Positions 1-64,000 of a stretch of DNA of 64,000 bases are shown one piece after another. Below the pieces are notes generated by a model. The model ran no database searches. It saw only the letters and a list, made by a program, of their open reading frames with translations, and was not told the origin of the DNA. The stretch lies in assembly GCF_013113735.1 (NCBI RefSeq), contig NZ_CP053346.1, forward strand, positions 248,001 to 312,000. Reading direction: 5' to 3'. Source of the stretch: Sphingomonas sp. AP4-R1 (lineage in GTDB: Bacteria; Pseudomonadota; Alphaproteobacteria; Sphingomonadales; Sphingomonadaceae). Positions within the stretch are counted from its first letter, which is position 1. Each line of letters opens with the position of its first letter. The translations under genes were made by a program, and so were the position numbers.

Positions 1-27
1 AGCGTTTGACGAACGGCAGGCGACTTT

Positions 28-1341
28 ATGGGCGGGCCAGCGCCCGTGATGTCCGCCGAAACCACCATTTCCGAGGCCGCCGGCCGCGCGAGCCGCTATC
101 GCTGGGCGATCTGTGCCCTCCTCTTCGCCGCCACCGCGATCAACTATATCGATCGCCAGATGATCGGCGTGCTGAAGCCCGTCCTTCAGGCCGATCTCGG
201 CTGGAAGGAGAGCCAGTATGCGGACATCGTCTTCTGGTTCCAGGCGGCCTATGCGATCGGCTTCCTGTTCATGGGCCGCTTCATGGACGCGATCGGCGCG
301 CGCTTCGGCTATGCGATCGCCTTCGGCTTCTGGACGCTCGCGCATATCGCGCACGGCCTCGTCCGCGGCGTCACCGGCTTCGCGGTCGCGCGCTTCGCGC
401 TGGGCCTCGGCGAATCCGGCAATTTCCCGGCGGGCCTGAAGACCGTCGCGGACTGGTTTCCCCAGCGCGAGCGCGCGCTGGCCGTCGGCGTGTTCAACGC
501 AGGCGCCAATGTCGGCGCGATCGTCACGCCCCTGCTCGTCCCCGCGATCACGCTGGCTTATGGCTGGCGCGCGGCCTTCCTGATCACCGGCCTGTTCAGC
601 GTCGTCTGGATCGTCGTGTGGCTGGTGCTCTATCGCTCGCCCGGCGAGCATAGACGCGTCAACGCCGCCGAGCTGGCGCTGATCCAGAGCGATCCCGTCC
701 AGCCCGCCGGGCGCATGGCCTGGACCAAGCTGTTCACGAAGCGCGAGACCTGGGCCTATGCGGTGCCCAAGTTCCTGACCGATCCGATCTGGTGGATGTT
801 CCTGTTCTGGCTGCCGGATTTCCTCGGCAAGCGCTACGGCCTCGATCTCAAGACCTTCGGCCCACCGCTCGTCGTCATCTACGTGATGTCCGATGGCGGC
901 AGCGTCCTCGGCGGCTGGGTCTCGTCGCGCATGATGAAGGCGGGCGCCTCGGCGAACCGCGCGCGCAAGCTGACGATGCTCGGCTGCGCCGTCTGCGTGC
1001 TTCCGGTCGTGATCGTGCCGAACATCAGCTCGCTCTGGCTGGCCGTGCCGCTGCTCGGCATCGTCACCGCCGCGCATCAGGCCTTTTCGGCCAACCTGCT
1101 CACGCTCCCGTCCGATCTCTTCCCCCGCACGGCGGTGGGATCGGTGGTCGGGATCGGCGGCACGGCGGGCGCGATCGGCGGCATGCTGATCGCCAAGTTC
1201 GTGGGCTATATGCTGGAAATCTCGAACAGCTACGCCCCGATCTTCGCGGTGGCGGGCGGCGCCTATTTCCTCGCGATCATCGCGCTCCACCTGCTCAGCC
1301 CGCGCCTGGAGCGGGCCTCCTTCGACACCCCCGCTTCCTAG
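28..1341 (+). CDS. MFS permease, ExuT/GudP-like (hexuronate-type uptake)
   Basis: Predicted inner-membrane symporter of the major facilitator superfamily, in the anion:cation symporter branch that imports hexuronates and related sugar acids in other bacteria. The 437-residue protein shows about twelve hydrophobic segments. An NYIDRQMIGVLKP stretch follows TM1 (about residue 38), and an RFALGLGESGNFPAG motif lies near residues 122-136; both are typical of this branch. The ATG at 28 has AGG seven bases upstream; the ATG at 49 is the alternative and would remove seven residues. GH105 follows after 11 bp and kduI after that, so the likely substrate is an unsaturated uronide or oligouronide released from pectin-like polymers. 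The substrate is inferred from context only. Confidence 0.85.
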   Translation: MGGPAPVMSAETTISEAAGRASRYRWAICALLFAATAINYIDRQMIGVLKPVLQADLGWKESQYADIVFWFQAAYAIGFLFMGRFMDAIGARFGYAIAFGFWTLAHIAHGLVRGVTGFAVARFALGLGESGNFPAGLKTVADWFPQRERALAVGVFNAGANVGAIVTPLLVPAITLAYGWRAAFLITGLFSVVWIVVWLVLYRSPGEHRRVNAAELALIQSDPVQPAGRMAWTKLFTKRETWAYAVPKFLTDPIWWMFLFWLPDFLGKRYGLDLKTFGPPLVVIYVMSDGGSVLGGWVSSRMMKAGASANRARKLTMLGCAVCVLPVVIVPNISSLWLAVPLLGIVTAAHQAFSANLLTLPSDLFPRTAVGSVVGIGGTAGAIGGMLIAKFVGYMLEISNSYAPIFAVAGGAYFLAIIALHLLSPRLERASFDTPAS

Positions 1342-1352
1342 GATCATCGATC

Positions 1353-2519
1353 ATGATCGCACGCACCCTCGCCTTGCTGCTGGCGGCATCGCTGCCTGCC
1401 GCCGCGCCCTCCGCCGCGATCGCCGCGAAGCCGGCCGCCGCCGCCGCTAGCCAGCAGGCGCCTCTGGCGCTCGCCGCCAGGCTGGCCGACTGGCAACTCG
1501 GCCGCCTCGATTCCGCCCACGTCTCCCGCGTGACGACCGAGACGCGCAATCCGCGCGCCTGGGAACAGGCCGTCTTCTGGGTGGGCATGACGGCGCTGGC
1601 CGATGCGGGCGGACCGCCGAACATCGCGCAGGCGGTGCAGACGATGGGCAAGGCCAATGAGTGGCTCCCCGCCCGGCGCCCCTATCATGCCGACGATCTC
1701 GTCATCACCCAATCCTATCTCTGGGCGGCCAAGCATGGCGCGGGGCCGGAGGCGATCGCGCCGACGCGCAAGGCGTTCGACTTCATCCTCGCCAATCCGG
1801 CGCATGTGACGCTTGCTTTCTACCAGCCGCCCGAAGGCTATGATCAGACCGAGTGCCTGAAGCGGTGGTGCTGGTGCGACGCGCTGTTCATGGCGCCGCC
1901 GGCGATGCTGGAGCTGAGCCGCCAGACGGGCGATCCGCGCTACAAGGATTTCGCGCTGGAGGAATTCTGGGCGACCACCGCCTTCCTGTTCGATCCGGCG
2001 GAGCATCTCTACTATCGCGACAGCCGCTTCTTCGAGAAGCGCGACGAGGCAAAGAACAAGCTGTTCTGGTCGCGCGGCAATGGCTGGGTCTTCGCCGGCC
2101 TCGCGCGGATGATCCCGCTACTTCCCGAGGGCAGCGCCGATCGCAAGAAGCTGGAAGCCCTGTTCGTCGAAATGGCGGTGAAGCTGAAGACGCTGCAGAA
2201 GCCGGACGGCTATTGGGCGCCCTCTTTGCTGGCGACGGCGGGATCGCCGCCGGAGTCCTCGGGCACCGGCTTCTACACCTATGGCATGGCCTGGGGCGTC
2301 AAGGCGGGCCTGCTCGACAAGGCAACCTATGAGCCGATCGCGCGCAAGGGCTGGGCCGCGCTCGTGAAGAGCCTCCAGCCCGACGGCCGCCTCGGCTGGG
2401 TGCAGCAGGTGAGCGACAAGCCCGAAACGGTCGAGCCCGGCGACACCCAATATTATGGCGTCGGCGCCTTCCTGCTCGCCGCGACCGCGATCGACGCGCT
2501 CGACCACCCCGCCCGCTGA
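1353..2519 (+). CDS. Glycoside hydrolase family 105, unsaturated rhamnogalacturonyl/glucuronyl hydrolase
   Basis: Likely removes the delta-4,5-unsaturated uronic acid from the non-reducing end of oligosaccharides left by polysaccharide lyases (YteR/YesR family). The protein has 388 residues. The N-terminus is a signal peptide with an Ala-rich hydrophobic core (about residues 1-25), so the enzyme probably works in the periplasm. The family motif [12 protein letters not shown] lies around residues 173-184, with the expected catalytic Asp at 176; [15 protein letters not shown] follows near residue 230. The ATG at 1353 gives the signal peptide directly; a longer open frame upstream only overlaps the permease. 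It lies between an uptake permease and kduI, which fits release of 4-deoxy-5-ketouronate for the isomerase. Confidence 0.9.
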
Positions 2520-2536
2520 TCGCCCGGAGCCGTATC

Positions 2537-3370
2537 GTGTTCGAGAAGACCTTCTACGCCACCCATCCCGACATGATGGAGTGCGTCTCCAACGAGGAAT
2601 TGCGCGACCGCTATCTGGTGAGCGACCTGTTCCGCACCGGCGAGATCGTGCTGACCTATTCGCATGGCGAGCGCTTCATCATCGGCGGCGCCGTGCCCGG
2701 CGCGACCCCGCTGGCTCTGCCCGTGCAGGCCGAGCCGGAGAGCGCGAAGGGCCATCCTTTGCTGGAGCGGCGCGAACTGGGCATCGTCAATATCGGCGGA
2801 CCGGGCACGGTGACGGTCGACGGCGAAGAGATCGCGCTCGACAAATATGAGGCGCTGTACGTGCCGATGGGCACGACCGACGTGGTGTTCGCGGGCGAAG
2901 GCGCGCGTTACTATCTGCTGAGCGTGCCCGCGCACAAAGCCTTCCCGCGCAAGAAGATGACGCGGGCCGACGCGGCGACGATGCAGCGCGGCAGCCTGGA
3001 GACCTCGAACGAGCGCGACATCTACCAGCTGGTGCTGCCGCACACCTGCTCGAGCGCGTCGCTCTGCCTCGGCATGACGATCCTGCGGCCGGGCTCGGTG
3101 TGGAACACGATGCCGCCGCACGTCCACGAGCGACGCAGCGAAATCTACCTCTATTTCGATCTGCAGGACGACGACCGCATCTTCCATTATATGGGCCAGC
3201 CCGATGCGCTGCGGCACATCGTGATGGAGAATGAGCAGGTCGTGATCTCGCCGCCCTGGTCCGTCCATATGGGATCGGGCACGCGGGCCTATGCCTTCAT
3301 CTGGGCGATGGCGGGCGAAAACCTCGATTATGAGGACATGGACGTGAAGGACGTCTGCCAGCTGCGCTGA
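2537..3370 (+). CDS. kduI: 5-dehydro-4-deoxy-D-glucuronate isomerase (5-keto 4-deoxyuronate isomerase)
   Basis: Cytoplasmic zinc cupin that converts 5-dehydro-4-deoxy-D-glucuronate to 3-deoxy-D-glycero-2,5-hexodiulosonate in pectin and glycosaminoglycan uronide breakdown; KduD, not in this window, normally acts next. At 277 residues it matches E. coli KduI. The metal site is visible in [15 protein letters not shown]: His195, His197 and Glu202, with a further His in the [10 protein letters not shown] segment near residue 244. The start is GTG, with a GGAG-like site about 8 bases upstream. It lies 17 bp after the GH105 gene and is almost certainly co-transcribed with it and the permease. Confidence 0.95.
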
Positions 3371-3386
3371 GCAGCTCACTTTACGT

Positions 3387-3476
3387 CCGTTGGTGCTGAG
3401 CCTGTCGAAGCACCGCCCTTCCTTCTTCGGCATGGCTGAAGAAAGAACGGCACTTCGACAAGCTCAGTGCAAACGG
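3387..3476. repeat. Palindromic intergenic element, family A copy 1
   Basis: Inverted repeat whose left arm holds GGTGCTGAGCCTGTCGAAGC and whose right arm holds GCACTTCGACAAGCTCAGTG; the element ends in CCGTT and AACGG. It fills the junction between the convergent kduI and metalloprotease genes and could serve both as a bidirectional terminator. Related copies lie in valS and at 37981, 48977, 14702, 18741 and 21888. Confidence 0.8.
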
Positions 3477-3498
3477 GACCAGGACTTGTCGTTCGCGC

Positions 3499-5955
3499 TC
3501 AGCTGTCCAGATCGTCGAACCAGCCGCCCGAACCGCCGATCGGCATGCCCGGCGGGATGCGCGCCTGATCGGCCTTGTCGGCCAGGGCCGCGCGCAAAGC
3601 CTCCTTGTCGCGCAGCAGCGCCGCCAGGCCCCGGCTCCACAAGGCCTCCTCGCTCTCCCCCTTCGCCGCGCCGAAGCGATCGGCGAAGCCGCGCAGCCGC
3701 CCTTCCAGCAGCAAGGCCACGTTGGGCGAGGTCTTCGGATTCATCCGCGTCCGCGCCAGCGTCAGCACGGCGCGATAGGCGATCTGGCGCTCGACGGCGG
3801 TGGCGTGCCGATCGACGACCGTGGCGGTCAGCCTGTCCAGCACAGTATCCAGCCCGAGTTGACCCGGATCGACCAGCTTCTGCTCATACACGCGCGTCAG
3901 GCGCTCGGGCGCGAGCAATGTCTCCAGCATCTGCCGCGCGGCCACGTCGGTCGCGACCAGCGGATCGAACACGGCCGAGCCCGCATTGGCGAACACCTCA
4001 TTGTCGAACTGCGGATCGCTGCGGCCGTTCACGCCCATCGACAGCATCGGCAGCAGCTTCGCCGGCACGGTCAGCGCGTCGGGCGAGAGCGTGGCGAGCA
4101 GGCCCGACAGCGCCTTCGCCTGATCGGCGGCGGGCACCACCTTCGCCATCGGCCGGTTGCCGCCCGCGACGCCATAAGGATAATCCACCCCGCCGACGAG
4201 CTTGGCGGCGGCATCCATCTGGTAGCGGTGGAGCAGCCACAGGGGCACGAACACGCGCCGCAGGTTCGACAAAGGCTCTCCGGGATTGAGCACCTGCGGG
4301 CCGAAGCGGGCGAGGCCGATGCGGCGCACCTCCATCAGCTTGGCGAGTTCACCGACCGAGTCAGTGCCGTCGTCCCACATGTTCGCGGTCGGGCTCGGCG
4401 TCTCCGGCGCGCGGCCGTCGATATCGGTGGAGAAGATCATGCCCGTCTTCTCCATCGCCGCCGCCTTGGCCTCGGCCACCTTCTCGGCATCCTCGCCGGG
4501 CTTGGGCTGGCCGTAGAGCCAGTCGACCGTGAACTTGTCCCACGTGCCGATGCCGGTGGCATAGGCGTCCGACAGATCGATCTGCCCGTCCTTCAACCCG
4601 ATGCGCGGCCCCGGATAATCCATCACCGAGATGCGGCCCTGCATCGATCCGGCAAAATTGTGGACGAAGCCGATCGCGTGGCCCACCTCATGCGCGCCCA
4701 GCTGACGGATGCGCGCGAGCGCGGCGCGGCTGGGATCGTTGGGTCCGCCCGTATTCTCCTGATCCTTGCCGACGAGGCTTTCGAAGATCGTGATGTCCTG
4801 CCGCACGCGCAGCGCGCCGAGGATCACCGAGGATTTCACGATCTCGCCCGTGCGCGGATCGATCACCCACTGGCCCCACGACCAGGCCCGCGTCAGCCGA
4901 TCGATCCAGTTGACGACATTGTAGCGGATATCGAGCGGATCGATGTCCGGCGTCAGCGGCTTCACCTGAAAGGCGTTGACGAAGCCCGCCGCATCGAACG
5001 CCTGGTTCCACCACGACACGCCTTCCTCCAGCGCGGTGCGGATCGGCTCGGGCGCGGCATCGTCGATATAGAAGACGATCGGCTTCTTCACCGCCGAGCG
5101 CGCGGCGTTCGGATCGGTCTTTTCGAGCCGAAAGCGCGCGGCCAGATCGTTCACGATCGGCTGGCCCAGCGGCGTGCCATAATCATAGACCGGCGCGAAG
5201 AAGCCGCCGGTGCGGATGTCGTAGCGGCGCGGCGTATAGCCCGGCCCCGGCAGGCGGACGAGCGAGTGGTGGACGATCAGGCTCACCTTGCGCGGCTCGG
5301 ACGCGATCATCGTCACCTGCTTGCCGGGCTTGTCCGCCACGAACGTCTGATAGGCGTCCACCTCGATATTGTCGGGGAACACCTTCACGCTGCCCGCATC
5401 GGTCGCGCTCAGCGCCTCGGACAGGCGGAAGCCGCTCGTCTCGCTGTTCAGCGTGGCGGCGATGTCCATCACGTCCTGCGTGAAGAAGGAGGAGAGATCG
5501 ACGGTGACGCCCGCCGGCCCCTGCGACACGATATCGCCCATCCAGACGATGCTTTCGGGGAAGCTGCCCTTGGCGCCCGCTTCGACGGCGGCGGTGCCGC
5601 TCGCGCGGAACTGCGGATTCTCGAACACCGCCGCCACCTTCTTGCCGAAGCGACGGAAGGCGAGGACGTGCGTGGGTCCATTCATCGCGCGATCCAGCCG
5701 CACCGTGGCCGAGCCGAGGCCGGTCCGCAGCACCGTGGCATAGAGGAAGCGGCCATAGGTGCCGTCCGCCGCCATCGGCGGCAGCGTGACCAGCATGCGC
5801 CCGTCCGCGCGATCCACCGAGACGGGCAGCAGCGCGCCATCCTTGCTCGTCGCCACCGCCTCGGGCGCGGCCAGCGCCGCCGTCGCGCAGCCCGCGAGCA
5901 GGCCCCAGGCTAATGCCGCCCGCGCGATCGATCGTCCGAACCCGAAATATGCCAT
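3499..5955 (-). CDS. Secreted zinc-dependent metalloprotease (DUF5117/DUF4953 type, metzincin-like)
   Basis: Large exported peptidase of 818 residues with a clear signal peptide (hydrophobic segment about residues 10-30, ending ALAA). The zinc motif is HEVGHAIGFVHNF at residues 422-434, which matches HExxHxxGxxH of metzincins; a downstream SVMDYP segment is a plausible Met-turn. An N-terminal DUF5117-like part and a C-terminal DUF4953-like part flank the catalytic domain. Proteins of this type are common in sphingomonads and Bacteroidetes and are assumed to act on peptides outside the cytoplasm, but their physiological substrate is not established. It stands alone, convergent with kduI and separated from it by a family A palindrome. 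Confidence 0.85.
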   Translation of the reverse strand: MAYFGFGRSIARAALAWGLLAGCATAALAAPEAVATSKDGALLPVSVDRADGRMLVTLPPMAADGTYGRFLYATVLRTGLGSATVRLDRAMNGPTHVLAFRRFGKKVAAVFENPQFRASGTAAVEAGAKGSFPESIVWMGDIVSQGPAGVTVDLSSFFTQDVMDIAATLNSETSGFRLSEALSATDAGSVKVFPDNIEVDAYQTFVADKPGKQVTMIASEPRKVSLIVHHSLVRLPGPGYTPRRYDIRTGGFFAPVYDYGTPLGQPIVNDLAARFRLEKTDPNAARSAVKKPIVFYIDDAAPEPIRTALEEGVSWWNQAFDAAGFVNAFQVKPLTPDIDPLDIRYNVVNWIDRLTRAWSWGQWVIDPRTGEIVKSSVILGALRVRQDITIFESLVGKDQENTGGPNDPSRAALARIRQLGAHEVGHAIGFVHNFAGSMQGRISVMDYPGPRIGLKDGQIDLSDAYATGIGTWDKFTVDWLYGQPKPGEDAEKVAEAKAAAMEKTGMIFSTDIDGRAPETPSPTANMWDDGTDSVGELAKLMEVRRIGLARFGPQVLNPGEPLSNLRRVFVPLWLLHRYQMDAAAKLVGGVDYPYGVAGGNRPMAKVVPAADQAKALSGLLATLSPDALTVPAKLLPMLSMGVNGRSDPQFDNEVFANAGSAVFDPLVATDVAARQMLETLLAPERLTRVYEQKLVDPGQLGLDTVLDRLTATVVDRHATAVERQIAYRAVLTLARTRMNPKTSPNVALLLEGRLRGFADRFGAAKGESEEALWSRGLAALLRDKEALRAALADKADQARIPPGMPIGGSGGWFDDLDS

Positions 5956-6111
5956 CCGCTGATCTCCTTGCCCGGCGCGGACTAGCAGATCGATCGCGCG
6001 ATTTTCAGGAGATTATCGCCGCATGAAAAAGAATTCACGCCTGAAAGCATCGCATAGGGTAGACTTTCTATCCGATGCCACCAGCGCGTTCGGTCAAGCG
6101 AGTGGAGTAAG

Positions 6112-6133
6112 CCCCTCCCGCAGGCGGGAGGGG
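6112..6133. repeat. GC-rich hairpin (family H-like half element)
   Basis: Ten-base perfect stem CCCCTCCCGC/GCGGGAGGGG with a two-base centre. It resembles one arm of the complete element at 51378-51486. It is unusual in lying between two divergent genes; the rest of 5956-6209 shows no gene and no clear promoter. Confidence 0.5.
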
Positions 6134-6209
6134 AGATTGAGGCCATGCTGGCGGATCGACCGATGCTTGGTTAACCCGATCTTATCGATTGCGGTGGCAG
6201 GTGCAGGCC

Positions 6210-7742
6210 ATGCCGCACACCGCGCCTTCGCTCTCTGTCGATGTCGCCATCATCGGCGCGGGCCCCGCCGGGCTGACTGCCGGATATCTGCTCTCCAAGG
6301 ATGGCGTCCGCGTCGCGATCGCCGAGCAGGATCCGCATCAGGTGGGCGGGATCAGCCGCACCGTGGAGCATGAGGGCTTCCGCTTCGACATAGGCGGGCA
6401 CCGCTTCTTCTCGAAGAGCCGCGAGGTCGTGGCGCTGTGGGACGAATTGCTGCCCGACGATTTCATCGAGCGCCCGCGCATGAGCCGTATCTATTATGGC
6501 GGCCGTTTCTATTCCTATCCGCTGCGCGCGTTCGAGGCGCTCCGCAATCTCGGCCTGCTCCGCTCGGCCGCCTGCATGGCGAGCTATTTCCGATCCAGGG
6601 CCTTTCCGCGCCGCGCGGTGCGCAGCTTCGAGGACTGGACCGTCAACCAGTTCGGCGCGAAGCTCTTCTCGATCTTCTTCAAGACCTACACCGAGAAAGT
6701 GTGGGGCATGGGCTGCGACGAGATTTCGGCCGACTGGGCGGCGCAACGCATCAAGGGCCTCAGCCTGGGCGCGGCCGTGATCGACGGGCTGAAGCGCAGC
6801 CTGGGCCTCCACCGCAAGCCCAATGACGGGCAGGCCGCGAAGACCCTGCTGGAAAGTTTCCGCTATCCGCGCCGGGGCCCCGGCATGATGTGGGACGCCG
6901 CGCGCGACCGGATCGTCGAGGCGGGCGGCGATATGCTGATGGGGCATCGCCTCCACCGCCTGTCGCGCGAAGGCGACGGCTGGCGGATGATCGTGCGCGG
7001 GCCGGACGGCGAGCGGACGATCCGGGCGAAGCACGTCATCTCCTCCGCGCCGATCCGCGAGCTGATCCCGCGCATCCATCCGCTGCCGGCCACGGCACCG
7101 CGCGCGACCGCGCTGCGCTATCGCGACTTCCTCACGGTCGCGCTCAAGATCCGCTCGCCCGATCTCTTCCCCGACAATTGGATCTACATCCACGAGCCGG
7201 GCGTGAAGGTCGGCCGCATCCAGAATTTCCGTTCCTGGTCGCCCGAAATGGTGCCGGCCGAGGATGTCGCCTGCGTCGGCCTCGAATATTTCTGCTTCGA
7301 GGGTGACGGCCTGTGGTCGATGCCGGATGCCGATCTGGTCGCGCTCGCCACGCGCGAGATGGCTACGCTCGGCCTGTGCGATCCCGCGCTCGTGATCGGC
7401 GGCGTCGTGGTGCGGCAGGAAAAGGCCTATCCGATCTACGACGACGCCTATGCCGATCATGTCGCCGCGATCCGCGCCGATCTGGAGGCGCATTGCCCCG
7501 ATCTGCATCTGGTGGGCCGCAACGGCATGCATCGCTACAACAATCAGGATCATGCGATGATGACGGCGATGCTCACCGTGCGGAACATCCTCGCCGGCCA
7601 GCCCCTCTACGACATCTGGGACGTCAACGAGGACGCCGAATATCATGAGGGCGGGCGCATGGGCGAAGCCGACGGCGCCAGCGATGACCCGCGCGCGGCG
7701 CTCGCCTCCGTGCGCGCCGTGCCCCGGCGTATCGCCGCCTGA
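6210..7742 (+). CDS. FAD-dependent NAD(P)/FAD oxidoreductase (protoporphyrinogen oxidase/UDP-galactopyranose mutase-like fold)
   Basis: Flavoprotein of about 510 residues with an N-terminal FAD-binding Rossmann motif GAGPAGLTAGYLL (about residues 15-27). The segment GGISRTVEHEGFRFDIGGHR follows, then YYGGRFYSYPL; this arrangement is seen in COG1232 amine-oxidase and UDP-galactopyranose mutase-like proteins of cell-surface glycan loci. A C-terminal FAD contact, GRNGMHRYNNQDH, is also present. The ATG at 6210 begins just before the FAD domain; a TTG at 6189 is possible but lacks a better ribosome site. The next gene, a polytopic membrane protein, starts 7 bp after the stop, which suggests coupled expression and a joint role in modifying a lipid-linked sugar. 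The reaction itself is unknown. Confidence 0.75.
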   Translation: MPHTAPSLSVDVAIIGAGPAGLTAGYLLSKDGVRVAIAEQDPHQVGGISRTVEHEGFRFDIGGHRFFSKSREVVALWDELLPDDFIERPRMSRIYYGGRFYSYPLRAFEALRNLGLLRSAACMASYFRSRAFPRRAVRSFEDWTVNQFGAKLFSIFFKTYTEKVWGMGCDEISADWAAQRIKGLSLGAAVIDGLKRSLGLHRKPNDGQAAKTLLESFRYPRRGPGMMWDAARDRIVEAGGDMLMGHRLHRLSREGDGWRMIVRGPDGERTIRAKHVISSAPIRELIPRIHPLPATAPRATALRYRDFLTVALKIRSPDLFPDNWIYIHEPGVKVGRIQNFRSWSPEMVPAEDVACVGLEYFCFEGDGLWSMPDADLVALATREMATLGLCDPALVIGGVVVRQEKAYPIYDDAYADHVAAIRADLEAHCPDLHLVGRNGMHRYNNQDHAMMTAMLTVRNILAGQPLYDIWDVNEDAEYHEGGRMGEADGASDDPRAALASVRAVPRRIAA

Positions 7743-7749
7743 CGACCTC

Positions 7750-9516
7750 ATGACGGCGGCGCGGCGCCCCTTCTGGCGATGGCTGCTGCTGGTCTGGATC
7801 GCCGCCGCCATTTTCCTGATTGCCTGTTTCCGGAGCGCGATCGCGACGTTCCGCCTCGCCGATCCGGACGACGTCCTGCGGCTGGTCGAGGTGCGCGACT
7901 GGCTGGGCGGGCAAGGCTGGTTCGATGTCAGCCAGCATCGGATGAACCCGCCGCATGGCCTGTCCATGCACTGGTCGCGGCTGCTCGATCTGCCGATCGC
8001 CGCCTGCCTCTCGCTGGCGCGAATGGTCGCGGATCAGCGCACCGCCGAGACGCTCGCCGCCGTGATCGTCCCGCTCGTCACGCTGGGTTTGGCGATGGCG
8101 CTGGTCGCGGCGCTGACGCGGCGCCTCACTGCGGAGGGAGCGGAGCGCGGACCGGCGCTGCTCGCCGCCGCCTTCTGCACGATCAGCGTGGCCGCCTGGT
8201 ATGCGCTGCGGCCGATGCGGATCGATCATCATGGCTGGCAGATCGTCGCCGGTCTCGGCGTCGCCGTGGCGCTCACCGGGCGACCGACGCGCCGCAACGC
8301 CGCCATCGCGGGCGCCTGCGCGGCTTTGTGGGCGCATATCTCGCTGGAGGCTTTGCCCTTCGCGGCGGCGGCGGGAGCATGGCTGGGCCTGCGCGCGATG
8401 CTGGGCGCGCGCGACGATGCCCGCCGCCTGTCCGCCTATCTGGCTGCGCTGACCGTCGCCGCCGCAGCCCTCACGCTCGCGATCAAGGGGCCGAGCGCCT
8501 TCGCCGGACTGCAGTGCGATTCCCTGTCCACCGTCCATCTCGCGGCGCTCGGCGGGGCGACGCTCGCCAGCCTCGCAGCGGAGCGCGCTCCGCTCCGCGC
8601 GCGCTGGATCATCCTCGTCGCGGCGGCGGGCGCGGACGCGCTCTTCTATCGCTGGGGCGCCGGGCCTTGCGCGGCCGGTCCGTTCGGCCAGCTCGGCCCG
8701 CTCGGCGCGCGCCTCTGGTATCGCAGCGTGAACGAAGGGCAGCCGATCTGGCGCCTGTCGTCCGAACTGGTCCTGCTCTGGGGCCTGCTGCCGATCGTCG
8801 GGCTGGCAGGCGCCGCGATCGTCCGGCGCCCGATGGCGCCCGGTCCCCGGCGCGAGGCGCTCACCACCTATATCGTGCTGCTGCTCGCCGCGACCGGCGT
8901 GGGGCTGCTCGTGATGCGCGCGCTCGCCTTCGCGAACCTGCTCGCGCTGCCCGGTGCGATGATCGCGCTCGCCGTCATCGCTCGCACCTGCGATCGGCGC
9001 GCGCGCGCCTTCCGCATTCTTATCCTCACCGGATCGGCGATCCTGTTCTCGCCGCTCGGCCCCGCGCTCGCGGCCGCGCTCGTCAGCTCCGAACGCCCCG
9101 CGCCGCAGCCGCCCGCGCCGCCCGCTCCCGCCTGCGGTCGCATCGACGATTATGCGGTGCTGAACCGCCTGCCGCCCGCCATCGTGATCGCGCCGATCGA
9201 CGCGGGCCCGGCGCTGATCGCCGCCACCCATCACCGCGCGATCACCGGCCCCTATCATCGCGATCCGCAGGCGCTGGAGGATCTGCTGCGGTTCTTCACC
9301 GCGCCGCCCGCCGAGGCGCGCACGATCGCCGCCGTGCGCCATGCGGGCCTGCTCGCCTTCTGCCCCGGCGCGCATGATCTGGGCGTGATGGCGGATTCCG
9401 CCCCCACCGGGCTGGCGGCGGCGCTCCGGCGCGGCGCCGTGCCGCCGTGGCTGACGCGGCTCGATCCCGCCCGCACAGCCCCCCTCCAGGTCTATCGCAT
9501 CGCGGGACCCCGCTGA
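7750..9516 (+). CDS. Polytopic membrane protein, probable GT-C/STT3-like glycosyltransferase
   Basis: Membrane protein of 588 residues with about ten or more hydrophobic segments. The first periplasmic loop carries FRLADPDDVLRLVEVRDWL followed by PPHGLSMHWSRLLDLP. An acidic pair early in loop 1 followed by an Arg-rich segment is typical of GT-C enzymes that use polyprenyl-phosphate sugars. A second loop holds RPMRIDHHGW, reminiscent of the second acidic/His motif of STT3-like proteins. A soluble C-terminal part of about 150 residues starts after the Pro/Ala-rich stretch APQPPAPPAPACG. The ATG at 7750 lies 7 bp after the oxidoreductase. The fold assignment is by motif resemblance, and both donor and acceptor are unknown. 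Confidence 0.6.
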   Translation: MTAARRPFWRWLLLVWIAAAIFLIACFRSAIATFRLADPDDVLRLVEVRDWLGGQGWFDVSQHRMNPPHGLSMHWSRLLDLPIAACLSLARMVADQRTAETLAAVIVPLVTLGLAMALVAALTRRLTAEGAERGPALLAAAFCTISVAAWYALRPMRIDHHGWQIVAGLGVAVALTGRPTRRNAAIAGACAALWAHISLEALPFAAAAGAWLGLRAMLGARDDARRLSAYLAALTVAAAALTLAIKGPSAFAGLQCDSLSTVHLAALGGATLASLAAERAPLRARWIILVAAAGADALFYRWGAGPCAAGPFGQLGPLGARLWYRSVNEGQPIWRLSSELVLLWGLLPIVGLAGAAIVRRPMAPGPRREALTTYIVLLLAATGVGLLVMRALAFANLLALPGAMIALAVIARTCDRRARAFRILILTGSAILFSPLGPALAAALVSSERPAPQPPAPPAPACGRIDDYAVLNRLPPAIVIAPIDAGPALIAATHHRAITGPYHRDPQALEDLLRFFTAPPAEARTIAAVRHAGLLAFCPGAHDLGVMADSAPTGLAAALRRGAVPPWLTRLDPARTAPLQVYRIAGPR

Positions 9517-9606
9517 CGCCGCATCACGGGCGATCGGTGGTTAACGCCTTGGTATCGTCATCTCATCCTGCTTAGGGTCCGCCTCCATTTTTGGGGGACT
9601 TGAAGA

Positions 9607-10320
9607 ATGAAGACGATTTTCGCCGCCGCACTGGCCGCGCTCGCGCTGGGCACCTCCGCCGGCGCCGCCGTCACCTATCATGTGACGGTCGATACCAGCA
9701 GCCAGATCGGCAAGGCGGGTTATATCGATCTGCAGTTCGGCGCGGGCTGCCTCGGCGGCGGCTGCAATCCGCAGTTGGCCACCGCGCTCGTCTCGGGCTT
9801 CACCACCGACGGCACGCTCCAGCCGTTCGACGGGAATGATCCCAACGATCTGGCGGAGGGCACCACCGGCACGCTGCCCACCGGCGTCTCCTTCGACAAC
9901 CAGACCTTCACGCCCTCGGACTTCTCGCAGGCGATCATCTTCGGTTCGAGCCTGAGCTTCGCGGTCACGCTCTCCGGCCCCGCGATCGAGAGCCCGCTGA
10001 ACGACGGCGGCAATTATGTCGGCACCGCCTTCCTCTTCGATTTCGGCAATGCCGATTTCTCGGACTTCTATTTCTCGCAAAATGACGGCGGCCCCTTCGG
10101 CTTTCTGGCCGGCGCGCTGCACATCCAGCAGGACGGCAGCGTCCTCGTCGTCGCCAATCCCAGCAGCCAGGATTATACGCAAAGCTCCGGCCTGAGCTTC
10201 ACGACGATCACCGCCGCCTCCGACGTGCCCGAGCCCGCAAGCTGGGCGATGATGCTGGCGGGCTTCGGCCTCGTCGGCGGTACGATGCGCCGGCGGAAGC
10301 TCACCGTCAGCTTCGCCTGA
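9607..10320 (+). CDS. PEPxxWA-CTERM sorting domain protein
   Basis: Secreted protein of 237 residues. Residues 1-21 form a signal peptide ending in SAGA. The C-terminus is the sphingomonad-type tripartite sorting signal: VPEPASWAMMLAGFGLVGG followed by the basic end RRRK. Such proteins are thought to be recognised by an exosortase-like system and tied to the cell surface or exopolysaccharide; no exosortase lies in this window. The central region is rich in Gly, Ser, Asp and aromatic residues and shows no enzyme motif, so its role is unknown. It is the last + strand gene before the convergent TonB-dependent receptor. Confidence 0.85.
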   Translation: MKTIFAAALAALALGTSAGAAVTYHVTVDTSSQIGKAGYIDLQFGAGCLGGGCNPQLATALVSGFTTDGTLQPFDGNDPNDLAEGTTGTLPTGVSFDNQTFTPSDFSQAIIFGSSLSFAVTLSGPAIESPLNDGGNYVGTAFLFDFGNADFSDFYFSQNDGGPFGFLAGALHIQQDGSVLVVANPSSQDYTQSSGLSFTTITAASDVPEPASWAMMLAGFGLVGGTMRRRKLTVSFA

Positions 10321-10377
10321 GGATAATCCCCATCGTCCGGGGAGCGAATGATCCCCGGCTCATCCTCCCCGAACAGC

Positions 10378-10406
10378 AAAAAGCCGGGCGCATCGCTGCG
10401 CCCGGC
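10378..10406 (-). terminator. Rho-independent terminator of the TonB-dependent receptor gene
   Basis: Perfect 10-bp stem (10383-10392 with 10397-10406, GCCGGGCGCA) and a four-base TCGC loop. Read on the minus strand it is followed by five T residues (A run at 10378-10382). It lies about 40 bp past the receptor stop codon. Confidence 0.8.
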
Positions 10407-10446
10407 CAGTTTATCGGAGGGCGCTGCGCGCGCCCTTCGGGGAGGA

Positions 10447-12723
10447 TCAGAACTTGTAGGAGACGCGCACGCCGCCGTAGCGATTATAGTCGCGCGCCAG
10501 ATAGCCGAGCGTCGCCAGCTGGTTGGCATGGTTGCCCGTGTCGTTGTTCATGTTCGAGAAGTAATGCTTGTCGAACAGGTTGTTCACGAACGCGACCGCT
10601 TCCCACTTGCGATCCGGCGCGCGCACGCCGATCGAGAGGTTCGCGATGCCGTAGCCGGGCTGATAGGTCTGCGGATCCTGGTTGATCGAGAAGTTGATCG
10701 CGCTCTGATAGCTGTAGGAAGCCTGCAGCACGCCATCCAGGCTCTGCGTCAGGCTCGGCGTATATTCGCCGCTGGCCGCCAGCTTCCACTTCGGCGCCTG
10801 CGGCGGACGGAAGCCCGCCAGATTCTGCCGCGCGGGCGTGCCGACGCAGCCCTGCGCCGCCGTCTGGTTCGGATAGCATTGCGCGCCGAGGAATTGGGTG
10901 ATCTTCGCGTCGTTATAGGTCACGCCGCCCGAGAAATTGATGTCGGTGGCGGCGCGCCAGCTGGCCTCCACCTCGACGCCCTTGGTCCGCAGGCGGCCCA
11001 CATTGGCGAGGCGGAAGTTGGTCGTCCCGTCAGACAAAGTCTCGATGCCCTGCGCCTGGAAATTCTTGAAGCGCGTGTCGAAGAGCGTGACGTTGAAGGT
11101 CACATGGCGATCGAAAAACTGCGTCTTCAGGCCGATCTGCCAGTCCTTCGAGCGCTCCGGCTGCACCGGACCCGAATTCTGGCGGACGAGGTTGAAGCCC
11201 GTGCCGATATCATAGGCCTGGCCCTTGTAGCCGGTGGCGAAGGTCACGAAGCCCATGATGTCGGGCGTGAACTTCTGCTGCACGCCGGCCTTGTACGTTT
11301 CGTAATTGGCGCTGTCGTTGCCGGCGAAGGTGGGCACGCCCGTCGCCGCATAATCGGTGAAGCGATAGTCGATCTTGTTCTTGCCCGCGCGCGCGCCGCC
11401 GATCAGCGTGGTGTTGGGCAGGATGTCATATTCCAGCTGGCCGAACGCCGCATATTGGCGCGTGCCGTTGGTGGCATACCAGTTGGCGATCGAGAAGAAC
11501 GGCCCGCGCTGGAACACGCGGCTCAGTTCCAGATCGGAATAATAGAGGCCGAGCGTGTAGCGGAACCGGTTCTTGCCCGGCGCCACGAGGCGGAATTCCT
11601 GGCTCCAGCTGTGCGTGCGGAACGTGCCGAACTGGCGATTGTCGAGCGCGGCGACGGCGGATTCGTCCTGATCGAGAATGTCGAACTGGCGGAACTTGTC
11701 ATAGCCGGTGATCGACATCAGGCTGGCGAAGCCGACATCCAGCGAGGCGCGCACCGACGCCGAATAATCGGTATAGTTGGTGCCCGAATTGATGTTGTTG
11801 ACCACCTTGGTGTTGTCCTCGGTGGCGACGATGCCGGGCGCGAAGACGGAGGGGTCGTACGCCGCCACGCCGCGCAGGCGGGCCGCCGCGCCGAGACGGA
11901 TGAAGGGACGGCCGATCGTGGTCGTGCCGTCGATATAGCCGCCCGACACCGCGATGTTCAGGTTCGACGTGGGATCCCACACGACCTTGCCCTTGATCGA
12001 GAGCGTGCGGAACCCGTTGACCCGGTCGCCCGTGCCGAGGTTGCGGACATTGCCCTCGAACTTGTCGTAATTGGCGTTCAGGCGGAAACCGAGCGTGTCG
12101 GTAAGCGGGCCCGAGATCGCGCCGTTGACCGCATATTCGCGATCGGTGGTGACGACGCCGCCGATGCGGCCCGTCAGATCCGCCGTCGGATTCTGCGTGA
12201 TGATGTTGATGAGGCCGGCCGAGGCCGCGCGCCCATAGAGCGTGCTCTGCGGCCCGCGCAGCACTTCGACCCGGTCGATATCGCTCAGGTCGGCGAAGGC
12301 GCGCGCGATGAACTGCACCGGCACGTCATCGATCTGCACCGCGACCGAGGGCTCGACCGAGGGCGAGAAGGCGAAGGTGCCGATGCCGCGGATCGAGATC
12401 GAATTGTTCACCGGCTGCTCGGACGGGCGGATCAGCAGCGACGGGGTCGCCTTGGTGAGGTCGGCGAACTGGCGCACGCCCTGCGAGGTCAGCGCCTCGC
12501 CCCCCAGCACCTGCACGGCGACGGGCACGTCCTGAATGCGCTGCGAGCGCTTCTGCGCGGTGACGACGATATCGCCGGCGGACGAGGCATCGGATGCGGG
12601 AGCGGCGGCGGGCTCGGCGGCCTCGCCCGTCGCGGGTGCGGCCTGCGCGAACGCGGCACCGCCGATCGTGGCCATGCCGATAAGTGCCAGGCACCGGGCC
12701 ATGGCGGTATTCGAAAGAAGCAT
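10447..12723 (-). CDS. TonB-dependent outer-membrane receptor
   Basis: Outer-membrane active transporter of 758 residues. It has a signal peptide (cleavage near AFAQA, about residue 27). A plug domain follows, beginning DIVVTAQKRSQRIQDVPVAV with the usual VEVLRGPQSTLYGR motif near residues 152-165. The C-terminal beta-barrel ends in VRVSYKF with the terminal Phe expected for BAM recognition. The DIVVTAQKR plug type is the large family that sphingomonads use for plant-derived and aromatic compounds as well as siderophores. It diverges from an SSS sugar/solute symporter, which suggests that the two carry the same substrate across the outer and inner membranes. The substrate cannot be read from the sequence. 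Confidence 0.92.
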   Translation of the reverse strand: MLLSNTAMARCLALIGMATIGGAAFAQAAPATGEAAEPAAAPASDASSAGDIVVTAQKRSQRIQDVPVAVQVLGGEALTSQGVRQFADLTKATPSLLIRPSEQPVNNSISIRGIGTFAFSPSVEPSVAVQIDDVPVQFIARAFADLSDIDRVEVLRGPQSTLYGRAASAGLINIITQNPTADLTGRIGGVVTTDREYAVNGAISGPLTDTLGFRLNANYDKFEGNVRNLGTGDRVNGFRTLSIKGKVVWDPTSNLNIAVSGGYIDGTTTIGRPFIRLGAAARLRGVAAYDPSVFAPGIVATEDNTKVVNNINSGTNYTDYSASVRASLDVGFASLMSITGYDKFRQFDILDQDESAVAALDNRQFGTFRTHSWSQEFRLVAPGKNRFRYTLGLYYSDLELSRVFQRGPFFSIANWYATNGTRQYAAFGQLEYDILPNTTLIGGARAGKNKIDYRFTDYAATGVPTFAGNDSANYETYKAGVQQKFTPDIMGFVTFATGYKGQAYDIGTGFNLVRQNSGPVQPERSKDWQIGLKTQFFDRHVTFNVTLFDTRFKNFQAQGIETLSDGTTNFRLANVGRLRTKGVEVEASWRAATDINFSGGVTYNDAKITQFLGAQCYPNQTAAQGCVGTPARQNLAGFRPPQAPKWKLAASGEYTPSLTQSLDGVLQASYSYQSAINFSINQDPQTYQPGYGIANLSIGVRAPDRKWEAVAFVNNLFDKHYFSNMNNDTGNHANQLATLGYLARDYNRYGGVRVSYKF

Positions 12724-12796
12724 GATCTTCCTCCCCTATGTGGCGCCGAATCTGGCATCGGCTTGGGGCGGCACCTAGAGTTGTCCCGACACGGAC

Positions 12797-12814
12797 ACAA
12801 GTGTTGTATGACAA
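12797..12814. promoter_or_regulatory. Candidate operator between TonB receptor and SSS symporter
   Basis: Two overlapping inverted repeats share the central TTGT: ACAA-GTG-TTGT (12797-12807) and TTGT-ATG-ACAA (12804-12814). They lie 74-91 bp upstream of the receptor start within the 370-bp divergent region 12724-13093. Short 4-3-4 palindromes of this kind fit a GntR-type dimer, but no regulator gene is adjacent. The rest of the divergent region shows no gene. Confidence 0.4.
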
Positions 12815-13093
12815 ATTTCACCGCATTTATCGTACAAACACGGCGAACTGTGGCCCAGAAGCCCAATTTGAATGCCAAATTCCGATAATTGTTACAGCGT
12901 TTCATATTGTGGGAAATGTTGTCGCACCGATGCCGACGGCACGCGCGGCCGCGCTGCCAAGGGACGCGACGAAGGGCGCGGGGGCCGGTCTTTTCCGCTT
13001 GCGCAGCAATGTCCTGTCACACAAATCAGGGACATCGGATCGGGCCGCCCCCCCATTTGCGCGCCCGCCCAAAATCGTCCGGAGAGTATGACG

Positions 13094-14671
13094 ATGCAGC
13101 TTGCCACCCTCGATATCGCGATCGTCGTGCTCTACGGTTTCGCGATCTTCGGCCTCGCCCAATATGTCTCGCGCGACAAAGCCGGCGCCGGCCCGAAGAA
13201 CACGACCGATTATTTCCTCGCCTCCAAGAATCTTCCCTGGTGGGCGATCGGCGCCTCGCTGATCGCGGCGAACATTTCGGCCGAGCAGATCGTGGGCATG
13301 TCCGGCTCCGGCTATGCGATCGGCCTCGCCATCGCCTCCTATGAGTGGATGGCGGCGCTCACCCTGCTGATCGTCGGCAAATTCTTCCTGCCGATCTTCC
13401 TGCGCAACGAGATCTACACGATGCCGCAATTCCTGGAGCGGCGGTACGGCCCGGCGATCCGCACATTGATGGCGGTGTTCTGGCTCGTCCTCTACGTGTT
13501 CGTGAACCTCACCTCGATCATCTGGCTGGGCTCGATCGCGGTCACGAAGGTGGCGGGTGTAGACCAGACGGTGGCGTTGATCGGCCTCGGCGCCTTCGCC
13601 TTGCTCTATCAGCTGCGCGGCGGGCTCAAGGCGGTGGCGCTCACCGATATCGTGCAGGTCACCCTGCTGATCCTCGGCGGCCTCATCATCGCCTATCTCA
13701 CGCTCACGCAGATCGGCGCGGGGGCGGGCGTGTTCGCCGGCTGGCACAAGCTCGTCACCACCGCGCCCGATCATTTCCACATGATCCTGAAGAAGGGCGA
13801 TCCGCATTATGCGGACCTGCCCGGCCTTTCCGTGCTGATCGGCGGCATGTGGATCGCCAATCTCAGCTATTGGGGCTTCAATCAGTATATCATCCAGCGC
13901 GCGCTGGCGGCGAAGGACCTGCCGGAAGCGCAGAAGGGCGTGCTGTTCGCCGCCTTCCTGAAGCTGCTGATGCCGCTCATCATCGTGGTGCCCGGCATCG
14001 CCGCCGTGCTGATCGCGCCCGGCCTGGAGCGGCCGGACGAAGCCTATCCGGCGATGATGCGCCTGCTGCCCACCGGGCTGCTCGGCCTCGTCTTCGCGGC
14101 CCTGATTGCGGCGATCATCGCGTCGACCGCCTCCAAGATCAATTCGATCGCGACCATCTTCACGCTCGACATCTTCGCCAAGCTGCCCTCGCAGCAGGGC
14201 GCCAAGGACAATGAGCAGAAACTGGTGACGATCGGCCGGATCGCCGCCGTCGTCGCGATCATCCTGGCGGTGCTGACGGCCAGGCCGCTCGTCGGCCAGT
14301 CGGAGCAGGCGTTCCAGTTCATCCAGGAATTTACCGGCTTCTTCACGCCCGGCATCACGATCATCTTCCTGCTCGGCCTGTTCTGGAAGCGCGCCAATCA
14401 GGCCGGCGCGATCGTGGCGGCCATCGCCTCGGTGGTGCTGTCCTGGGCGTTCAAGGAACTGCTGCCCGATCTGCCCTTCATGGATCGGATGGGCGTGGTG
14501 TTCCTCGTCTCGCTGGTTCTGTCGGTGGTGGTGTCGCTCGCCACGCCCGCCAGCGGCGACCGCGACGTGATCAAGATGGGCGACGTCACCTACGGCACGC
14601 GCGCGACATTCAACGTGGGGGCGCTGGCGGTCGTACTGGCTCTGATCGCGCTCTACGCGACGTGGTGGTGA
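13094..14671 (+). CDS. Sodium:solute symporter family protein (SSS, SGLT-like)
   Basis: Inner-membrane sodium-coupled transporter of 525 residues with about 14 hydrophobic segments. TTDYFLASKNLPWWAIGASL near residue 40 and ISAEQIVGMSGSGYAIG near residue 65 are hallmarks of the SGLT-like sugar branch of the solute:sodium symporter family. GGAGAG at 13081-13086 sits seven bases before the ATG at 13094 but only one base before the ATG at 13088, so 13094 is preferred. It is divergent from a TonB-dependent receptor and may be regulated with it through the intervening palindrome. The 1-3.4 kb uronide operon is near enough to suggest a shared role in plant polysaccharide use, but nothing links them directly. 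Confidence 0.88.
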   Translation: MQLATLDIAIVVLYGFAIFGLAQYVSRDKAGAGPKNTTDYFLASKNLPWWAIGASLIAANISAEQIVGMSGSGYAIGLAIASYEWMAALTLLIVGKFFLPIFLRNEIYTMPQFLERRYGPAIRTLMAVFWLVLYVFVNLTSIIWLGSIAVTKVAGVDQTVALIGLGAFALLYQLRGGLKAVALTDIVQVTLLILGGLIIAYLTLTQIGAGAGVFAGWHKLVTTAPDHFHMILKKGDPHYADLPGLSVLIGGMWIANLSYWGFNQYIIQRALAAKDLPEAQKGVLFAAFLKLLMPLIIVVPGIAAVLIAPGLERPDEAYPAMMRLLPTGLLGLVFAALIAAIIASTASKINSIATIFTLDIFAKLPSQQGAKDNEQKLVTIGRIAAVVAIILAVLTARPLVGQSEQAFQFIQEFTGFFTPGITIIFLLGLFWKRANQAGAIVAAIASVVLSWAFKELLPDLPFMDRMGVVFLVSLVLSVVVSLATPASGDRDVIKMGDVTYGTRATFNVGALAVVLALIALYATWW

Positions 14672-14701
14672 GGGCTTAACCCATCACCATCCGCTTGCCC
14701 C

Positions 14702-14801
14702 CCGTTTGCTTCGAGCGAAGATCGAGCTTGTCGAGATCATAGTCGAGAAGGATTCTCGACAGTCGCATCTCGACAGGCTCGATGCTGCTCGAACCGAACG
14801 G
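14702..14801. repeat. Palindromic intergenic element, family A' copy 1
   Basis: Begins CCGTTTGCTTCGAGCGAAG and ends in CGAACGG, with internal TCGAGCTTGTCGAGA and TCTCGACAGGCTCGA arms. It is a variant of family A built on the same C/AACGG ends. It lies downstream of the SSS symporter and next to a second element (14821). Confidence 0.75.
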
Positions 14802-14820
14802 TTTGACACAATAGCCCTGC

Positions 14821-14917
14821 CGTAACCCCGGACTTGTTCCGGGGTCCACCGGGCAGCAAGAGCAGCGGCCTAAGGCGCGCGCAGAGGTGTGGATGCCGGA
14901 ACAAGTCCGGCATGACG
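14821..14917. repeat. Palindromic intergenic element, family F copy 1
   Basis: The left half has the hairpin CCCCGGACTTGTTCCGGGG; the right half has GCCGGAACAAGTCCGGC and ends CATGACG. The two halves are also inverted copies of each other. It lies between the convergent symporter and ydbL genes. Confidence 0.8.
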
Positions 14918-14930
14918 ATGCGTTAAACGC

Positions 14931-15308
14931 TCACGCCCCGCATTGCGCCGGCAGCGTGATCGGGCCGCTCTTCACCGCCCAGGCCCCGCCGATATTGTAG
15001 GCGCGGCCCGTCTTCAGCCCCTCCAGCGTGCGGCACCCGATCGACGCCGCAAACGCCTCGATCGGCACGTTCTTGCTCTGCGCGATCTGGGTATAGCCCT
15101 GGCGACGCTTGATGTTGATCGCATCCACCTTGGCCTTGAGCCCACCCGCAGGCGCGCGCGCGAAGCCCATATAGCCATCGGCCTGCTCGCCCACGGTGCC
15201 GGCTTCCAGAGCCGCCTCCACCTCGCTGTCCATCTGCGCGAGCGCGGGCGCGCCCGTGAGGAGCGAGAGGCCGATCAGGCCGGAGATCAGAAGCTGCTTC
15301 GTTGTCAT
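14931..15308 (-). CDS. ydbL: YdbL family protein (DUF1318)
   Basis: Small exported protein of 125 residues; residues 1-23 are a signal peptide ending in ALAQ. The mature part contains GFARAPAGGLKAKVDAIN and RRQGYTQIA, characteristic of DUF1318/YdbL. In E. coli YdbL is the periplasmic partner that modulates the YdbH-YnbE lipid-transport bridge. The start was set at 15308 because MTTKQ begins the signal peptide and overlaps the ynbE stop by 4 bp (ATGA); an upstream extension of the frame only shadows ynbE. It is the third gene of the operon ydbH-ynbE-ydbL. Confidence 0.88.
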   Translation of the reverse strand: MTTKQLLISGLIGLSLLTGAPALAQMDSEVEAALEAGTVGEQADGYMGFARAPAGGLKAKVDAINIKRRQGYTQIAQSKNVPIEAFAASIGCRTLEGLKTGRAYNIGGAWAVKSGPITLPAQCGA

Positions 15309-15520
15309 TTCGGGAACAGATCCGGGTTGTTGGCGATGAAGTCGTCGGCGTCCTTCTTCAGGCTTACCACGACTTCCTGCTTCACGCTGATGTTCAAATT
15401 GATCTCGATCGGCTTGTCCGGCGCCTTCACCGTCACGCAGGCGGAAAGCGCCAGCCAGGCCGGCAATCCGATCAAAGGGCTCGCACCCGAACGTTTCATC
15501 GTCAAGCACGCGCCTTTCAT
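15305..15520 (-). CDS. ynbE: YnbE-like outer-membrane lipoprotein
   Basis: Lipoprotein of at most 71 residues. A basic N-region and hydrophobic stretch lead to the lipobox LSAC, and the mature part reads VKAPDKPIEINLNISVKQEV, the conserved YnbE signature. In E. coli YnbE multimers complete the beta-strand bridge that YdbH starts from the inner membrane and so carry phospholipid to the outer membrane. The ATG at 15520 overlaps the ydbH stop (ATGA); the ATG at 15499 would give a more compact signal peptide. Both ends overlap the neighbouring genes, so translation is probably coupled. Confidence 0.85.
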   Translation of the reverse strand: MKGACLTMKRSGASPLIGLPAWLALSACVTVKAPDKPIEINLNISVKQEVVVSLKKDADDFIANNPDLFPK

Positions 15521-18468
15521 CGCACAACTCCGCTTACGGGGGCCTGAATAGGGGGTTCAGCCGGCGTTGTCGCGGGGCTGGTGGGTCTGACGGACTGAAG
15601 CAGCAATTCGGGATCCATGTACGTGCGCGCCGTGCCGACCAGCCCACGGAAGGGGGCACGGATCGCGATGTTGAAGCGGAAGGGCAGGTTGCGGATCAGG
15701 CGGGTGATCAGGCTCTGTTCGGGCGTCGCCTCGCGCACGCCGGTGAAGCGCACGTTGCTCACCATCTCGCCGTCCAGCCGCCCGTCGAGGCTGATGTCGA
15801 GCGCCGAATAGCGGATCGCCTTCAGCGCGTCGAAGGCCAGCTTGCCCATCGTGCCGATCTGCGCCGACGACAGCTCGCCCACATAAGCCAGCGTGCCGCC
15901 GCCGCGCGCGGCGATATAGCCCTTCTCGATCCGCCCGCCATTGTCGTCGAAGATCATCGGCAGTTCGCCATCGAACAGCCCGGTGGCGGCGAGATTCGGG
16001 AAATCCAGTTGCTGCACGAACGCGGCGGCATCCACCGATTTCACGCGGAAGGTCATGCGCCGCTCGGCCGCCTTGCTGAAATCCAGAGTGGCGGGATCGA
16101 GCAGCAGATTTCCGCCCGCGAACGGGAATGTCGCGTCCTCGATCGCCACGCGATTGTTGCCGGTCAGCTGGAGGTGGACGATGCCGTCATTCACCGCCAC
16201 GCCGGGGTTCAGCTCGGCGATATGGATCGTCTGCGCGGGTGCGCTGACCAGCCCCAGCAGATCGGTGAACTGGATCTGACCCTTGATGCCGGTGACGGGG
16301 CCGAAGGCGGCGGCGAGATCGAGATGCTCGGTGCCGAAAATGCCCGTGCTGGTGACGCCGTCACTCCCCCAGACGATCCGCCCCTGTCCCGAAACCGTGC
16401 CCGCCACGTTCGCGATCACGCCGAGGGTCAGCGGGGTCAGCTGATCCGGCTGCAGCCCCTTGGGCGCGAAGGCGATGCCGGGCACGGCGAGATCGGCATG
16501 GCCGGCACCGGTGCCGAGATCGTGCGCGATCGTGACGCGCGCCACGTCCGCATGCCGCGAAGGCTGGCGGAGAATGCCCGCCGCCATGATCGTCCCGCCC
16601 GTCAGATCCAGCGTCACCGCCTCGGCATCCAGCGGGTGGAAGCGCGGCTCGGGCGCCTGATCGCTCACCTTGAGCGCGCCCTTCAACGCCAGCGTCCCAC
16701 CCGCAAAGGTCCAGTCGCCCGCCGCGCCCTTCAGATCGAGCGGCACGTTGGCGATCGCGCCGTCCGCGCCCGCGAAGGTGCCGCCGATCTGCCGGCCGAA
16801 GCCGCCCTGCAAGGTGGCCACCTCCATGTGGGTGACGCGCTCCGGCGCGCCGATCATGGCGACGACATTCGCCAGATCGAAGCCCCGCTCCGTCACCCGC
16901 GCGCGATCGGCCGCGAGCGACATGGGGGAGGCGCCGCTGCGCCCCGTCAGCCGAACCGGAGCGACGGTCGCGTCGATCCGCACTGCGCCACCCCGCTTCC
17001 GCGATGCGATCGGACTGCCGCACAGGCGCAAATGCGCCGGATCGAACACGAACCCGCCTTGCCGCAGTTCGCGGAACGCTACGTCGCGACATCCCGCGTC
17101 GAGGGCGAAAGTGCCGTCACCTGCGACACTCCCGCCGACCGGAACGGTCAGCCCACGCACGACGCCGGCACCCAGCGGGCCATCGACGCCCAGCAGCAGA
17201 TCGAAGCGCGCCGCCCCCTTCTCCCAGTTGAACGTCAGACGTGGCGCGGCGAGGCGCGCATCGCCCGCCACGAAGGGATCGAGCCTTCCGGTGGCGCTGA
17301 GCGGCGCACCCTCGCCCGCCTGCCGAATGCGCAGCCGCAGTGGCGGTAGATCGCCGCCCCCGCTCGCCACATCGCTGTCCAGCTGCCACCCGCTCGGCGC
17401 GAAGCGGAGCCCGGTGCCGCCGGTCGCGCTGATCCGCGCGCCATCCGCTCCGGCCAGCATCGCGCGCCGCACGCGCACGCTGGCGGCGAGCCCTTCGATC
17501 GCCCCGTCAAACTCCACCCGCGCCGCGGCATCGCGCAGCAACGTGGCGATACCGCGCGTGGCTCGCGTCGCGGTCGGCGTCACGGGAAGACCCGCCGGGA
17601 TGGCGACGCCCGCGACCATCCCGGCCTGCTCCGGCAAGGCGAGATGCGCGAAGGACAGCGCGCCCTTCGCATCGAGATGGCCGAACGTGCCCGCCGCCTC
17701 GACCGAGCCCGCCATCCCCGCGAACCGCGCCGGCCCCGCGCTGCCCCCAAAGCCGAACGGCTGCGCCTCCAGCTGCACCCGATCGAACGCCTTGTTCGAG
17801 GTGGCCTGGATCCGCAGCACGCCCCGCCCGAGCGCGAAATGCGGGCAGCCCGTGCCCGCCAGCGCCACCGGCCCCGCCACATGGGGATTTCCCGCGTCGG
17901 TCCAGACCGTCATGTCCGCCACCGCATGCACGAGCGAGCAGGAGGCGAGGCGCAGCATGCCCGCCTCCGCCCGTGCCTCACCGCTAAACTCCCGCGTCGG
18001 GTTGCCCGCCCCCGTCAGCGCCACCCGGATCGCGCCATTGGGCGTATCCAGCGCCAGCGTCACATCGCGCAGGTTCACCGCCAGATCGGGCAGCTCGGTC
18101 TTGCCGCCGCTCCTGGGCAGCAGCCGATCGATCGCGCCGAGATGGAGCCCGTCGCCATCCAGCCGGGCCGTGAGCCGCACGCCGTCCACCGCCACGCCGC
18201 GCACGACCGGGCCGGTCCAGCCATAGCCGATCGTCACGTCGATCCGCTTGGCCACCAGATCGGGATGCGCGGGATCGCCGATGCGCACGTCCTCCATCCG
18301 CTCCAGCAGCGGGCCGACCTTGGTGATGCGATAGCTGGCGGGCACCTGCGCCGCCTCCAGGGTCCGATCGACGAGCAGCCCGGCGATGCGCAGCCGCAGC
18401 GCCCAGACGAGCAGCAGCGCGAGCGCCAGCACGCCCAGCACCGCCCACAGACGCGGACGCCGCCTCAC
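15517..18468 (-). CDS. ydbH: YdbH-domain AsmA-like intermembrane phospholipid transport protein
   Basis: Long protein of 983 residues anchored in the inner membrane by one N-terminal segment (about residues 8-28), with a large periplasmic beta-rich part and the YdbH/dicarboxylate-transport domain toward the C-terminus. In E. coli TamB, YhdP and YdbH are partly redundant bridge proteins that carry glycerophospholipids to the outer membrane. The order ydbH-ynbE-ydbL with 4-bp overlaps is the same as in enterobacteria, which makes the assignment firm despite weak primary sequence conservation. The C-terminal tail is Pro/Thr-rich. Upstream toward valS are two palindromic elements and no clear gene. 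Confidence 0.85.
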   Translation of the reverse strand: MRRRPRLWAVLGVLALALLLVWALRLRIAGLLVDRTLEAAQVPASYRITKVGPLLERMEDVRIGDPAHPDLVAKRIDVTIGYGWTGPVVRGVAVDGVRLTARLDGDGLHLGAIDRLLPRSGGKTELPDLAVNLRDVTLALDTPNGAIRVALTGAGNPTREFSGEARAEAGMLRLASCSLVHAVADMTVWTDAGNPHVAGPVALAGTGCPHFALGRGVLRIQATSNKAFDRVQLEAQPFGFGGSAGPARFAGMAGSVEAAGTFGHLDAKGALSFAHLALPEQAGMVAGVAIPAGLPVTPTATRATRGIATLLRDAAARVEFDGAIEGLAASVRVRRAMLAGADGARISATGGTGLRFAPSGWQLDSDVASGGGDLPPLRLRIRQAGEGAPLSATGRLDPFVAGDARLAAPRLTFNWEKGAARFDLLLGVDGPLGAGVVRGLTVPVGGSVAGDGTFALDAGCRDVAFRELRQGGFVFDPAHLRLCGSPIASRKRGGAVRIDATVAPVRLTGRSGASPMSLAADRARVTERGFDLANVVAMIGAPERVTHMEVATLQGGFGRQIGGTFAGADGAIANVPLDLKGAAGDWTFAGGTLALKGALKVSDQAPEPRFHPLDAEAVTLDLTGGTIMAAGILRQPSRHADVARVTIAHDLGTGAGHADLAVPGIAFAPKGLQPDQLTPLTLGVIANVAGTVSGQGRIVWGSDGVTSTGIFGTEHLDLAAAFGPVTGIKGQIQFTDLLGLVSAPAQTIHIAELNPGVAVNDGIVHLQLTGNNRVAIEDATFPFAGGNLLLDPATLDFSKAAERRMTFRVKSVDAAAFVQQLDFPNLAATGLFDGELPMIFDDNGGRIEKGYIAARGGGTLAYVGELSSAQIGTMGKLAFDALKAIRYSALDISLDGRLDGEMVSNVRFTGVREATPEQSLITRLIRNLPFRFNIAIRAPFRGLVGTARTYMDPELLLQSVRPTSPATTPAEPPIQAPVSGVVR

Positions 18469-18623
18469 ACCCGAGCCTCGCGCACGAGGGGCTTCACGCA
18501 GGCCAGCCTGCGATCAGGGGGAGGATCGGGTGCTCGCAGGCGGGCAGGTCGCGCATCAGGGCTCCGGAAGTGGACGGCAAGGCTAGCCGAGCTGTGCGGC
18601 GATCCCAAGTCCGTCGAAAGCGT

Positions 18624-18711
18624 CGTCATCCCGGACTTGATCCGGCATACCGCTCCTTTTTCTTCCGGTCGCGGAAGGCAAGCGGGACCCCGGATCAAGT
18701 CCGGGGTGACG
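18624..18711. repeat. Palindromic intergenic element, family F copy 2
   Basis: Starts CGTCATCCCGGACTTGATCC and ends CGGATCAAGTCCGGGGTGAC; the two halves are inverted copies and each folds into its own hairpin. It lies between valS and ydbH (both minus strand) beside a family A' element. About 155 bp next to the ydbH start (18469-18623) hold no recognisable gene. Confidence 0.8.
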
Positions 18712-18740
18712 GAGAAAGGAATTGAGCGCTCAGCCCTCCC

Positions 18741-18858
18741 CCGTTTGGTTCGAGCTTGTCGAGAACCCGCAGCTTCGAGCGAAGCCGAGAAGCGTCAAGA
18801 CCGGGAGCCTTCTCGACTTCGATCTCGACAGGCTCGATCTTCGCTCGAAGCAAGCGGG
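18741..18858. repeat. Palindromic intergenic element, family A' copy 2
   Basis: Starts CCGTTTGGTTCGAGCTTGTC and contains TCTCGACAGGCTCGATCTTC near the right end. It lies just downstream of the valS stop codon and may end or stabilise the valS transcript. Confidence 0.75.
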
Positions 18859-18872
18859 AGGCCGGGAGGAAA

Positions 18873-21815
18873 CTACCCCAGCCGCGCGAGCGCCGCGCGC
18901 AGCCGCTCGGCCTCGGCCGCCTTGGCCGCATGATCCTCGCGCGCCTTGGCGACCGCCTCGGGCTTGGCCTTCTCCACGAACGAGGGATTGCCGAGCCGCC
19001 CCGAAAGCGACGCCGCTTCCTTCTCGGCTGCCTGCGCCGCCTTTTCGAGACGGGCTTTCTCCGCCGCCAGATCGATCACGCCTTCCAGCGGCAGCACGAA
19101 CGTCGCCTCGTCGACCACGATCTGCGCGGCCCCGCCCGGCGCCGCCTCGCCCTCGGCAATCTCGACGCGCGCCATGCGCCCCAGCGGCGCGGCATTGGCG
19201 GCGAGACGCGCAAGCGTCGTCTCGCCCGCCCCGCGCGCATACATGGGCAGGCGCGCGCCCGGCGGCACGTTCAGCTCGGAACGGGTCGCGCGAATGCCCT
19301 GCACGGCGCGGATCAGCCACTCCACCTCGGCGCTCGCCTCCGGATCCAGCGCGCGCGCATCCGCCATCGGCCACTTCGCCACGATGATATCGTGATCGCG
19401 CGCCGCCAGCGCGTGCCACAATTCCTCGGTGATGAAGGGCATGAACGGGTGGAGCAGGATGAGGATCTGATCCAGCACCCAGCCGGCGACCGCACGGGTT
19501 TCGTCCGCCTCGACACCACCCCGTTCGCCCTGAGCCTGTCGGAGCCTGTCCTGAGCGCCTGCCGCAGGCGGGCAGTCGAAGGGGGCCGCACTTCCTTCTT
19601 CACCATCGGCAGAAGAAAAGGACGGTGCTTCGACAGGCTCAGCACCAACGGAAGAGGGAGCGTTGCCCGGAGACAGAACCGGCTTGATCAGCTCCAGATA
19701 CCAGTCGCAAAACTGGCTCCAGACGAAGTGGTAGATGGTGTTGGCCGCCTCGTCATAGCGCAGGTCGGCCAGCGCCAGATCCAGCGCCTGGATCGTGCGG
19801 ACGGCCTCGCCCAGGATCCACTTGTTGACGGCGAGCGTCGCCTTGGGCGGCTCGATCGTGGTGGAGCCGCCGATGCCGTTCGATTGCGCGAAACGGGCCG
19901 CATTCCACAGCTTCGTCGCGAAATTGCGATAGCCCTCGACGCGCTTTTCATCGAGCTTGATGTCGCGCCCCTGGCTCTCCATCGCCGCCAGCGTGAAGCG
20001 CAGCGCATCGGCGCCGTACTTGTCGATCAGGCCCAGCGGATCGACGGTGTTGCCCTTGGACTTGGACATTTTCGATCCGTCCGGCGCGCGGACGAGGCCA
20101 TGGAGATAGAGCGTCTTCCACGGCACTTCCTTCATGAAGTGCAGCCCCTGCATCGCCATGCGCGCATCCCAGAAGAAAAGGATGTCGAAGCCGGAGATCA
20201 GCACGTCATTGGGATAATGGCGCTTGAGCGTCTCGGTCTGCTCCGGCCAGCCCAGCGTGCCAAACGGCCAAAGGGCTGACGAGAACCACGTGTCGAGCAC
20301 GTCGGGATCACGGTGGATCGTCACCGGAACATAGTGTTCTTGCTCAGACACCGTGGTTTCCACGTCAAAGCCCTGTCCGGGCTCGGTGGTCCAAGGTGCA
20401 TCGTCACTCGTGAGAACAGCGAATTCAGAGCCGTAATAGGCGCGAGCTAGCTCTGTTGCTTCTTCCTCGGTAGCAGCGACGAACGGCTCGAGGTTGGCCC
20501 TGTCAGAAGATTCAACAGTGGTCCGCGGCCCCGTCTTCTTCGGTCCGTACCAGACCGGGATCTGGTGGCCCCACCAGAGCTGGCGGGACACGCACCAGGG
20601 CTGGATATTCTCCAGCCACTGATACCAGGTCTTCTTCCACGTTTCCGGCACGACGCGGATCGCGCCGGAGCGCACCGCCTCCAGCGCAGGCCCGGCGAGC
20701 GTCTTGGCATCGACATACCATTGATCGGTCAGCCACGGCTCGATCACCACGCCCGATCGGTCGCCGTAGGGCGTCTGGATCACGCGATCCTCCACCTTCA
20801 GGAGGATGCCGTCCTCCTCCAGCAGCTTCACGATCCAGTCGCGCGCCTCGAAGCGGTCCATGCCGATCAGGTCGATCGGGATCAGGCCGTCCGCCGTCTG
20901 CGTGATCTTCGCTTCGGCATCCAGCATGTTGAGCATCTCGGCCGGCTTGATGCCCGCGCGCACGCCCACCTCGAAATCGTTGAAGTCATGCCCCGGCGTG
21001 ATCTTCACAGCACCCGATCCCAAAGCGGGATCGGCATGCTCGTCCGCCACGATCGGAATCAGGCGGCCGGTGATCGGCAGTTTCACCTTCTTGCCGATCA
21101 GCGCCGTGTAGCGCTCGTCCTCGGGATGGACGGCCACCGCCATGTCGGCCAGCAGCGTCTCCGGCCGCGTCGTCGCCACCGTGATCGTGCCCGATCCATC
21201 GGCCAGCGGATATGCGAGATGCCAGAACTTGCCGTTGATCTCCTTCGTCTCGACCTCGAGATCGGAGATGGCGGTGCGAAAATGGGGATCCCAGTTCACG
21301 AGCCGCTTGTCGCGATAGAGCAGCCCCTGCCGGTACAGCTCGACGAACACCTTCACGACGGCCTTCGAAAAGCCCTCGTCCATCGTGAAACGCTCATTGG
21401 CCCAATCGCATGACGCGCCCAGGCGGCGCAGCTGGCGCGTGATCTGGCCGCCGCTCTCGGCCTTCCACTCCCACACCTTCTCGATGAAGCCGTCGCGGCC
21501 CAGCTCCTGCCGCTTGATGCCCTGCGCGCCCAGATTGCGCTCGACCACCATCTGCGTCGCGATGCCCGCATGATCGGTGCCGACCACCCACAGCGCATCC
21601 TTGCCCTGCAGGCGCGCATGGCGGACGAGAATGTCCTGCAGCGTATTGTCCAGCGCATGGCCGATATGGAGCGATCCGGTCACGTTCGGCGGCGGGATCA
21701 CGATCGTGAAGGGCTCGGCCTCGCCCCGTTCGGGCCGGAACAGGCCGGACTGCTCCCAATGCGGATACCAGCGCGCCTCGATCGTGGCGGGGTCGAAGGT
21801 CTTGTCGATCGTCAT
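18873..21815 (-). CDS. valS: Valine--tRNA ligase, with an in-frame palindromic element
   Basis: Class I aminoacyl-tRNA synthetase charging tRNA-Val, 980 residues. The HIGH motif appears in [17 protein letters not shown] near residues 41-57, the KMSKS motif in [11 protein letters not shown], and a coiled-coil C-terminal arm rich in Ala, Glu and Lys closes the protein. The anticodon-binding domain is interrupted after [17 protein letters not shown] by 44 codons (residues 722-765, bases 19521-19652) that are a copy of the family A intergenic palindrome; the normal sequence resumes at [14 protein letters not shown]. The insert keeps the frame and has no stop. Without it the protein would be close to the usual length of about 900-940. 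It is presumably essential and functional, so the insert must be tolerated. Confidence 0.96.
19521..19652 (-). repeat. Family A palindromic element inserted in frame in valS (copy 2)
   Basis: The minus strand reads GTTGGTGCTGAGCCTGTCG at one end and CGACAGGCTCAGGGCGAACGG at the other, with an added nested palindrome GCCTGCCGCAGGCGGGC. It is the same element found between genes at 3387, 37981 and 48977. It is translated as a low-complexity peptide containing [11 protein letters not shown], and the 44 codons contain no stop. Confidence 0.85.
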
Positions 21816-21887
21816 AGGCCCGCTCCTAACGAGGAGCCGCGCCTGCGCCTAGGGTGTGATCTGCTGACAAGCGCTGCGCCACTCGTT

Positions 21888-22000
21888 CCGTTTGCTTCGA
21901 GTAGCCGTCGAGCCTGCCGGGACGGCGTATCGAGAAATCGTCCGGCCCGATGTCTCGATACGGGTTCTCGACAAGCTCGAACCCTACTCGACACAAACGG
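21888..22000. repeat. Palindromic intergenic element, family A' copy 3
   Basis: Starts CCGTTTGCTTCGAGTAGCCG and ends with TACTCGACACAAACGG; internal TTCTCGACAAGCTCGA matches the other A' copies. It lies between the valS start and the response regulator stop, both on the minus strand. Confidence 0.75.
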
Positions 22001-22015
22001 TTCGGGGAGCGCTCC

Positions 22016-22381
22016 TCAATTCAGCAGATGCGCGAACAGGCCGGTCACCTGGCTCGATCGATAGGGCTTGGCGAGGAAATGGCCGCCTTCGGGCAGGGAG
22101 TCGCGCGAGACGATCATCTTGCCCGACGTCACCACCACCACCATCTGCGGGCAGAGCCGGTGCGCGATATGGGCCAGTTCCACGCCGTCATAGCGGCCCG
22201 GCATGTTCACATCGGTGAAGATGGCGCGGATGTCCGGGCGCTCCTCCAGCCGCTGCAGCGCCTGCTCGCCATCCAGCGCGTCGATCGCCTCGAAGCCCGC
22301 CTCCTCGAACGCATCGATCGTACTCATCAGGATAAGGGGCTCGTCTTCCACGACCAGCACCGCAGGCTTCCGGCTATTCAT
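22016..22381 (-). CDS. Single-domain response regulator (CheY-like receiver)
   Basis: Stand-alone receiver domain of 121 residues with no output domain. The acidic pocket is visible (VVEDEPL near residue 10), the phosphoacceptor is Asp57 in IFTDVNMPG, the switch Thr/Ser lies in VVTSGK, and the conserved Lys is in FLAKPY. It probably acts by passing phosphate or binding a partner, as in the FixJ/CheY-like single-domain regulators common in alphaproteobacteria. No kinase is adjacent, so the partner is unknown; the hybrid kinase at 41791-43689 is the nearest one. The short space before its start (22382-22459) has lower GC than its surroundings and should hold the promoter. Confidence 0.88.
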   Translation of the reverse strand: MNSRKPAVLVVEDEPLILMSTIDAFEEAGFEAIDALDGEQALQRLEERPDIRAIFTDVNMPGRYDGVELAHIAHRLCPQMVVVVTSGKMIVSRDSLPEGGHFLAKPYRSSQVTGLFAHLLN

Positions 22382-22459
22382 CTTCGGCTAATCGCATGAA
22401 CCGCGACCTCGTTCCGTTAACCTATGATAATTTTAGTACCGAAAATGAACCGACCTGCA

Positions 22460-24724
22460 TCAGTGTGGCGAAGTTTCCACAGTCCGCTGCAGGAAACGCA
22501 GGATCGTGCCCCACACATGGGTCTGCGCGCCCTCGCCCGAAACGCCGTGGGTTTTGCCCGGATAGACCATCATTTCGAACGGCACCTTGGCCTCCTGCAT
22601 CCGCGCGAACAGCATCGTCGAATTTTCGAACACCACATTGTCGTCGGCCATGCCGTGGATCACGAGCAGGGGATCCTGGATGGCGGTCGCATCGGCCAGC
22701 GCATCGGACTTTTCATAGACCTTGGGCAGCCTGGTGGGATCGCCCAGATAGCGCTCGGTATAAGCGGTATCGTAGAGTTCCCACTTGGTGACGGGCGCGC
22801 CGGCAATGCCCGCCGCGAACACGCCGGGCGCCGCCTCCAGCATCTTCAGCGTCATGTAGCCGCCATAGGACCAGCCGTAGGTGACGACCTTGGCGGGATC
22901 GACATAATCCAGCGTCTTCAGCCACTTGGCCGCCGCCACCTGATCCTCGACCTCGACCGTGCCCATCGCGTGATAGATCTGGTCCTCGAAGGCGCGGCCG
23001 CGATTGGCCGATCCGCGATTGTCGATCTCGAAATAGATCCAGCCCTGCGAGGCGAGATATTGCCCCATCGGATTGGCCCAGGCGCGCTGCACGGTCTGCA
23101 CGTGCGGGCCGCCATAATGCTCCATGAAGACGGGATAATGCTTGCCCGGCTCCATCGTGGGCTTGATCATCTTCCAGTGGAGGATGCTGCCGTCGGCGGC
23201 CTTCATCGTGCCGAATACGGTCTCGCGATGCCGGGCGAGATAGGGCGCATAGGGATGATCCCCGGTCACCGCATTCTCGCTGATCCAGGTGAGCCGCTTG
23301 CCGGCCGCGTCCGCCAGATAATATTGCGGCGGCTGGGTCGGGCTCGAGCGGCGGATGATCAGGCGCTGGCCGGTGCGGTCCATCTGCGCGTCGTTCCACC
23401 AGCCGCGCTCGGTGATCCGCTGGGGCTCACCGGGCTTCAGATAGTCGATCGCATAGACCTGGCTTTCCAGCACGTCGTCCTTGTTCGCCGTGAAGAACAG
23501 GCGATGATCCGCCTGATCCACGCCGATCAGCCCGGCATTGAACGACTGGCCGTCCGTCTCCAGCGTCCAGGCGCCCCGCGTGAGCGGGATCCACTTGCCC
23601 GCCACCCAGCGATAGAGATGCTTGGTGCCGCTGCGCTCCGAACTCCAGATCAGGCTGCCATCGGCCAGCGCGCGGAAATCGTCGGTCAGGTTGATCCAGG
23701 TTTTGGAGGTCTCGCTGAACAGCAGGGTGGACTTGCCCGTGGCGGCATCCACCTTGAGCATGTCGAGCGTCTTCTGGTCACGGCTGAGACGCTGGACGTA
23801 GAGCGTCTTCCCGTCACGCGCCCAGTTGACGCGGGCGAGATAGATATCGGGATCGGCGCCCAGATCCACCTGCACGCGCGCAGTGCCGTCCGCATTCATC
23901 ACCCACAATTGGACGACGGCATTGGGCGTACCCGCCGCCGGATAGCGCTGGTCGAACACGCGCGTGCCGTCCGCGCCGATCGAGGCGCGGCTGACCACCT
24001 TCACGCCACTCTCGTCGGTGCGCTGCACGGCGACGCGCTGGTCGCCCGGTGCCCACCAGGTGCCGGAAAAGCGGTTCAGTTCCTCCTGCGCGACGAACTC
24101 GGCCGTGCCCCACGACAGCGCATCCTTGCCGTCGGTGGTGAGCTGCTGCTCCTTGCCGGTGGCCAGATCGATCGCGAACAGATTCTGCCCGCGCACGAAC
24201 GACACGTAGCGTCCGCTTTCGGACACCTTCGCCTCGATCTCCGTCTCGGGCGTGTTGGTCAGGCGGCGGACGCTGCCGTCGAGCCCGGCCAGATAGAGAT
24301 CGCCATCCAGCGGCACGAGCAGGCTCTTGCCGTCCGGCGCCCAGTCATAAGCCGTGATGCCCTTGAGCGCGCCGATGCGAAGCCTCTCGCGCCGCATCTT
24401 CTCTTCTTCCGAGAGCGCGGCGCCGGTGCCGACCTTCTCGCTGTCCACCAGCATGCGCTGCTCGCCCGTGGTCGTGTCGATCGCCCACAGATCGTAGCGG
24501 TCGCGATCCTCGGGGCGGTTCTTGAGCAAGGTGGCGAGCTTGCCGTCGGGCGACAGCTTCAGCAGGCGCGGCGCGGGGCCCGCCAGGCCGGGGCTCTGGA
24601 ACAGGCGCTCCAGCGTCAGCCCGGTGGCGGGCGAGGCGGAGGCGGCGGGCGGTGCGGCGGCGGGGGAAGTGGTGGCTGTCACGAGGCTCACGGTGGCGAT
24701 GGCGGCTGCCAGGATGGTCTTCAT
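22460..24724 (-). CDS. S9 family peptidase, dipeptidyl peptidase IV-like
   Basis: Exported serine peptidase of 754 residues. The N-terminus is a signal peptide of about 24 residues, followed by a beta-propeller (DPPIV N-terminal domain) and a C-terminal alpha/beta hydrolase. The nucleophile is Ser619 in YGWSYGGYM; the Asp lies in HGMADDNVVF and the His in the GKTHGVSG segment. The start at 24724 gives a clean signal peptide; a longer frame upstream to 25120 runs over a divergent gene and is rejected. It probably trims X-Pro dipeptides from periplasmic peptides. It belongs to a peptidase-rich stretch that also includes oligopeptidase B, aminopeptidase P and an M17 aminopeptidase. Confidence 0.9.
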   Translation of the reverse strand: MKTILAAAIATVSLVTATTSPAAAPPAASASPATGLTLERLFQSPGLAGPAPRLLKLSPDGKLATLLKNRPEDRDRYDLWAIDTTTGEQRMLVDSEKVGTGAALSEEEKMRRERLRIGALKGITAYDWAPDGKSLLVPLDGDLYLAGLDGSVRRLTNTPETEIEAKVSESGRYVSFVRGQNLFAIDLATGKEQQLTTDGKDALSWGTAEFVAQEELNRFSGTWWAPGDQRVAVQRTDESGVKVVSRASIGADGTRVFDQRYPAAGTPNAVVQLWVMNADGTARVQVDLGADPDIYLARVNWARDGKTLYVQRLSRDQKTLDMLKVDAATGKSTLLFSETSKTWINLTDDFRALADGSLIWSSERSGTKHLYRWVAGKWIPLTRGAWTLETDGQSFNAGLIGVDQADHRLFFTANKDDVLESQVYAIDYLKPGEPQRITERGWWNDAQMDRTGQRLIIRRSSPTQPPQYYLADAAGKRLTWISENAVTGDHPYAPYLARHRETVFGTMKAADGSILHWKMIKPTMEPGKHYPVFMEHYGGPHVQTVQRAWANPMGQYLASQGWIYFEIDNRGSANRGRAFEDQIYHAMGTVEVEDQVAAAKWLKTLDYVDPAKVVTYGWSYGGYMTLKMLEAAPGVFAAGIAGAPVTKWELYDTAYTERYLGDPTRLPKVYEKSDALADATAIQDPLLVIHGMADDNVVFENSTMLFARMQEAKVPFEMMVYPGKTHGVSGEGAQTHVWGTILRFLQRTVETSPH

Positions 24725-24842
24725 GGCAACGCCTTGTAACGACTGAACGATGCCGCGCCAGCCCATGCGCTTGCCAGCCCCCTGCTTGCCAGCAGCGTTG
24801 CGCACGACGATGATCGCCGCCGCTGTATGGCCGGGGGGCATC

Positions 24843-25526
24843 ATGCGTCGATTATATTGGGCATTCCTGTTCGCGTTCGCGGTGATGGTCGCGGGCTTCT
24901 GGCCAACGACGGCGGGCTCGTCCGTGCCGCTCGGGCCGCTGCGCATCATCCATGGCAGCCTCGCCGCATTGTGGATGGCGATGCTGGTCGCGCAGAGCTT
25001 TCTCGCCGGGCGCTGGAAGATAAAGTGGCACCGGCGGATCGGCTGGGCCTCGGTCGCGGTCGTGCCGGCGCTGGTGGTGACGGCGTTTCTCGTCGTGCAG
25101 GATGGCCTGCGCCACTCCACCTATTTTCCGCGCGACCTGCGCCTGACGCTGACGTGGATCGATCTCTGGTCGCTCATCCTGTTCACCGGCCTCTGGGGCG
25201 CGGCGATCGCGAAGCGCAAGCGCTGGCCGCTGCACGCCCGCTATGCGGGCTGCACGGTGTTCGTCGCGATCATCCCGGCGCTCGGGCGATTGCTGGGGAT
25301 CAACATCCCCGCGATCGGTGGCCTCACCGGCGCGCTCCATCCCAGCTACTGGATCGTCGAGGCGGTGCTGATCGGCCTGATCGTGCGCGACGTGCGCAAG
25401 GGCGGCCATCTCGTGCCTTATGCGATCACGCTGGCAGGGCTCGTGTTCCTGGAGGCGACGATGTTCGCCGCACCCCATTGGGGCTGGTTCAATGCTTTCG
25501 CCGAAGCGATCGGGCCGGTGGGCTGA
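24843..25526 (+). CDS. Polytopic membrane protein of unknown function
   Basis: Integral membrane protein of 227 residues with about six to seven hydrophobic segments and conserved-looking His residues near membrane edges (RIIHGSLAALW, KWHRRIGW, HARYAGC). That pattern recalls small haem-binding or DUF2306-like membrane proteins, but I cannot place it in a family with confidence. The ATG at 24843 opens directly into the first membrane segment; the frame extends upstream without features. It is divergent from the DPP-IV-like gene and convergent with dnaJ, so it is a single-gene unit. Confidence 0.65.
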   Translation: MRRLYWAFLFAFAVMVAGFWPTTAGSSVPLGPLRIIHGSLAALWMAMLVAQSFLAGRWKIKWHRRIGWASVAVVPALVVTAFLVVQDGLRHSTYFPRDLRLTLTWIDLWSLILFTGLWGAAIAKRKRWPLHARYAGCTVFVAIIPALGRLLGINIPAIGGLTGALHPSYWIVEAVLIGLIVRDVRKGGHLVPYAITLAGLVFLEATMFAAPHWGWFNAFAEAIGPVG

Positions 25527-25530
25527 AACT

Positions 25531-25616
25531 CCCGTATTCCTGCGAAAACAGGAATCCAGAGCCACGAACGCTGCGCTTGAAGCCCTGTGCTCCTGCCTTC
25601 GCAGGAGCACAGGACC
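25531..25616. repeat. Palindromic intergenic element, family B variant
   Basis: Two hairpins, ATTCCTGCGAAAACAGGAAT and GTGCTCCTGCCTTCGCAGGAGCAC, at the two ends. It lies in the convergent junction between the membrane protein and dnaJ, one base from the dnaJ stop. Confidence 0.75.
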
Positions 25617-25617
25617 A

Positions 25618-26745
25618 TCAATTCCCCGCGAGCTTGTCCTTCAGGAAGGTGAAGAAGCCGCTCGCCTGCGGGCATTCCTCGCCCGTTTCGGTCGAGCGGA
25701 ATTCCTCGAGCAATTCCTTCTGGCGCGCGGTCAGCTTGGTCGGCGTCTCGACGTCGATCTGGATCACGAGATCGCCCTGCCCGCGCCCGTTCAGCACGGG
25801 CATGCCCGCCGCGCGCTGGCGGAGTTGCTTGCCCGACTGGATACCGGCCGGAATACGGATCTCGTGCGCGGCGCCGTCGAGGCCCGGCACGGTGATCGTG
25901 CCGCCCAGCGCCGCCGTGGTGATGCTGATCGGCGCGTGCGCGAAGAGCGTCGTACCGTCGCGCTGGAACAGATCGTGGCGCGTCACGTGGATGAACACGT
26001 AGAGGTCGCCCGCCGGCCCGCCGCGCGCGCCCGCCTCGCCCTCGCCGGTCATGCGGATGCGCGTGCCTTCATCCACGCCGCGCGGAATCTTTAATTCCAG
26101 CGTCTTGGTCTTCTCCACCCGGCCTTCGCCATGACAGGCGCCGCAGGGGGAGGAGATGGTCTGGCCGCGCCCGTGGCAGGTGGGGCAGGTCCGCTCCACC
26201 ACGAAGAAGCCCTGCTGCGCGCGGACCTTGCCGTGGCCGGCGCAGGTGCCGCAGGTGCGCGGGGCAGAGCCTTCGGCCGCACCCGAACCGTGGCAGGTGT
26301 CGCACGCCGCCGCGACATCGACGCGGATCTGCTCGGTGCGCCCGTGGAAGGCGTCTTCCAGACTGATTTCGAGATCGTAGCGCAGGTCCGCACCGCGCAG
26401 CACGGACGAGCGGCCGCCACCCCGGCCACCACCGCCCATGAACTCGCCGAAGATATTCTCGAAGATGTCGGAGAAGCCCTCGAAGCCCTGCGCACCGTGG
26501 CCGCCACCGCCGCCGCCATTCTGGAAGGCGGCATGGCCATAGCGATCATAGGCCGCGCGCTTCTGCGGATCCTTCAGCACATCATAGGCGACGCTGATCG
26601 CCTTGAACTTGGCTTCGCTGTCCGAGCAGCCCGGATTGCGATCCGGATGGCATTGCATGGCCAGGCGACGGTAAGACGTCTTGATCGTCTTGTCGTCAGC
26701 GGTCCGCTCGACCTCGAGCAGTTCGTAATAATCGACGTCAGCCAT
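25618..26745 (-). CDS. dnaJ: Chaperone DnaJ (Hsp40)
   Basis: Co-chaperone that delivers clients to DnaK and stimulates its ATPase, 375 residues. The J domain (residues 1-70) carries HPD at 33-35 and ends in [11 protein letters not shown] Gly-rich linker follows. Four CxxCxGxG-type zinc motifs are intact: [24 protein letters not shown] and CGACHGEG. The C-terminal substrate domain contains the [11 protein letters not shown] segment. dnaK lies upstream on the same strand, separated by 147 bp that are almost entirely a palindromic element, an unusual spacer for this operon. Confidence 0.97.
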
Positions 26746-26764
26746 TCAGCGCCCCGCAGTAACT

Positions 26765-26886
26765 CCCTCTCCCGCTTTCGCAGGAAAGGGCTGGGGTGAG
26801 GGTCTTGCCCGGCCCCGGCACGTACCGCGACCCGGAAAGCACAAGACCCTCACCCATCCCCCTCCCGCGAAAGCGGGAGAGGGCTC
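26765..26886. repeat. Palindromic intergenic element, family C, between dnaK and dnaJ
   Basis: The left arm starts CCCTCTCCCGCTTTCGCAGG and the right arm ends CCCGCGAAAGCGGGAGAGGG. GGTGAGGGTCTTG on the left pairs with CAAGACCCTCACC on the right, giving arms of about 45 bp. It lies within the dnaK-dnaJ operon and may adjust the relative amounts of the two mRNAs. Confidence 0.85.
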
Positions 26887-26892
26887 ACGTCC

Positions 26893-28797
26893 TTACTTGT
26901 TGTCGTCGACTTCCGAGAATTCGGCATCGACCACATCTTCGCCCTGGCCCGCGCCGGGGGCAGCGCCGGCTGCGGCGTCACCGCCGGCCGCCTGCTGCTT
27001 CTCGTAAATGGCCTGGCCCATCTTCATGGCGACCTGCGCAAGCGCATTGGCCTTCTCGGTCATCTTCTCGGCATCGTTGCTCTCGACGGCGGCGCGCGCC
27101 TCGACGATCGCGCCCTCGATCTCGGACTTCAGGCCCGCTTCCACCGCATCGCCATGCTCGCGCAGCTGGCTCTCGGTGGAGTGGATCAGGCTTTCGGCGT
27201 TGTTCTTGGCTTCCGCCGAGGCACGACGCTTCTTGTCCTCTTCGGCGAACTGCTCGGCATCCTTCACCATCTGATCGATGTCGGAGTCCGACAGGCCGCC
27301 CGAGGCCTGAATCTTGATCTGCTGCTCCTTGCCCGTGCCCTTGTCCTTGGCGGACACGTTCACGATGCCGTTCGCGTCGATGTCGAACGTCACCTCGATC
27401 TGCGGCACGCCGCGCGGCGCCGGCGGGATGCCGACCAGATCGAACTGGCCCAGCATCTTGTTGTCCTGCGCCATTTCGCGCTCGCCCTGGAAGACGCGGA
27501 TCGTCACGGCGTTCTGATTGTCATCCGCCGTCGAATAGGTCTGCGACTTCTTGGTCGGGATCGTCGTGTTGCGGTCGATCATCTTGGTCATGATGCCGCC
27601 CAGCGTCTCGATGCCCAGCGACAGCGGGGTCACGTCGAGCAGCAGCACGTCCTTCACGTCGCCCTGCAGCACGCCCGCCTGCACGGCGGCGCCGATCGCG
27701 ACCACCTCATCGGGGTTCACGCCGGTGTGCGGCTCCTTGCCGAAGAAGGCCTTCACGGCTTCGCGCACCTTGGGCATGCGCGTCATGCCGCCGACGAGGA
27801 CGACCTCGTCGATGTCGCCGGCCGAGAGGCCCGCATCCTTGAGCGCCTTCTTCATCGGCTCGATCGTGCGCGTGATGAGCGGCTCGACCAGACGCTCCAG
27901 ATCGGCGCGCGTGATCTGCTTCACCAGATGCTTCGGCCCGGTGGCGTCGGCGGTGATGAAGGGCAGGTTCACCTCGGTCGTCGCGGTGGACGACAGCTCG
28001 ATCTTCGCCTTCTCGGCGGCTTCCTTCAGGCGCTGCAGAGCCAGACGATCCTTGGTCAGATCGATACCCTCGGACGCCTTGAAGCCCTGCGCCAGATATT
28101 CGACGACCTTGGCGTCGAAATCCTCGCCGCCGAGGAACGTGTCGCCATTGGTGGACTTCACCTCGAACACGCCGTCGCCGATCTCCAGCACGGACACGTC
28201 GAACGTGCCGCCGCCAAGGTCATAGACCGCGATCGTCTTGTTGGTGTCCTTGTCGAGGCCGTAGGCGAGCGCCGCCGCCGTCGGCTCGTTGATGATGCGC
28301 AGCACTTCCAGGCCCGCGATGCGGCCGGCATCCTTGGTCGCCTGGCGCTGCGCGTCGTTGAAATAGGCCGGAACCGTGATGACGGCCTGCGTGACGGTCT
28401 CGCCCAGATAGCTCTCGGCGGTTTCCTTCATCTTCTGCAGCGTGAAGGCGGAAATCTGGCTGGGCGAATAATCCTCGCCGCCGGCCTGCACCCACGCGTC
28501 GCCATTCGCACCCTTCACGATGTGATAGGGGACCAGCTCGGTGTCCTTCTTGGTCACCGGATCGTCGAAGCGGCGGCCGATCAGGCGCTTCACCGCGAAG
28601 ATCGTGTTGTCGGGGTTGGTGACGGCCTGGCGCTTCGCCGGCTGACCGATCAGGCGCTCGCCATCCTTGGCGAAGGCGACGATCGAGGGCGTGGTGCGCG
28701 CGCCTTCGGCATTTTCGATCACCTTGGGGCTCCCGCCCTCCATGACCGCGACGCAGCTGTTGGTCGTACCGAGATCGATGCCGATGACTTTGGCCAT
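26893..28797 (-). CDS. dnaK: Chaperone DnaK (Hsp70)
   Basis: ATP-dependent Hsp70 of 634 residues. The N-terminal ATPase begins with [17 protein letters not shown], the phosphate-binding [14 protein letters not shown] lies near residue 195, and the linker/substrate domain includes [17 protein letters not shown]. The C-terminal tail [14 protein letters not shown] follows a Gly/Ala-rich stretch. Length and motifs are normal for alphaproteobacteria. A strong heat-shock-type promoter lies about 90 bp upstream. dnaJ follows after a palindromic spacer. Confidence 0.98.
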
Positions 28798-28885
28798 TGG
28801 GTTCCTCTTGCAAGCAGATTTCGTGTCGCGACGGCAGCCCCCTCAAAAGGCGAACCACCGTTTCCACGACGTTTCACGACGGGCG

Positions 28886-28913
28886 ATATAGGTGGTGGAA
28901 AAGTGTCCGCAAG
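28886..28913 (-). promoter_or_regulatory. Heat-shock (RpoH, sigma-32-type) promoter of dnaK
   Basis: On the minus strand CTTGCG (28913-28908) is followed by 16 bases and CTATAT (28891-28886), close to the alphaproteobacterial RpoH pattern (CTTG and CYTATAT). Transcription would start near 28880, leaving about 80 nt of leader before the dnaK ATG. No CIRCE-type inverted repeat is present here. Confidence 0.65.
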
Positions 28914-29008
28914 GAGGCGGCCCGAGGCGCGGTTCCATAACGGTTCCATGCGGTTCGTCGCGCAGGGCCGCCTTTCCCGCAGCCGGTGCCATCCGGTAGG
29001 GATGCGTC

Positions 29009-29458
29009 ATGACGCGCATCGCCCTCCTCGCCGCCGCCCTTGCCCCCCTCGCCCTGCTCGGCGGATGCGACGGTCATCCGGCGGAACCGAAGGTCACCCA
29101 CGCCTGGGTGCGCCTGCCCGCCGTGCCGGGCCGCCCGGCCGCCGCTTACTTCACCGTCTCCGGCGGGCGCGCCGACGAGACGCTGGTGCGCGTGGAAAGC
29201 GCGCTCGCGAAGCGGATCGAGATGCACGAGAGCATGGGGACGGGCGGCATGGCGATGATGAAGCCGCTGCCCAGCCTGCCGCTGCCCGCCCGCTCCGACA
29301 CGAGGTTCGCACCCGGCGGCAAGCATCTGATGCTGTTCGACGTCGATCCGGTCGTCACCCCCGGCACCGCCATCCCGATCCGCTTCGGCTTCGCCAGCGG
29401 AAAGACGGCGGAAGCGGAAGCGAAGACCGTGGCGGCAGGAGACGACGCGCCTTACTGA
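29009..29458 (+). CDS. PCu(A)C family copper chaperone lipoprotein
   Basis: Periplasmic copper(I)-binding protein of 149 residues that in related systems delivers copper to the CuA site of cytochrome c oxidase. The lipobox LGGC lies near residue 21, so the protein is probably membrane-anchored. The copper site is visible as EMHESMGTGGMAMMKPL followed about 25 residues later by GGKHLMLFD, the H/M...HxM arrangement of the family. It is divergent from dnaK, and the ATG at 29009 opens straight into the signal peptide. The downstream gene is convergent, so this is a one-gene unit; no oxidase gene is nearby. Confidence 0.9.
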   Translation: MTRIALLAAALAPLALLGGCDGHPAEPKVTHAWVRLPAVPGRPAAAYFTVSGGRADETLVRVESALAKRIEMHESMGTGGMAMMKPLPSLPLPARSDTRFAPGGKHLMLFDVDPVVTPGTAIPIRFGFASGKTAEAEAKTVAAGDDAPY

Positions 29459-29652
29459 TCGTCGCTCTTTCGCCGAAAATCTGGAGATGACGGCGGCACT
29501 CGCCGACTCGCTGATCGCCCGCGATTTTCCGATTTTCGTGCATATCGGCCGGCTCAGCCCCTCCGAACCGACCGCCAGCGCCGCGCTCGAAAACAAGAGC
29601 TGCGTGGTCGGGCAGCCCCACCACCCGGATAGGGCCGGGGAAACGGGCGGCG
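29459..29652. other. Intergenic stretch without an assignable gene
   Basis: 194 bp between the convergent copper chaperone and EEP hydrolase genes. Short frames stay open on both strands (for example from ATG 29487, including LADSLIARDFPIFVHIGRLS), but none has a start site, family match or length that supports a gene. It may be a decayed remnant. No palindromic element of the main families is present, unlike most convergent junctions here. Confidence 0.4.
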
Positions 29653-30744
29653 CTATCGCGACGCGATCATCAGGCCCGAGCCCGGCACGCGCTCCACGGC
29701 ATAGCGCACAGCATAGCCGATATGGTCGGACAGCATCGATCCGTCCGCCTCGGTGCCGAACGGCACCGTCACCGCCGTCGGGCGCAGCGCCGTCACGCTG
29801 CCCGCCGCATAGATTTGCAGATCCTTGCCCTTGTCGCGCGAGGCGCGGGCATCCTCGGGCGCATCCACGCTGCAGCCGCCCCGCCGACGCAGGCAGGCGA
29901 CCAGCGCGGTGCGGATCGGCGGGTGGCCGTCGGGTCGGGCGAGGCTGCCCAGCATCGCCGCGAACTGGCCCGCGCGGGTCGATCCGCGGCCGATATTGGT
30001 ATCGCCCGCCATCACATAAGGCAGGCCCGGCGGCAGATGCGCGCGCAGGAATGCGCCCAGCACATCCACCTGCCGGGCGAAGGCGCGGGCATAGCGCGCC
30101 TCGGACACGCCGGAGGCCGTCTTCGCGTTGAGATGCGTCGCCACCAGCGCGATCGGCTGCGGCGCGCCCGGCACGGCGACCAGCGCGATCATCGCGCCCT
30201 TGTTGGCGAGGCAATCCAGCCCCGCGCAGGCATGATCGGGAAAGACGGTCGAGGTGACGCCCAGGATCGGGAAATCGGAGAAGATCAGCAGACCGCTGCC
30301 CGCCCATTTGCCCGAACCTTCGCCCATCAGGCGCGATCCCGATGCCATGTAGGCGCGATCCGTGCGATCCGCAGCCGCCTCGGCCGCCCGATTGCGGACG
30401 TCCGCGCCCGGACCCTCGACGATGTAGCGATAGCCCGCATGCGCACCGATCGCGCGCTGCGCCGCGCCGAACGCCTCCTGCACCACCACGATATGCGGCT
30501 GCGCGCCCTTGGCCCGGAGCCCGCGCAGGCGTTCGGCGATGCGCGCCGCCGCCTCGTCCCGGCCCGAGCGCACCGGCCAGGGCAGGCCCTCGACATTGTA
30601 GGTCAGGATCGAGAGCGCGTCGGCCGGCTGGGCGATGGCGGCGGCGCGCGGCGACGGCGCGCTCGCCGGGCTGGGGCCGCCGATCGTGAAGACAAACGGC
30701 ACCAGCGCCATCATGTGAAACGCGACCTTCGCGACCCTGCCCAT
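29653..30744 (-). CDS. Exported endonuclease/exonuclease/phosphatase (EEP) family hydrolase
   Basis: Metal-dependent hydrolase of the DNase I-like fold, 363 residues, with an N-terminal hydrophobic segment (about residues 8-22) that acts as a signal peptide or anchor. The motifs in order are LTYNVEGLP, VVQEAF (metal-binding Glu), VATHLNA, MAGDTNIG (Asp/Asn pair) and the C-terminal LSDHIGYAV (catalytic Asp-His). This set is shared by DNases, sphingomyelinases and inositol phosphatases. Export and the sphingolipid-rich envelope of sphingomonads make a phosphodiesterase acting on lipids or extracellular DNA plausible, but the substrate is open. It lies on the same strand as hrcA-grpE, separated from them by a 96-bp palindrome. 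Confidence 0.8.
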   Translation of the reverse strand: MGRVAKVAFHMMALVPFVFTIGGPSPASAPSPRAAAIAQPADALSILTYNVEGLPWPVRSGRDEAAARIAERLRGLRAKGAQPHIVVVQEAFGAAQRAIGAHAGYRYIVEGPGADVRNRAAEAAADRTDRAYMASGSRLMGEGSGKWAGSGLLIFSDFPILGVTSTVFPDHACAGLDCLANKGAMIALVAVPGAPQPIALVATHLNAKTASGVSEARYARAFARQVDVLGAFLRAHLPPGLPYVMAGDTNIGRGSTRAGQFAAMLGSLARPDGHPPIRTALVACLRRRGGCSVDAPEDARASRDKGKDLQIYAAGSVTALRPTAVTVPFGTEADGSMLSDHIGYAVRYAVERVPGSGLMIASR

Positions 30745-30900
30745 GGCTTCCCCCCGCCGATGATCAGCGGAGTCGCCTTAGCGACAAAGGGTTACGCGCG
30801 ACCTTCCGAACGATGAAGGTTGCGCGGCAATTGCGTGTGATCCCAATGGCGGGGCGGGAACCACCCCAATCACGCAGCGCAGGATTTTATGAGGAAGCGG

Positions 30901-30996
30901 GATTCGCGCAGAGACGCGGAGACGCGGAGGGCAGGAAAAGCAGCGTAACCGCTGCCTCCTCATTTCTCTCCGCGTCTCCGCGTCTCTGCGCGAATC
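30901..30996. repeat. Long perfect inverted repeat, family G copy 1
   Basis: Arms of 29 bp (30901-30929 and 30968-30996) are perfect inverted copies, containing GCGCAGAGACGCGGAGACGC, separated by 38 bp. It lies between grpE (upstream on the minus strand) and the EEP hydrolase. Related copies are at 50560 and 57120. Confidence 0.9.
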
Positions 30997-31039
30997 AAAA
31001 TATCATTCCGCTTCGCGGACGTAAAACCGCCGAAGGCGC

Positions 31040-31576
31040 TCAGCCCGCCTTGGCGACGCCCACCATCGCCGGGCGCAGCAGGCGATCCTTGATCATGTAG
31101 CCGGCCTGCATCTCCTGCACGATCGTGCCCGGCTCCTGATCGCTCGGCAGTTCGATCATCGCCTGATGCTTGTTCGGATCCAGCTTGTGGCCGACCGCCT
31201 CGATCTTGGTGATGCCGTGGCGCTGGAACACATTTTCCAGCTCCTTGGCCGTCATCGCGATGCCCGCGACGATCGTCTTCACGCTTTCGTTTTCGGCGGC
31301 GGCGGCCGGAATGGCGGCGATGGCGCGCGCCATATTGTCGGAGACGGAGAGCATGTCGCGCGCGAACGACGTGGCGGCATAAGCGCGCGCGTCGGCGGCG
31401 TCCTTCTCCATCCGGCGGCGCACATTCTGCGTCTCGGCCTGCGCGTACAGCACCTTGGAGCGAAGCTCCTCGATCTCGGCTTCCAGCTTCGCGGTCAGAT
31501 CATGTTCGGCCACTTCGGGTGCCTCGGCAGCGGTCTGCTCGCGCAGGTCTTCGGGAGCGGTCGTTTCGTCGGTCAT
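31040..31576 (-). CDS. grpE: Nucleotide exchange factor GrpE
   Basis: Dimeric co-chaperone that drives ADP release from DnaK, 178 residues. A charged, coiled-coil-prone N-terminal half (EHDLTAKLEAEIEELRSKVL) with NVRRRMEKDAADARAYA leads to the beta-domain signature IEAVGHKLDPNKHQAMIELP and a C-terminal VQEMQAGYMIKDRLLRPAMV. All of this is typical GrpE. Its ATG overlaps the hrcA stop by 4 bp (31573-31576), so it is the second gene of hrcA-grpE and translationally coupled. Confidence 0.97.
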   Translation of the reverse strand: MTDETTAPEDLREQTAAEAPEVAEHDLTAKLEAEIEELRSKVLYAQAETQNVRRRMEKDAADARAYAATSFARDMLSVSDNMARAIAAIPAAAAENESVKTIVAGIAMTAKELENVFQRHGITKIEAVGHKLDPNKHQAMIELPSDQEPGTIVQEMQAGYMIKDRLLRPAMVGVAKAG

Positions 31577-32607
31577 GCCATCAATCTCGTCAGTGTACGG
31601 GCGGTGAAATCCACCATGGGAACGACACGCGCATAGTTCAACCGTGTGGGGCCGATCACCCCCACCACGCCGACCACGCGGCCATCCGTGCCGTGATAGG
31701 GCGCGGCGATAACCGAGGAGCCGGACAAAGCGAACAGCTTGTTCTCCGATCCGATGAAGATCTTCATCGCCCGCGCGCCGCGTGCGCTGTCCAGCAGGCG
31801 GGCGATCTCCTCCTTGCCCTCGATCTCGTCCAGCAATTGCCGCACCCGCTCCAGATCGGCAGCGGCGACCGGATCGATCAGGTTGGCGGCACCGCGCACG
31901 ATCATCACCGGGCGACGGCTATTGTCCTCGGACCAGACGGCGAGGCCGCGCGCCACCAGATCCTGCGCCGCCTGATCCAATGCCGATCGGCCGAGCGCGA
32001 TCTCGTCATCCAGCCGCACCTGCGCCTCGGCCAGCGTCAGCCCGCCCAGCATCGCGGTCATATAATTGGCGGCCTCGCCCAAAGCGTGCGGCGGCACGTC
32101 GAGGGGCAGATCCATCACGCGATTTTCGACCGACCCGTCCGCACCCACCAGCACTGCCACCGCGCGGCCGGGCGAGAGCGGCAGGAAGGCGAACTGCCGC
32201 AACACCGGCTCATGGCGCGGCACCAGCACGATGCCCGCGCAGGCGGACAGGCCGGACAGCACCTGGCTGGTCGCGGCCAGCGCCTCCTCCAATGGCCCCG
32301 TGCGGACCTGCGCCTCGATCGCGGCGCGCTCCTCGTCCGAAAGCGTGGTCGTCTGCATCATGCCATCGACGAACAGGCGCAGTCCCGTCTCGGTCGGCAT
32401 CCGCCCGGCCGAGGCATGGGGCGCCGCAAGCAGCCCCATCTCCTCCAGATCCTGCATCACGTTGCGGATCGAGGCGGGAGAGAGATTGAGGCCGCCGAAG
32501 CGCGAGATGGTGCGCGAGCCGACCGGCCCGCCACTCTCCAGATAGCCCTCGACCACCATCCGAAACACGTCACGCGCGCGCTGGCCGAGTTCGGGAACGG
32601 AGGTCAT
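31573..32607 (-). CDS. hrcA: Heat-inducible transcription repressor HrcA
   Basis: Repressor of 344 residues that binds the CIRCE inverted repeat and controls groESL (and sometimes dnaK) in bacteria. The N-terminal winged helix contains GGPVGSRTISRFGGLNLSPA then SIRNVMQDLEEMGLL, and HASAGRMPTETGLRLFVDGM is the family signature. The ATG at 32607 gives MTSVPELGQRARDVFRMVVE; a longer frame upstream comes from reading through a palindromic element and is rejected. The gene sits directly before grpE. I see no CIRCE element upstream of hrcA, dnaK or grpE, so its target, most likely groESL, lies elsewhere. Confidence 0.95.
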   Translation of the reverse strand: MTSVPELGQRARDVFRMVVEGYLESGGPVGSRTISRFGGLNLSPASIRNVMQDLEEMGLLAAPHASAGRMPTETGLRLFVDGMMQTTTLSDEERAAIEAQVRTGPLEEALAATSQVLSGLSACAGIVLVPRHEPVLRQFAFLPLSPGRAVAVLVGADGSVENRVMDLPLDVPPHALGEAANYMTAMLGGLTLAEAQVRLDDEIALGRSALDQAAQDLVARGLAVWSEDNSRRPVMIVRGAANLIDPVAAADLERVRQLLDEIEGKEEIARLLDSARGARAMKIFIGSENKLFALSGSSVIAAPYHGTDGRVVGVVGVIGPTRLNYARVVPMVDFTARTLTRLMA

Positions 32608-32669
32608 GGGAAGATGGTGGGGGATGCGCGCGATAACGGCAAGAGCGCGCGCCTTCTCTCGCTCTGGTT

Positions 32670-32765
32670 CGTCATCCCCGCGAAGGCGGAGATCCATTCA
32701 CTCGAATGGTCGAAGCGGAGTTTCAAACGCGGCGGCAATGGATTCCCGCCTTCGCGGGAATGACG
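32670..32765. repeat. Palindromic intergenic element, family B copy 2
   Basis: Starts CGTCATCCCCGCGAAGGCGG and ends CCCGCCTTCGCGGGAATGACG. The ends are CGTCAT/ATGACG and each half folds separately. It lies between hrcA and the MFS gene, both on the minus strand, 10 bp after the MFS stop. Confidence 0.85.
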
Positions 32766-32774
32766 GCAAAAGCA

Positions 32775-34049
32775 TCAGGCCACCGCCAGCGGCTTCCGCT
32801 CCACCCGTCCCATCAGCACCACCAGCGAGGCCAGCACGCCGATCGCGCCCGCCACGAGGAAGGCCGGCAGATAGGTCCCCGTCGTCTCGCGGATCAGGCC
32901 CGCGCCGAACGCCGCCGTCGCCGCGCCCAGCTGGTGCCCCACCATCACCCAGCCGAACACGATCGGCGCATCGCGCTCGCCGAACGCCACATTGGTGAGC
33001 TTCACCGTCGGCGGTACGGTCGCGATCCAGTCGAGCCCATAGAAGACGGCGAACACCGTCAGGCTGCCCGCCCCGAAATCGAGGAACGGCAGGGCCATCA
33101 GCGAAAGGCCGCGCAGGCCATAATAGACGAACAGCAAACGGCGCGGATCGTAGCGATCTGTCAGCCAGCCCGAGGCGGCCGTCCCGAACAGATCGAACAG
33201 CCCCATCAGCGAGAGCAGCCCCGCCGCCTGCACCGGCGGAATGCCATGATCGCCGCAGAAGGCGATCATATGCGTGCCGACCAGCCCGTTGGTCGTCAGT
33301 CCGCAGACGAAAAAGGTGCCCGCCAGCAGCCAGAAGACCGGGCGCTTCGCGGCCATCACGAGCGTCCGGATCGCGAGCAGGGGATCGGTCGCGCGGCGGA
33401 CCGGTGCCGCCTCGGCATCGGCATGCTCGCCCAGACGGCGCGTGCCGACATCGCCCGGATGCTCGGGCAGGAACAGGATCACGAACGGGATCAGGGCCGC
33501 GCAGGCGATGCTCACCGCCATCGCCACCGGCTGCCACGCCCCCTCGCGCGACAGCCACGCGATGAAGGGCAGGAAGACGAGCGCGCCCGTCGCCGTGCTG
33601 GCGCTGAGCAGGCCCATCACCAGCCCCTGCCGCGTGGCGAACCAGCGATTGACCACCGCCGCGCCCATCACCGAGGCGACCGCGCCGGATCCTATGCCGG
33701 ACAGCACGCCCCAGGTGAGCACATAATGCCAGGGCTTGCTCATGCCGAGGCTGAGGAAGGTCGCGACCGACATCAACGCCAGCCCGCAGATCATCGTCCG
33801 CCGGATGCCGAACGACTGCATCAGGGCCGCCGCGAACGGGCCGACCAGCCCATACAGCACGATGCCGATCGCGGCCGAGGCGGAGACGGTCGCCCGATCC
33901 CAGCCGAACGCCGTCTGTAGCGGCACCATCAGCACGCCCGGCGCCGCGCGCGACCCCGCTGAGACGAGCAGGGCGACGAAGGTGACGCCCACCACCGCGA
34001 GGATACGATGCCGTGCCGAAAGCGGCAGGCTGCGGGCAATGGCGCTCAT
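32775..34049 (-). CDS. MFS transporter (oxalate/formate or monocarboxylate-type)
   Basis: Inner-membrane major facilitator of 424 residues with twelve hydrophobic segments. The N-terminal half has VSASAAIGIVLYGLVGP and a short charged loop GIRRTMICG; the long cytoplasmic loop after TM6 is LPEHPGDVGTRRLGEHAD. This resembles the oxalate:formate antiporter/monocarboxylate branch, but the substrate is not readable. The ATG at 34049 overlaps the stop of the MarR gene by 4 bp; 36 extra in-frame residues upstream belong to the regulator's sequence. The coupling to a MarR repressor suggests an inducible exporter or importer of an aromatic or other toxic compound. Confidence 0.82.
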   Translation of the reverse strand: MSAIARSLPLSARHRILAVVGVTFVALLVSAGSRAAPGVLMVPLQTAFGWDRATVSASAAIGIVLYGLVGPFAAALMQSFGIRRTMICGLALMSVATFLSLGMSKPWHYVLTWGVLSGIGSGAVASVMGAAVVNRWFATRQGLVMGLLSASTATGALVFLPFIAWLSREGAWQPVAMAVSIACAALIPFVILFLPEHPGDVGTRRLGEHADAEAAPVRRATDPLLAIRTLVMAAKRPVFWLLAGTFFVCGLTTNGLVGTHMIAFCGDHGIPPVQAAGLLSLMGLFDLFGTAASGWLTDRYDPRRLLFVYYGLRGLSLMALPFLDFGAGSLTVFAVFYGLDWIATVPPTVKLTNVAFGERDAPIVFGWVMVGHQLGAATAAFGAGLIRETTGTYLPAFLVAGAIGVLASLVVLMGRVERKPLAVA

Positions 34050-34474
34050 GCGGCGATCTCCTCGGCGACGTGGGTGGCCTCGGCCAGCAGCGCGTGCAGC
34101 GTCCGCCATTTCTCTTCGCCCAGCGTCTGGACAAAGCGCGCCTGCGTCGCCTCCCATGCCGCGCGCGTCTCTTCCATGACGGCACGTCCCTGCTCGGTCA
34201 GCGCCGCGATCCGCGCGCGCCCCGCTCCGGCCGTCACCGCGATCAGTCCGCGCGCTTCCAGCGGCGCCAGCATCCGGTAGAGCGAGGTGCGCTCCATCAC
34301 CATCTGCTCGGCGAACTGGCTGAGCGGCGTCGGCCCGTTCCGCGACAGCGCGCGCAACAGCGAGAATTGCCCGATGCTGAGCCCACTCGCCGCGATCGCC
34401 TCGTCATAGAAGCGCGTCACGGCACGGGATGCCTTGCGGAGGCTGGTACAGGCGCAGGGATTTGGGTTGCCCAT
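34046..34474 (-). CDS. MarR family transcriptional regulator
   Basis: Winged-helix repressor of 142 residues. N-terminal PCACTSLRKASRAVTRFYDEA is the CxC-containing start of a common proteobacterial MarR subgroup. The recognition helix region reads TPLSQFAEQMVMERTSLYRML and the wing follows with AGAGRARIAALTEQG. The start at 34474 (MGNPNPCAC) is preferred because the palindrome at 34479-34494 would otherwise lie within the coding sequence; starts at 34483, 34489 or 34510 remain possible. It forms an operon with the MFS gene (4-bp overlap) and probably represses it by binding the palindrome at its own start. The two Cys near the N-terminus could sense redox or metal. Confidence 0.85.
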   Translation of the reverse strand: MGNPNPCACTSLRKASRAVTRFYDEAIAASGLSIGQFSLLRALSRNGPTPLSQFAEQMVMERTSLYRMLAPLEARGLIAVTAGAGRARIAALTEQGRAVMEETRAAWEATQARFVQTLGEEKWRTLHALLAEATHVAEEIAA

Positions 34475-34478
34475 GCAA

Positions 34479-34494
34479 TGATGCATATACATCA
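34479..34494. promoter_or_regulatory. Candidate MarR operator
   Basis: TGATGCATATACATCA, an imperfect 8+8 palindrome with one mismatched pair, lies five bases upstream of the chosen regulator start. The position fits autoregulation of the marR-MFS operon. Confidence 0.55.
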
Positions 34495-34511
34495 TACGAC
34501 ATCGAAACAAC

Positions 34512-34615
34512 CGTCATCCTGAACTTGTTTCAGGATCCATGACCTGATCGTTCGACAGGCGGGTCGCCTGCGTCATCGTCCGGGCAATGGATCCTGAAAC
34601 GAGTTCAGGATGACG
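34512..34615. repeat. Palindromic intergenic element, family E
   Basis: Starts CGTCATCCTGAACTTGTTTC and ends CCTGAAACGAGTTCAGGATG followed by ACG. Each end forms a hairpin around TCCTGAAC/GTTCAGGA-like stems, and the two halves are inverted copies. It lies between the MarR promoter and the alpha/beta hydrolase stop. Confidence 0.85.
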
Positions 34616-34650
34616 AAGAGGAAAAGAGCGAATGCCCGCTCCTTCCCGCC

Positions 34651-35289
34651 TTACTTCAGGCGCATATCCAGATAATCGTCCACCGAGGTCATGAGCTGCG
34701 GCATCTCATGCTCGAAGAAGTGGTTCGCGCCGGGGATCACGTCGTGATGGATCGTGATGTGGCGCTGGGTGCGCAGCTTGTCGACCAGCTTCTGGGTGGC
34801 GAGCGGCGTCGCCACCTCGTCCGCCTCGCCCTGGATGATGATGCCCGAGGACGGGCACGGCGCCAGGAAGGTGAAGTCGTAGAGGTTCGCGGGCGGGGCG
34901 ATCGAGATGAAGCCCTTGATCTCCGGGCGGCGCATCAGCAGCTGCATGCCGATCCACGCGCCGAACGAGAAGCCGGCGATCCAGGTGGTCTGCGCCTCCG
35001 GGTGGATCGACTGCACCCAGTCGAGCGCGCTCGCCGCGTCGGACAGTTCGCCGATGCCATTGTCGAACACGCCCTGGCTCTTGCCGACGCCGCGGAAATT
35101 GAAGCGCAACGTCGCGAAGCCGCGCTTCACGAACGTCTGGTAGCAGGCCTGCACGATGCGGTTGTTCATCGTGCCGCCCGCCTGCGGATGCGGGTGCAGG
35201 ATCATCGCGACGGGCGCGCGCGGGCGCGGGCCCGGATTGAAGCGACCTTCGAGGCGCCCTTCCGGGCCGGGGAAAATGACTTCTGGCAA
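34651..35289 (-). CDS. Alpha/beta hydrolase
   Basis: Cytoplasmic serine hydrolase of 212 residues, small for the fold. Visible parts are the oxyanion region ILHPHPQAGGTMNN, FRGVGKSQG after strand 4, the nucleophile elbow GFSFGAW (Ser at the centre), an Asp in IQGEADEVATP and the catalytic His in IPGANHFFEH. It groups with short esterase-like proteins such as the KynB/YghX-type or dienelactone hydrolase-like enzymes, and its substrate is unknown. It is divergent from the cysteine desulfurase operon; the short region between them (35290-35374) contains CTATATAGGG, a possible -10 region for that operon. Confidence 0.82.
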   Translation of the reverse strand: MPEVIFPGPEGRLEGRFNPGPRPRAPVAMILHPHPQAGGTMNNRIVQACYQTFVKRGFATLRFNFRGVGKSQGVFDNGIGELSDAASALDWVQSIHPEAQTTWIAGFSFGAWIGMQLLMRRPEIKGFISIAPPANLYDFTFLAPCPSSGIIIQGEADEVATPLATQKLVDKLRTQRHITIHHDVIPGANHFFEHEMPQLMTSVDDYLDMRLK

Positions 35290-35374
35290 GGGTATTCCTG
35301 TGGCGTTTGGCGTGGCGCGCCGCCGCCGCTAGGGCAGGGCCGATCGTGCGCCTATATAGGGTTCGCGCTAAGCC

Positions 35375-36505
35375 GTGCAATCACAACGCAACCGGAGCCC
35401 CCAACTGTCCGCCCCGCGCATCTATCTGGACCATGCCGCCACCACGCCGCTCAGCACCGCCGCGCGCGAGGCAATGGCCGACGCACTCGGCCGCTGGGCC
35501 AACCCCTCCTCGCCCCATGCCGAGGGCCGCGCCGCCCGCGCCGCCCTGGAGGGGGCACGCAGCCGGATCAAGGCGGCGCTGGGCTGGACGCATGACCTGA
35601 TCTTCACGAGCGGCACCACCGAAAGCGCGCAGATCGCCCTCACCCGGCAAAGCCGCGAACGGCCCTGCATCGTCAGCGCGGTGGAGCATGCCTCCGTCCT
35701 GCGGCAGCGTGCCGACGCGATCGTGGCGCCGGTGGGCGCGGACGGGCTGGTGGAGCCCCTCGCTTTCGGCGCGCTGATGCACGCGCATCCCCAGGCTCTG
35801 GTGGCGATCCAGCATGGCAATTCCGAAACGGGCATCCTCCAGCGGATCGACGAGATCGTGGAGGTGGTGGATGCGGCCGGCGGCGTGCTGTTCGTCGATT
35901 GCGCGCAGACGGCGGGAAAGCTGCCGCTTCCCCCGGCGGATCTGATCGCTGTCTCCGCCCACAAACTGGGCGGGCCGCCCGGCATCGGCGCGCTGCTGGT
36001 GCGCGACATGGGCATATTGGCGCCTCTGGGTGGAGGACAGGAGCGCGGCTACCGCGCCGGCACCGAGAATCTGCCTGCCATCCTCGGCTTCGCCGCCGCG
36101 CTCGATCCCGCGCTGGCGGGCGCGCAGCCGCCCTGGCTGCTGGAGCAGATCGAATGGCGGCTGGCGCTCGAAACGACCATCGCCCGATCCGGCGGCCTGC
36201 CCGTCGGCGGCGATCTGCTGGGCGGCACCGCACGCACGCCGACCATCGCCGCCTATCGCCTGCCCGGCATGAGCGCGGAGGCGCAACTGATCCGGCTGGA
36301 CGCGGCCGGTTTCGCCGTCTCGGCGGGCAGCGCCTGTTCGTCCGGCTCGCTCCATACCAGCCATGTGCTGGGCGCGATGGGCCTGACCGAGGCGGAGGCG
36401 CGCGAAGTGATCCGCGTGAGCTTCGGCTGGTCGACCACGCGCGCCGAGGTTGAAGCCTTCGCCGCCGCTTACGCGCAGATGGCAGGCGGGCGCCGCTCGG
36501 CATGA
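35375..36505 (+). CDS. Cysteine desulfurase family protein (first of a tandem pair)
   Basis: PLP-dependent class V aminotransferase fold, 376 residues from a GTG start. The fold begins IYLDHAATTPL. The PLP-stacking His is in SAVEHASVL, the pyridine-binding Asp in FVDCAQTAGKLPL, the Schiff-base Lys in SAHKLGGPPGIGALL and the catalytic Cys in SAGSACSSGSLHTSHV. It should therefore make persulfide sulfur from cysteine. The cofactor-ring region reads IQHGNSETGI where its neighbour has LVNNEIGTVQP, so the two pockets differ. The GTG is weakly supported; a start close to IYLDH is also possible. It overlaps the next desulfurase by 4 bp. Confidence 0.85.
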   Translation: MQSQRNRSPQLSAPRIYLDHAATTPLSTAAREAMADALGRWANPSSPHAEGRAARAALEGARSRIKAALGWTHDLIFTSGTTESAQIALTRQSRERPCIVSAVEHASVLRQRADAIVAPVGADGLVEPLAFGALMHAHPQALVAIQHGNSETGILQRIDEIVEVVDAAGGVLFVDCAQTAGKLPLPPADLIAVSAHKLGGPPGIGALLVRDMGILAPLGGGQERGYRAGTENLPAILGFAAALDPALAGAQPPWLLEQIEWRLALETTIARSGGLPVGGDLLGGTARTPTIAAYRLPGMSAEAQLIRLDAAGFAVSAGSACSSGSLHTSHVLGAMGLTEAEAREVIRVSFGWSTTRAEVEAFAAAYAQMAGGRRSA

Positions 36506-37614
36506 TCTATCTCGATTATCAAGCCACGACCCCGCTCGCCCCCGAGGCGCGCGAGGCGATGCGCCCGCTGATGGAGGAGGCATTCGGCAACCCCCACTCC
36601 CCCCACCGCATGGGCCGCGAGGCGAAAGCGGCGGTGGAGGTGGCGCGCGAACGGATCGCCGCTCCCTTCGGCCCCGGCGGGCGCCTCGCCTTCACCAGCG
36701 GCGCGACCGAAGCGCTCAACTGGGCGATCAAGGGTATCGCCACGCCTTTGCGGAACACACGCCCGCGCATCGTGACCACCGCGATTGAGCATGCCGCCGT
36801 GCTGGACACGCTCGGATGGCTGGCAACGCAGGGGCATGAGGTGATCGTGCTGCCCGTTTCGCCCGAGGGGATCGTCGATCTGGACGCGGCGGCCGCCGCG
36901 ATCGACGACCGCACCGCTCTGGTCGCCGCGATGCTCGTCAACAACGAGATCGGCACGGTCCAGCCGATCGCGGAGCTGGGCGCGCTCGCGCGGGCGGCAG
37001 GTGCCGTGATGCTGTGCGATGCCGTGCAGGGCTATGGCCGCGTGCCCCTGCCCGCCGACGCCTGCGACCTGATCGCGCTCTCCGCCCACAAGATCCACGG
37101 CCCCAAAGGCATCGGCGCGCTCTGGCTGCGCGACGGCATCGTGCCCGAACCTCTGCTTCATGGCGGCGGCCAGGAAGCAGGGCTCCGGTCGGGCACGCTG
37201 GCGCCCGCTTTGTGCGCGGGCTTCGGCATGGCCGCGAAGCTGATGGGGGAACGGGCCGGTGAGGATGCCCTTCATCTCGCCCGGCTGTTCGTCCACGCCC
37301 GCTCGCTGCTCGACGGCTGGACGATCAATGGCGCGGTAGACCGCCGCTACGCTGGCAATCTCAATATCCGCCGCGACGGCCTCGATGTCGCCCGCCTGAT
37401 GTCCGACGTGCGCGAGGTGATGTTCTCGGCCGGCTCCGCCTGCGCCAGCGGCTCCGGACGGACCAGCCATGTGCTGCGGGCGATCGGCCTCAGCGACGCG
37501 CAGGCAAAATCCTCGATCCGCCTCGGCTTCGGGCGCTATACCGCGGAAGAGGATCTGGAACGCGCAATCCGCTTGATCCTTGCGGCAGCCGAACGGCAGA
37601 AGGCTTGGGCATGA
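36502..37614 (+). CDS. Cysteine desulfurase (second of a tandem pair)
   Basis: PLP-dependent NifS/IscS-type enzyme of 370 residues that transfers cysteine sulfur to Fe-S scaffolds or tRNA-modifying enzymes. It begins MIYLDYQATTPLAPEAREAM. It has the His in TTAIEHAAVL, AMLVNNEIGTVQPI, Asp in LCDAVQGYGRVPL, Lys in SAHKIHGPKGIGALWL and catalytic Cys in SAGSACASGSGRTSHVL. All key residues are present. The ATG overlaps the upstream desulfurase stop and its own stop overlaps the ferredoxin start (both 4-bp overlaps), so the three proteins should be made together in fixed proportion. Confidence 0.92.
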   Translation: MIYLDYQATTPLAPEAREAMRPLMEEAFGNPHSPHRMGREAKAAVEVARERIAAPFGPGGRLAFTSGATEALNWAIKGIATPLRNTRPRIVTTAIEHAAVLDTLGWLATQGHEVIVLPVSPEGIVDLDAAAAAIDDRTALVAAMLVNNEIGTVQPIAELGALARAAGAVMLCDAVQGYGRVPLPADACDLIALSAHKIHGPKGIGALWLRDGIVPEPLLHGGGQEAGLRSGTLAPALCAGFGMAAKLMGERAGEDALHLARLFVHARSLLDGWTINGAVDRRYAGNLNIRRDGLDVARLMSDVREVMFSAGSACASGSGRTSHVLRAIGLSDAQAKSSIRLGFGRYTAEEDLERAIRLILAAAERQKAWA

Positions 37615-37946
37615 GCGTCACCATCACCTTCGTCGCCGTCGACGGTCGCACCGAAATCGTCGAGGCCGCGCCCGGCTCGCGGCTTTTGGAGGTCGCGCAG
37701 AATGCCGGCCAGCCGCTGGAGGGGACGTGCGAGGGGCAGATGGCCTGTTCCACCTGCCACGTCATCGTCGATCCGGCCGATTTCGTCCGCCTCCCCCGCG
37801 CGAGCGAGGAGGAGGATGATCTGCTCGATCTCGCCGCGCATGTGACGCGCACCAGCCGCCTCGCCTGCCAGATCCTGCTGGACGAGGCGCTGGGCAGCCT
37901 GACGGTGCGGATGCCCGCCGGCGCACGGGACATGCAGGGGCGGTAA
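37611..37946 (+). CDS. 2Fe-2S ferredoxin (adrenodoxin/Isc Fdx-type)
   Basis: Small electron carrier of 111 residues. The cluster ligands follow the adrenodoxin pattern, Cys-x5-Cys-x2-Cys in TCEGQMACSTCHVIV, and a last Cys in SRLACQILL. The acidic segment EEEDDLLDLA is the usual partner-binding helix. The ATG at 37611 is inside the stop of the second desulfurase (ATGA). Next to two desulfurases it most likely supplies electrons for Fe-S cluster formation, as Fdx does in ISC systems, but no scaffold (IscU/SufB) or chaperone gene is present here. Confidence 0.92.
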   Translation: MSVTITFVAVDGRTEIVEAAPGSRLLEVAQNAGQPLEGTCEGQMACSTCHVIVDPADFVRLPRASEEEDDLLDLAAHVTRTSRLACQILLDEALGSLTVRMPAGARDMQGR

Positions 37947-37980
37947 GAGCCCTCTCAGTAAAGCTCAGCAGTCCCAAAAC

Positions 37981-38112
37981 CCGCCCGTCCTGAGCGAAGT
38001 CGAAGGACGTGTTGCTGGACGAATTGCCCGGGGCCCGTGCTTCGACTGGCCGAAGGCCAGCCTGTCCTGAGCGCCTGCCTTGGCAGGCAGTCGAAGGGCT
38101 CAGCACAAACGG
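37981..38112. repeat. Palindromic intergenic element, family A copy 3 (composite)
   Basis: Starts CCGCCCGTCCTGAGCGAAGT and ends GGGCTCAGCACAAACGG. The right half contains the nested palindrome GCGCCTGCCTTGGCAGGC, in the same place relative to CCTGTCCTGAGC as in the valS copy. It lies between the convergent ferredoxin and glnD genes. Confidence 0.8.
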
Positions 38113-38135
38113 TTGGGGGCAGGGGTCCGAAGACC

Positions 38136-40934
38136 CTAAACCTTCACCTTTTCCTTCTCGCGCTCGCGCTTCGGCGCCTCTTCCTCGGGCTCCGGCTCGC
38201 CGCCGCCCGCCGCCGCCAGCAACAGCCGCTCCAGCGTCCGCAGCCGCACCGCGCCCTCGATCTTGTCGCCGAGCAGATCGGTCAGATAGAAGGTATCCAC
38301 CGCGCGCGTGCCATAGGTCGCGACATGGGCGGAGCGGATCGTCACCTTCGCCTGGAACAACGCATAAGCCAGCGCATGCAGCAGTGCCGGCCGATCATGC
38401 GCATTCACCTCCACCACCGTGTAGCGGTTGGACGCGCGATTATCGATCAGCACGTTGGGCTCGACCACGAACGCCTCCGCCCGCGTGCGGGGGGAGGGCT
38501 TGGTGGCGAGCTTGGCCGCCAGCTGGCTGCGATTGGCCAGCGCATCCTCGATCGCCGTCGCCAGCCGTCGCAGCCGCATCGGATCGTCGAACGGTTTGCC
38601 GAACGGATCCTGTACCAGCAGATTGTCGATCGCCATGCCGTCGCGCGTCGTGTGAATGCGCGCATCGATGATGCTGGCGCCCGCCAGATGGATCGCACCC
38701 GCAACGCGGTAGAACAGGCCGGGATGATCGGCCGCGTAGATCGTGACCAGCGTCGCGCCGCGCTGGGGATCGGGCTGCGTCGCGATCGAGAGCGGCTTCT
38801 CGCCCGCATCCGCCGCCGAAATAAGCCGCGCATTGCGCTCGAGAATGTCGACGCCCTCGGCCACCCAATAGCTGTCCGGGAAGCGCTTGCGATAGGCGTC
38901 GAAGCGCTGGCGCGACCAGCCCAGTTCCACGCCCAGCTCCGCCTGCTTCAGCTTGATCCGCTCGTTGCGCCCGGTCTGCTGATGGCCCAGCCGCAGCACC
39001 TCTTCGGCCGCGTGGAACAACGTGCCGAGCAGCTGGCGCTTCCAGTCGTTCCACACGCCCGGCCCCACCGCGCGGATATCCACCGTCGTGAGCAGCAGCA
39101 ACTGGCGCAGCCGCTCGGGGCTCTGCACGCGTTCGGCGAAATCCAGCACCGTCTTGAAATCGGCCAGATCGCGCTTGAAGGCGGTGGCGGACATCAAAAG
39201 ATGCTGCTCCACCAGCCACGCCACCGTCTCGGTTTCGGCAGGCTTCAGGCCGAAGCGCGGGCAGAGCTTGCGCGCCACCTCCGCGCCCAGCGTCGAATGA
39301 TCGCCGCCGCGCCCCTTGGCGATATCGTGCAGCAGCACCGCCACATAGAGCGCGCGCCGGCACACCACCTGCGACAGGATCTTGGCGGCGCCCGGATGCG
39401 CTTCCTCCAGCAGCCCGCGCTCGATGCGGGAGAGCAGGCCGATCGCGCGCAACGTATGCTCGTCCACCGTGTAATGGTGGTACATGTCGAACTGCATCTG
39501 CGCCACGACGCGCCCGAAATCGGGCACGAAGCGGCCGAACACGCCCGCCTCGTTCATCGTCCGCAGCACGCGCTCCGGATCGCGGCGCGAGGCCAGCACC
39601 TGCAGGAAATGGCGGTTGGCGACCGGATCGGCGCGCACCTGATTGTCGATCAATTTCGCATCGCGCCCGGCCATGCGCAACGTGAGCGGATGCACCTCCA
39701 GCTGATGCTTGTCCGCCAGCGCGAACAGCTCCAGCAGGCGTACCGGATTTTCGGCGAAGAAGGTGTCGCTCGGCGCCGCCAGCCGCCCGCGATCCAGCAC
39801 GAAGCCTTCCAGCTTGCGGGGCTTGCGGCCGATCAGCGTGATGCCGAAGCGGCGCCCCTTGGCGGCGAACGTCTCGTCCAGATGCGCGAGGAACATCGCG
39901 GTGAGATCGCCCACTTCCTTCGCGATCAGGAAATAATGCTGCATGAAGCGCTCGACCGCGGACTTTCCGGGCCGGTCGGCATAGCGCATCCGCCGCGCGA
40001 TCTCGGCCTGCACGTCGAAGGTCAGCCGGTCCTCGGGCCGGCGCGAGAGGATGTGGAGGTGGCAGCGCACCGCCCACAGGAAATTCTCGGCCTTGCGGAA
40101 GCGGCGCAGCTCCTGATCGGTCAGCAGCCCGCGCTCGACCAGATCGCCCACGTCGCGCACCTGATAGGCATATTTGCCGATCCAGAAGAGCGCGTGCAGA
40201 TCGCGCAGGCCGCCCTTGCCTTCCTTCAGATTGGGCTCGACCACATAGCGGCTGTCGCCCATCCGCTCGTGCCGCGCATTCCGCTCGGCCAGCTTCTCGG
40301 CGACGAAGGCGCGCGCGGTGGACGCCATCACGTCCTTCTCGAAGCGGCGGCCCGCCTCGTCATACAGCGCCTGATCGCCCCAGATGTAGCGCGCCTCCAG
40401 CAAAGCGGTGCGGATCGTGAGATCGCCGTTCGCCATCCGCACCATCTCGTCGATCGAGCGGCTCGAATGGCCCACCTTCAGGCCCAGATCCCACAGCGTG
40501 TAGAGCATGGATTCGATCACCTGCTCCGCCCACGCCGCCTGCTTCCAGGGGGTGAGGAAGGCGATGTCGATATCCGAATGGAGCGCCATCTCGCCGCGCC
40601 CGTATCCGCCCACCGCCGCCAGCGCGAGCCGCTCTCCCGCCGACGGGTGATGGTTCGGGAACAGCCGCTGCGTGGTGAAATCATAGGCGAGGCGCAGGAT
40701 CTGATCGGTCAGGAACGCATAGGAGGCCGCGATCTCGTTGCCCGAGCTGGGGCTTTCGGCCAGCCGACGTGCGATCTCATCCCGGCCCGCCGCCAGCGCC
40801 TCGCGCAGCACGGGCGTCGCCGACAGGCGCAGCGTCGTGGCATCCGCCGTCGGCAATGCCTCCAGCGCATCGGCGATGGCGCGCCGATCGATGATGGCGC
40901 GGCGCGCGGGAAGATGATCGAAACGCGTCGTCAT
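38136..40934 (-). CDS. glnD: [Protein-PII] uridylyltransferase / uridylyl-removing enzyme
   Basis: Bifunctional nitrogen sensor of 932 residues that uridylylates PII proteins when glutamine is low and removes the group when it is high. The N-terminal nucleotidyltransferase motif is VGGYGRGEMALHSDIDIAFL (about residues 108-127). An HD domain follows (YVAVLLHDIAKGRGGDHS), and two C-terminal ACT domains bind glutamine (one around RPALLHALAYALFQAKVTI). The last residues are a run of Lys/Glu that is not conserved. It stands alone, with no glnB or amt beside it. Confidence 0.96.
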   Translation of the reverse strand: MTTRFDHLPARRAIIDRRAIADALEALPTADATTLRLSATPVLREALAAGRDEIARRLAESPSSGNEIAASYAFLTDQILRLAYDFTTQRLFPNHHPSAGERLALAAVGGYGRGEMALHSDIDIAFLTPWKQAAWAEQVIESMLYTLWDLGLKVGHSSRSIDEMVRMANGDLTIRTALLEARYIWGDQALYDEAGRRFEKDVMASTARAFVAEKLAERNARHERMGDSRYVVEPNLKEGKGGLRDLHALFWIGKYAYQVRDVGDLVERGLLTDQELRRFRKAENFLWAVRCHLHILSRRPEDRLTFDVQAEIARRMRYADRPGKSAVERFMQHYFLIAKEVGDLTAMFLAHLDETFAAKGRRFGITLIGRKPRKLEGFVLDRGRLAAPSDTFFAENPVRLLELFALADKHQLEVHPLTLRMAGRDAKLIDNQVRADPVANRHFLQVLASRRDPERVLRTMNEAGVFGRFVPDFGRVVAQMQFDMYHHYTVDEHTLRAIGLLSRIERGLLEEAHPGAAKILSQVVCRRALYVAVLLHDIAKGRGGDHSTLGAEVARKLCPRFGLKPAETETVAWLVEQHLLMSATAFKRDLADFKTVLDFAERVQSPERLRQLLLLTTVDIRAVGPGVWNDWKRQLLGTLFHAAEEVLRLGHQQTGRNERIKLKQAELGVELGWSRQRFDAYRKRFPDSYWVAEGVDILERNARLISAADAGEKPLSIATQPDPQRGATLVTIYAADHPGLFYRVAGAIHLAGASIIDARIHTTRDGMAIDNLLVQDPFGKPFDDPMRLRRLATAIEDALANRSQLAAKLATKPSPRTRAEAFVVEPNVLIDNRASNRYTVVEVNAHDRPALLHALAYALFQAKVTIRSAHVATYGTRAVDTFYLTDLLGDKIEGAVRLRTLERLLLAAAGGGEPEPEEEAPKREREKEKVKV

Positions 40935-41023
40935 GGGAGCGCCCAGATAGGACCGATGCGGCGGAACGTCATCCTACCGCCGCACCTGTTTACGGATGAT
41001 TGCGGTCCGGCCTTAGGCCCGCC

Positions 41024-41725
41024 TCACTGCAGCTCGAACGTGACCTGCAGCGTGATGCCCAGCGTTTCCTCGCCTGGCTCAACCGGGGTGGAATCCGCCT
41101 TGGCGCGCAGGCTCATCGCCATCATCGGGCGGATGGGAGACTGGACGTTCGTGGATTCGGTGATCGCCACGATCCGCTTCACGCTCAGGCCCGCCGCGCG
41201 CGCATAGAGGTCGGCGCGGGCCTTCGCCGTCGCCAGCGCCTGGGTGCGCGCCTCGTCCAAAGCGGCCTCGGGCTTGTCGACCGCGAAATTGGGCCCGTCG
41301 ATCTGGTTCGCGCCCGCCGCGACCAGCGCATCGAGAATGCCGCCCGCCTTGGCGATCTCGCGGAAGCGCACCGTCACCTGATTGCTCGCCTGATAGCCGG
41401 TCAGCTGCGGCGGCTGATTGTCGACATAGCGATATTGCGGAGACAGGCGCAGCGAAGCGGTGCGGATATCGCGATCGGCGATGCCCGCCTTGCGCAGCGC
41501 CGCGATCGTCGCGGTCATGCGGCGCGCATTGTCGGCCATCGCCTGCGACGCCGTCGCCGCCTGCGTGACGACGCCCGCGCCGATCGTGGCCACGTCGGGC
41601 GCCCGCATCACCTCGCCCGTGGCCGTAATGTCGAGGCGGGTGCCCGTCAGGCGCGGGCCGTCCTCCGCGTGCAGCGCGGCGACGGGCGTCATCGCGGCGA
41701 GCGCGATCGTGGCGTAACGAAACAT
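41024..41725 (-). CDS. SIMPL domain-containing periplasmic protein (DUF541)
   Basis: Exported protein of 233 residues; residues 1-21 form a signal peptide ending in ALHA. The body starts with LDITATGEVMRAPDVATIGAG, the beta-strand repeat that opens SIMPL domains, and contains the ARADLYARAAGLSVKRIVAI helix/strand typical of the family. Related proteins (YggE) are linked to reduced oxidative stress in E. coli, with no known enzyme activity. It lies between glnD and the histidine kinase on the same strand but with gaps of 65-89 bp, so co-transcription is uncertain. A 29-bp GC-rich stretch near 40960-40990 may form a weak hairpin. Confidence 0.85.
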   Translation of the reverse strand: MFRYATIALAAMTPVAALHAEDGPRLTGTRLDITATGEVMRAPDVATIGAGVVTQAATASQAMADNARRMTATIAALRKAGIADRDIRTASLRLSPQYRYVDNQPPQLTGYQASNQVTVRFREIAKAGGILDALVAAGANQIDGPNFAVDKPEAALDEARTQALATAKARADLYARAAGLSVKRIVAITESTNVQSPIRPMMAMSLRAKADSTPVEPGEETLGITLQVTFELQ

Positions 41726-41790
41726 CCTTCCTCCTTGGCTGGCCGATCGTCCGGCCCCGATCTCCGGGCCCCTTCGGGCCGATGCCGTTT

Positions 41791-43689
41791 TTATGCGTTG
41801 CCGCCGCTGGCTGCCGCCTGAACGGCGTCCGGACCGGCCTTATCGAGCACATCGCGCAGCTTTTGTGCGAGCTGGGCCACGGTGAAGGGCTTCAGCAGCA
41901 CATCCACGCCCGGCTCCAGCAGCCCCTCCCGCGCGATCGCCTCGTGGGCGTAGCCGGTCGTGTAGAGGATGCGGATGTTCGGCTGCTTCTCGCGGGCGGC
42001 CGCCGCCAGCTCGGTGCCGCCCATGCCGGGCATCACCACATCGGTGAAGAGGATCGCATAATCGGGCGACTGCTCGATCAGCGCCAGCGCGGCCACGCCG
42101 TCCGGGGCCGCCGTCACGACATAGCCCAGATCGGCCACCGCATCGCGCGAGAATTGGCGGACGCGATCATCATCCTCCACCAGCAGGATACGCTCCCCGC
42201 CGCGCACCGGCGCCGGGCCCGCCACCGGCGCCGGCTCGCGCACGATCGCGGGCGCCGCCTCGTGCCGCGGAAGGAACAGCCGGATCGTCGTCCCGTGCCC
42301 CACCACGCTCTCGATGCCGATGTGGCCGCCCGATTGCTTGACGAAGCCGAACACCTGGCTGAGCCCCAGCCCGGTGCCCCGGCCGACTCCTTTGGTGGTG
42401 AAGAAGGGATCGAAGGCGCGCGCCAGCACGTCCGGCGGCATGCCCGATCCGAAATCGCGCACCATGATCATCACATAATCGCCCGGCGCGGCATCGGGAT
42501 GCGAGCGGATATAACCCTCGTCCAGCGTCGCATTGCCGGTGCGGATCGTCATGCGCCCGCGCCCGCCCAGCGCGTCGCGCGCATTGACCGCCAGATTGAC
42601 GATCGCATTTTCCAACTGGAGCGGATCGACGAAGGTGGGCCAGATATCGCCGGCCAACTCCGTTTCCACCTCGATCCCCTCGCCCAGCGTGCGGCCGAGC
42701 AGGTTGGACATGTCACCCACCAGCCGGTTGGGATCCACCGCCGCCGGCGCGAGCGACTGGCGCCGCGAATAAGCGAGCAGACGGCTGACGAGCGAGGCGG
42801 CGCGCCCCGCGCCCTCCATCGCGCTCGCCAGGCTGCGCTGGAGCCGGTCCGGATCGTCGATCCGGCGCCGCGCCATATCCAGGCTGCCGATCACCACCGC
42901 GAGCATATTGTTGAAATCGTGCGCGATACCGCCGGTCAGCTGGCCGATCGATTCCATCTTCTGGATGTGGCGGAGCTGTTCCTCCACCTGTTCGCGCGCG
43001 CGCATCTCGCTCTCCGCCGCTTCGGCCGCAGCCCGCGCCTCGCGGTGCGCGGCCTCGATCGACAGGGAGCGGGCCTGCGCCTCCGAGATCGTCAGATAGG
43101 CGATCACGACGACCAGCAGCACGGTCGCCACCAGCCCGATCGACAGCAAGGCGGTGCGCTGCTGCGCCTGTTTCTGCCGCGCGGCCAGCAGCGCCGATTC
43201 CGTCGCGAACATGCGGCCCAGATGCTGGCGGATCGCCAGGATCAGGGGAAGGCTGCCCGGCTGCGCCGCGCTCAGGTTCATCGCGTAGAGCGGCTTGTGG
43301 TCGCGCTCGGCGGACATATGCTCGCCATAGATCAGGCGCTGGCGGATCAGCGGGGCGACCGCGTCGATCTCGCGCAGCTGCGGCTCGTTGTCGCGCAGCA
43401 GCTCGCGCAGCTCGGCCACGCGCAGCAGGATATCGTGGCGGCTGTCGCGCATATCGTCGCGCATCGCGGGCTCACGCGAGATCATGTAGCCGCGCAACGC
43501 TCCGTCATGCGTGGCCAGCCGCTCGCCCAGCTCCACGATGCGCGTCTGCACCTGCACCGAATGGTCCGCCCAGCGATTGCTGGACGAAACACCGCTGGCG
43601 ATCAGCAAGGCGATCAGCCCGGCGACGATGACGATGCCAAGGCCCGCCAGCGACATCAGGGGGATCTTGCGCGGCGTCGCTTCGACCAT
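41791..43689 (-). CDS. Hybrid sensor histidine kinase (CHASE3-HisKA-HATPase-REC)
   Basis: Membrane-bound hybrid kinase of 632 residues. Two hydrophobic segments (about residues 13-31 and 183-203) flank a periplasmic CHASE3-like helical sensor. A coiled coil follows, then the dimerisation helix with His257 in [17 protein letters not shown]. An HATPase domain contains [21 protein letters not shown] and [15 protein letters not shown] Pro/Ala linker leads to a receiver domain with Asp550 in [13 protein letters not shown]. The HDFNN box is that of the HWE-unlike PAS/CHASE hybrid kinases of alphaproteobacteria. No output regulator is adjacent; the receiver-only protein at 22016 is a conceivable partner. 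Confidence 0.93.
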
Positions 43690-43735
43690 GCTCCCGTTGT
43701 GGCTGGAGCGCGTGACGGGCGCAAGCGCGTCTCCG

Positions 43736-46885
<3,150 letters not shown>

Positions 46886-46886
<1 letters not shown>

Positions 46887-47887
46887 CAGAAACCGTAGAC
46901 CAATGTCGCGCGCGTCACCGTATCCAGCTGGCGGCTGGTGGTGGGCGTCTCGCGCTCGAACTGGAGATTGTAGGAGAGTTTGGCCTTCAGCGCGCCGAGC
47001 AGCTTGGTCTCCAGCGCTGTGGTGTTCGATGCGGTCGCATCGTCGCCCTCGAAGAAGAAGGCCGCATCCTGCCGGAAGGTGAGCGTCGGCGAAATCTGCC
47101 ACATCGCGGAGATCGAGGCACGACCGGCCAGCCGCGTCGTGTTCGCCTCGTCGATATAGACGGTACGGCGGATCGCCGGGCCGCCTTCCAGCGTGATGTT
47201 CAGGTTCGATCGGCTGGCGACGAGAAAGCCGACACCCGTACCGAAGGTGCCGCGCGCCTGGATGCCCAGAAAGCGGTCATGCTCATATTGGGCAAGGCCA
47301 TATGCGTAGCGCGAATCGTTGAACTTGTAATTGGGCTGCCACGCGGCCAGCCAGCGCTCGGTCGTCCGCTCGTGATCCGTATCCTGGAAATCGAGGCGCG
47401 CGTTGAACTTCTGGCGCCAGCGTATGCCGTCGCGCTGCAGCTTGGCCGAGGCATAGATGCTGGTCGTGCGCGTGGTGCCGGTGGAGCGCGATCCGCCCGC
47501 TTCCAGCTCGCCCTTCCAGATCTGGAGGAAGCTCGCCGCCATGATGCGTGCCTGCTCCTTCTCCTGTGCTTCCTTGCGGACGCCGGCGAGCCTTTCGGCC
47601 TGCACCTGCGCCACGCCGTTGATCTCGGCGATATAGGTCGGGAAATTGTCCTTGGCCAAGCCGACCACGTCGCTGATCGTCTTGTCGTTGCCGGTCTTGT
47701 ACGCCGCCTCGATCATCGTGCGCACGGGCGCGGGCAGGCCCGGCGGCGGCGGGGCGAGCACCAGCATCGGCTGCTCCACCACGGGAGCCTCCGGCGCATA
47801 GGGCAGGCGCGGCGCGGGCAGCGTTTCGAACGACAGCTCCGGCCCCAGCGCGCCGGCCAGCGCCATCATCAGGGCAGCACCGCTCAT
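46886..47887 (-). CDS. DUF481 outer-membrane beta-barrel protein (YdiY-like)
   Basis: Predicted outer-membrane protein of 333 residues. The N-terminus has a short hydrophobic stretch (ALMMALAGALG) and a Pro-rich linker, then a helical segment rich in Gln/Glu/Lys. From about residue 120 alternating strands follow (for example RQKFNARLDFQDTDHERTTE) and the protein ends in ATLVYGF with a terminal Phe. This is the DUF481 layout; family members are salt- or acid-induced in E. coli and otherwise uncharacterised. It overlaps rppH upstream by 4 bp and astA downstream by 1 bp. Confidence 0.85.
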
Positions 47888-48363
47888 GCCGGCTTCGCCA
47901 GATGATCCGCGAACGCGGCCAGCACGTCACGATACAATTGCTGCTTGAACGGCACGATCAGCACTGGCAGCTCCGCCGGCTCCGCCCATTTCCAGGCGTT
48001 GAATTCGGGATGCTTGGTGTCGAGGTCGATCTCGTCGTCGCGTCCCAGGAAGCGCAGCAGGAACCAGTGCTGCTTCTGCCCGCGATATTTGCCGCCCCAC
48101 ACCTTCTTCTGCAGATCGGCGGGCAGATCGTAGAGCAGGGGCTCGGCCGCTTCCGCGATCACCGCCACCTTGTCGGCGGGGATGCCCGTCTCCTCCTCCA
48201 GTTCGCGCAGCGCGCCCGCCTGCGCGTCCTCGCCGGGATCGAGCCCGCCCTGCGGCATCTGCCAGGCCTCGGCGGTGGTATCGATCCGCCGCGCCACGAA
48301 GACCTTTCCCGCCTCGTTCAGGAGCATGATGCCCGCGGCCGGGCGATAGGGAAGATCTCTCAT
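47884..48363 (-). CDS. rppH: RNA pyrophosphohydrolase
   Basis: Nudix hydrolase of 159 residues that removes pyrophosphate from 5' triphosphorylated mRNA and so opens it to RNase E. The protein opens with YRPAAGIMLLNEAGKVFVAR, and the complete Nudix box is GGLDPGEDAQAGALRELEEETGI; WGGKYRGQKQHWFLLRF is the RppH-type downstream signature. The ATG at 48363 is preferred to longer in-frame starts because MRDLPYRPAAG matches the family N-terminus. It heads an overlapping chain rppH, DUF481, astA, ligA. The 151-bp region upstream (48364-48514) is divergent with the next gene. Confidence 0.95.
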   Translation of the reverse strand: MRDLPYRPAAGIMLLNEAGKVFVARRIDTTAEAWQMPQGGLDPGEDAQAGALRELEEETGIPADKVAVIAEAAEPLLYDLPADLQKKVWGGKYRGQKQHWFLLRFLGRDDEIDLDTKHPEFNAWKWAEPAELPVLIVPFKQQLYRDVLAAFADHLAKPA

Positions 48364-48514
48364 GAAAATGCGCTCTCGCTGACTGGCGTTCTCGTTCGCA
48401 GCCGACTTCCCCCATGTCGCCATCACGATCAAGGCCCGTGTCCAGCGGCTCATCGCGCCCGCCATTGCTGGTGGGAAGGCTCGGTCCTAAGGAGCGACGA
48501 AAGGAGGGCCGCTC

Positions 48515-48928
48515 ATGCGTCCGGTCGATCTGCTCGCTTTCGTTTTCGCCGGTCTTGCCGCGCTTCCGGCCATTGCCCAGACGCCGCCCCCGGCACCCGT
48601 GCCCCAGCGCCGCCCGACCAATCTGCCCGGCGTCTCGCCGCAGGGCAATGCGATCCTCACCAAGCTGGATAGCCAGGGCGATCCCCAATATGCCCAGCTC
48701 AAGCATCAGCAGACCGGGCTGAAGGATCAGCTCTCCAACGCGATCATGGTCCCCACGATCGACGTGGACCGCGTCGCCGGCATCATGCGCCAGATGGACG
48801 TGGTGCAGGGAGCGATGCGGACCCGCGCGAGCGAGCGCGTGCTGGCCGCGCTGAAAGCCCTCCCCGAAGCCGATCGCGGCCCCTTCCTCCGCGCCATCGC
48901 CAAACAGGTCGGCCCGGCAGCGAACTAA
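48515..48928 (+). CDS. Small secreted protein of unknown function
   Basis: Exported protein of 137 residues with a signal peptide ending ALPAIAQT (about residue 23), then a Pro-rich linker and a helical body (LKHQQTGLKDQLSNAIMVPT, IMRQMDVVQGAMRTRASERV, LPEADRGPFLRAIAKQ). The arrangement of helices with RxxR and a final PxxR region recalls periplasmic CpxP/Spy-like or heavy-metal-resistance proteins, but no LTxxQ motif is present, so the match is weak. The start is secure: AAAGGAGGG lies about 7 bases before the ATG. It is divergent from rppH and followed by a family A palindrome. Confidence 0.75.
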   Translation: MRPVDLLAFVFAGLAALPAIAQTPPPAPVPQRRPTNLPGVSPQGNAILTKLDSQGDPQYAQLKHQQTGLKDQLSNAIMVPTIDVDRVAGIMRQMDVVQGAMRTRASERVLAALKALPEADRGPFLRAIAKQVGPAAN

Positions 48929-48976
48929 TCTTCTCCCCTCCCTGCATGACAGTGTTACGTAGTTCGTTCTTTAACT

Positions 48977-49064
48977 CCGTTTGCACTGAGCCTGTCGAAG
49001 TGCCGTTCTTCTTTCTCTCGTGCTTTTAAGAAGGACGGTGCTTCGACAAGCTCAGCACAAACGG
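48977..49064. repeat. Palindromic intergenic element, family A copy 4
   Basis: Starts CCGTTTGCACTGAGCCTGTC and ends TTCGACAAGCTCAGCACAAACGG; the centre CTTTCTCTCGTGCTTTTAAG is unpaired. It lies between the small secreted protein and the photolyase gene, both on the plus strand. Confidence 0.8.
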
Positions 49065-49156
49065 GATCATGGCTTTGACGAATTTCGCAACGATCCCTTT
49101 CAGGGAGGGGAGGATAAAACCACGCATCCCCCGGCCCCCTCACCCGTTCAGCGCGC

Positions 49157-50530
49157 ATGACAGCCCCCACACTCGTCTGGTTCCGCCAGGATCTCCGCCT
49201 TTCGGACCAAGCCGCCCTCGCCGCCGCCGCGAGCGAGGGCCCGATCGTCGCGCTCTACGTGCTGGACGATGACGGCCCCGGCGACTGGCGCATCGGCGGC
49301 GCCCAGCGCTGGTGGCTGCACCACAGCCTGACCGCGCTCGCGAAATCGCTCGGCCGCCACCGCATCCCCCTGATCCTGCGCCGGGGCGAGGCCGTCACCG
49401 CCGTCACCGCCGTCGCGAAGGAATCGGGCGCCACCCGCGTCCACGCCCTTCGCCATATCGAGCCGTGGTGGCAGGCGGCCGAAGAGGCGCTCGCCGGCAC
49501 GCTCGATCTCGTTCTTCACCCCGGCCAGCAACTGGCCGACCCCGGCGAGATCCGCACGGGTGCGGGCGGCCGCTACCGCATCTTCACCCCCTTCTGGCGT
49601 GCACTCGCCGCCACGTTGCCGCCACCCAAGCCACAGCCCGCGCCGAAACATCTCCACGGCCATGGCGAGATCCGCTCGGATCGGCTGGAGGATTGGGATC
49701 TGCTCCCCACGAAGCCGGACTGGGCCAAGGGCTTCGACGTCTGGACACCCGGCGAGGACGGCGCGGCCGAGGCGATGGAGGATTTCGCGGATCGCGTGTC
49801 GGCCTACGATCACGATCGCAACATGCCCTCGATCGACGGCAGCTCACGCCTCTCGCCGCATCTGCATTTCGGCGAAATCTCCCCCGCCGCCGTCTGGCAC
49901 GCCGCGCACGACGCCGCACCGCACTCGGCCGATCCGTTCCTGCGCGAGGTCGGCTGGCGCGATTTCACCGCCAACCTCGTCGATCAATATCCGAAGATCG
50001 GCCGCCAGAATGGCCGCGACGCCTATGATCGCCTGCCCTGGCGAACGGGTGCCGCCGCCGATCGCGATTTCCACGCGTGGACCGAAGGCCGCACCGGCTA
50101 TCCGATCGTCGATGCCGGGATGCGCCAGCTCTGGGCGACCGGCTGGATGCACAATCGCGTCCGCATGATCGCAGCCAGCTTCCTCACCAAGCATCTCCTG
50201 CTCGACTGGCGGCGCGGCGAGCGCTGGTTCTGGGAGACGCTGGTCGATGCCGATTACGGCAATAACAGCGTGAACTGGCAGTGGGTCGCGGGCACGGGGA
50301 TCGACAGCAACCCGTTCGGCCGGATCATGGCGCCGCTCACCCAATCGCCCAAGTTCGACGCCGCCGACTATATCCGCTTATGGGTGCCGGAACTGCGCGA
50401 CCTGCCCGACACCACGATCCACGATCCGCACGGTGCCGGTTGCGCGCCGAAGGCCTATCCCGCCCCCCTGATCGGCCACCGCGAAGGCCGGGAGCGAGCC
50501 TTGGCCGCAGCGGCAAAGATCAAAACCTGA
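49157..50530 (+). CDS. phrB: Deoxyribodipyrimidine photo-lyase (class I cryptochrome/photolyase)
   Basis: Light-driven repair enzyme for cyclobutane pyrimidine dimers, 457 residues. The N-terminal antenna domain starts LVWFRQDLRLSDQAALAAAA. The FAD-binding C-terminal domain contains SRLSPHLHFGEISPAAVWHA, GMRQLWATGWMHNRVRMIAA and LVDADYGNNSVNWQWVAGTG, the most conserved signatures of CPD photolyases. The ATG at 49157 opens directly on the antenna domain. It lies alone; the Trp electron-transfer residues appear present in WQWVAGTG and nearby segments. Confidence 0.94.
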   Translation: MTAPTLVWFRQDLRLSDQAALAAAASEGPIVALYVLDDDGPGDWRIGGAQRWWLHHSLTALAKSLGRHRIPLILRRGEAVTAVTAVAKESGATRVHALRHIEPWWQAAEEALAGTLDLVLHPGQQLADPGEIRTGAGGRYRIFTPFWRALAATLPPPKPQPAPKHLHGHGEIRSDRLEDWDLLPTKPDWAKGFDVWTPGEDGAAEAMEDFADRVSAYDHDRNMPSIDGSSRLSPHLHFGEISPAAVWHAAHDAAPHSADPFLREVGWRDFTANLVDQYPKIGRQNGRDAYDRLPWRTGAAADRDFHAWTEGRTGYPIVDAGMRQLWATGWMHNRVRMIAASFLTKHLLLDWRRGERWFWETLVDADYGNNSVNWQWVAGTGIDSNPFGRIMAPLTQSPKFDAADYIRLWVPELRDLPDTTIHDPHGAGCAPKAYPAPLIGHREGRERALAAAAKIKT

Positions 50531-50559
50531 AGCGCGGCCGGCTCACACTCTCTCTCATT

Positions 50560-50632
50560 CTTTTTCTCCGCGCCTCCGCGTGAATCTCTTTTTTGTTCAC
50601 GCAGAGACGCGGAGACGCAGAGGAGAGAAAAA
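50560..50632. repeat. Inverted repeat, family G copy 2
   Basis: Left CTTTTTCTCCGCGCCTCCGC and right GCAGAGACGCGGAGACGCAG/AGGAGAGAAAAAG are inverted copies, the left one shortened by about 9 bp. It lies between the convergent photolyase and SDR genes and could act as a terminator in both directions. Confidence 0.8.
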
Positions 50633-50656
50633 GAAGGAATGAGCCGCTTCGCGGGC

Positions 50657-51367
50657 TTACCCCTCCACGCGCATCCGGTGTCCCGTCGCGAAATCGCTCG
50701 CGAGCAGCGCCGCGATCGCCCCGCCCACCACGTCCGGCGATTTCAGCGTCGCGGGATCCTCGCCCGGAAAGGCCTTGGCGCGCATCGCGGTGGCGGTGCC
50801 GCCCGGATCGACGATCGCCACGCGCAGATCGCCCAACGCCTGCATCTCCTCGCCATAAGAGAGAATGAGATTTTCCAGCGCCGCCTTGGACGATCCATAG
50901 GCGCCCCAGAAAGCCCGCGGCCGCGCGCCTACGCTGGACGTGATCGCCGCCACCCGCGCCCGCGCGCTCTTCCGCAGCAGCGGATCGAACGCCGCGATCA
51001 AAGCCTGCGGCGCGCCGACATTCAGCGTCAGCAGCTTTGCATATTCCTTGGGATCGATCGCGGGCACCGGGCTCAAGGTCCCGAGCGTGGCCGCGTTGAT
51101 CACGAGCAGGTCGAGCTTCTCCCAGCGGCCCGCCACCGCCTCGGCCAGTCGGCCGATCGAATTGCCGTCCGTCAAATCCAGCGGCGCGATCGTCGAGGAG
51201 CCACCCGCCGCGTGGATCGCCTCCTCGGTCTCCTCCAGCCCCCCGGTGGTTCGCGCCACGAGCAGAACATGCGCGCCGGCCGCCGCCAGCGCCTTGGCGG
51301 TGGCAGCGCCGATACCCCGGCTGGCGCCGGTGACGAGGGCGATCTGGTTTTCGAGCGGACGGGTCAT
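50657..51367 (-). CDS. Short-chain dehydrogenase/reductase (YciK-like)
   Basis: Rossmann-fold oxidoreductase of 236 residues. The cofactor motif is TGASRGIG near residue 14, followed by LLVINAATLG (NNAG equivalent with INAA) and the catalytic Ser in ITSSVGARPRAFWGAYGSSK, with Tyr and Lys spaced YxxxK. A basic residue after strand 2 (LVART) suggests NADP. The order of motifs and the closing VDPGGTATAMRAKAFPGEDP are like YciK-type SDRs. The substrate is unknown. The ATG at 51367 is set by MTRPLENQIALVTG; the longer frame comes from the palindrome between this gene and purF. The upstream purF gene is on the same strand. Confidence 0.86.
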   Translation of the reverse strand: MTRPLENQIALVTGASRGIGAATAKALAAAGAHVLLVARTTGGLEETEEAIHAAGGSSTIAPLDLTDGNSIGRLAEAVAGRWEKLDLLVINAATLGTLSPVPAIDPKEYAKLLTLNVGAPQALIAAFDPLLRKSARARVAAITSSVGARPRAFWGAYGSSKAALENLILSYGEEMQALGDLRVAIVDPGGTATAMRAKAFPGEDPATLKSPDVVGGAIAALLASDFATGHRMRVEG

Positions 51368-51377
51368 GCTCTTCTTT

Positions 51378-51486
51378 CCTCCCCTCCCTGGAAGGGAGGG
51401 GACTGAGGGGTGGGTCGCTGGAGGCGGACGACGGCGGCCGCAAGCGGATCCACCCACCCCCAGCCCCTCCCTTGCAGGGAGGGGAG
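51378..51486. repeat. Palindromic intergenic element, family H
   Basis: The left arm CCCCTCCCTGGAAGGGAGGG and right arm CCCCTCCCTTGCAGGGAGGGG are themselves hairpins and inverted copies of each other, flanking GGGGTGGGTCG and its complement ATCCACCCACCCCC. It lies between the purF stop and the SDR start, both on the minus strand. Confidence 0.85.
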
Positions 51487-51524
51487 CCGGTCAGGCTATG
51501 CGGGATTGGCCGGACAAGAAAGCC

Positions 51525-52994
51525 TCAGGCCAGCACGCGCTCGTCGAGCAAGGCGAACTGGTCCGGCACGGTCTGCGCGTCGTGATCCGTCAGCGGCGTG
51601 GGATAATCGCCGGTGAAGCAGGCGTCGCAGCGCGTGGGCTGCGCGGCATTGCGGCCTTCCTCGCCCAGCGCGCGGTACAGGCCATCGACCGAGATGAAGC
51701 CAAGGCTGTCCGCATGGATGAAATCCGCCATCTGCTGCACGGTCATGCGCGCGGCGAGCAGCTTGGCGCGCTCGGGCGTATCCACGCCGTAGAAGCAGCT
51801 GTGCCGCGTCGGCGGGCTGGCGATGCGCATATGCACTTCGGTCGCGCCCGCATCGCGCATCATCTGCACGATCTTCAGGCTGGTCGTGCCACGCACGATC
51901 GAATCGTCGATCAGCACGATGCGCTTGCCCTGGATCAGCGCGCGATTGGCATTGTGCTTCAGCTTCACGCCCAGATGGCGGATATTGTCCGCCGGCTGGA
52001 TGAAGGTGCGGCCGACATAATGCGAGCGGATGATGCCCAGCTCGAACGGGATGCCGCTTTCCTGCGCGTATCCGATCGCGGCCGGCACGCCCGAATCGGG
52101 CACGGGGATCACGAAATCGGCGTCGACAGGGCCTTCCTTGGCCAGCTCCGCGCCGATCGCCTTGCGGACCGAATAGACCGAGGTGCCGTCCAGCACCGAA
52201 TCCGGCCGCGAGAAATAAACATGCTCGAACACGCACGGCCGTCCGCGCGCCTTGCCGAACGGGCTGATCGAACGGACGCCCGCTTCGGACACCGTCACCA
52301 GTTCGCCCGGCTCCAGCTCGCGCACGAAATCCGCGCCGACCACGTCGAGCGCGACCGTCTCGGAGGCGAAGATCGTCGCATCGCCCAATTTGCCCATCAC
52401 GAGCGGGCGGATGCCGAGCGGATCGCGGCAGGCGATCATGCCCTCGGGTGTCATGCAGATCAGCGAATAGGCGCCCTCCACGCGGCGCAGCGCATCGATG
52501 AAGCGATCGATGAGCGTGCGATAGGTGGAGGTGGCGACCAGATGGATGATCGTTTCGGTATCGCTGGTCGACTGGAAGATGGAGCCGGTGCGGATCAGAT
52601 CGCGCCGCAGCTTCATCGCGTTCGAAATATTGCCGTTATGGGCGATCGCGAAACCACCGCTGGCCAGTTCGGCGAACAGCGGCTGCACGTTGCGCAGCGC
52701 CGTCTCGCCCGTCGTGGAATAGCGCACATGGCCGCAGGCGACGCGCCCGGGGAGCGCGCGGATGATGTCGTCGCGATCGAAATTGCCCGCGACATGGCCC
52801 ATCGCGCGATGCGTGTGGAAATTGTGGCCGTCCCAGCTGGTGACGCCGGCGGCTTCCTGCCCGCGATGCTGGAGGGCGTGGAGGCCGAGTGCCGCGATCG
52901 CGCTCGCCGATTCGGCATCATAGACACCGAAGACGCCGCATTCTTCGCGCAGCGTATCGCCGTCGATCGTTTCAAAAGGATTGGTGGTCAGCAT
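51525..52994 (-). CDS. purF: Amidophosphoribosyltransferase ([4Fe-4S] type)
   Basis: First committed enzyme of purine synthesis, making phosphoribosylamine from PRPP and glutamine; 489 residues. A short propeptide precedes the nucleophile Cys19 in REECGVFGVYD. The glutaminase domain shows ALGLHALQHRGQEAAG and the PRTase domain VLIDDSIVRGTTSLKIVQ. The four Cys ligands of the B. subtilis-type iron-sulfur cluster are all present: RPCVFEHVYFSRPDS, RHSCFYGVDTP and the pair in RCDACFTGDYPTP. The ATG at 52994 is chosen; a far longer frame upstream runs into hisI. The 204-bp gap to hisI is divergent and has no recognisable PurR-type site. Confidence 0.97.
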   Translation of the reverse strand: MLTTNPFETIDGDTLREECGVFGVYDAESASAIAALGLHALQHRGQEAAGVTSWDGHNFHTHRAMGHVAGNFDRDDIIRALPGRVACGHVRYSTTGETALRNVQPLFAELASGGFAIAHNGNISNAMKLRRDLIRTGSIFQSTSDTETIIHLVATSTYRTLIDRFIDALRRVEGAYSLICMTPEGMIACRDPLGIRPLVMGKLGDATIFASETVALDVVGADFVRELEPGELVTVSEAGVRSISPFGKARGRPCVFEHVYFSRPDSVLDGTSVYSVRKAIGAELAKEGPVDADFVIPVPDSGVPAAIGYAQESGIPFELGIIRSHYVGRTFIQPADNIRHLGVKLKHNANRALIQGKRIVLIDDSIVRGTTSLKIVQMMRDAGATEVHMRIASPPTRHSCFYGVDTPERAKLLAARMTVQQMADFIHADSLGFISVDGLYRALGEEGRNAAQPTRCDACFTGDYPTPLTDHDAQTVPDQFALLDERVLA

Positions 52995-53198
52995 CGTCCG
53001 TTCCGTCGGTGCCCGATGCCCATAAGCGATCGATCGCCCTTTGTCGCCCCATCGGGAGGGCGACCGGCGCATTTCCTGTTTTCCGGCGTGCGGATCGGTA
53101 TTTAGCCAACCGTTCGCGCCGGCATATGGGGGCGGATGGCGCGCGGCACCACCCCCACATCCGCCAGCCCGCTTCCGTCCGCACACGCCGCCCCCTAC

Positions 53199-53567
53199 AT
53201 GGCGCGCATGGACGATCGCGAAACCGGAACCACCCTGATGCCGCGCTGGGATGCGGCGGGCCTCGTCACCGCCGTGGTGACGCATGCCGAAACCGGCGAG
53301 CCGCTGATGCTGGCGCACATGAACGCGGAGGCGCTGGATCGCACGATCGAGACAGGCGAGGCCTGGTTCTGGTCGCGCTCGCGCGGGCGGCTCTGGAAGA
53401 AGGGCGAAAGCTCGGGCCATGTGATGAAGGTGGTCGAGCTGCGCGTCGACTGCGATCAGGACGCGATCTGGTTGCGCGCCGAGCCCCACGGCCCCGCCTG
53501 TCACACCAACGCCCCGACCTGCTTCTACAGGCGCCTGCAGGACGGCGCGCTCGTCCGGGTGGAGTAA
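53199..53567 (+). CDS. hisI: Phosphoribosyl-AMP cyclohydrolase
   Basis: Third step of histidine synthesis, hydrolysing the adenine ring of phosphoribosyl-AMP. About 122 residues; starts at 53199 or 53208 are both possible and a longer frame from 53136 is not supported. The family signatures are [20 protein letters not shown] and [20 protein letters not shown], then the metal-binding [10 protein letters not shown] and [12 protein letters not shown]. It is the monofunctional HisI found in alphaproteobacteria, not fused to HisE. The gene is not in a his operon here and is divergent from purF. Confidence 0.94.
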
Positions 53568-53938
53568 TCGTAGGCTGCTGAATGTGCGCCTGTCGGTGCC
53601 GCCTCGAAATGCGATCCTCCTCGCATTTCGCAAACAGCACTTATCCCCGTACATTTTCGGTTCATGCAACCGACCAGTCTTTCGCACGTTCGGAGCGGGC
53701 AAGGTTGGGTACAGCCTGTAAATGGCTTCATGCCGTGTGTGTTGCGTAAGCTTAGTACGAGTAGCGTTCCGTATCTTTTCGAGGCCGGCTGTCCCTGCCT
53801 TGCGCCTCTCCCCCGATCGAAGGGTCGCAGATTAAGCGACGGATCAGGCAGGAGCCCGATCCGTTAACCATATTTACTTGCGCTTTTGCAGGCAGAACGT
53901 CTCACACTGCCGTGTTCCTGCGAAAGCAGGAGCACGGA
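53568..53938. other. 371-bp intergenic region with two hairpins
   Basis: Lower in GC than most of the window. A perfect 10-bp hairpin (CGAAATGCGA, 53605-53614 with 53621-53630) lies just after hisI and may end its transcript. At the other end CCGTGTTCCTGCGAAAGCAG (53912-53931) with GAGCACGG forms a single family B-type hairpin ahead of the oligopeptidase B stop. Between them no open frame or known RNA is recognisable; TTAACCATATTTAC at 53864 resembles a CtrA-type site but is not certain. Confidence 0.45.
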
Positions 53939-55999
53939 TCACCCGCCCATCTGATCGATCACGAAGGCGAAGGCCTCCGCCCGCTCGCGCAGCGCCTCGT
54001 AGCGGCCCGATTTGCCGCCATGGCCCGCGCCCATGTTGATCTTGAGCAGCAGCAGCGCCTCGTCCGTCTTGGTCGCGCGCAGGCGGGCCGCCCACTTCGC
54101 CGGCTCCCAATAGGTGACGCGCGGATCGTTGAGCCCGCCCGTGATCAGCATCGGCGGATAGGCTTTCGCCGCCACATTCTCATAAGGCGAGTAGGACAGG
54201 ATCAGCCTGAACGCCTCGGGATCGGTGATCGGATTGCCCCATTCGGGCCATTCGCCGGGGGTGAGCGGCAGGCTCTCGTCCTGCATCGTATTCAGCACAT
54301 CGACGAACGGCACGTCCGCCACCACCGCGCCCCACAGATCGGGATCGGTATTGGCGACGACGCCCATCAGTTCGCCACCGGCCGAGCCGCCGTTGATCGC
54401 GATCCCGCCGGCTTTCGCGAAGCCTTGGGCGATCAGCCCCTTCGCCGCATCCGAGAAATCGTGGAACGTGTTCCAGCGCTCGGTCGCCTTGCCCTGCAGA
54501 TACCAGGTGTAACCCAGATCATCGCCGCCCCGGATGTGCGCGATCGCATAGGCCCAGCCGCGATCCAGCAGCGACAGCCGCCCGGTGGAGAAGCTCGGCG
54601 GGATCGCATGGCCATACGCGCCATAGGCGTAAAGGAAGACCTTGCCCGATCCGTCCTTCGGAAAGCCCTTGGGATAGACGATCGAAACCGGGATCGCCTT
54701 GCCGTCGCGTGCCGGCACGCTCAGCCGTTCAGTCGCATAGCGCGAAGGATTGTAGCCCGAAGGCACCTCCTGCACCTTCAACACCTCCAGCCTGTGTTCA
54801 GCCGGGTGGTAATCATAGACGGTCGAGGGCGTGACCATCGACGAATAGCCGATGCGATAGGCGGCCGGATCAAATTCGGGATTGTTGCCCAGCCCCGCGC
54901 TGTAGCTCGCCTCGGGAAAAGCGACGCGGTGCGTGTCGCCCTCGTAGGTGCGGAGCAAAAGCTGATCGAGCCCGTCGATCCGCGCCGCGACCGCGATGTG
55001 GCGCGCGAAGCTGGCGATGCCCGTGAGATACGTATCGTCCGATCCGGCGATCACCGTCTCCCACGCGCCGGGCGTCGCCGGATCGGCGGAGGCCAGACGG
55101 AAGTTCACATGATCGTCGTTGGTGAGGATCCAGAAGATTCCATGCGCCGCATCGACCGAATATTGGCGTTTCACCTGCCGGGGGGAAACCAGCAGCGGTT
55201 CCGCCGACGGATCGCCCGCCGGCACCATACGGATCTCGCTGGTCTGATTGTCGCCGGTGGCGATCTGGATCCACTGGCGATCCTGCGTGCCGCCCACCGC
55301 GACGCGGAAGCCCTCGTCCGCTTCCTCATAGAGCGTCACCGCCTCGGCCGGATCGGCGCCCAGCCGGTGCAGCCGCGCGCGATAGCTGCGCCAATTGTCG
55401 TTCACCTCGGTGAAGACCAAAGCTTTGCTGTCGCTCGACCAGACCACGCCGCCATTGGTGACGGCGCTGACCGTCTCGACATCCGCCCCCGTCGCCAGAT
55501 CACGGATGCGCAGCGTGAAGCGCTCGGCCCCGCTCTCGTCCGCCGACCAGGCGAGCAGTCGTCCGTCGGGGCTCACCGAGAAGGCCGCGAGCCGGAAATA
55601 GGCCTTGCCCTCGGCCTCCGCCGCCTCGTCCAGCAGCAGTTGATCGGGGCCGCCCGCGACGGGCTTCCGCCAGCGGCGCGGATATTGGCTGCCCGTCTCA
55701 TAGGCCCACCAGTAGAGATACTCGCCATCCTTCTGCGGCACGGAGGATTCATCCTCCTTCATCCGCCCCTTCATCTCCTGGAAGATCGCCTCCACCAGAT
55801 CGGCGCGCGGCGCCATCGCCGCCTCGAAATAGGTGTTCTCCTCCCGAAGATAGGAGAGAACCGCCTCGTCCTTCACCTCCGGATAGAGCGGATCCTTCAG
55901 CCAGTGATACGGATCGTCGAGCGTGATGCCGTGGACGGCCGTTTCATGCGGAATGCGGGTCGCGCGGGGCGCGGGCGGAAGGTCAGCGGGCGTCATCAT
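53939..55999 (-). CDS. ptrB: Oligopeptidase B (protease II, S9A)
   Basis: Serine peptidase of 686 residues that cleaves short peptides after Arg or Lys, usually cytoplasmic. An N-terminal beta-propeller begins with LDDPYHWLKD, and the C-terminal alpha/beta hydrolase has its nucleophile Ser539 in INGGSAGGELMG, the Asp in TGGLNDPRVTYWEPAKW and the His in INMGAGHGGKSGRYEAL. All are family signatures. There is no signal peptide. Two adjacent ATG codons open the frame and either may be used. It is convergent with hisI and divergent from the Tat-exported hydrolase, with a family B element in that divergent region. Confidence 0.93.
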   Translation of the reverse strand: MMTPADLPPAPRATRIPHETAVHGITLDDPYHWLKDPLYPEVKDEAVLSYLREENTYFEAAMAPRADLVEAIFQEMKGRMKEDESSVPQKDGEYLYWWAYETGSQYPRRWRKPVAGGPDQLLLDEAAEAEGKAYFRLAAFSVSPDGRLLAWSADESGAERFTLRIRDLATGADVETVSAVTNGGVVWSSDSKALVFTEVNDNWRSYRARLHRLGADPAEAVTLYEEADEGFRVAVGGTQDRQWIQIATGDNQTSEIRMVPAGDPSAEPLLVSPRQVKRQYSVDAAHGIFWILTNDDHVNFRLASADPATPGAWETVIAGSDDTYLTGIASFARHIAVAARIDGLDQLLLRTYEGDTHRVAFPEASYSAGLGNNPEFDPAAYRIGYSSMVTPSTVYDYHPAEHRLEVLKVQEVPSGYNPSRYATERLSVPARDGKAIPVSIVYPKGFPKDGSGKVFLYAYGAYGHAIPPSFSTGRLSLLDRGWAYAIAHIRGGDDLGYTWYLQGKATERWNTFHDFSDAAKGLIAQGFAKAGGIAINGGSAGGELMGVVANTDPDLWGAVVADVPFVDVLNTMQDESLPLTPGEWPEWGNPITDPEAFRLILSYSPYENVAAKAYPPMLITGGLNDPRVTYWEPAKWAARLRATKTDEALLLLKINMGAGHGGKSGRYEALRERAEAFAFVIDQMGG

Positions 56000-56087
56000 C
56001 GTGCTTATCTGTGGGGATGCCGCCGTCCAGCCGCAAGCCGTGCCTGATATCCTTCCGCTGAAGGGTGAGGATTGGATCTCGCTCCGT

Positions 56088-56182
56088 CGTCATTCCCGCG
56101 AAAACGGGAACCAGCTTCTTCCGTCTGCCTCCAACCACTGTCATGAAGCGAAGTCTGGGTTCCCGCTTTCGCGGGAATGACG
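56088..56182. repeat. Palindromic intergenic element, family B copy 4
   Basis: Starts CGTCATTCCCGCGAAAACGG and ends CCCGCTTTCGCGGGAATGACG. It is one of only two elements in this window that lie between divergent genes (ptrB and the dienelactone hydrolase), about 20 bp before the latter's start codon. Confidence 0.85.
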
Positions 56183-56201
56183 GGACAAGGAGGAGAGTGA
56201 A

Positions 56202-57098
56202 ATGGCCGAGATGCCCGAAAGCACCGCCTTCAGCCGGGAGATCCTCGATCTGTTCGATGCGTTCGTCCATGGCGGCATCAGCCGGCGCGGCTTCATCGAG
56301 AAAGCCACGACGCTGACCGGATCCGTCGCCGCCGCCACCACGATCCTCTCCGCGCTCAGCCCCGATTTCGCCTCGGCGGAGGTGATCGCCCCCGCCGACA
56401 AGCGCATCACGGTGGAGACGGTCACGATTCCCTCTCCGCAGGGCGACGGCACGATCAAGGCCTATGTCGCCAAGCCCGCCGGCACATCGCCCAAAAAGAA
56501 GAAGCCGGTCGTGCTGGTCGTCCACGAAAATCGCGGCCTCAATCCGCATATCGAGGATATCGCCCGTCGCCTCGCCGTGGACGGCTTCATCGCGGTCGCG
56601 CCGGACGCGCTCACCTCGCTCGGCGGCTATCCGGGCACGGAGGACGAGGCCCGCGCGCTGTTCCCCAAGCTGGATCAGGCCAAGGTGCAGATGGATTTCC
56701 TCGCCGCCGCCGCTTACGCGCAGGCGCTGCCGGACGGCACCGGCAAGCTCGGCGCGGTCGGCTTCTGCTATGGCGGCGGCATCGTGAACATGCTGGCCAC
56801 GAAAGTGCCCACGCTGCGCGCTGCCGTCCCTTTCTACGGCGCCCCGCCGAAGCTGGAGGACGTGCCCGCGATCAAGGCCGAACTGCTCGTCCAGCATGCC
56901 GGCAACGACACGCGGCTGGCCGGCACCTGGCCCGATTACGACAAGGCGCTGACGGCCGCCGGAGTCCGCCACGAGGGCTTCATCTATCCGGGCGTCGAAC
57001 ACGGCTTCAACAACGACACCACGCCCCGCTTCAACAAGGCGGCCGCTGATCTGGCGTGGAACCGCACGATCGCTTTGTTCAAGCGGACGTTGGCCTGA
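56202..57098 (+). CDS. Dienelactone hydrolase family protein with Tat signal
   Basis: Alpha/beta hydrolase of 298 residues. The N-terminus carries SRRGFIEKATTLTGSVAAAT, a twin-arginine export signal, after a 25-residue extension. The catalytic core has VLVVHENRGLNPHIEDIARR, the nucleophile Cys189 in VGFCYGGGIVN and the His in YPGVEHGFNNDT. The Cys nucleophile groups it with dienelactone hydrolases, but export and the lack of catechol genes nearby argue for another ester or lactone as substrate. The ribosome site AAGGAGGAGAG lies close to the ATG. A family G palindrome follows. Confidence 0.86.
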   Translation: MAEMPESTAFSREILDLFDAFVHGGISRRGFIEKATTLTGSVAAATTILSALSPDFASAEVIAPADKRITVETVTIPSPQGDGTIKAYVAKPAGTSPKKKKPVVLVVHENRGLNPHIEDIARRLAVDGFIAVAPDALTSLGGYPGTEDEARALFPKLDQAKVQMDFLAAAAYAQALPDGTGKLGAVGFCYGGGIVNMLATKVPTLRAAVPFYGAPPKLEDVPAIKAELLVQHAGNDTRLAGTWPDYDKALTAAGVRHEGFIYPGVEHGFNNDTTPRFNKAAADLAWNRTIALFKRTLA

Positions 57099-57119
57099 AC
57101 AGAGGGAAGAAAGAAAAAG

Positions 57120-57256
57120 GATTCACGCAGAGACGCAGAGGCGCAGAGAGGGTGCGCCCGGCGCGAAGCGCTCTCATCATAAGCGAGCGATGATAGGAGG
57201 CCGCTACGCGGCGGCAGGACACACCATCTCTGCGCCTCCGCGTCTCTGCGTGAATC
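57120..57256. repeat. Inverted repeat, family G copy 3
   Basis: Starts GATTCACGCAGAGACGCAGA and ends CCGCGTCTCTGCGTGAATC, with an irregular 90-bp centre. It lies between the dienelactone hydrolase and aminopeptidase P genes, both on the plus strand. Confidence 0.85.
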
Positions 57257-57330
57257 AAACTTACGTCTTCCTCCGCCACCTCGACGAAGGCCGGGATGAC
57301 GAAGGAAATCGACGGGCCTACATTGCCCCC

Positions 57331-59124
57331 ATGTCCAGCCACACCGATCGCCTCGCCGCCCTGCGCGACGAACTCGCCCGCCGCCGTCTCGACGGCTTCG
57401 TCGTGCCGCTCACCGACGAGCATATGTCCGAATATGTCGGCGCTTATGCCCAGCGCCTCGCCTGGCTGACCGGGTTCGAGGGATCGGCCGGATCGGCGGT
57501 CGTCCTTCCCGCCGAAGCCGCCATCTTCACGGACGGCCGCTACACGCTGCAAGTGCGCGAGCAGGTCGACGGCACCAACTGGTCCTATCAGTCCGTGCCG
57601 CAGACCAGCGTCGCCCAATGGCTCGGCGAGCATGCCAAGGAAGGCGCGCGCATCGGCTATGATCCCTGGCTGCACACGCGGGGCTGGGTGATCCAGGCCG
57701 CGAAGGCGCTCCGCGCCAAGGGTGCCGAGCTGATTGCGGTCGAAACCAATCCGGTCGACGCGGTGTGGCCGGACAAGCCCCTGCCTTCGGCCGCGCGCCT
57801 CGTCGTCCAGCCCGATGACCTAGCCGGCAAGAATTCGGTTGAGAAGCGCGCCGAAATGGCCGACTGGCTCACTGCGCAGGGCGCCGACGCCGCAGTCCTC
57901 TCCGCGCTCGATTCGATCGCCTGGACGTTCAACGTGCGCGGCGCCGATGTCGATCGCACGCCCGTCGCGCTCGCTTATGCGCTGGTCGGGGCGGACGGCA
58001 CCGCCGATCTGTTCGTCGCGCCCGACAAGCTCACCGACGAGGTGCGCCAGCATCTCGGCAATGCCGTGCGCCTCCATCCGCGCCATGCCTTCGCCGACTA
58101 TCTCTCCGCCCTCGGCGGCAAGAGGATCGTCGCCGATCCCGATCGCGCCGTCGCCGCCATCTTCGGCACGCTGGAGCAGGCCGGCGCCCGCATCCTGCCG
58201 CTGCGCGACCCGGCCGTCCTCCCCAAGGCGATCAAGAACGGCGCCGAAATGGCCGGCCACCGCGCTGCCCAGGCCCGCGACGGCGCGGCCCTCTCGCGCT
58301 TCCTCCACTGGCTCTCGGTCGAGGCACCCAAGGGCGGCGTCACCGAAATCTCCGCGCAGGAGAAATTGCTCTCCTTCCGCGAGGAGACGGGCCGCCTGCG
58401 CGATCTCTCCTTCGACACCATTTCGGGTGCAGGCCCCAACGGCGCGGTCGTCCATTATCGCGTGAGCGAGGAGAGCAACCGCCCGCTGGAAATCGATTCG
58501 CTCTATCTGGTCGATTCGGGCGGCCAGTATCAGGACGGCACCACCGACGTGACGCGCACCGTCGCGATCGGCACGCCAACGGCAGAGATGCGCGATCGCT
58601 TCACGCGCGTGCTGAAGGGCCATATCGCGCTCGCCACGGCGATCTTCCCGGAGGGTACGCGCGGCGGCCAGCTCGATACGCTCGCGCGGCAATTCCTGTG
58701 GGCGGCCGGTCTCGATTACGCGCACGGCACCGGCCACGGCGTCGGCGCCTTCCTCGCGGTGCATGAGGGGCCACAGCGTATCGCGCCCGTGGGCGGGGCC
58801 TTCGTGGGCGGGGACGAACCGCTGCAGGCGGGCATGATCCTCTCGAACGAGCCCGGCTATTACAAGACCGGCGAATACGGCATCCGCATTGAGAATCTGG
58901 TGCTGGTCGGGCCGCGCGAGGCGCCGGGCGCCGAGAAGAAGATCCTCGGATTCGAGACGCTCACCTTCGCCCCGATCGATCGCGCGCTGATCGATCTCGA
59001 TCTGCTCACCCCGGCCGAGCGCGCCTGGATGGACGCCTATCACGCGAAGGTGGCGGAGGTGGTCGGCCCGCAGCTGGAGGGCGCAGCCGCCGAGTGGTTC
59101 AGTCGCGCGGTGGCGCCTCTGTAG
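57331..59124 (+). CDS. Xaa-Pro aminopeptidase (aminopeptidase P, M24B)
   Basis: Manganese-dependent peptidase of 597 residues that removes N-terminal residues preceding proline. It is of the long three-domain form: two creatinase-like N-terminal domains (the first with LTGFEGSAGSAVVLP) and the pita-bread catalytic domain. The metal ligands appear in order in YLVDSGGQYQDGTTDVTR (two Asp), HGTGHGVGAFLAVHEGP (His), LSNEPGYYKTGEYGIRIENL (two Glu). The ATG at 57331 begins MSSHTDRLAALRDELARRRL. There is no signal peptide. It ends 26 bp inside the small gene on the opposite strand. Confidence 0.93.
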   Translation: MSSHTDRLAALRDELARRRLDGFVVPLTDEHMSEYVGAYAQRLAWLTGFEGSAGSAVVLPAEAAIFTDGRYTLQVREQVDGTNWSYQSVPQTSVAQWLGEHAKEGARIGYDPWLHTRGWVIQAAKALRAKGAELIAVETNPVDAVWPDKPLPSAARLVVQPDDLAGKNSVEKRAEMADWLTAQGADAAVLSALDSIAWTFNVRGADVDRTPVALAYALVGADGTADLFVAPDKLTDEVRQHLGNAVRLHPRHAFADYLSALGGKRIVADPDRAVAAIFGTLEQAGARILPLRDPAVLPKAIKNGAEMAGHRAAQARDGAALSRFLHWLSVEAPKGGVTEISAQEKLLSFREETGRLRDLSFDTISGAGPNGAVVHYRVSEESNRPLEIDSLYLVDSGGQYQDGTTDVTRTVAIGTPTAEMRDRFTRVLKGHIALATAIFPEGTRGGQLDTLARQFLWAAGLDYAHGTGHGVGAFLAVHEGPQRIAPVGGAFVGGDEPLQAGMILSNEPGYYKTGEYGIRIENLVLVGPREAPGAEKKILGFETLTFAPIDRALIDLDLLTPAERAWMDAYHAKVAEVVGPQLEGAAAEWFSRAVAPL

Positions 59125-59242
59125 GCGCCTCGCTCCCTTCCGTCGCCGCCTCGGCGTCCCGCGACTGCGCCTTGCGCCGGCGCAGATTCTGTCGGAGCGC
59201 CTCGGCCAGCCGGGCGGCGCGTGCGGGATCATCTTTCGCCAT
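59099..59242 (-). CDS. Small conserved-type protein of unknown function
   Basis: Short protein of 47 residues, MAKDDPARAARLAEALRQNL followed by an Arg/Lys-rich RRRKAQSR and an acidic, Thr/Pro-rich tail. Short proteins beginning in this manner are common in sphingomonads, and I recognise the pattern but no function. It is convergent with aminopeptidase P and overlaps its end by 26 bp. The alternative start at 59254 adds MKPL. No family domain is visible. Confidence 0.5.
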   Translation of the reverse strand: MAKDDPARAARLAEALRQNLRRRKAQSRDAEAATEGSEAPTEAPPRD

Positions 59243-59341
59243 GAGCGGTTTCATAGCGAGGGAAGGTGCTGCTTGCCATTGACCTTCCGCGCGGGCTTCG
59301 CCATAGGCGCCACCTCCCGCAGGGGAGGCCATGCTGGCCGT

Positions 59342-59416
<75 letters not shown>

Positions 59417-59434
59417 GCATCCCTCCCCTGCCGG

Positions 59435-59884
59435 TCAGGCCTGCGGGCTCTCCTCCGGATCGACCAGACTGACGCGAAAGCTCTCGATCGGGCGGCCCGT
59501 CTCGCGATCCACCACCACCGGCTCCAGCGTCCGCCCCGTCTCCGCATCCGCGATGCGGCGCGCGCCCTTCCCATGGTGGCGCCGGCCCCACGCGCCGATC
59601 ACGAGCAGCACCGGCAGGAAATCCCGCCCGGCCTCCGTCAGCACATATTCGTCACGCGGGGGATGCTCGCTGTAGCGCCGTCGCTCCAGCAGGCCGGCGT
59701 CCGTCAGCGCCTTCAGCCGCCGCGTCAGGATATTGGGCGCGATGCCCAGGCTTGCGCGAAACTGATCGAAGCGCGTGATGCCGAGCCCGGCGTCCCGCAG
59801 GATCAGCATGCTCCACGCATCCCCCACCCGGTCCAGCCCGCGCGCGACGGGGCAGCGTTTCTCAAATTCCTCGATCATGTCCAT
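59435..59884 (-). CDS. HxlR family winged-helix transcriptional regulator
   Basis: Regulator of 149 residues. The HxlR pattern is clear: CPVARGLDRVGDAWSMLILRDA near the N-terminus with Cys in the expected place, then RFDQFRASLGIAPNILTRRLKALTDAGLLERR and the wing YSEHPPRDEYVLTEAGRDF. HxlR proteins often sense quinones, aldehydes or oxidants through that Cys. The start at 59884 avoids placing the palindrome of 59891-59911 in the coding sequence. It is divergent from an SDR, which it probably represses. Confidence 0.88.
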   Translation of the reverse strand: MDMIEEFEKRCPVARGLDRVGDAWSMLILRDAGLGITRFDQFRASLGIAPNILTRRLKALTDAGLLERRRYSEHPPRDEYVLTEAGRDFLPVLLVIGAWGRRHHGKGARRIADAETGRTLEPVVVDRETGRPIESFRVSLVDPEESPQA

Positions 59885-59890
59885 TGCAAT

Positions 59891-59911
59891 ATGATAGTGA
59901 CTACCTATCAT
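59891..59911. promoter_or_regulatory. HxlR operator candidate
   Basis: ATGATAG-TGACTAC-CTATCAT is a perfect 7+7 inverted repeat with a 7-base spacer, flanked by TGCAAT and TATGCA that nearly continue the symmetry (59885-59917). It lies between the divergent HxlR and SDR starts and is the only palindrome there. Confidence 0.7.
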
Positions 59912-59951
59912 TATGCAACCGACTCACGGTGGATAGTCAAGGACGAAGGAC

Positions 59952-60755
59952 ATGACGGACAAGGTTTTGGGTACGGCGCTGGTGACGGGCGCCTCTTCGG
60001 GCATCGGCGCGGTCTATGCGGATCGGCTGGCCAGGCGCGGCTATGATCTGATTCTGGTGGCGCGCGACGCCGCCCGCATGGAGGCGCTCGCGACGACGCT
60101 GCGCGATCAGACCGGCCGTGCGGTGGAGGTGCTTCCCGCCGACCTCACCCATGCCGCCGACGTCGCCAAGGTGGCCGATCGCCTCGCGACCGACGGCGCG
60201 ATCACCTTGCTGGTGAACAATGCCGGCATGTCGCTGAACGGCGGCCTGCTCGACAATGAAGCACCAGCGATCGAGCGGCTGATCGCGCTCAACATCACCG
60301 CGCCGACCCTCCTCGCCTCGGCGGCGGGCAAGGCCTTCGTGACGCGCGGCGGCGCGATCATCACGATCGCCTCGGTTCTCGCGCTGGCGCCCGAGATGTT
60401 CGACGGCATCTATAGCGGCTCGAAGGCCTATGTGCTCAATCTGACGCTGGGCCTCGCCGCAGCGCATGCGGATACCAAGCTGCGCGTCCAGGCCGTGCTG
60501 CCGGGTGCCACGCGCACCGAAATCTGGGAGCGCTCGGGCAAGGACGTGAACGCATTCCCCGCCGAATGGGTGATGGAAGCGGGCGACTTGGTGGACGCGG
60601 CCTTGGTCGGCTTCGACAAGGGCGAGACAGTCACGATCCCGCCGCTGGCCGACGAGGACCAGTGGATCGCATTCGATACCGCCCGCAAGGCGATGGCGCC
60701 GAACCTGTCGCGCCGCGATGTGGCGGAGCGCTACCGGGTGGCGGTCGATGCCTAA
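59952..60755 (+). CDS. Short-chain dehydrogenase/reductase controlled by HxlR
   Basis: Oxidoreductase of 267 residues. It has TGASSGIG near residue 12, LVNNAGMSLNGG, a Ser in ITIASVLALAPEMF, and Tyr-x3-Lys in IYSGSKAYVLN. The fold is classical, with a C-terminal extension of about 60 residues (DLVDAALVGFDKGETVTIPP). The typical cofactor is NADP, given the basic VARDAARM after strand 2. Divergence from an HxlR regulator across a perfect palindrome suggests induction by a reactive carbonyl or quinone. The ATG at 59952 has GGACGAAGGAC upstream, a reasonable ribosome site. Confidence 0.9.
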   Translation: MTDKVLGTALVTGASSGIGAVYADRLARRGYDLILVARDAARMEALATTLRDQTGRAVEVLPADLTHAADVAKVADRLATDGAITLLVNNAGMSLNGGLLDNEAPAIERLIALNITAPTLLASAAGKAFVTRGGAIITIASVLALAPEMFDGIYSGSKAYVLNLTLGLAAAHADTKLRVQAVLPGATRTEIWERSGKDVNAFPAEWVMEAGDLVDAALVGFDKGETVTIPPLADEDQWIAFDTARKAMAPNLSRRDVAERYRVAVDA

Positions 60756-60772
60756 GCGCCTTTAATCCCGAT

Positions 60773-60853
60773 CGTCATTGCGAAGGGCGCAGCCCTGCGG
60801 CCATCCAGTTCCTCAGCGAGGGACTGGATGGCGTCGCTCCGCTCGCAATGACG
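60773..60853. repeat. Palindromic intergenic element, family D
   Basis: Starts CGTCATTGCGAAGGGCGCAG and ends GTCGCTCCGCTCGCAATGACG, with a central CCATCCAGT/ACTGGATGG stem. It lies between the convergent SDR and argC genes. Confidence 0.85.
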
Positions 60854-60879
60854 ACGGCACGTGAACGTGCCGATCGGCT

Positions 60880-61818
60880 CTACAGCCGCAGGCCGGCCGC
60901 TTCGGGCAGGCCCGCCATCAGGTTCATATTCTGGACGGCGGCCCCCGCCGCGCCCTTGCCGAGATTGTCGAGCGCCGCGACCAGCCGCGCCTGCCCGGCC
61001 TTCTCGTCGCCATAAACGAACAGATCGAGCCGATCCGTGCCCGCCAGTTGCTCCAGCGTCAGCAAAGGTGGGGCGTCGGCGATGACGCGCACGATCTCGC
61101 TGCCCGCATAGGCATCCGCCAGCGCCGCGCGCAGATCGGCCAGCTTCGGCGCGCCCGGCAGCGCGTGCAGATGCAGCGGCACCTCCACGATCATGCCGCG
61201 ATAGGCGTGCGCCACCGCCGGCTGGAAGATCGGCGGATGGACGAGGCCCGCATGCACCATCATTTCCGGCACATGCTTGTGGCCGAGATTCATGCCGTAG
61301 GTGCGGAATGCCGTATCGGTCGCGCCGGGATCGGCCGGATCCTCGAATGCCGCGATCATGGCCTTGCCGCCGCCCGAATAGCCGGAGGTGGCGTTCACCG
61401 ACAGCAAGGTCTCGGCCGGCAGCAGACCCGCGCGCACCAGCGGGCGGACGAGCGCGAGGAAGCCCGTTGGGTAACAGCCCGGATTGGCCACGCGCCACGA
61501 GGCGCCGATCGCCTGCCGCGTCGTGCCCGGCTCCAGCTCGGGAAAGCCATAGGCCCAGCCCGGCGCGATCCGGTGCGCGGTGGACGCATCGATGATCTTG
61601 GTCGACGAGCCTTCCAGCAGCGTGACGGCCTCGCGCGCGGCATCGTCGGGCAGGCAGAGGATCACGATATCGGCCGCGTTCAACGCATCGCCGCGCGCGG
61701 CCGGATCCTTCCGCCGCGCCTCCGGCAACGTCAGCAGCTCAAGCTCGGGGCGGCCGGCCAGCCGCTCGCCGATTTCGAGGCCGGTGGTGCCGACGGCGCC
61801 ATCGACGAATATCTTCAC
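60880..61818 (-). CDS. argC: N-acetyl-gamma-glutamyl-phosphate reductase (type 2)
   Basis: Arginine biosynthesis enzyme that reduces N-acetylglutamyl phosphate to the semialdehyde, 312 residues, the shorter type 2 form. The NADP-binding motif is VDGAVGTTGLEIGERL at the start; the active-site Cys is in VANPGCYPTGFLALVRPLV, and SGYSGGGKAMIAAFED and NLGHKHVPEM follow. All are diagnostic for the type 2 group. Its ATG overlaps the NlpC/P60 gene stop by 4 bp, so it is the last gene of a unit with the peptidase and perhaps the MarR regulator. A family D palindrome follows the stop. Confidence 0.95.
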   Translation of the reverse strand: MKIFVDGAVGTTGLEIGERLAGRPELELLTLPEARRKDPAARGDALNAADIVILCLPDDAAREAVTLLEGSSTKIIDASTAHRIAPGWAYGFPELEPGTTRQAIGASWRVANPGCYPTGFLALVRPLVRAGLLPAETLLSVNATSGYSGGGKAMIAAFEDPADPGATDTAFRTYGMNLGHKHVPEMMVHAGLVHPPIFQPAVAHAYRGMIVEVPLHLHALPGAPKLADLRAALADAYAGSEIVRVIADAPPLLTLEQLAGTDRLDLFVYGDEKAGQARLVAALDNLGKGAAGAAVQNMNLMAGLPEAAGLRL

Positions 61819-62744
61819 TTCAGTCTCCGTCGTGCCAGAATGGGTGCGGGCTCCTGATGTAGTCGCGCCACCACGTCAACCAAGGGTTCGATCGTCACCG
61901 CCATCGCAAAGGCATTGGCGTGGATCAGCCGCTCGCCATCCAGCATCAGGCCGACATGGCCGGGAAAGAAAATCGCGTCGCCCGCGCGGACCGGCTCGTC
62001 GTCCGCCAGCGGCGTGCCGAGCGAGTCGCGCTGCATGTCGCTGTCGCGCGGGCAGGCGATCCCCGCGAAATCGCAGGCGACCTGCACCAGCCCCGAACAA
62101 TCGATCCCCTCGCCCCCGCGCCCGCCCCACAGATAGGGCTGGCCGATCAGCGCGGCGGCCGTCTCCAGCGGATCGCGCGCGGCCCCGATCGCGCAGGCGT
62201 GGCGCTGGTGGATATAACCCGCCTCGGTCCGCAGAAACGCACCGTCCGCCTCGGCCGAGAAGCGCGCGCCGATCGGCCAGCGATCCAGCACCGGCGCCTT
62301 GATGTCGGGCGCCGAGAACATCAAGGCCACGGGCACCGAGACACGGTGCGTCGGCGCCTCGGGCCGCCCCAGCAGATCGGCCGGCAGATAGCCGACATAA
62401 TCGTCATGGACGCAGCGCCCCCAGGCCCAGCCCGAGACGATGTCGAATATGTCGAACTCCTCGCCCAGCACCAGTTGCGAGACGGCGCGGGCATCCGTCG
62501 CGGGCCCAGCGAGGACAGGGGTGAAGCGTGCCGTCAGGCGGCACCGGATGGGCGCGGCATAATGCGGCGCGAACAGCCGCCCGGCGAGCGCGATATCCGC
62601 CACATCCTTTCGGAAGGCGTGGACGCGCGGATCGAGCGGGCGCGAGGGCCCGTCGAGACGAACCCGTTCAGGCCGAAGCGTGACGCAGCTGACGGACGAT
62701 GGCGTGATCCGCGTCGCCGTCGATGAGACCTCCGAAGCCTTCAA
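61815..62744 (-). CDS. NlpC/P60 (C40) cell-wall peptidase with SH3-like domains
   Basis: Probable murein tripeptide or dipeptidyl peptidase VI-like enzyme. Two SH3b-like segments (TPVLAGPATDARAVSQLVLG and HRVSVPVALMFSAPDIKAPV) precede the C-terminal catalytic domain. The active Cys is in GGEGIDCSGLVQVACDF and the His in IFFPGHVGLMLDGERLIHAN. The frame runs to a TTG at 62744, which would place its first 26 codons inside the MarR gene; no ATG or GTG is present before the conserved LDPRVHAFRKD start, so the true start is uncertain (GTG near 62600 is possible). No signal peptide is visible. Such enzymes recycle murein peptides in the cytoplasm. It overlaps argC. Confidence 0.82.
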   Translation of the reverse strand: MKASEVSSTATRITPSSVSCVTLRPERVRLDGPSRPLDPRVHAFRKDVADIALAGRLFAPHYAAPIRCRLTARFTPVLAGPATDARAVSQLVLGEEFDIFDIVSGWAWGRCVHDDYVGYLPADLLGRPEAPTHRVSVPVALMFSAPDIKAPVLDRWPIGARFSAEADGAFLRTEAGYIHQRHACAIGAARDPLETAAALIGQPYLWGGRGGEGIDCSGLVQVACDFAGIACPRDSDMQRDSLGTPLADDEPVRAGDAIFFPGHVGLMLDGERLIHANAFAMAVTIEPLVDVVARLHQEPAPILARRRLK

Positions 62745-63036
62745 GGAATTGAGCCCCTACATCCGTATGCGCGATGAAGATGTTGCGCCTGTCGGCCTCA
62801 TCCCGTTCGCGCCGCAGATAGCCGAGCGCCCCGAGCGTGTTCAAGGCACGGGTGACGACCGGCTTCGACACGCCGAGCGCCTGGGCGAGCCCGCGCACCG
62901 TATGCGGGCCGGGCGTCAGATAAACGAGCATCAGCAGCGCCATCTGACGGTTGGTCAGATCGGGCCTCCCCGATCGGACATAGCCGACCAGCGTCTGCAT
63001 CCACTCTGCCAGTGTGTGATCATGCATCATAAGCAC
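62668..63036 (-). CDS. MarR family transcriptional regulator
   Basis: Small winged-helix regulator of at most 122 residues. The recognition region reads TVRGLAQALGVSKPVVTRAL and the wing LGYLRRERDEADRRNIFIA, both as in MarR proteins. The N-terminal dimerisation helix (TLAEWMQTLVGYVRSGRPDL) is short, so the protein is near the family's minimum length. The first Met at 63036 and the Met-Met at 63027-63030 are equally plausible. It lies between the M17 aminopeptidase and the NlpC/P60 gene, all on the minus strand, and may control the peptidase genes around it. Confidence 0.8.
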   Translation of the reverse strand: MLMMHDHTLAEWMQTLVGYVRSGRPDLTNRQMALLMLVYLTPGPHTVRGLAQALGVSKPVVTRALNTLGALGYLRRERDEADRRNIFIAHTDVGAQFLEGFGGLIDGDADHAIVRQLRHASA

Positions 63037-63146
63037 GCCTCTCTACCGAAACGACCCACCTCCCGAACGGGCTTAACAACCCAGCGGCAGGATCGTTTCA
63101 TCGCCGGGTCGATTGACGGCGAAGGCGGATGATGACCGGTGGCCGA

Positions 63147-64000
<854 letters not shown>

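Follow-up and report, generated by a model that had tools for sequence, protein, structure and literature searches.

Introduction

The valyl-tRNA synthetase gene (valS) of Sphingomonas sp. AP4-R1 carries a palindromic repeat within its reading frame. This raises the question of how a repeat came to lie inside an essential enzyme, and whether it is an isolated case or part of a wider pattern. The window that we analysed is a stretch of 64,000 nucleotides from this genome (G000; 5.27 Mb in two contigs, rated 100% complete). A preliminary description of the window had noted that a palindrome present between genes, here called family A, also occupies residues 722-765 of valS, and had likened it to the palindromic elements of Rickettsia.

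In Rickettsia, RPE-1 to RPE-7 are described as palindromes of about 100-150 nt that lie in frame in conserved genes, at solvent-exposed sites; their hosts include isoleucyl- and phenylalanyl-tRNA synthetase (PMC3767692, PMC2229807). Differing RPE groups lie near one site in orthologues, and it has been asked whether such sites are hot spots or reflect a single diverged insert; a common origin was preferred for RPE-4, RPE-6 and RPE-7, and hot spots were left open (PMC3767692). RU-1, RU-2 and RU-3 of enterobacteria and NEMIS of Neisseria are small open-frame repeats fused in frame to genes (PMC2759123, PMC2229807). The GTAG and CGTC REPs are dimeric and mostly intergenic, and sometimes lie in frame within genes (Di Nocera 2013; PMC3733652). 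That 2013 report, which the preliminary description had missed, includes in-frame REPs in tRNA synthetases of X. oryzae, E. litoralis and S. alaskensis, two of which are Sphingomonadales. It also describes same-site REPs in recB of two Xanthomonas and CGTC REPs that have no dedicated transposase, and it proposes loops and linkers as harmless places for REPs (PMC3733652). The word 'valyl' is absent from its main text; its Additional file 3 may name the synthetases. Our literature searches, which covered the main text of that study, returned no earlier report of a ValRS hot spot.

Results

An intact valS gene holds an in-frame palindrome

The valS frame is uninterrupted across the element for 980 codons (frame check, minus strand, 21815 to 18873). 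The synthetase continues on both sides of it in one frame, as had been claimed: PF00133, PF08264 and PF10458, which cover the class I synthetase, anticodon-binding and tRNA-arm families, all match, and the T. thermophilus enzyme (1gax) aligns with it. The Anticodon_1 match is split into two stretches. Residues 722-779 are unpaired in the structure alignment, the counterpart in 1gax being only residues 665-670. The closest relative by ValRS identity (G002, 90%) has no element at this site, which we call loop 2.

Comparison with genomic copies confirmed that residues 722-765 are a copy of family A, 131 nt in length; the span of 19521 to 19652 given earlier denotes this element with its ends at whole codons (S722-R765). 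One arm is lengthened by a stretch of the type CTTCGACTGCCTGCC..GGCAGGCGCTCAGGACAGGCT. This long form is common to 10 of the 72 full copies sampled in G000, the valS copy included, so the valS copy is an existing long subtype of a dimeric family, and a second insertion nested within it was rejected. A stretch resembling the extra one also lies within the element at 37981. As 131 is not a multiple of three, element length alone does not account for the intact valS frame, which was preserved through the net change at the site. Three filled/empty pairs were compared for target-site duplications, but their flanks are too diverged for these to be read.

Folded as RNA together with a few flanking bases, the element reaches -74.9 kcal/mol (z -4.1 versus shuffles). 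Four single family A arms, folded as DNA, showed no clear advantage over shuffled sequence (z -0.2 to -1.6). Thus, the palindrome is chiefly a property of the dimer. In the AlphaFold2 model, the element is a low-confidence coil (pLDDT < 50 at residues 720-754) lying between a pair of helices in the anticodon-binding domain. These predictions suggest that the insert is probably a floppy loop. A protein search with residues 718-770 returned the query alone among 36 candidates.

Table 1. Features of the window and of the second gene that carries family A. Positions are those of the window unless a locus or contig is named.
Feature	Position	Strand	Basis
valS, valyl-tRNA synthetase, 980 aa, intact	18873..21815	-	open frame, structure alignment and Pfam
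Family A palindromic element within valS, CCGTT...AACGG, 131 nt, residues 722-765, VGAEPVEAP...LRQAQGER	19521..19651	-	sequence comparison with genomic copies
First arm of the valS element, mRNA sense, CCGTTGGTGCTGAGCCTGTCGAAGCACC	19624..19651	-	sequence comparison
Second arm of the valS element, long subtype with extra stretch	19521..19585	-	comparison with 72 full copies sampled in G000
Loop 1 of ValRS, EQTETLKRH; short in G000, repeat-filled in many relatives	20217..20243	-	loop reading
Low-identity valS segment, residues about 441-555	20151..20495	-	DNA comparison with sister G002
Family A element, outside genes by coding-flank test, typical copy	3387..3476	.	sequence comparison and flank test
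Composite, diverged relative of family A; called intergenic in the preliminary description only	37981..38112	.	sequence comparison
Family A element, outside genes by coding-flank test, typical copy; absent from syntenic G002 stretch	48977..49064	.	sequence comparison and synteny
coaBC linker with in-frame family A arms	L258 1480-1700 (G000:C1 about 4468480-4468700); L274; L277		

Family A is a dispersed repeat with built-in open frames

A 20-mer core of family A has 160 sites in G000 (67 + 93; at most two mismatches; reversed control 0), and a 15-mer arm has 278 (132 + 146; at most one mismatch; control 1, 0 + 1). The sites are scattered across the genome; many form head-to-head pairs with a spacer, and solo arms also occur. 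The arm was found in 48 of 59 related genomes at 1 to 278 sites, of which counts of a few sites per relative equal the control level. All 72 full copies sampled (valS and 71 others) are inverted dimers, 62 of them 77-95 nt and 10 of them 125-133 nt long. The three further copies listed in the preliminary description stand in part: those at 3387 and 48977 are typical, but that at 37981 is a diverged composite. The element at 48977 and another intergenic one about 5 kb before the window are absent from the syntenic stretches of G002, and these copies have therefore been gained or lost since G000 and G002 split. Additionally, 13 plasmid records contain family A, at 28 places in all; no annotated gene lies under the best place in these records, whose gene table is incomplete.

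The preliminary description had supposed that selection kept the codons of the insert open. We found that at least one frame is stop-free in all 72 full copies and that three or four are stop-free in 60 of them, and lengths leaving remainders of 0, 1 and 2 on division by three number 19, 23 and 30, with no bias to multiples of three. Thus, selection of this kind is not needed; openness is built into the repeat itself, and the frame at intragenic sites is presumably set by which insertions survive.

Family A is mostly intergenic in G000, with 2 of 102 sampled clusters within genes. These clusters came from 452 kb of contiguous sequence and 69 further loci, and our test asked for a spanning frame with 60 coding-like bases on both sides, which misses elements at gene ends. 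It flagged eight clusters, of which valS (picked up through its antisense frame) and coaBC are genuine; five of the other six lack any Pfam match, and in the remaining one (L052) the element precedes the domains. Three solo arms lie in coaBC between its Pfam domains at 135-307 and 387-568, and family A cores occur in the same linker in G004 and G016 (10 readable linkers of 30 loci, G000 included). Scanning more widely, over 358 predicted genes in 452 kb, we obtained 27 stem regions, nine of them with a 14-mer of at least four copies. We count valS alone as a sure repeat insertion; CGTC-like, unsure candidates lie at 220033-221215 and 303982-305002 of G000:C1. A predicted minus-strand ORF at 55983-57002 of the window has a repeated palindrome (PSFPRKREPRLRF...LVPVFAGMT) at residues 273-305, and may be a misjudged gene.

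We considered RAYT as the mobiliser of family A. Profile searches found no RAYT (PF01797) in G000, nor in the arm-rich G002, G016 and G022; the family matches 13 of 59 genomes, and these 13 do not differ in arm counts from the other 46 (Mann-Whitney p 0.74). RAYT was therefore rejected. Family A also differs from the GTAG REPs that go with RAYT in that none of the 72 full copies has GTAG close to an end. Like CGTC REPs (PMC3733652), it forms head-to-head dimers in a genome without a PF01797 match. However, CGTC REPs are described as having an unpaired terminal CGTC tag, an 8-9 bp stem starting with AT, a 4-5 nt loop and a CCA-like tail (PMC3733652), whereas three of four family A arms have 5-6 bp stems that do not start with AT and 11-nt loops. 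The fourth, with a broken stem and an 8-nt loop, is also outside this description.

Loop 2 is filled by unrelated families in relatives

Loop 2 lies in the segment CDWYLEL...WVLDQ, which mostly has 26-39 residues. We sampled 149 genomes of the window's taxonomic family, 146 of which gave a ValRS match. Full in-frame repeats fill loop 2 in 10 of the 146; for loops not read individually the match spans alone were used, and these rule out inserts that clearly exceed the query loop in length. Five belong to family A (G000, G003, G157, and G152 and G073 of one genus), two to family B (G105 and G022, the latter divided between two contigs that end inside the repeat) and three to family C (G116, G144 and G132). 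Four more genomes (G033, G015, G164 and G129) have short pieces whose sequence we read as half-elements. In a further set of 80 loci, 75 of them readable, loop-2 repeats occur in L146, L147, L158, L196 and L206 and a half-like piece in L140. L146 and L158 represent a fourth type, D, whose hairpins are CCCCGGCGAAAGCCGGGG-like and resemble CGTC REPs.

Entry points in loop 2 differ by several codons. The C-type inserts of G116, G144 and G132 (L093, L095 and L304; three genera) have differing spacers but all enter at one codon (LIKPVLS, then PLPxAGG), which could mean either the same entry point or an exchanged allele. The insert shared by the sisters G152 and G073 has a dN of 0.11 and a dS of 0.34 over 35 codons; this ratio is weak evidence, yet it is unlike the prediction of full neutrality.

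Loop 1 is filled more often than loop 2

The preliminary description had missed that unrelated palindrome families land repeatedly in loop 2 and that a second loop is filled more often. This loop 1, between WPFGTLGWP and YPNDVLISG, natively has 8-14 residues in most ValRS. Our set comprised 110 ValRS with at least one duplicate, as L012 and L183 come from contigs that agree in length and range. Among the 109 read (all but L026), loop 1 exceeds 20 residues in 29 and has 20 or fewer in 80. The long loops mostly contain families A (for example, G002, G003, G004, G005 and L194), B (for example, L154, L198 and L146) and C (for example, L132, L150, L158, L165, L191 and L196), and L020 and L174 have other inserts. 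Several relatives show perfect stems of 20-24 nt in loop 1, the maximum being 24 nt; some long loop-1 segments (L168, L186, L188 and L206, for example) have no perfect stem longer than 8 nt. Family A fills both loops in G003, and both are also long in G022, L146, L158, L196 and L206.

Between G000 and its sister G002, most valS windows have 82-93% DNA identity, with exceptions at residues 866-905 (74%), at loop 2 (72%) and at residues about 441-555 (41-75%). The last segment (Table 1) was possibly swapped by recombination, judging from this comparison. It spans loop 1, which is repeat-filled in G002 but not in G000.

A third ValRS loop, downstream of WWGHxIPxWY, has repeat-like inserts in L005 (HSRAGGNPEPQ...LDPRLRGDD) and L168 (RHSGASRNPEGG...LDPGLRRGD). 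These resemble translated CGTC REPs.

Stem controls, tree and dispersal of families B and C

For the stem and tree controls we used the 103 ValRS with all landmarks, dropping 7 of 110 in which a landmark was missing. Perfect stems of at least 13 nt were found in loop 1 in 16 enzymes, in loop 2 in 3 and elsewhere in 3; the stems elsewhere include that of L005, which is its third-loop insert, and that of L008, near the N-terminus. Codon-shuffled valS genes gave any stem of this length in 43 of 2060 trials.

On a tree built with FastTree only and without the loops, long loop 1 (30 of 103; threshold 19 aa) takes a minimum of 21 changes, and 7 are needed for long loop 2 (7 of 103; threshold 32 aa after CDWYLEL). 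These counts cannot separate gain from loss; family labels come from simple patterns. If valS has been exchanged between lineages, some recurrences may be exchanged alleles and these counts too high. A cautious floor is one event per family per loop, that is, A, B and C at loop 1 and A, B, C and D at loop 2.

Families B and C are dispersed repeats like family A. For family C, the core occurs 15-40 times per genome for L132, L150, L158, L161, L191, L196, L206 and L174, 29 times in G144, 7 times in G000 and twice in G008; G116 carries a variant and has only a single site. For family B, the core occurs 28 times in the L154 genome, 6 times in both G022 and G105, and 4, 3 and 1 times in the genomes of L198, L146 and L140, respectively; it is also present in G002 (8 sites) and G000 (2 sites), where valS has no B insert.

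Discussion

We propose that a REP-like repeat inserted into a tolerant loop of valS, that the result is near neutral, and that such loops have been hit repeatedly; we put the probability of this explanation at about 0.86. The in-frame insertion itself is real. It belongs to a known kind and exemplifies a pattern that recurs strongly in one essential enzyme. What is new is the multi-family hot spot across relatives. The analysis shows what the element is, that it lies in frame, that several families recur at two loops, that insertions into other genes of G000 are rare and that predicted order is low; its translation in the cell, its neutrality, the filtering by survival and its mode of entry are inferred.

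In our model, a copy of a dispersed, non-autonomous palindrome would enter the loop by means of a transposase or a replication-linked process. The insertion would survive if the net change kept the frame, helped by a repeat that is stop-free in several frames. Its translation would add about 40 mostly disordered residues to the enzyme, between two helices of its anticodon-binding domain, probably with nearly neutral effect. Loops 1 and 2 are hit again and again by unrelated families in the same bacterial family, presumably because most insertions elsewhere in the enzyme would be lost.

A stronger form of this model holds that the two surface loops are a general landing pad, in which at least four unrelated families inserted independently across many genera, sometimes filling both loops of one enzyme (G003, G022, L146, L158, L196 and L206), and that the insertion process or a benefit favours them beyond mere tolerance. 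We consider this form unlikely.

The loops could be true target sites, the machinery preferring a DNA site by its sequence, hairpin or replication context, so that recurrence would reflect targeting in addition to survival. The entry codon that C-type inserts share in three genera points in this direction. However, four unrelated families occupy the loop with entry points several codons apart, and copies are spread over the genome. Targeting would be compatible with repeated insertion into tolerant loops, but we think it quite improbable.

The inserts could also be retained as useful, for instance by forming a hairpin in the mRNA that would slow the ribosome between domains, or by adding a binding tail, which would again be compatible with our main explanation. 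The strong RNA fold, the recurrence in one enzyme, the long perfect stems in several relatives and a dN/dS below 1 in the G152/G073 insert are consistent with use. Against this, any palindrome is expected to fold strongly, most relatives have no insert (loop 1 is short in 80 of 109), the inserts differ in sequence between lineages, and most of the G000 insert is predicted to be disordered. Usefulness thus appears to have only a small chance of being the explanation.

It is very improbable that a single ancient insertion diverged into the present sequences, as was preferred for RPE-4, RPE-6 and RPE-7 (PMC3767692). Inheritance does seem to occur, as family A inserts in loop 1 are similar in G002, G004 and G005 of the window's genus. 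However, families A, B and C have distinct sequences, each occurs in multiple copies in carrier genomes, and many relatives have a short native loop. Unrelated families at the same loops are in keeping with tolerant sites hit repeatedly, not with one ancient insert. Last, although repeats often break assemblies and the G022 contigs end inside one, an assembly error or frameshift has practically no chance of explaining the valS insert, given 980 intact codons, a two-contig genome rated 100% complete and inserts of the same kind in other genomes.

The likeness to Rickettsia that was drawn at the outset is supported, as an essential enzyme carries an in-frame element. Family A has many copies outside genes, and ValRS continues in one frame on both sides and has insert-free orthologues, which places it with RPE-like elements. 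As with RPEs, a palindromic repeat lies in frame in a conserved gene, and differing families share one orthologous site (PMC3767692). Family A differs in its host and in being mostly intergenic. Additionally, the ValRS site has unrelated families and many native short loops, whereas the aligned Rickettsia genes are described with an insert in every orthologue (PMC3767692). RU elements and NEMIS are other repeats in other hosts, and the accounts of them consulted here describe no repeated filling of one enzyme loop (PMC2759123, PMC2229807).

The choice between a hot spot and a diverged insert, which was left open for Rickettsia (PMC3767692), is thus testable with sphingomonad ValRS. This case offers empty relatives, several unrelated families, a single essential and assayable enzyme, and free-living bacteria that can be cultured. 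The inserts also map loops of a class I synthetase that tolerate 30-60 extra residues.

Over the window, tRNA was the sole Rfam match. A palindrome of another type, a 55-nt inverted repeat with arms at 14697-14751 and 18808-18862 (91% complementary, 4 kb apart), has its second arm just past the 3' end of valS.
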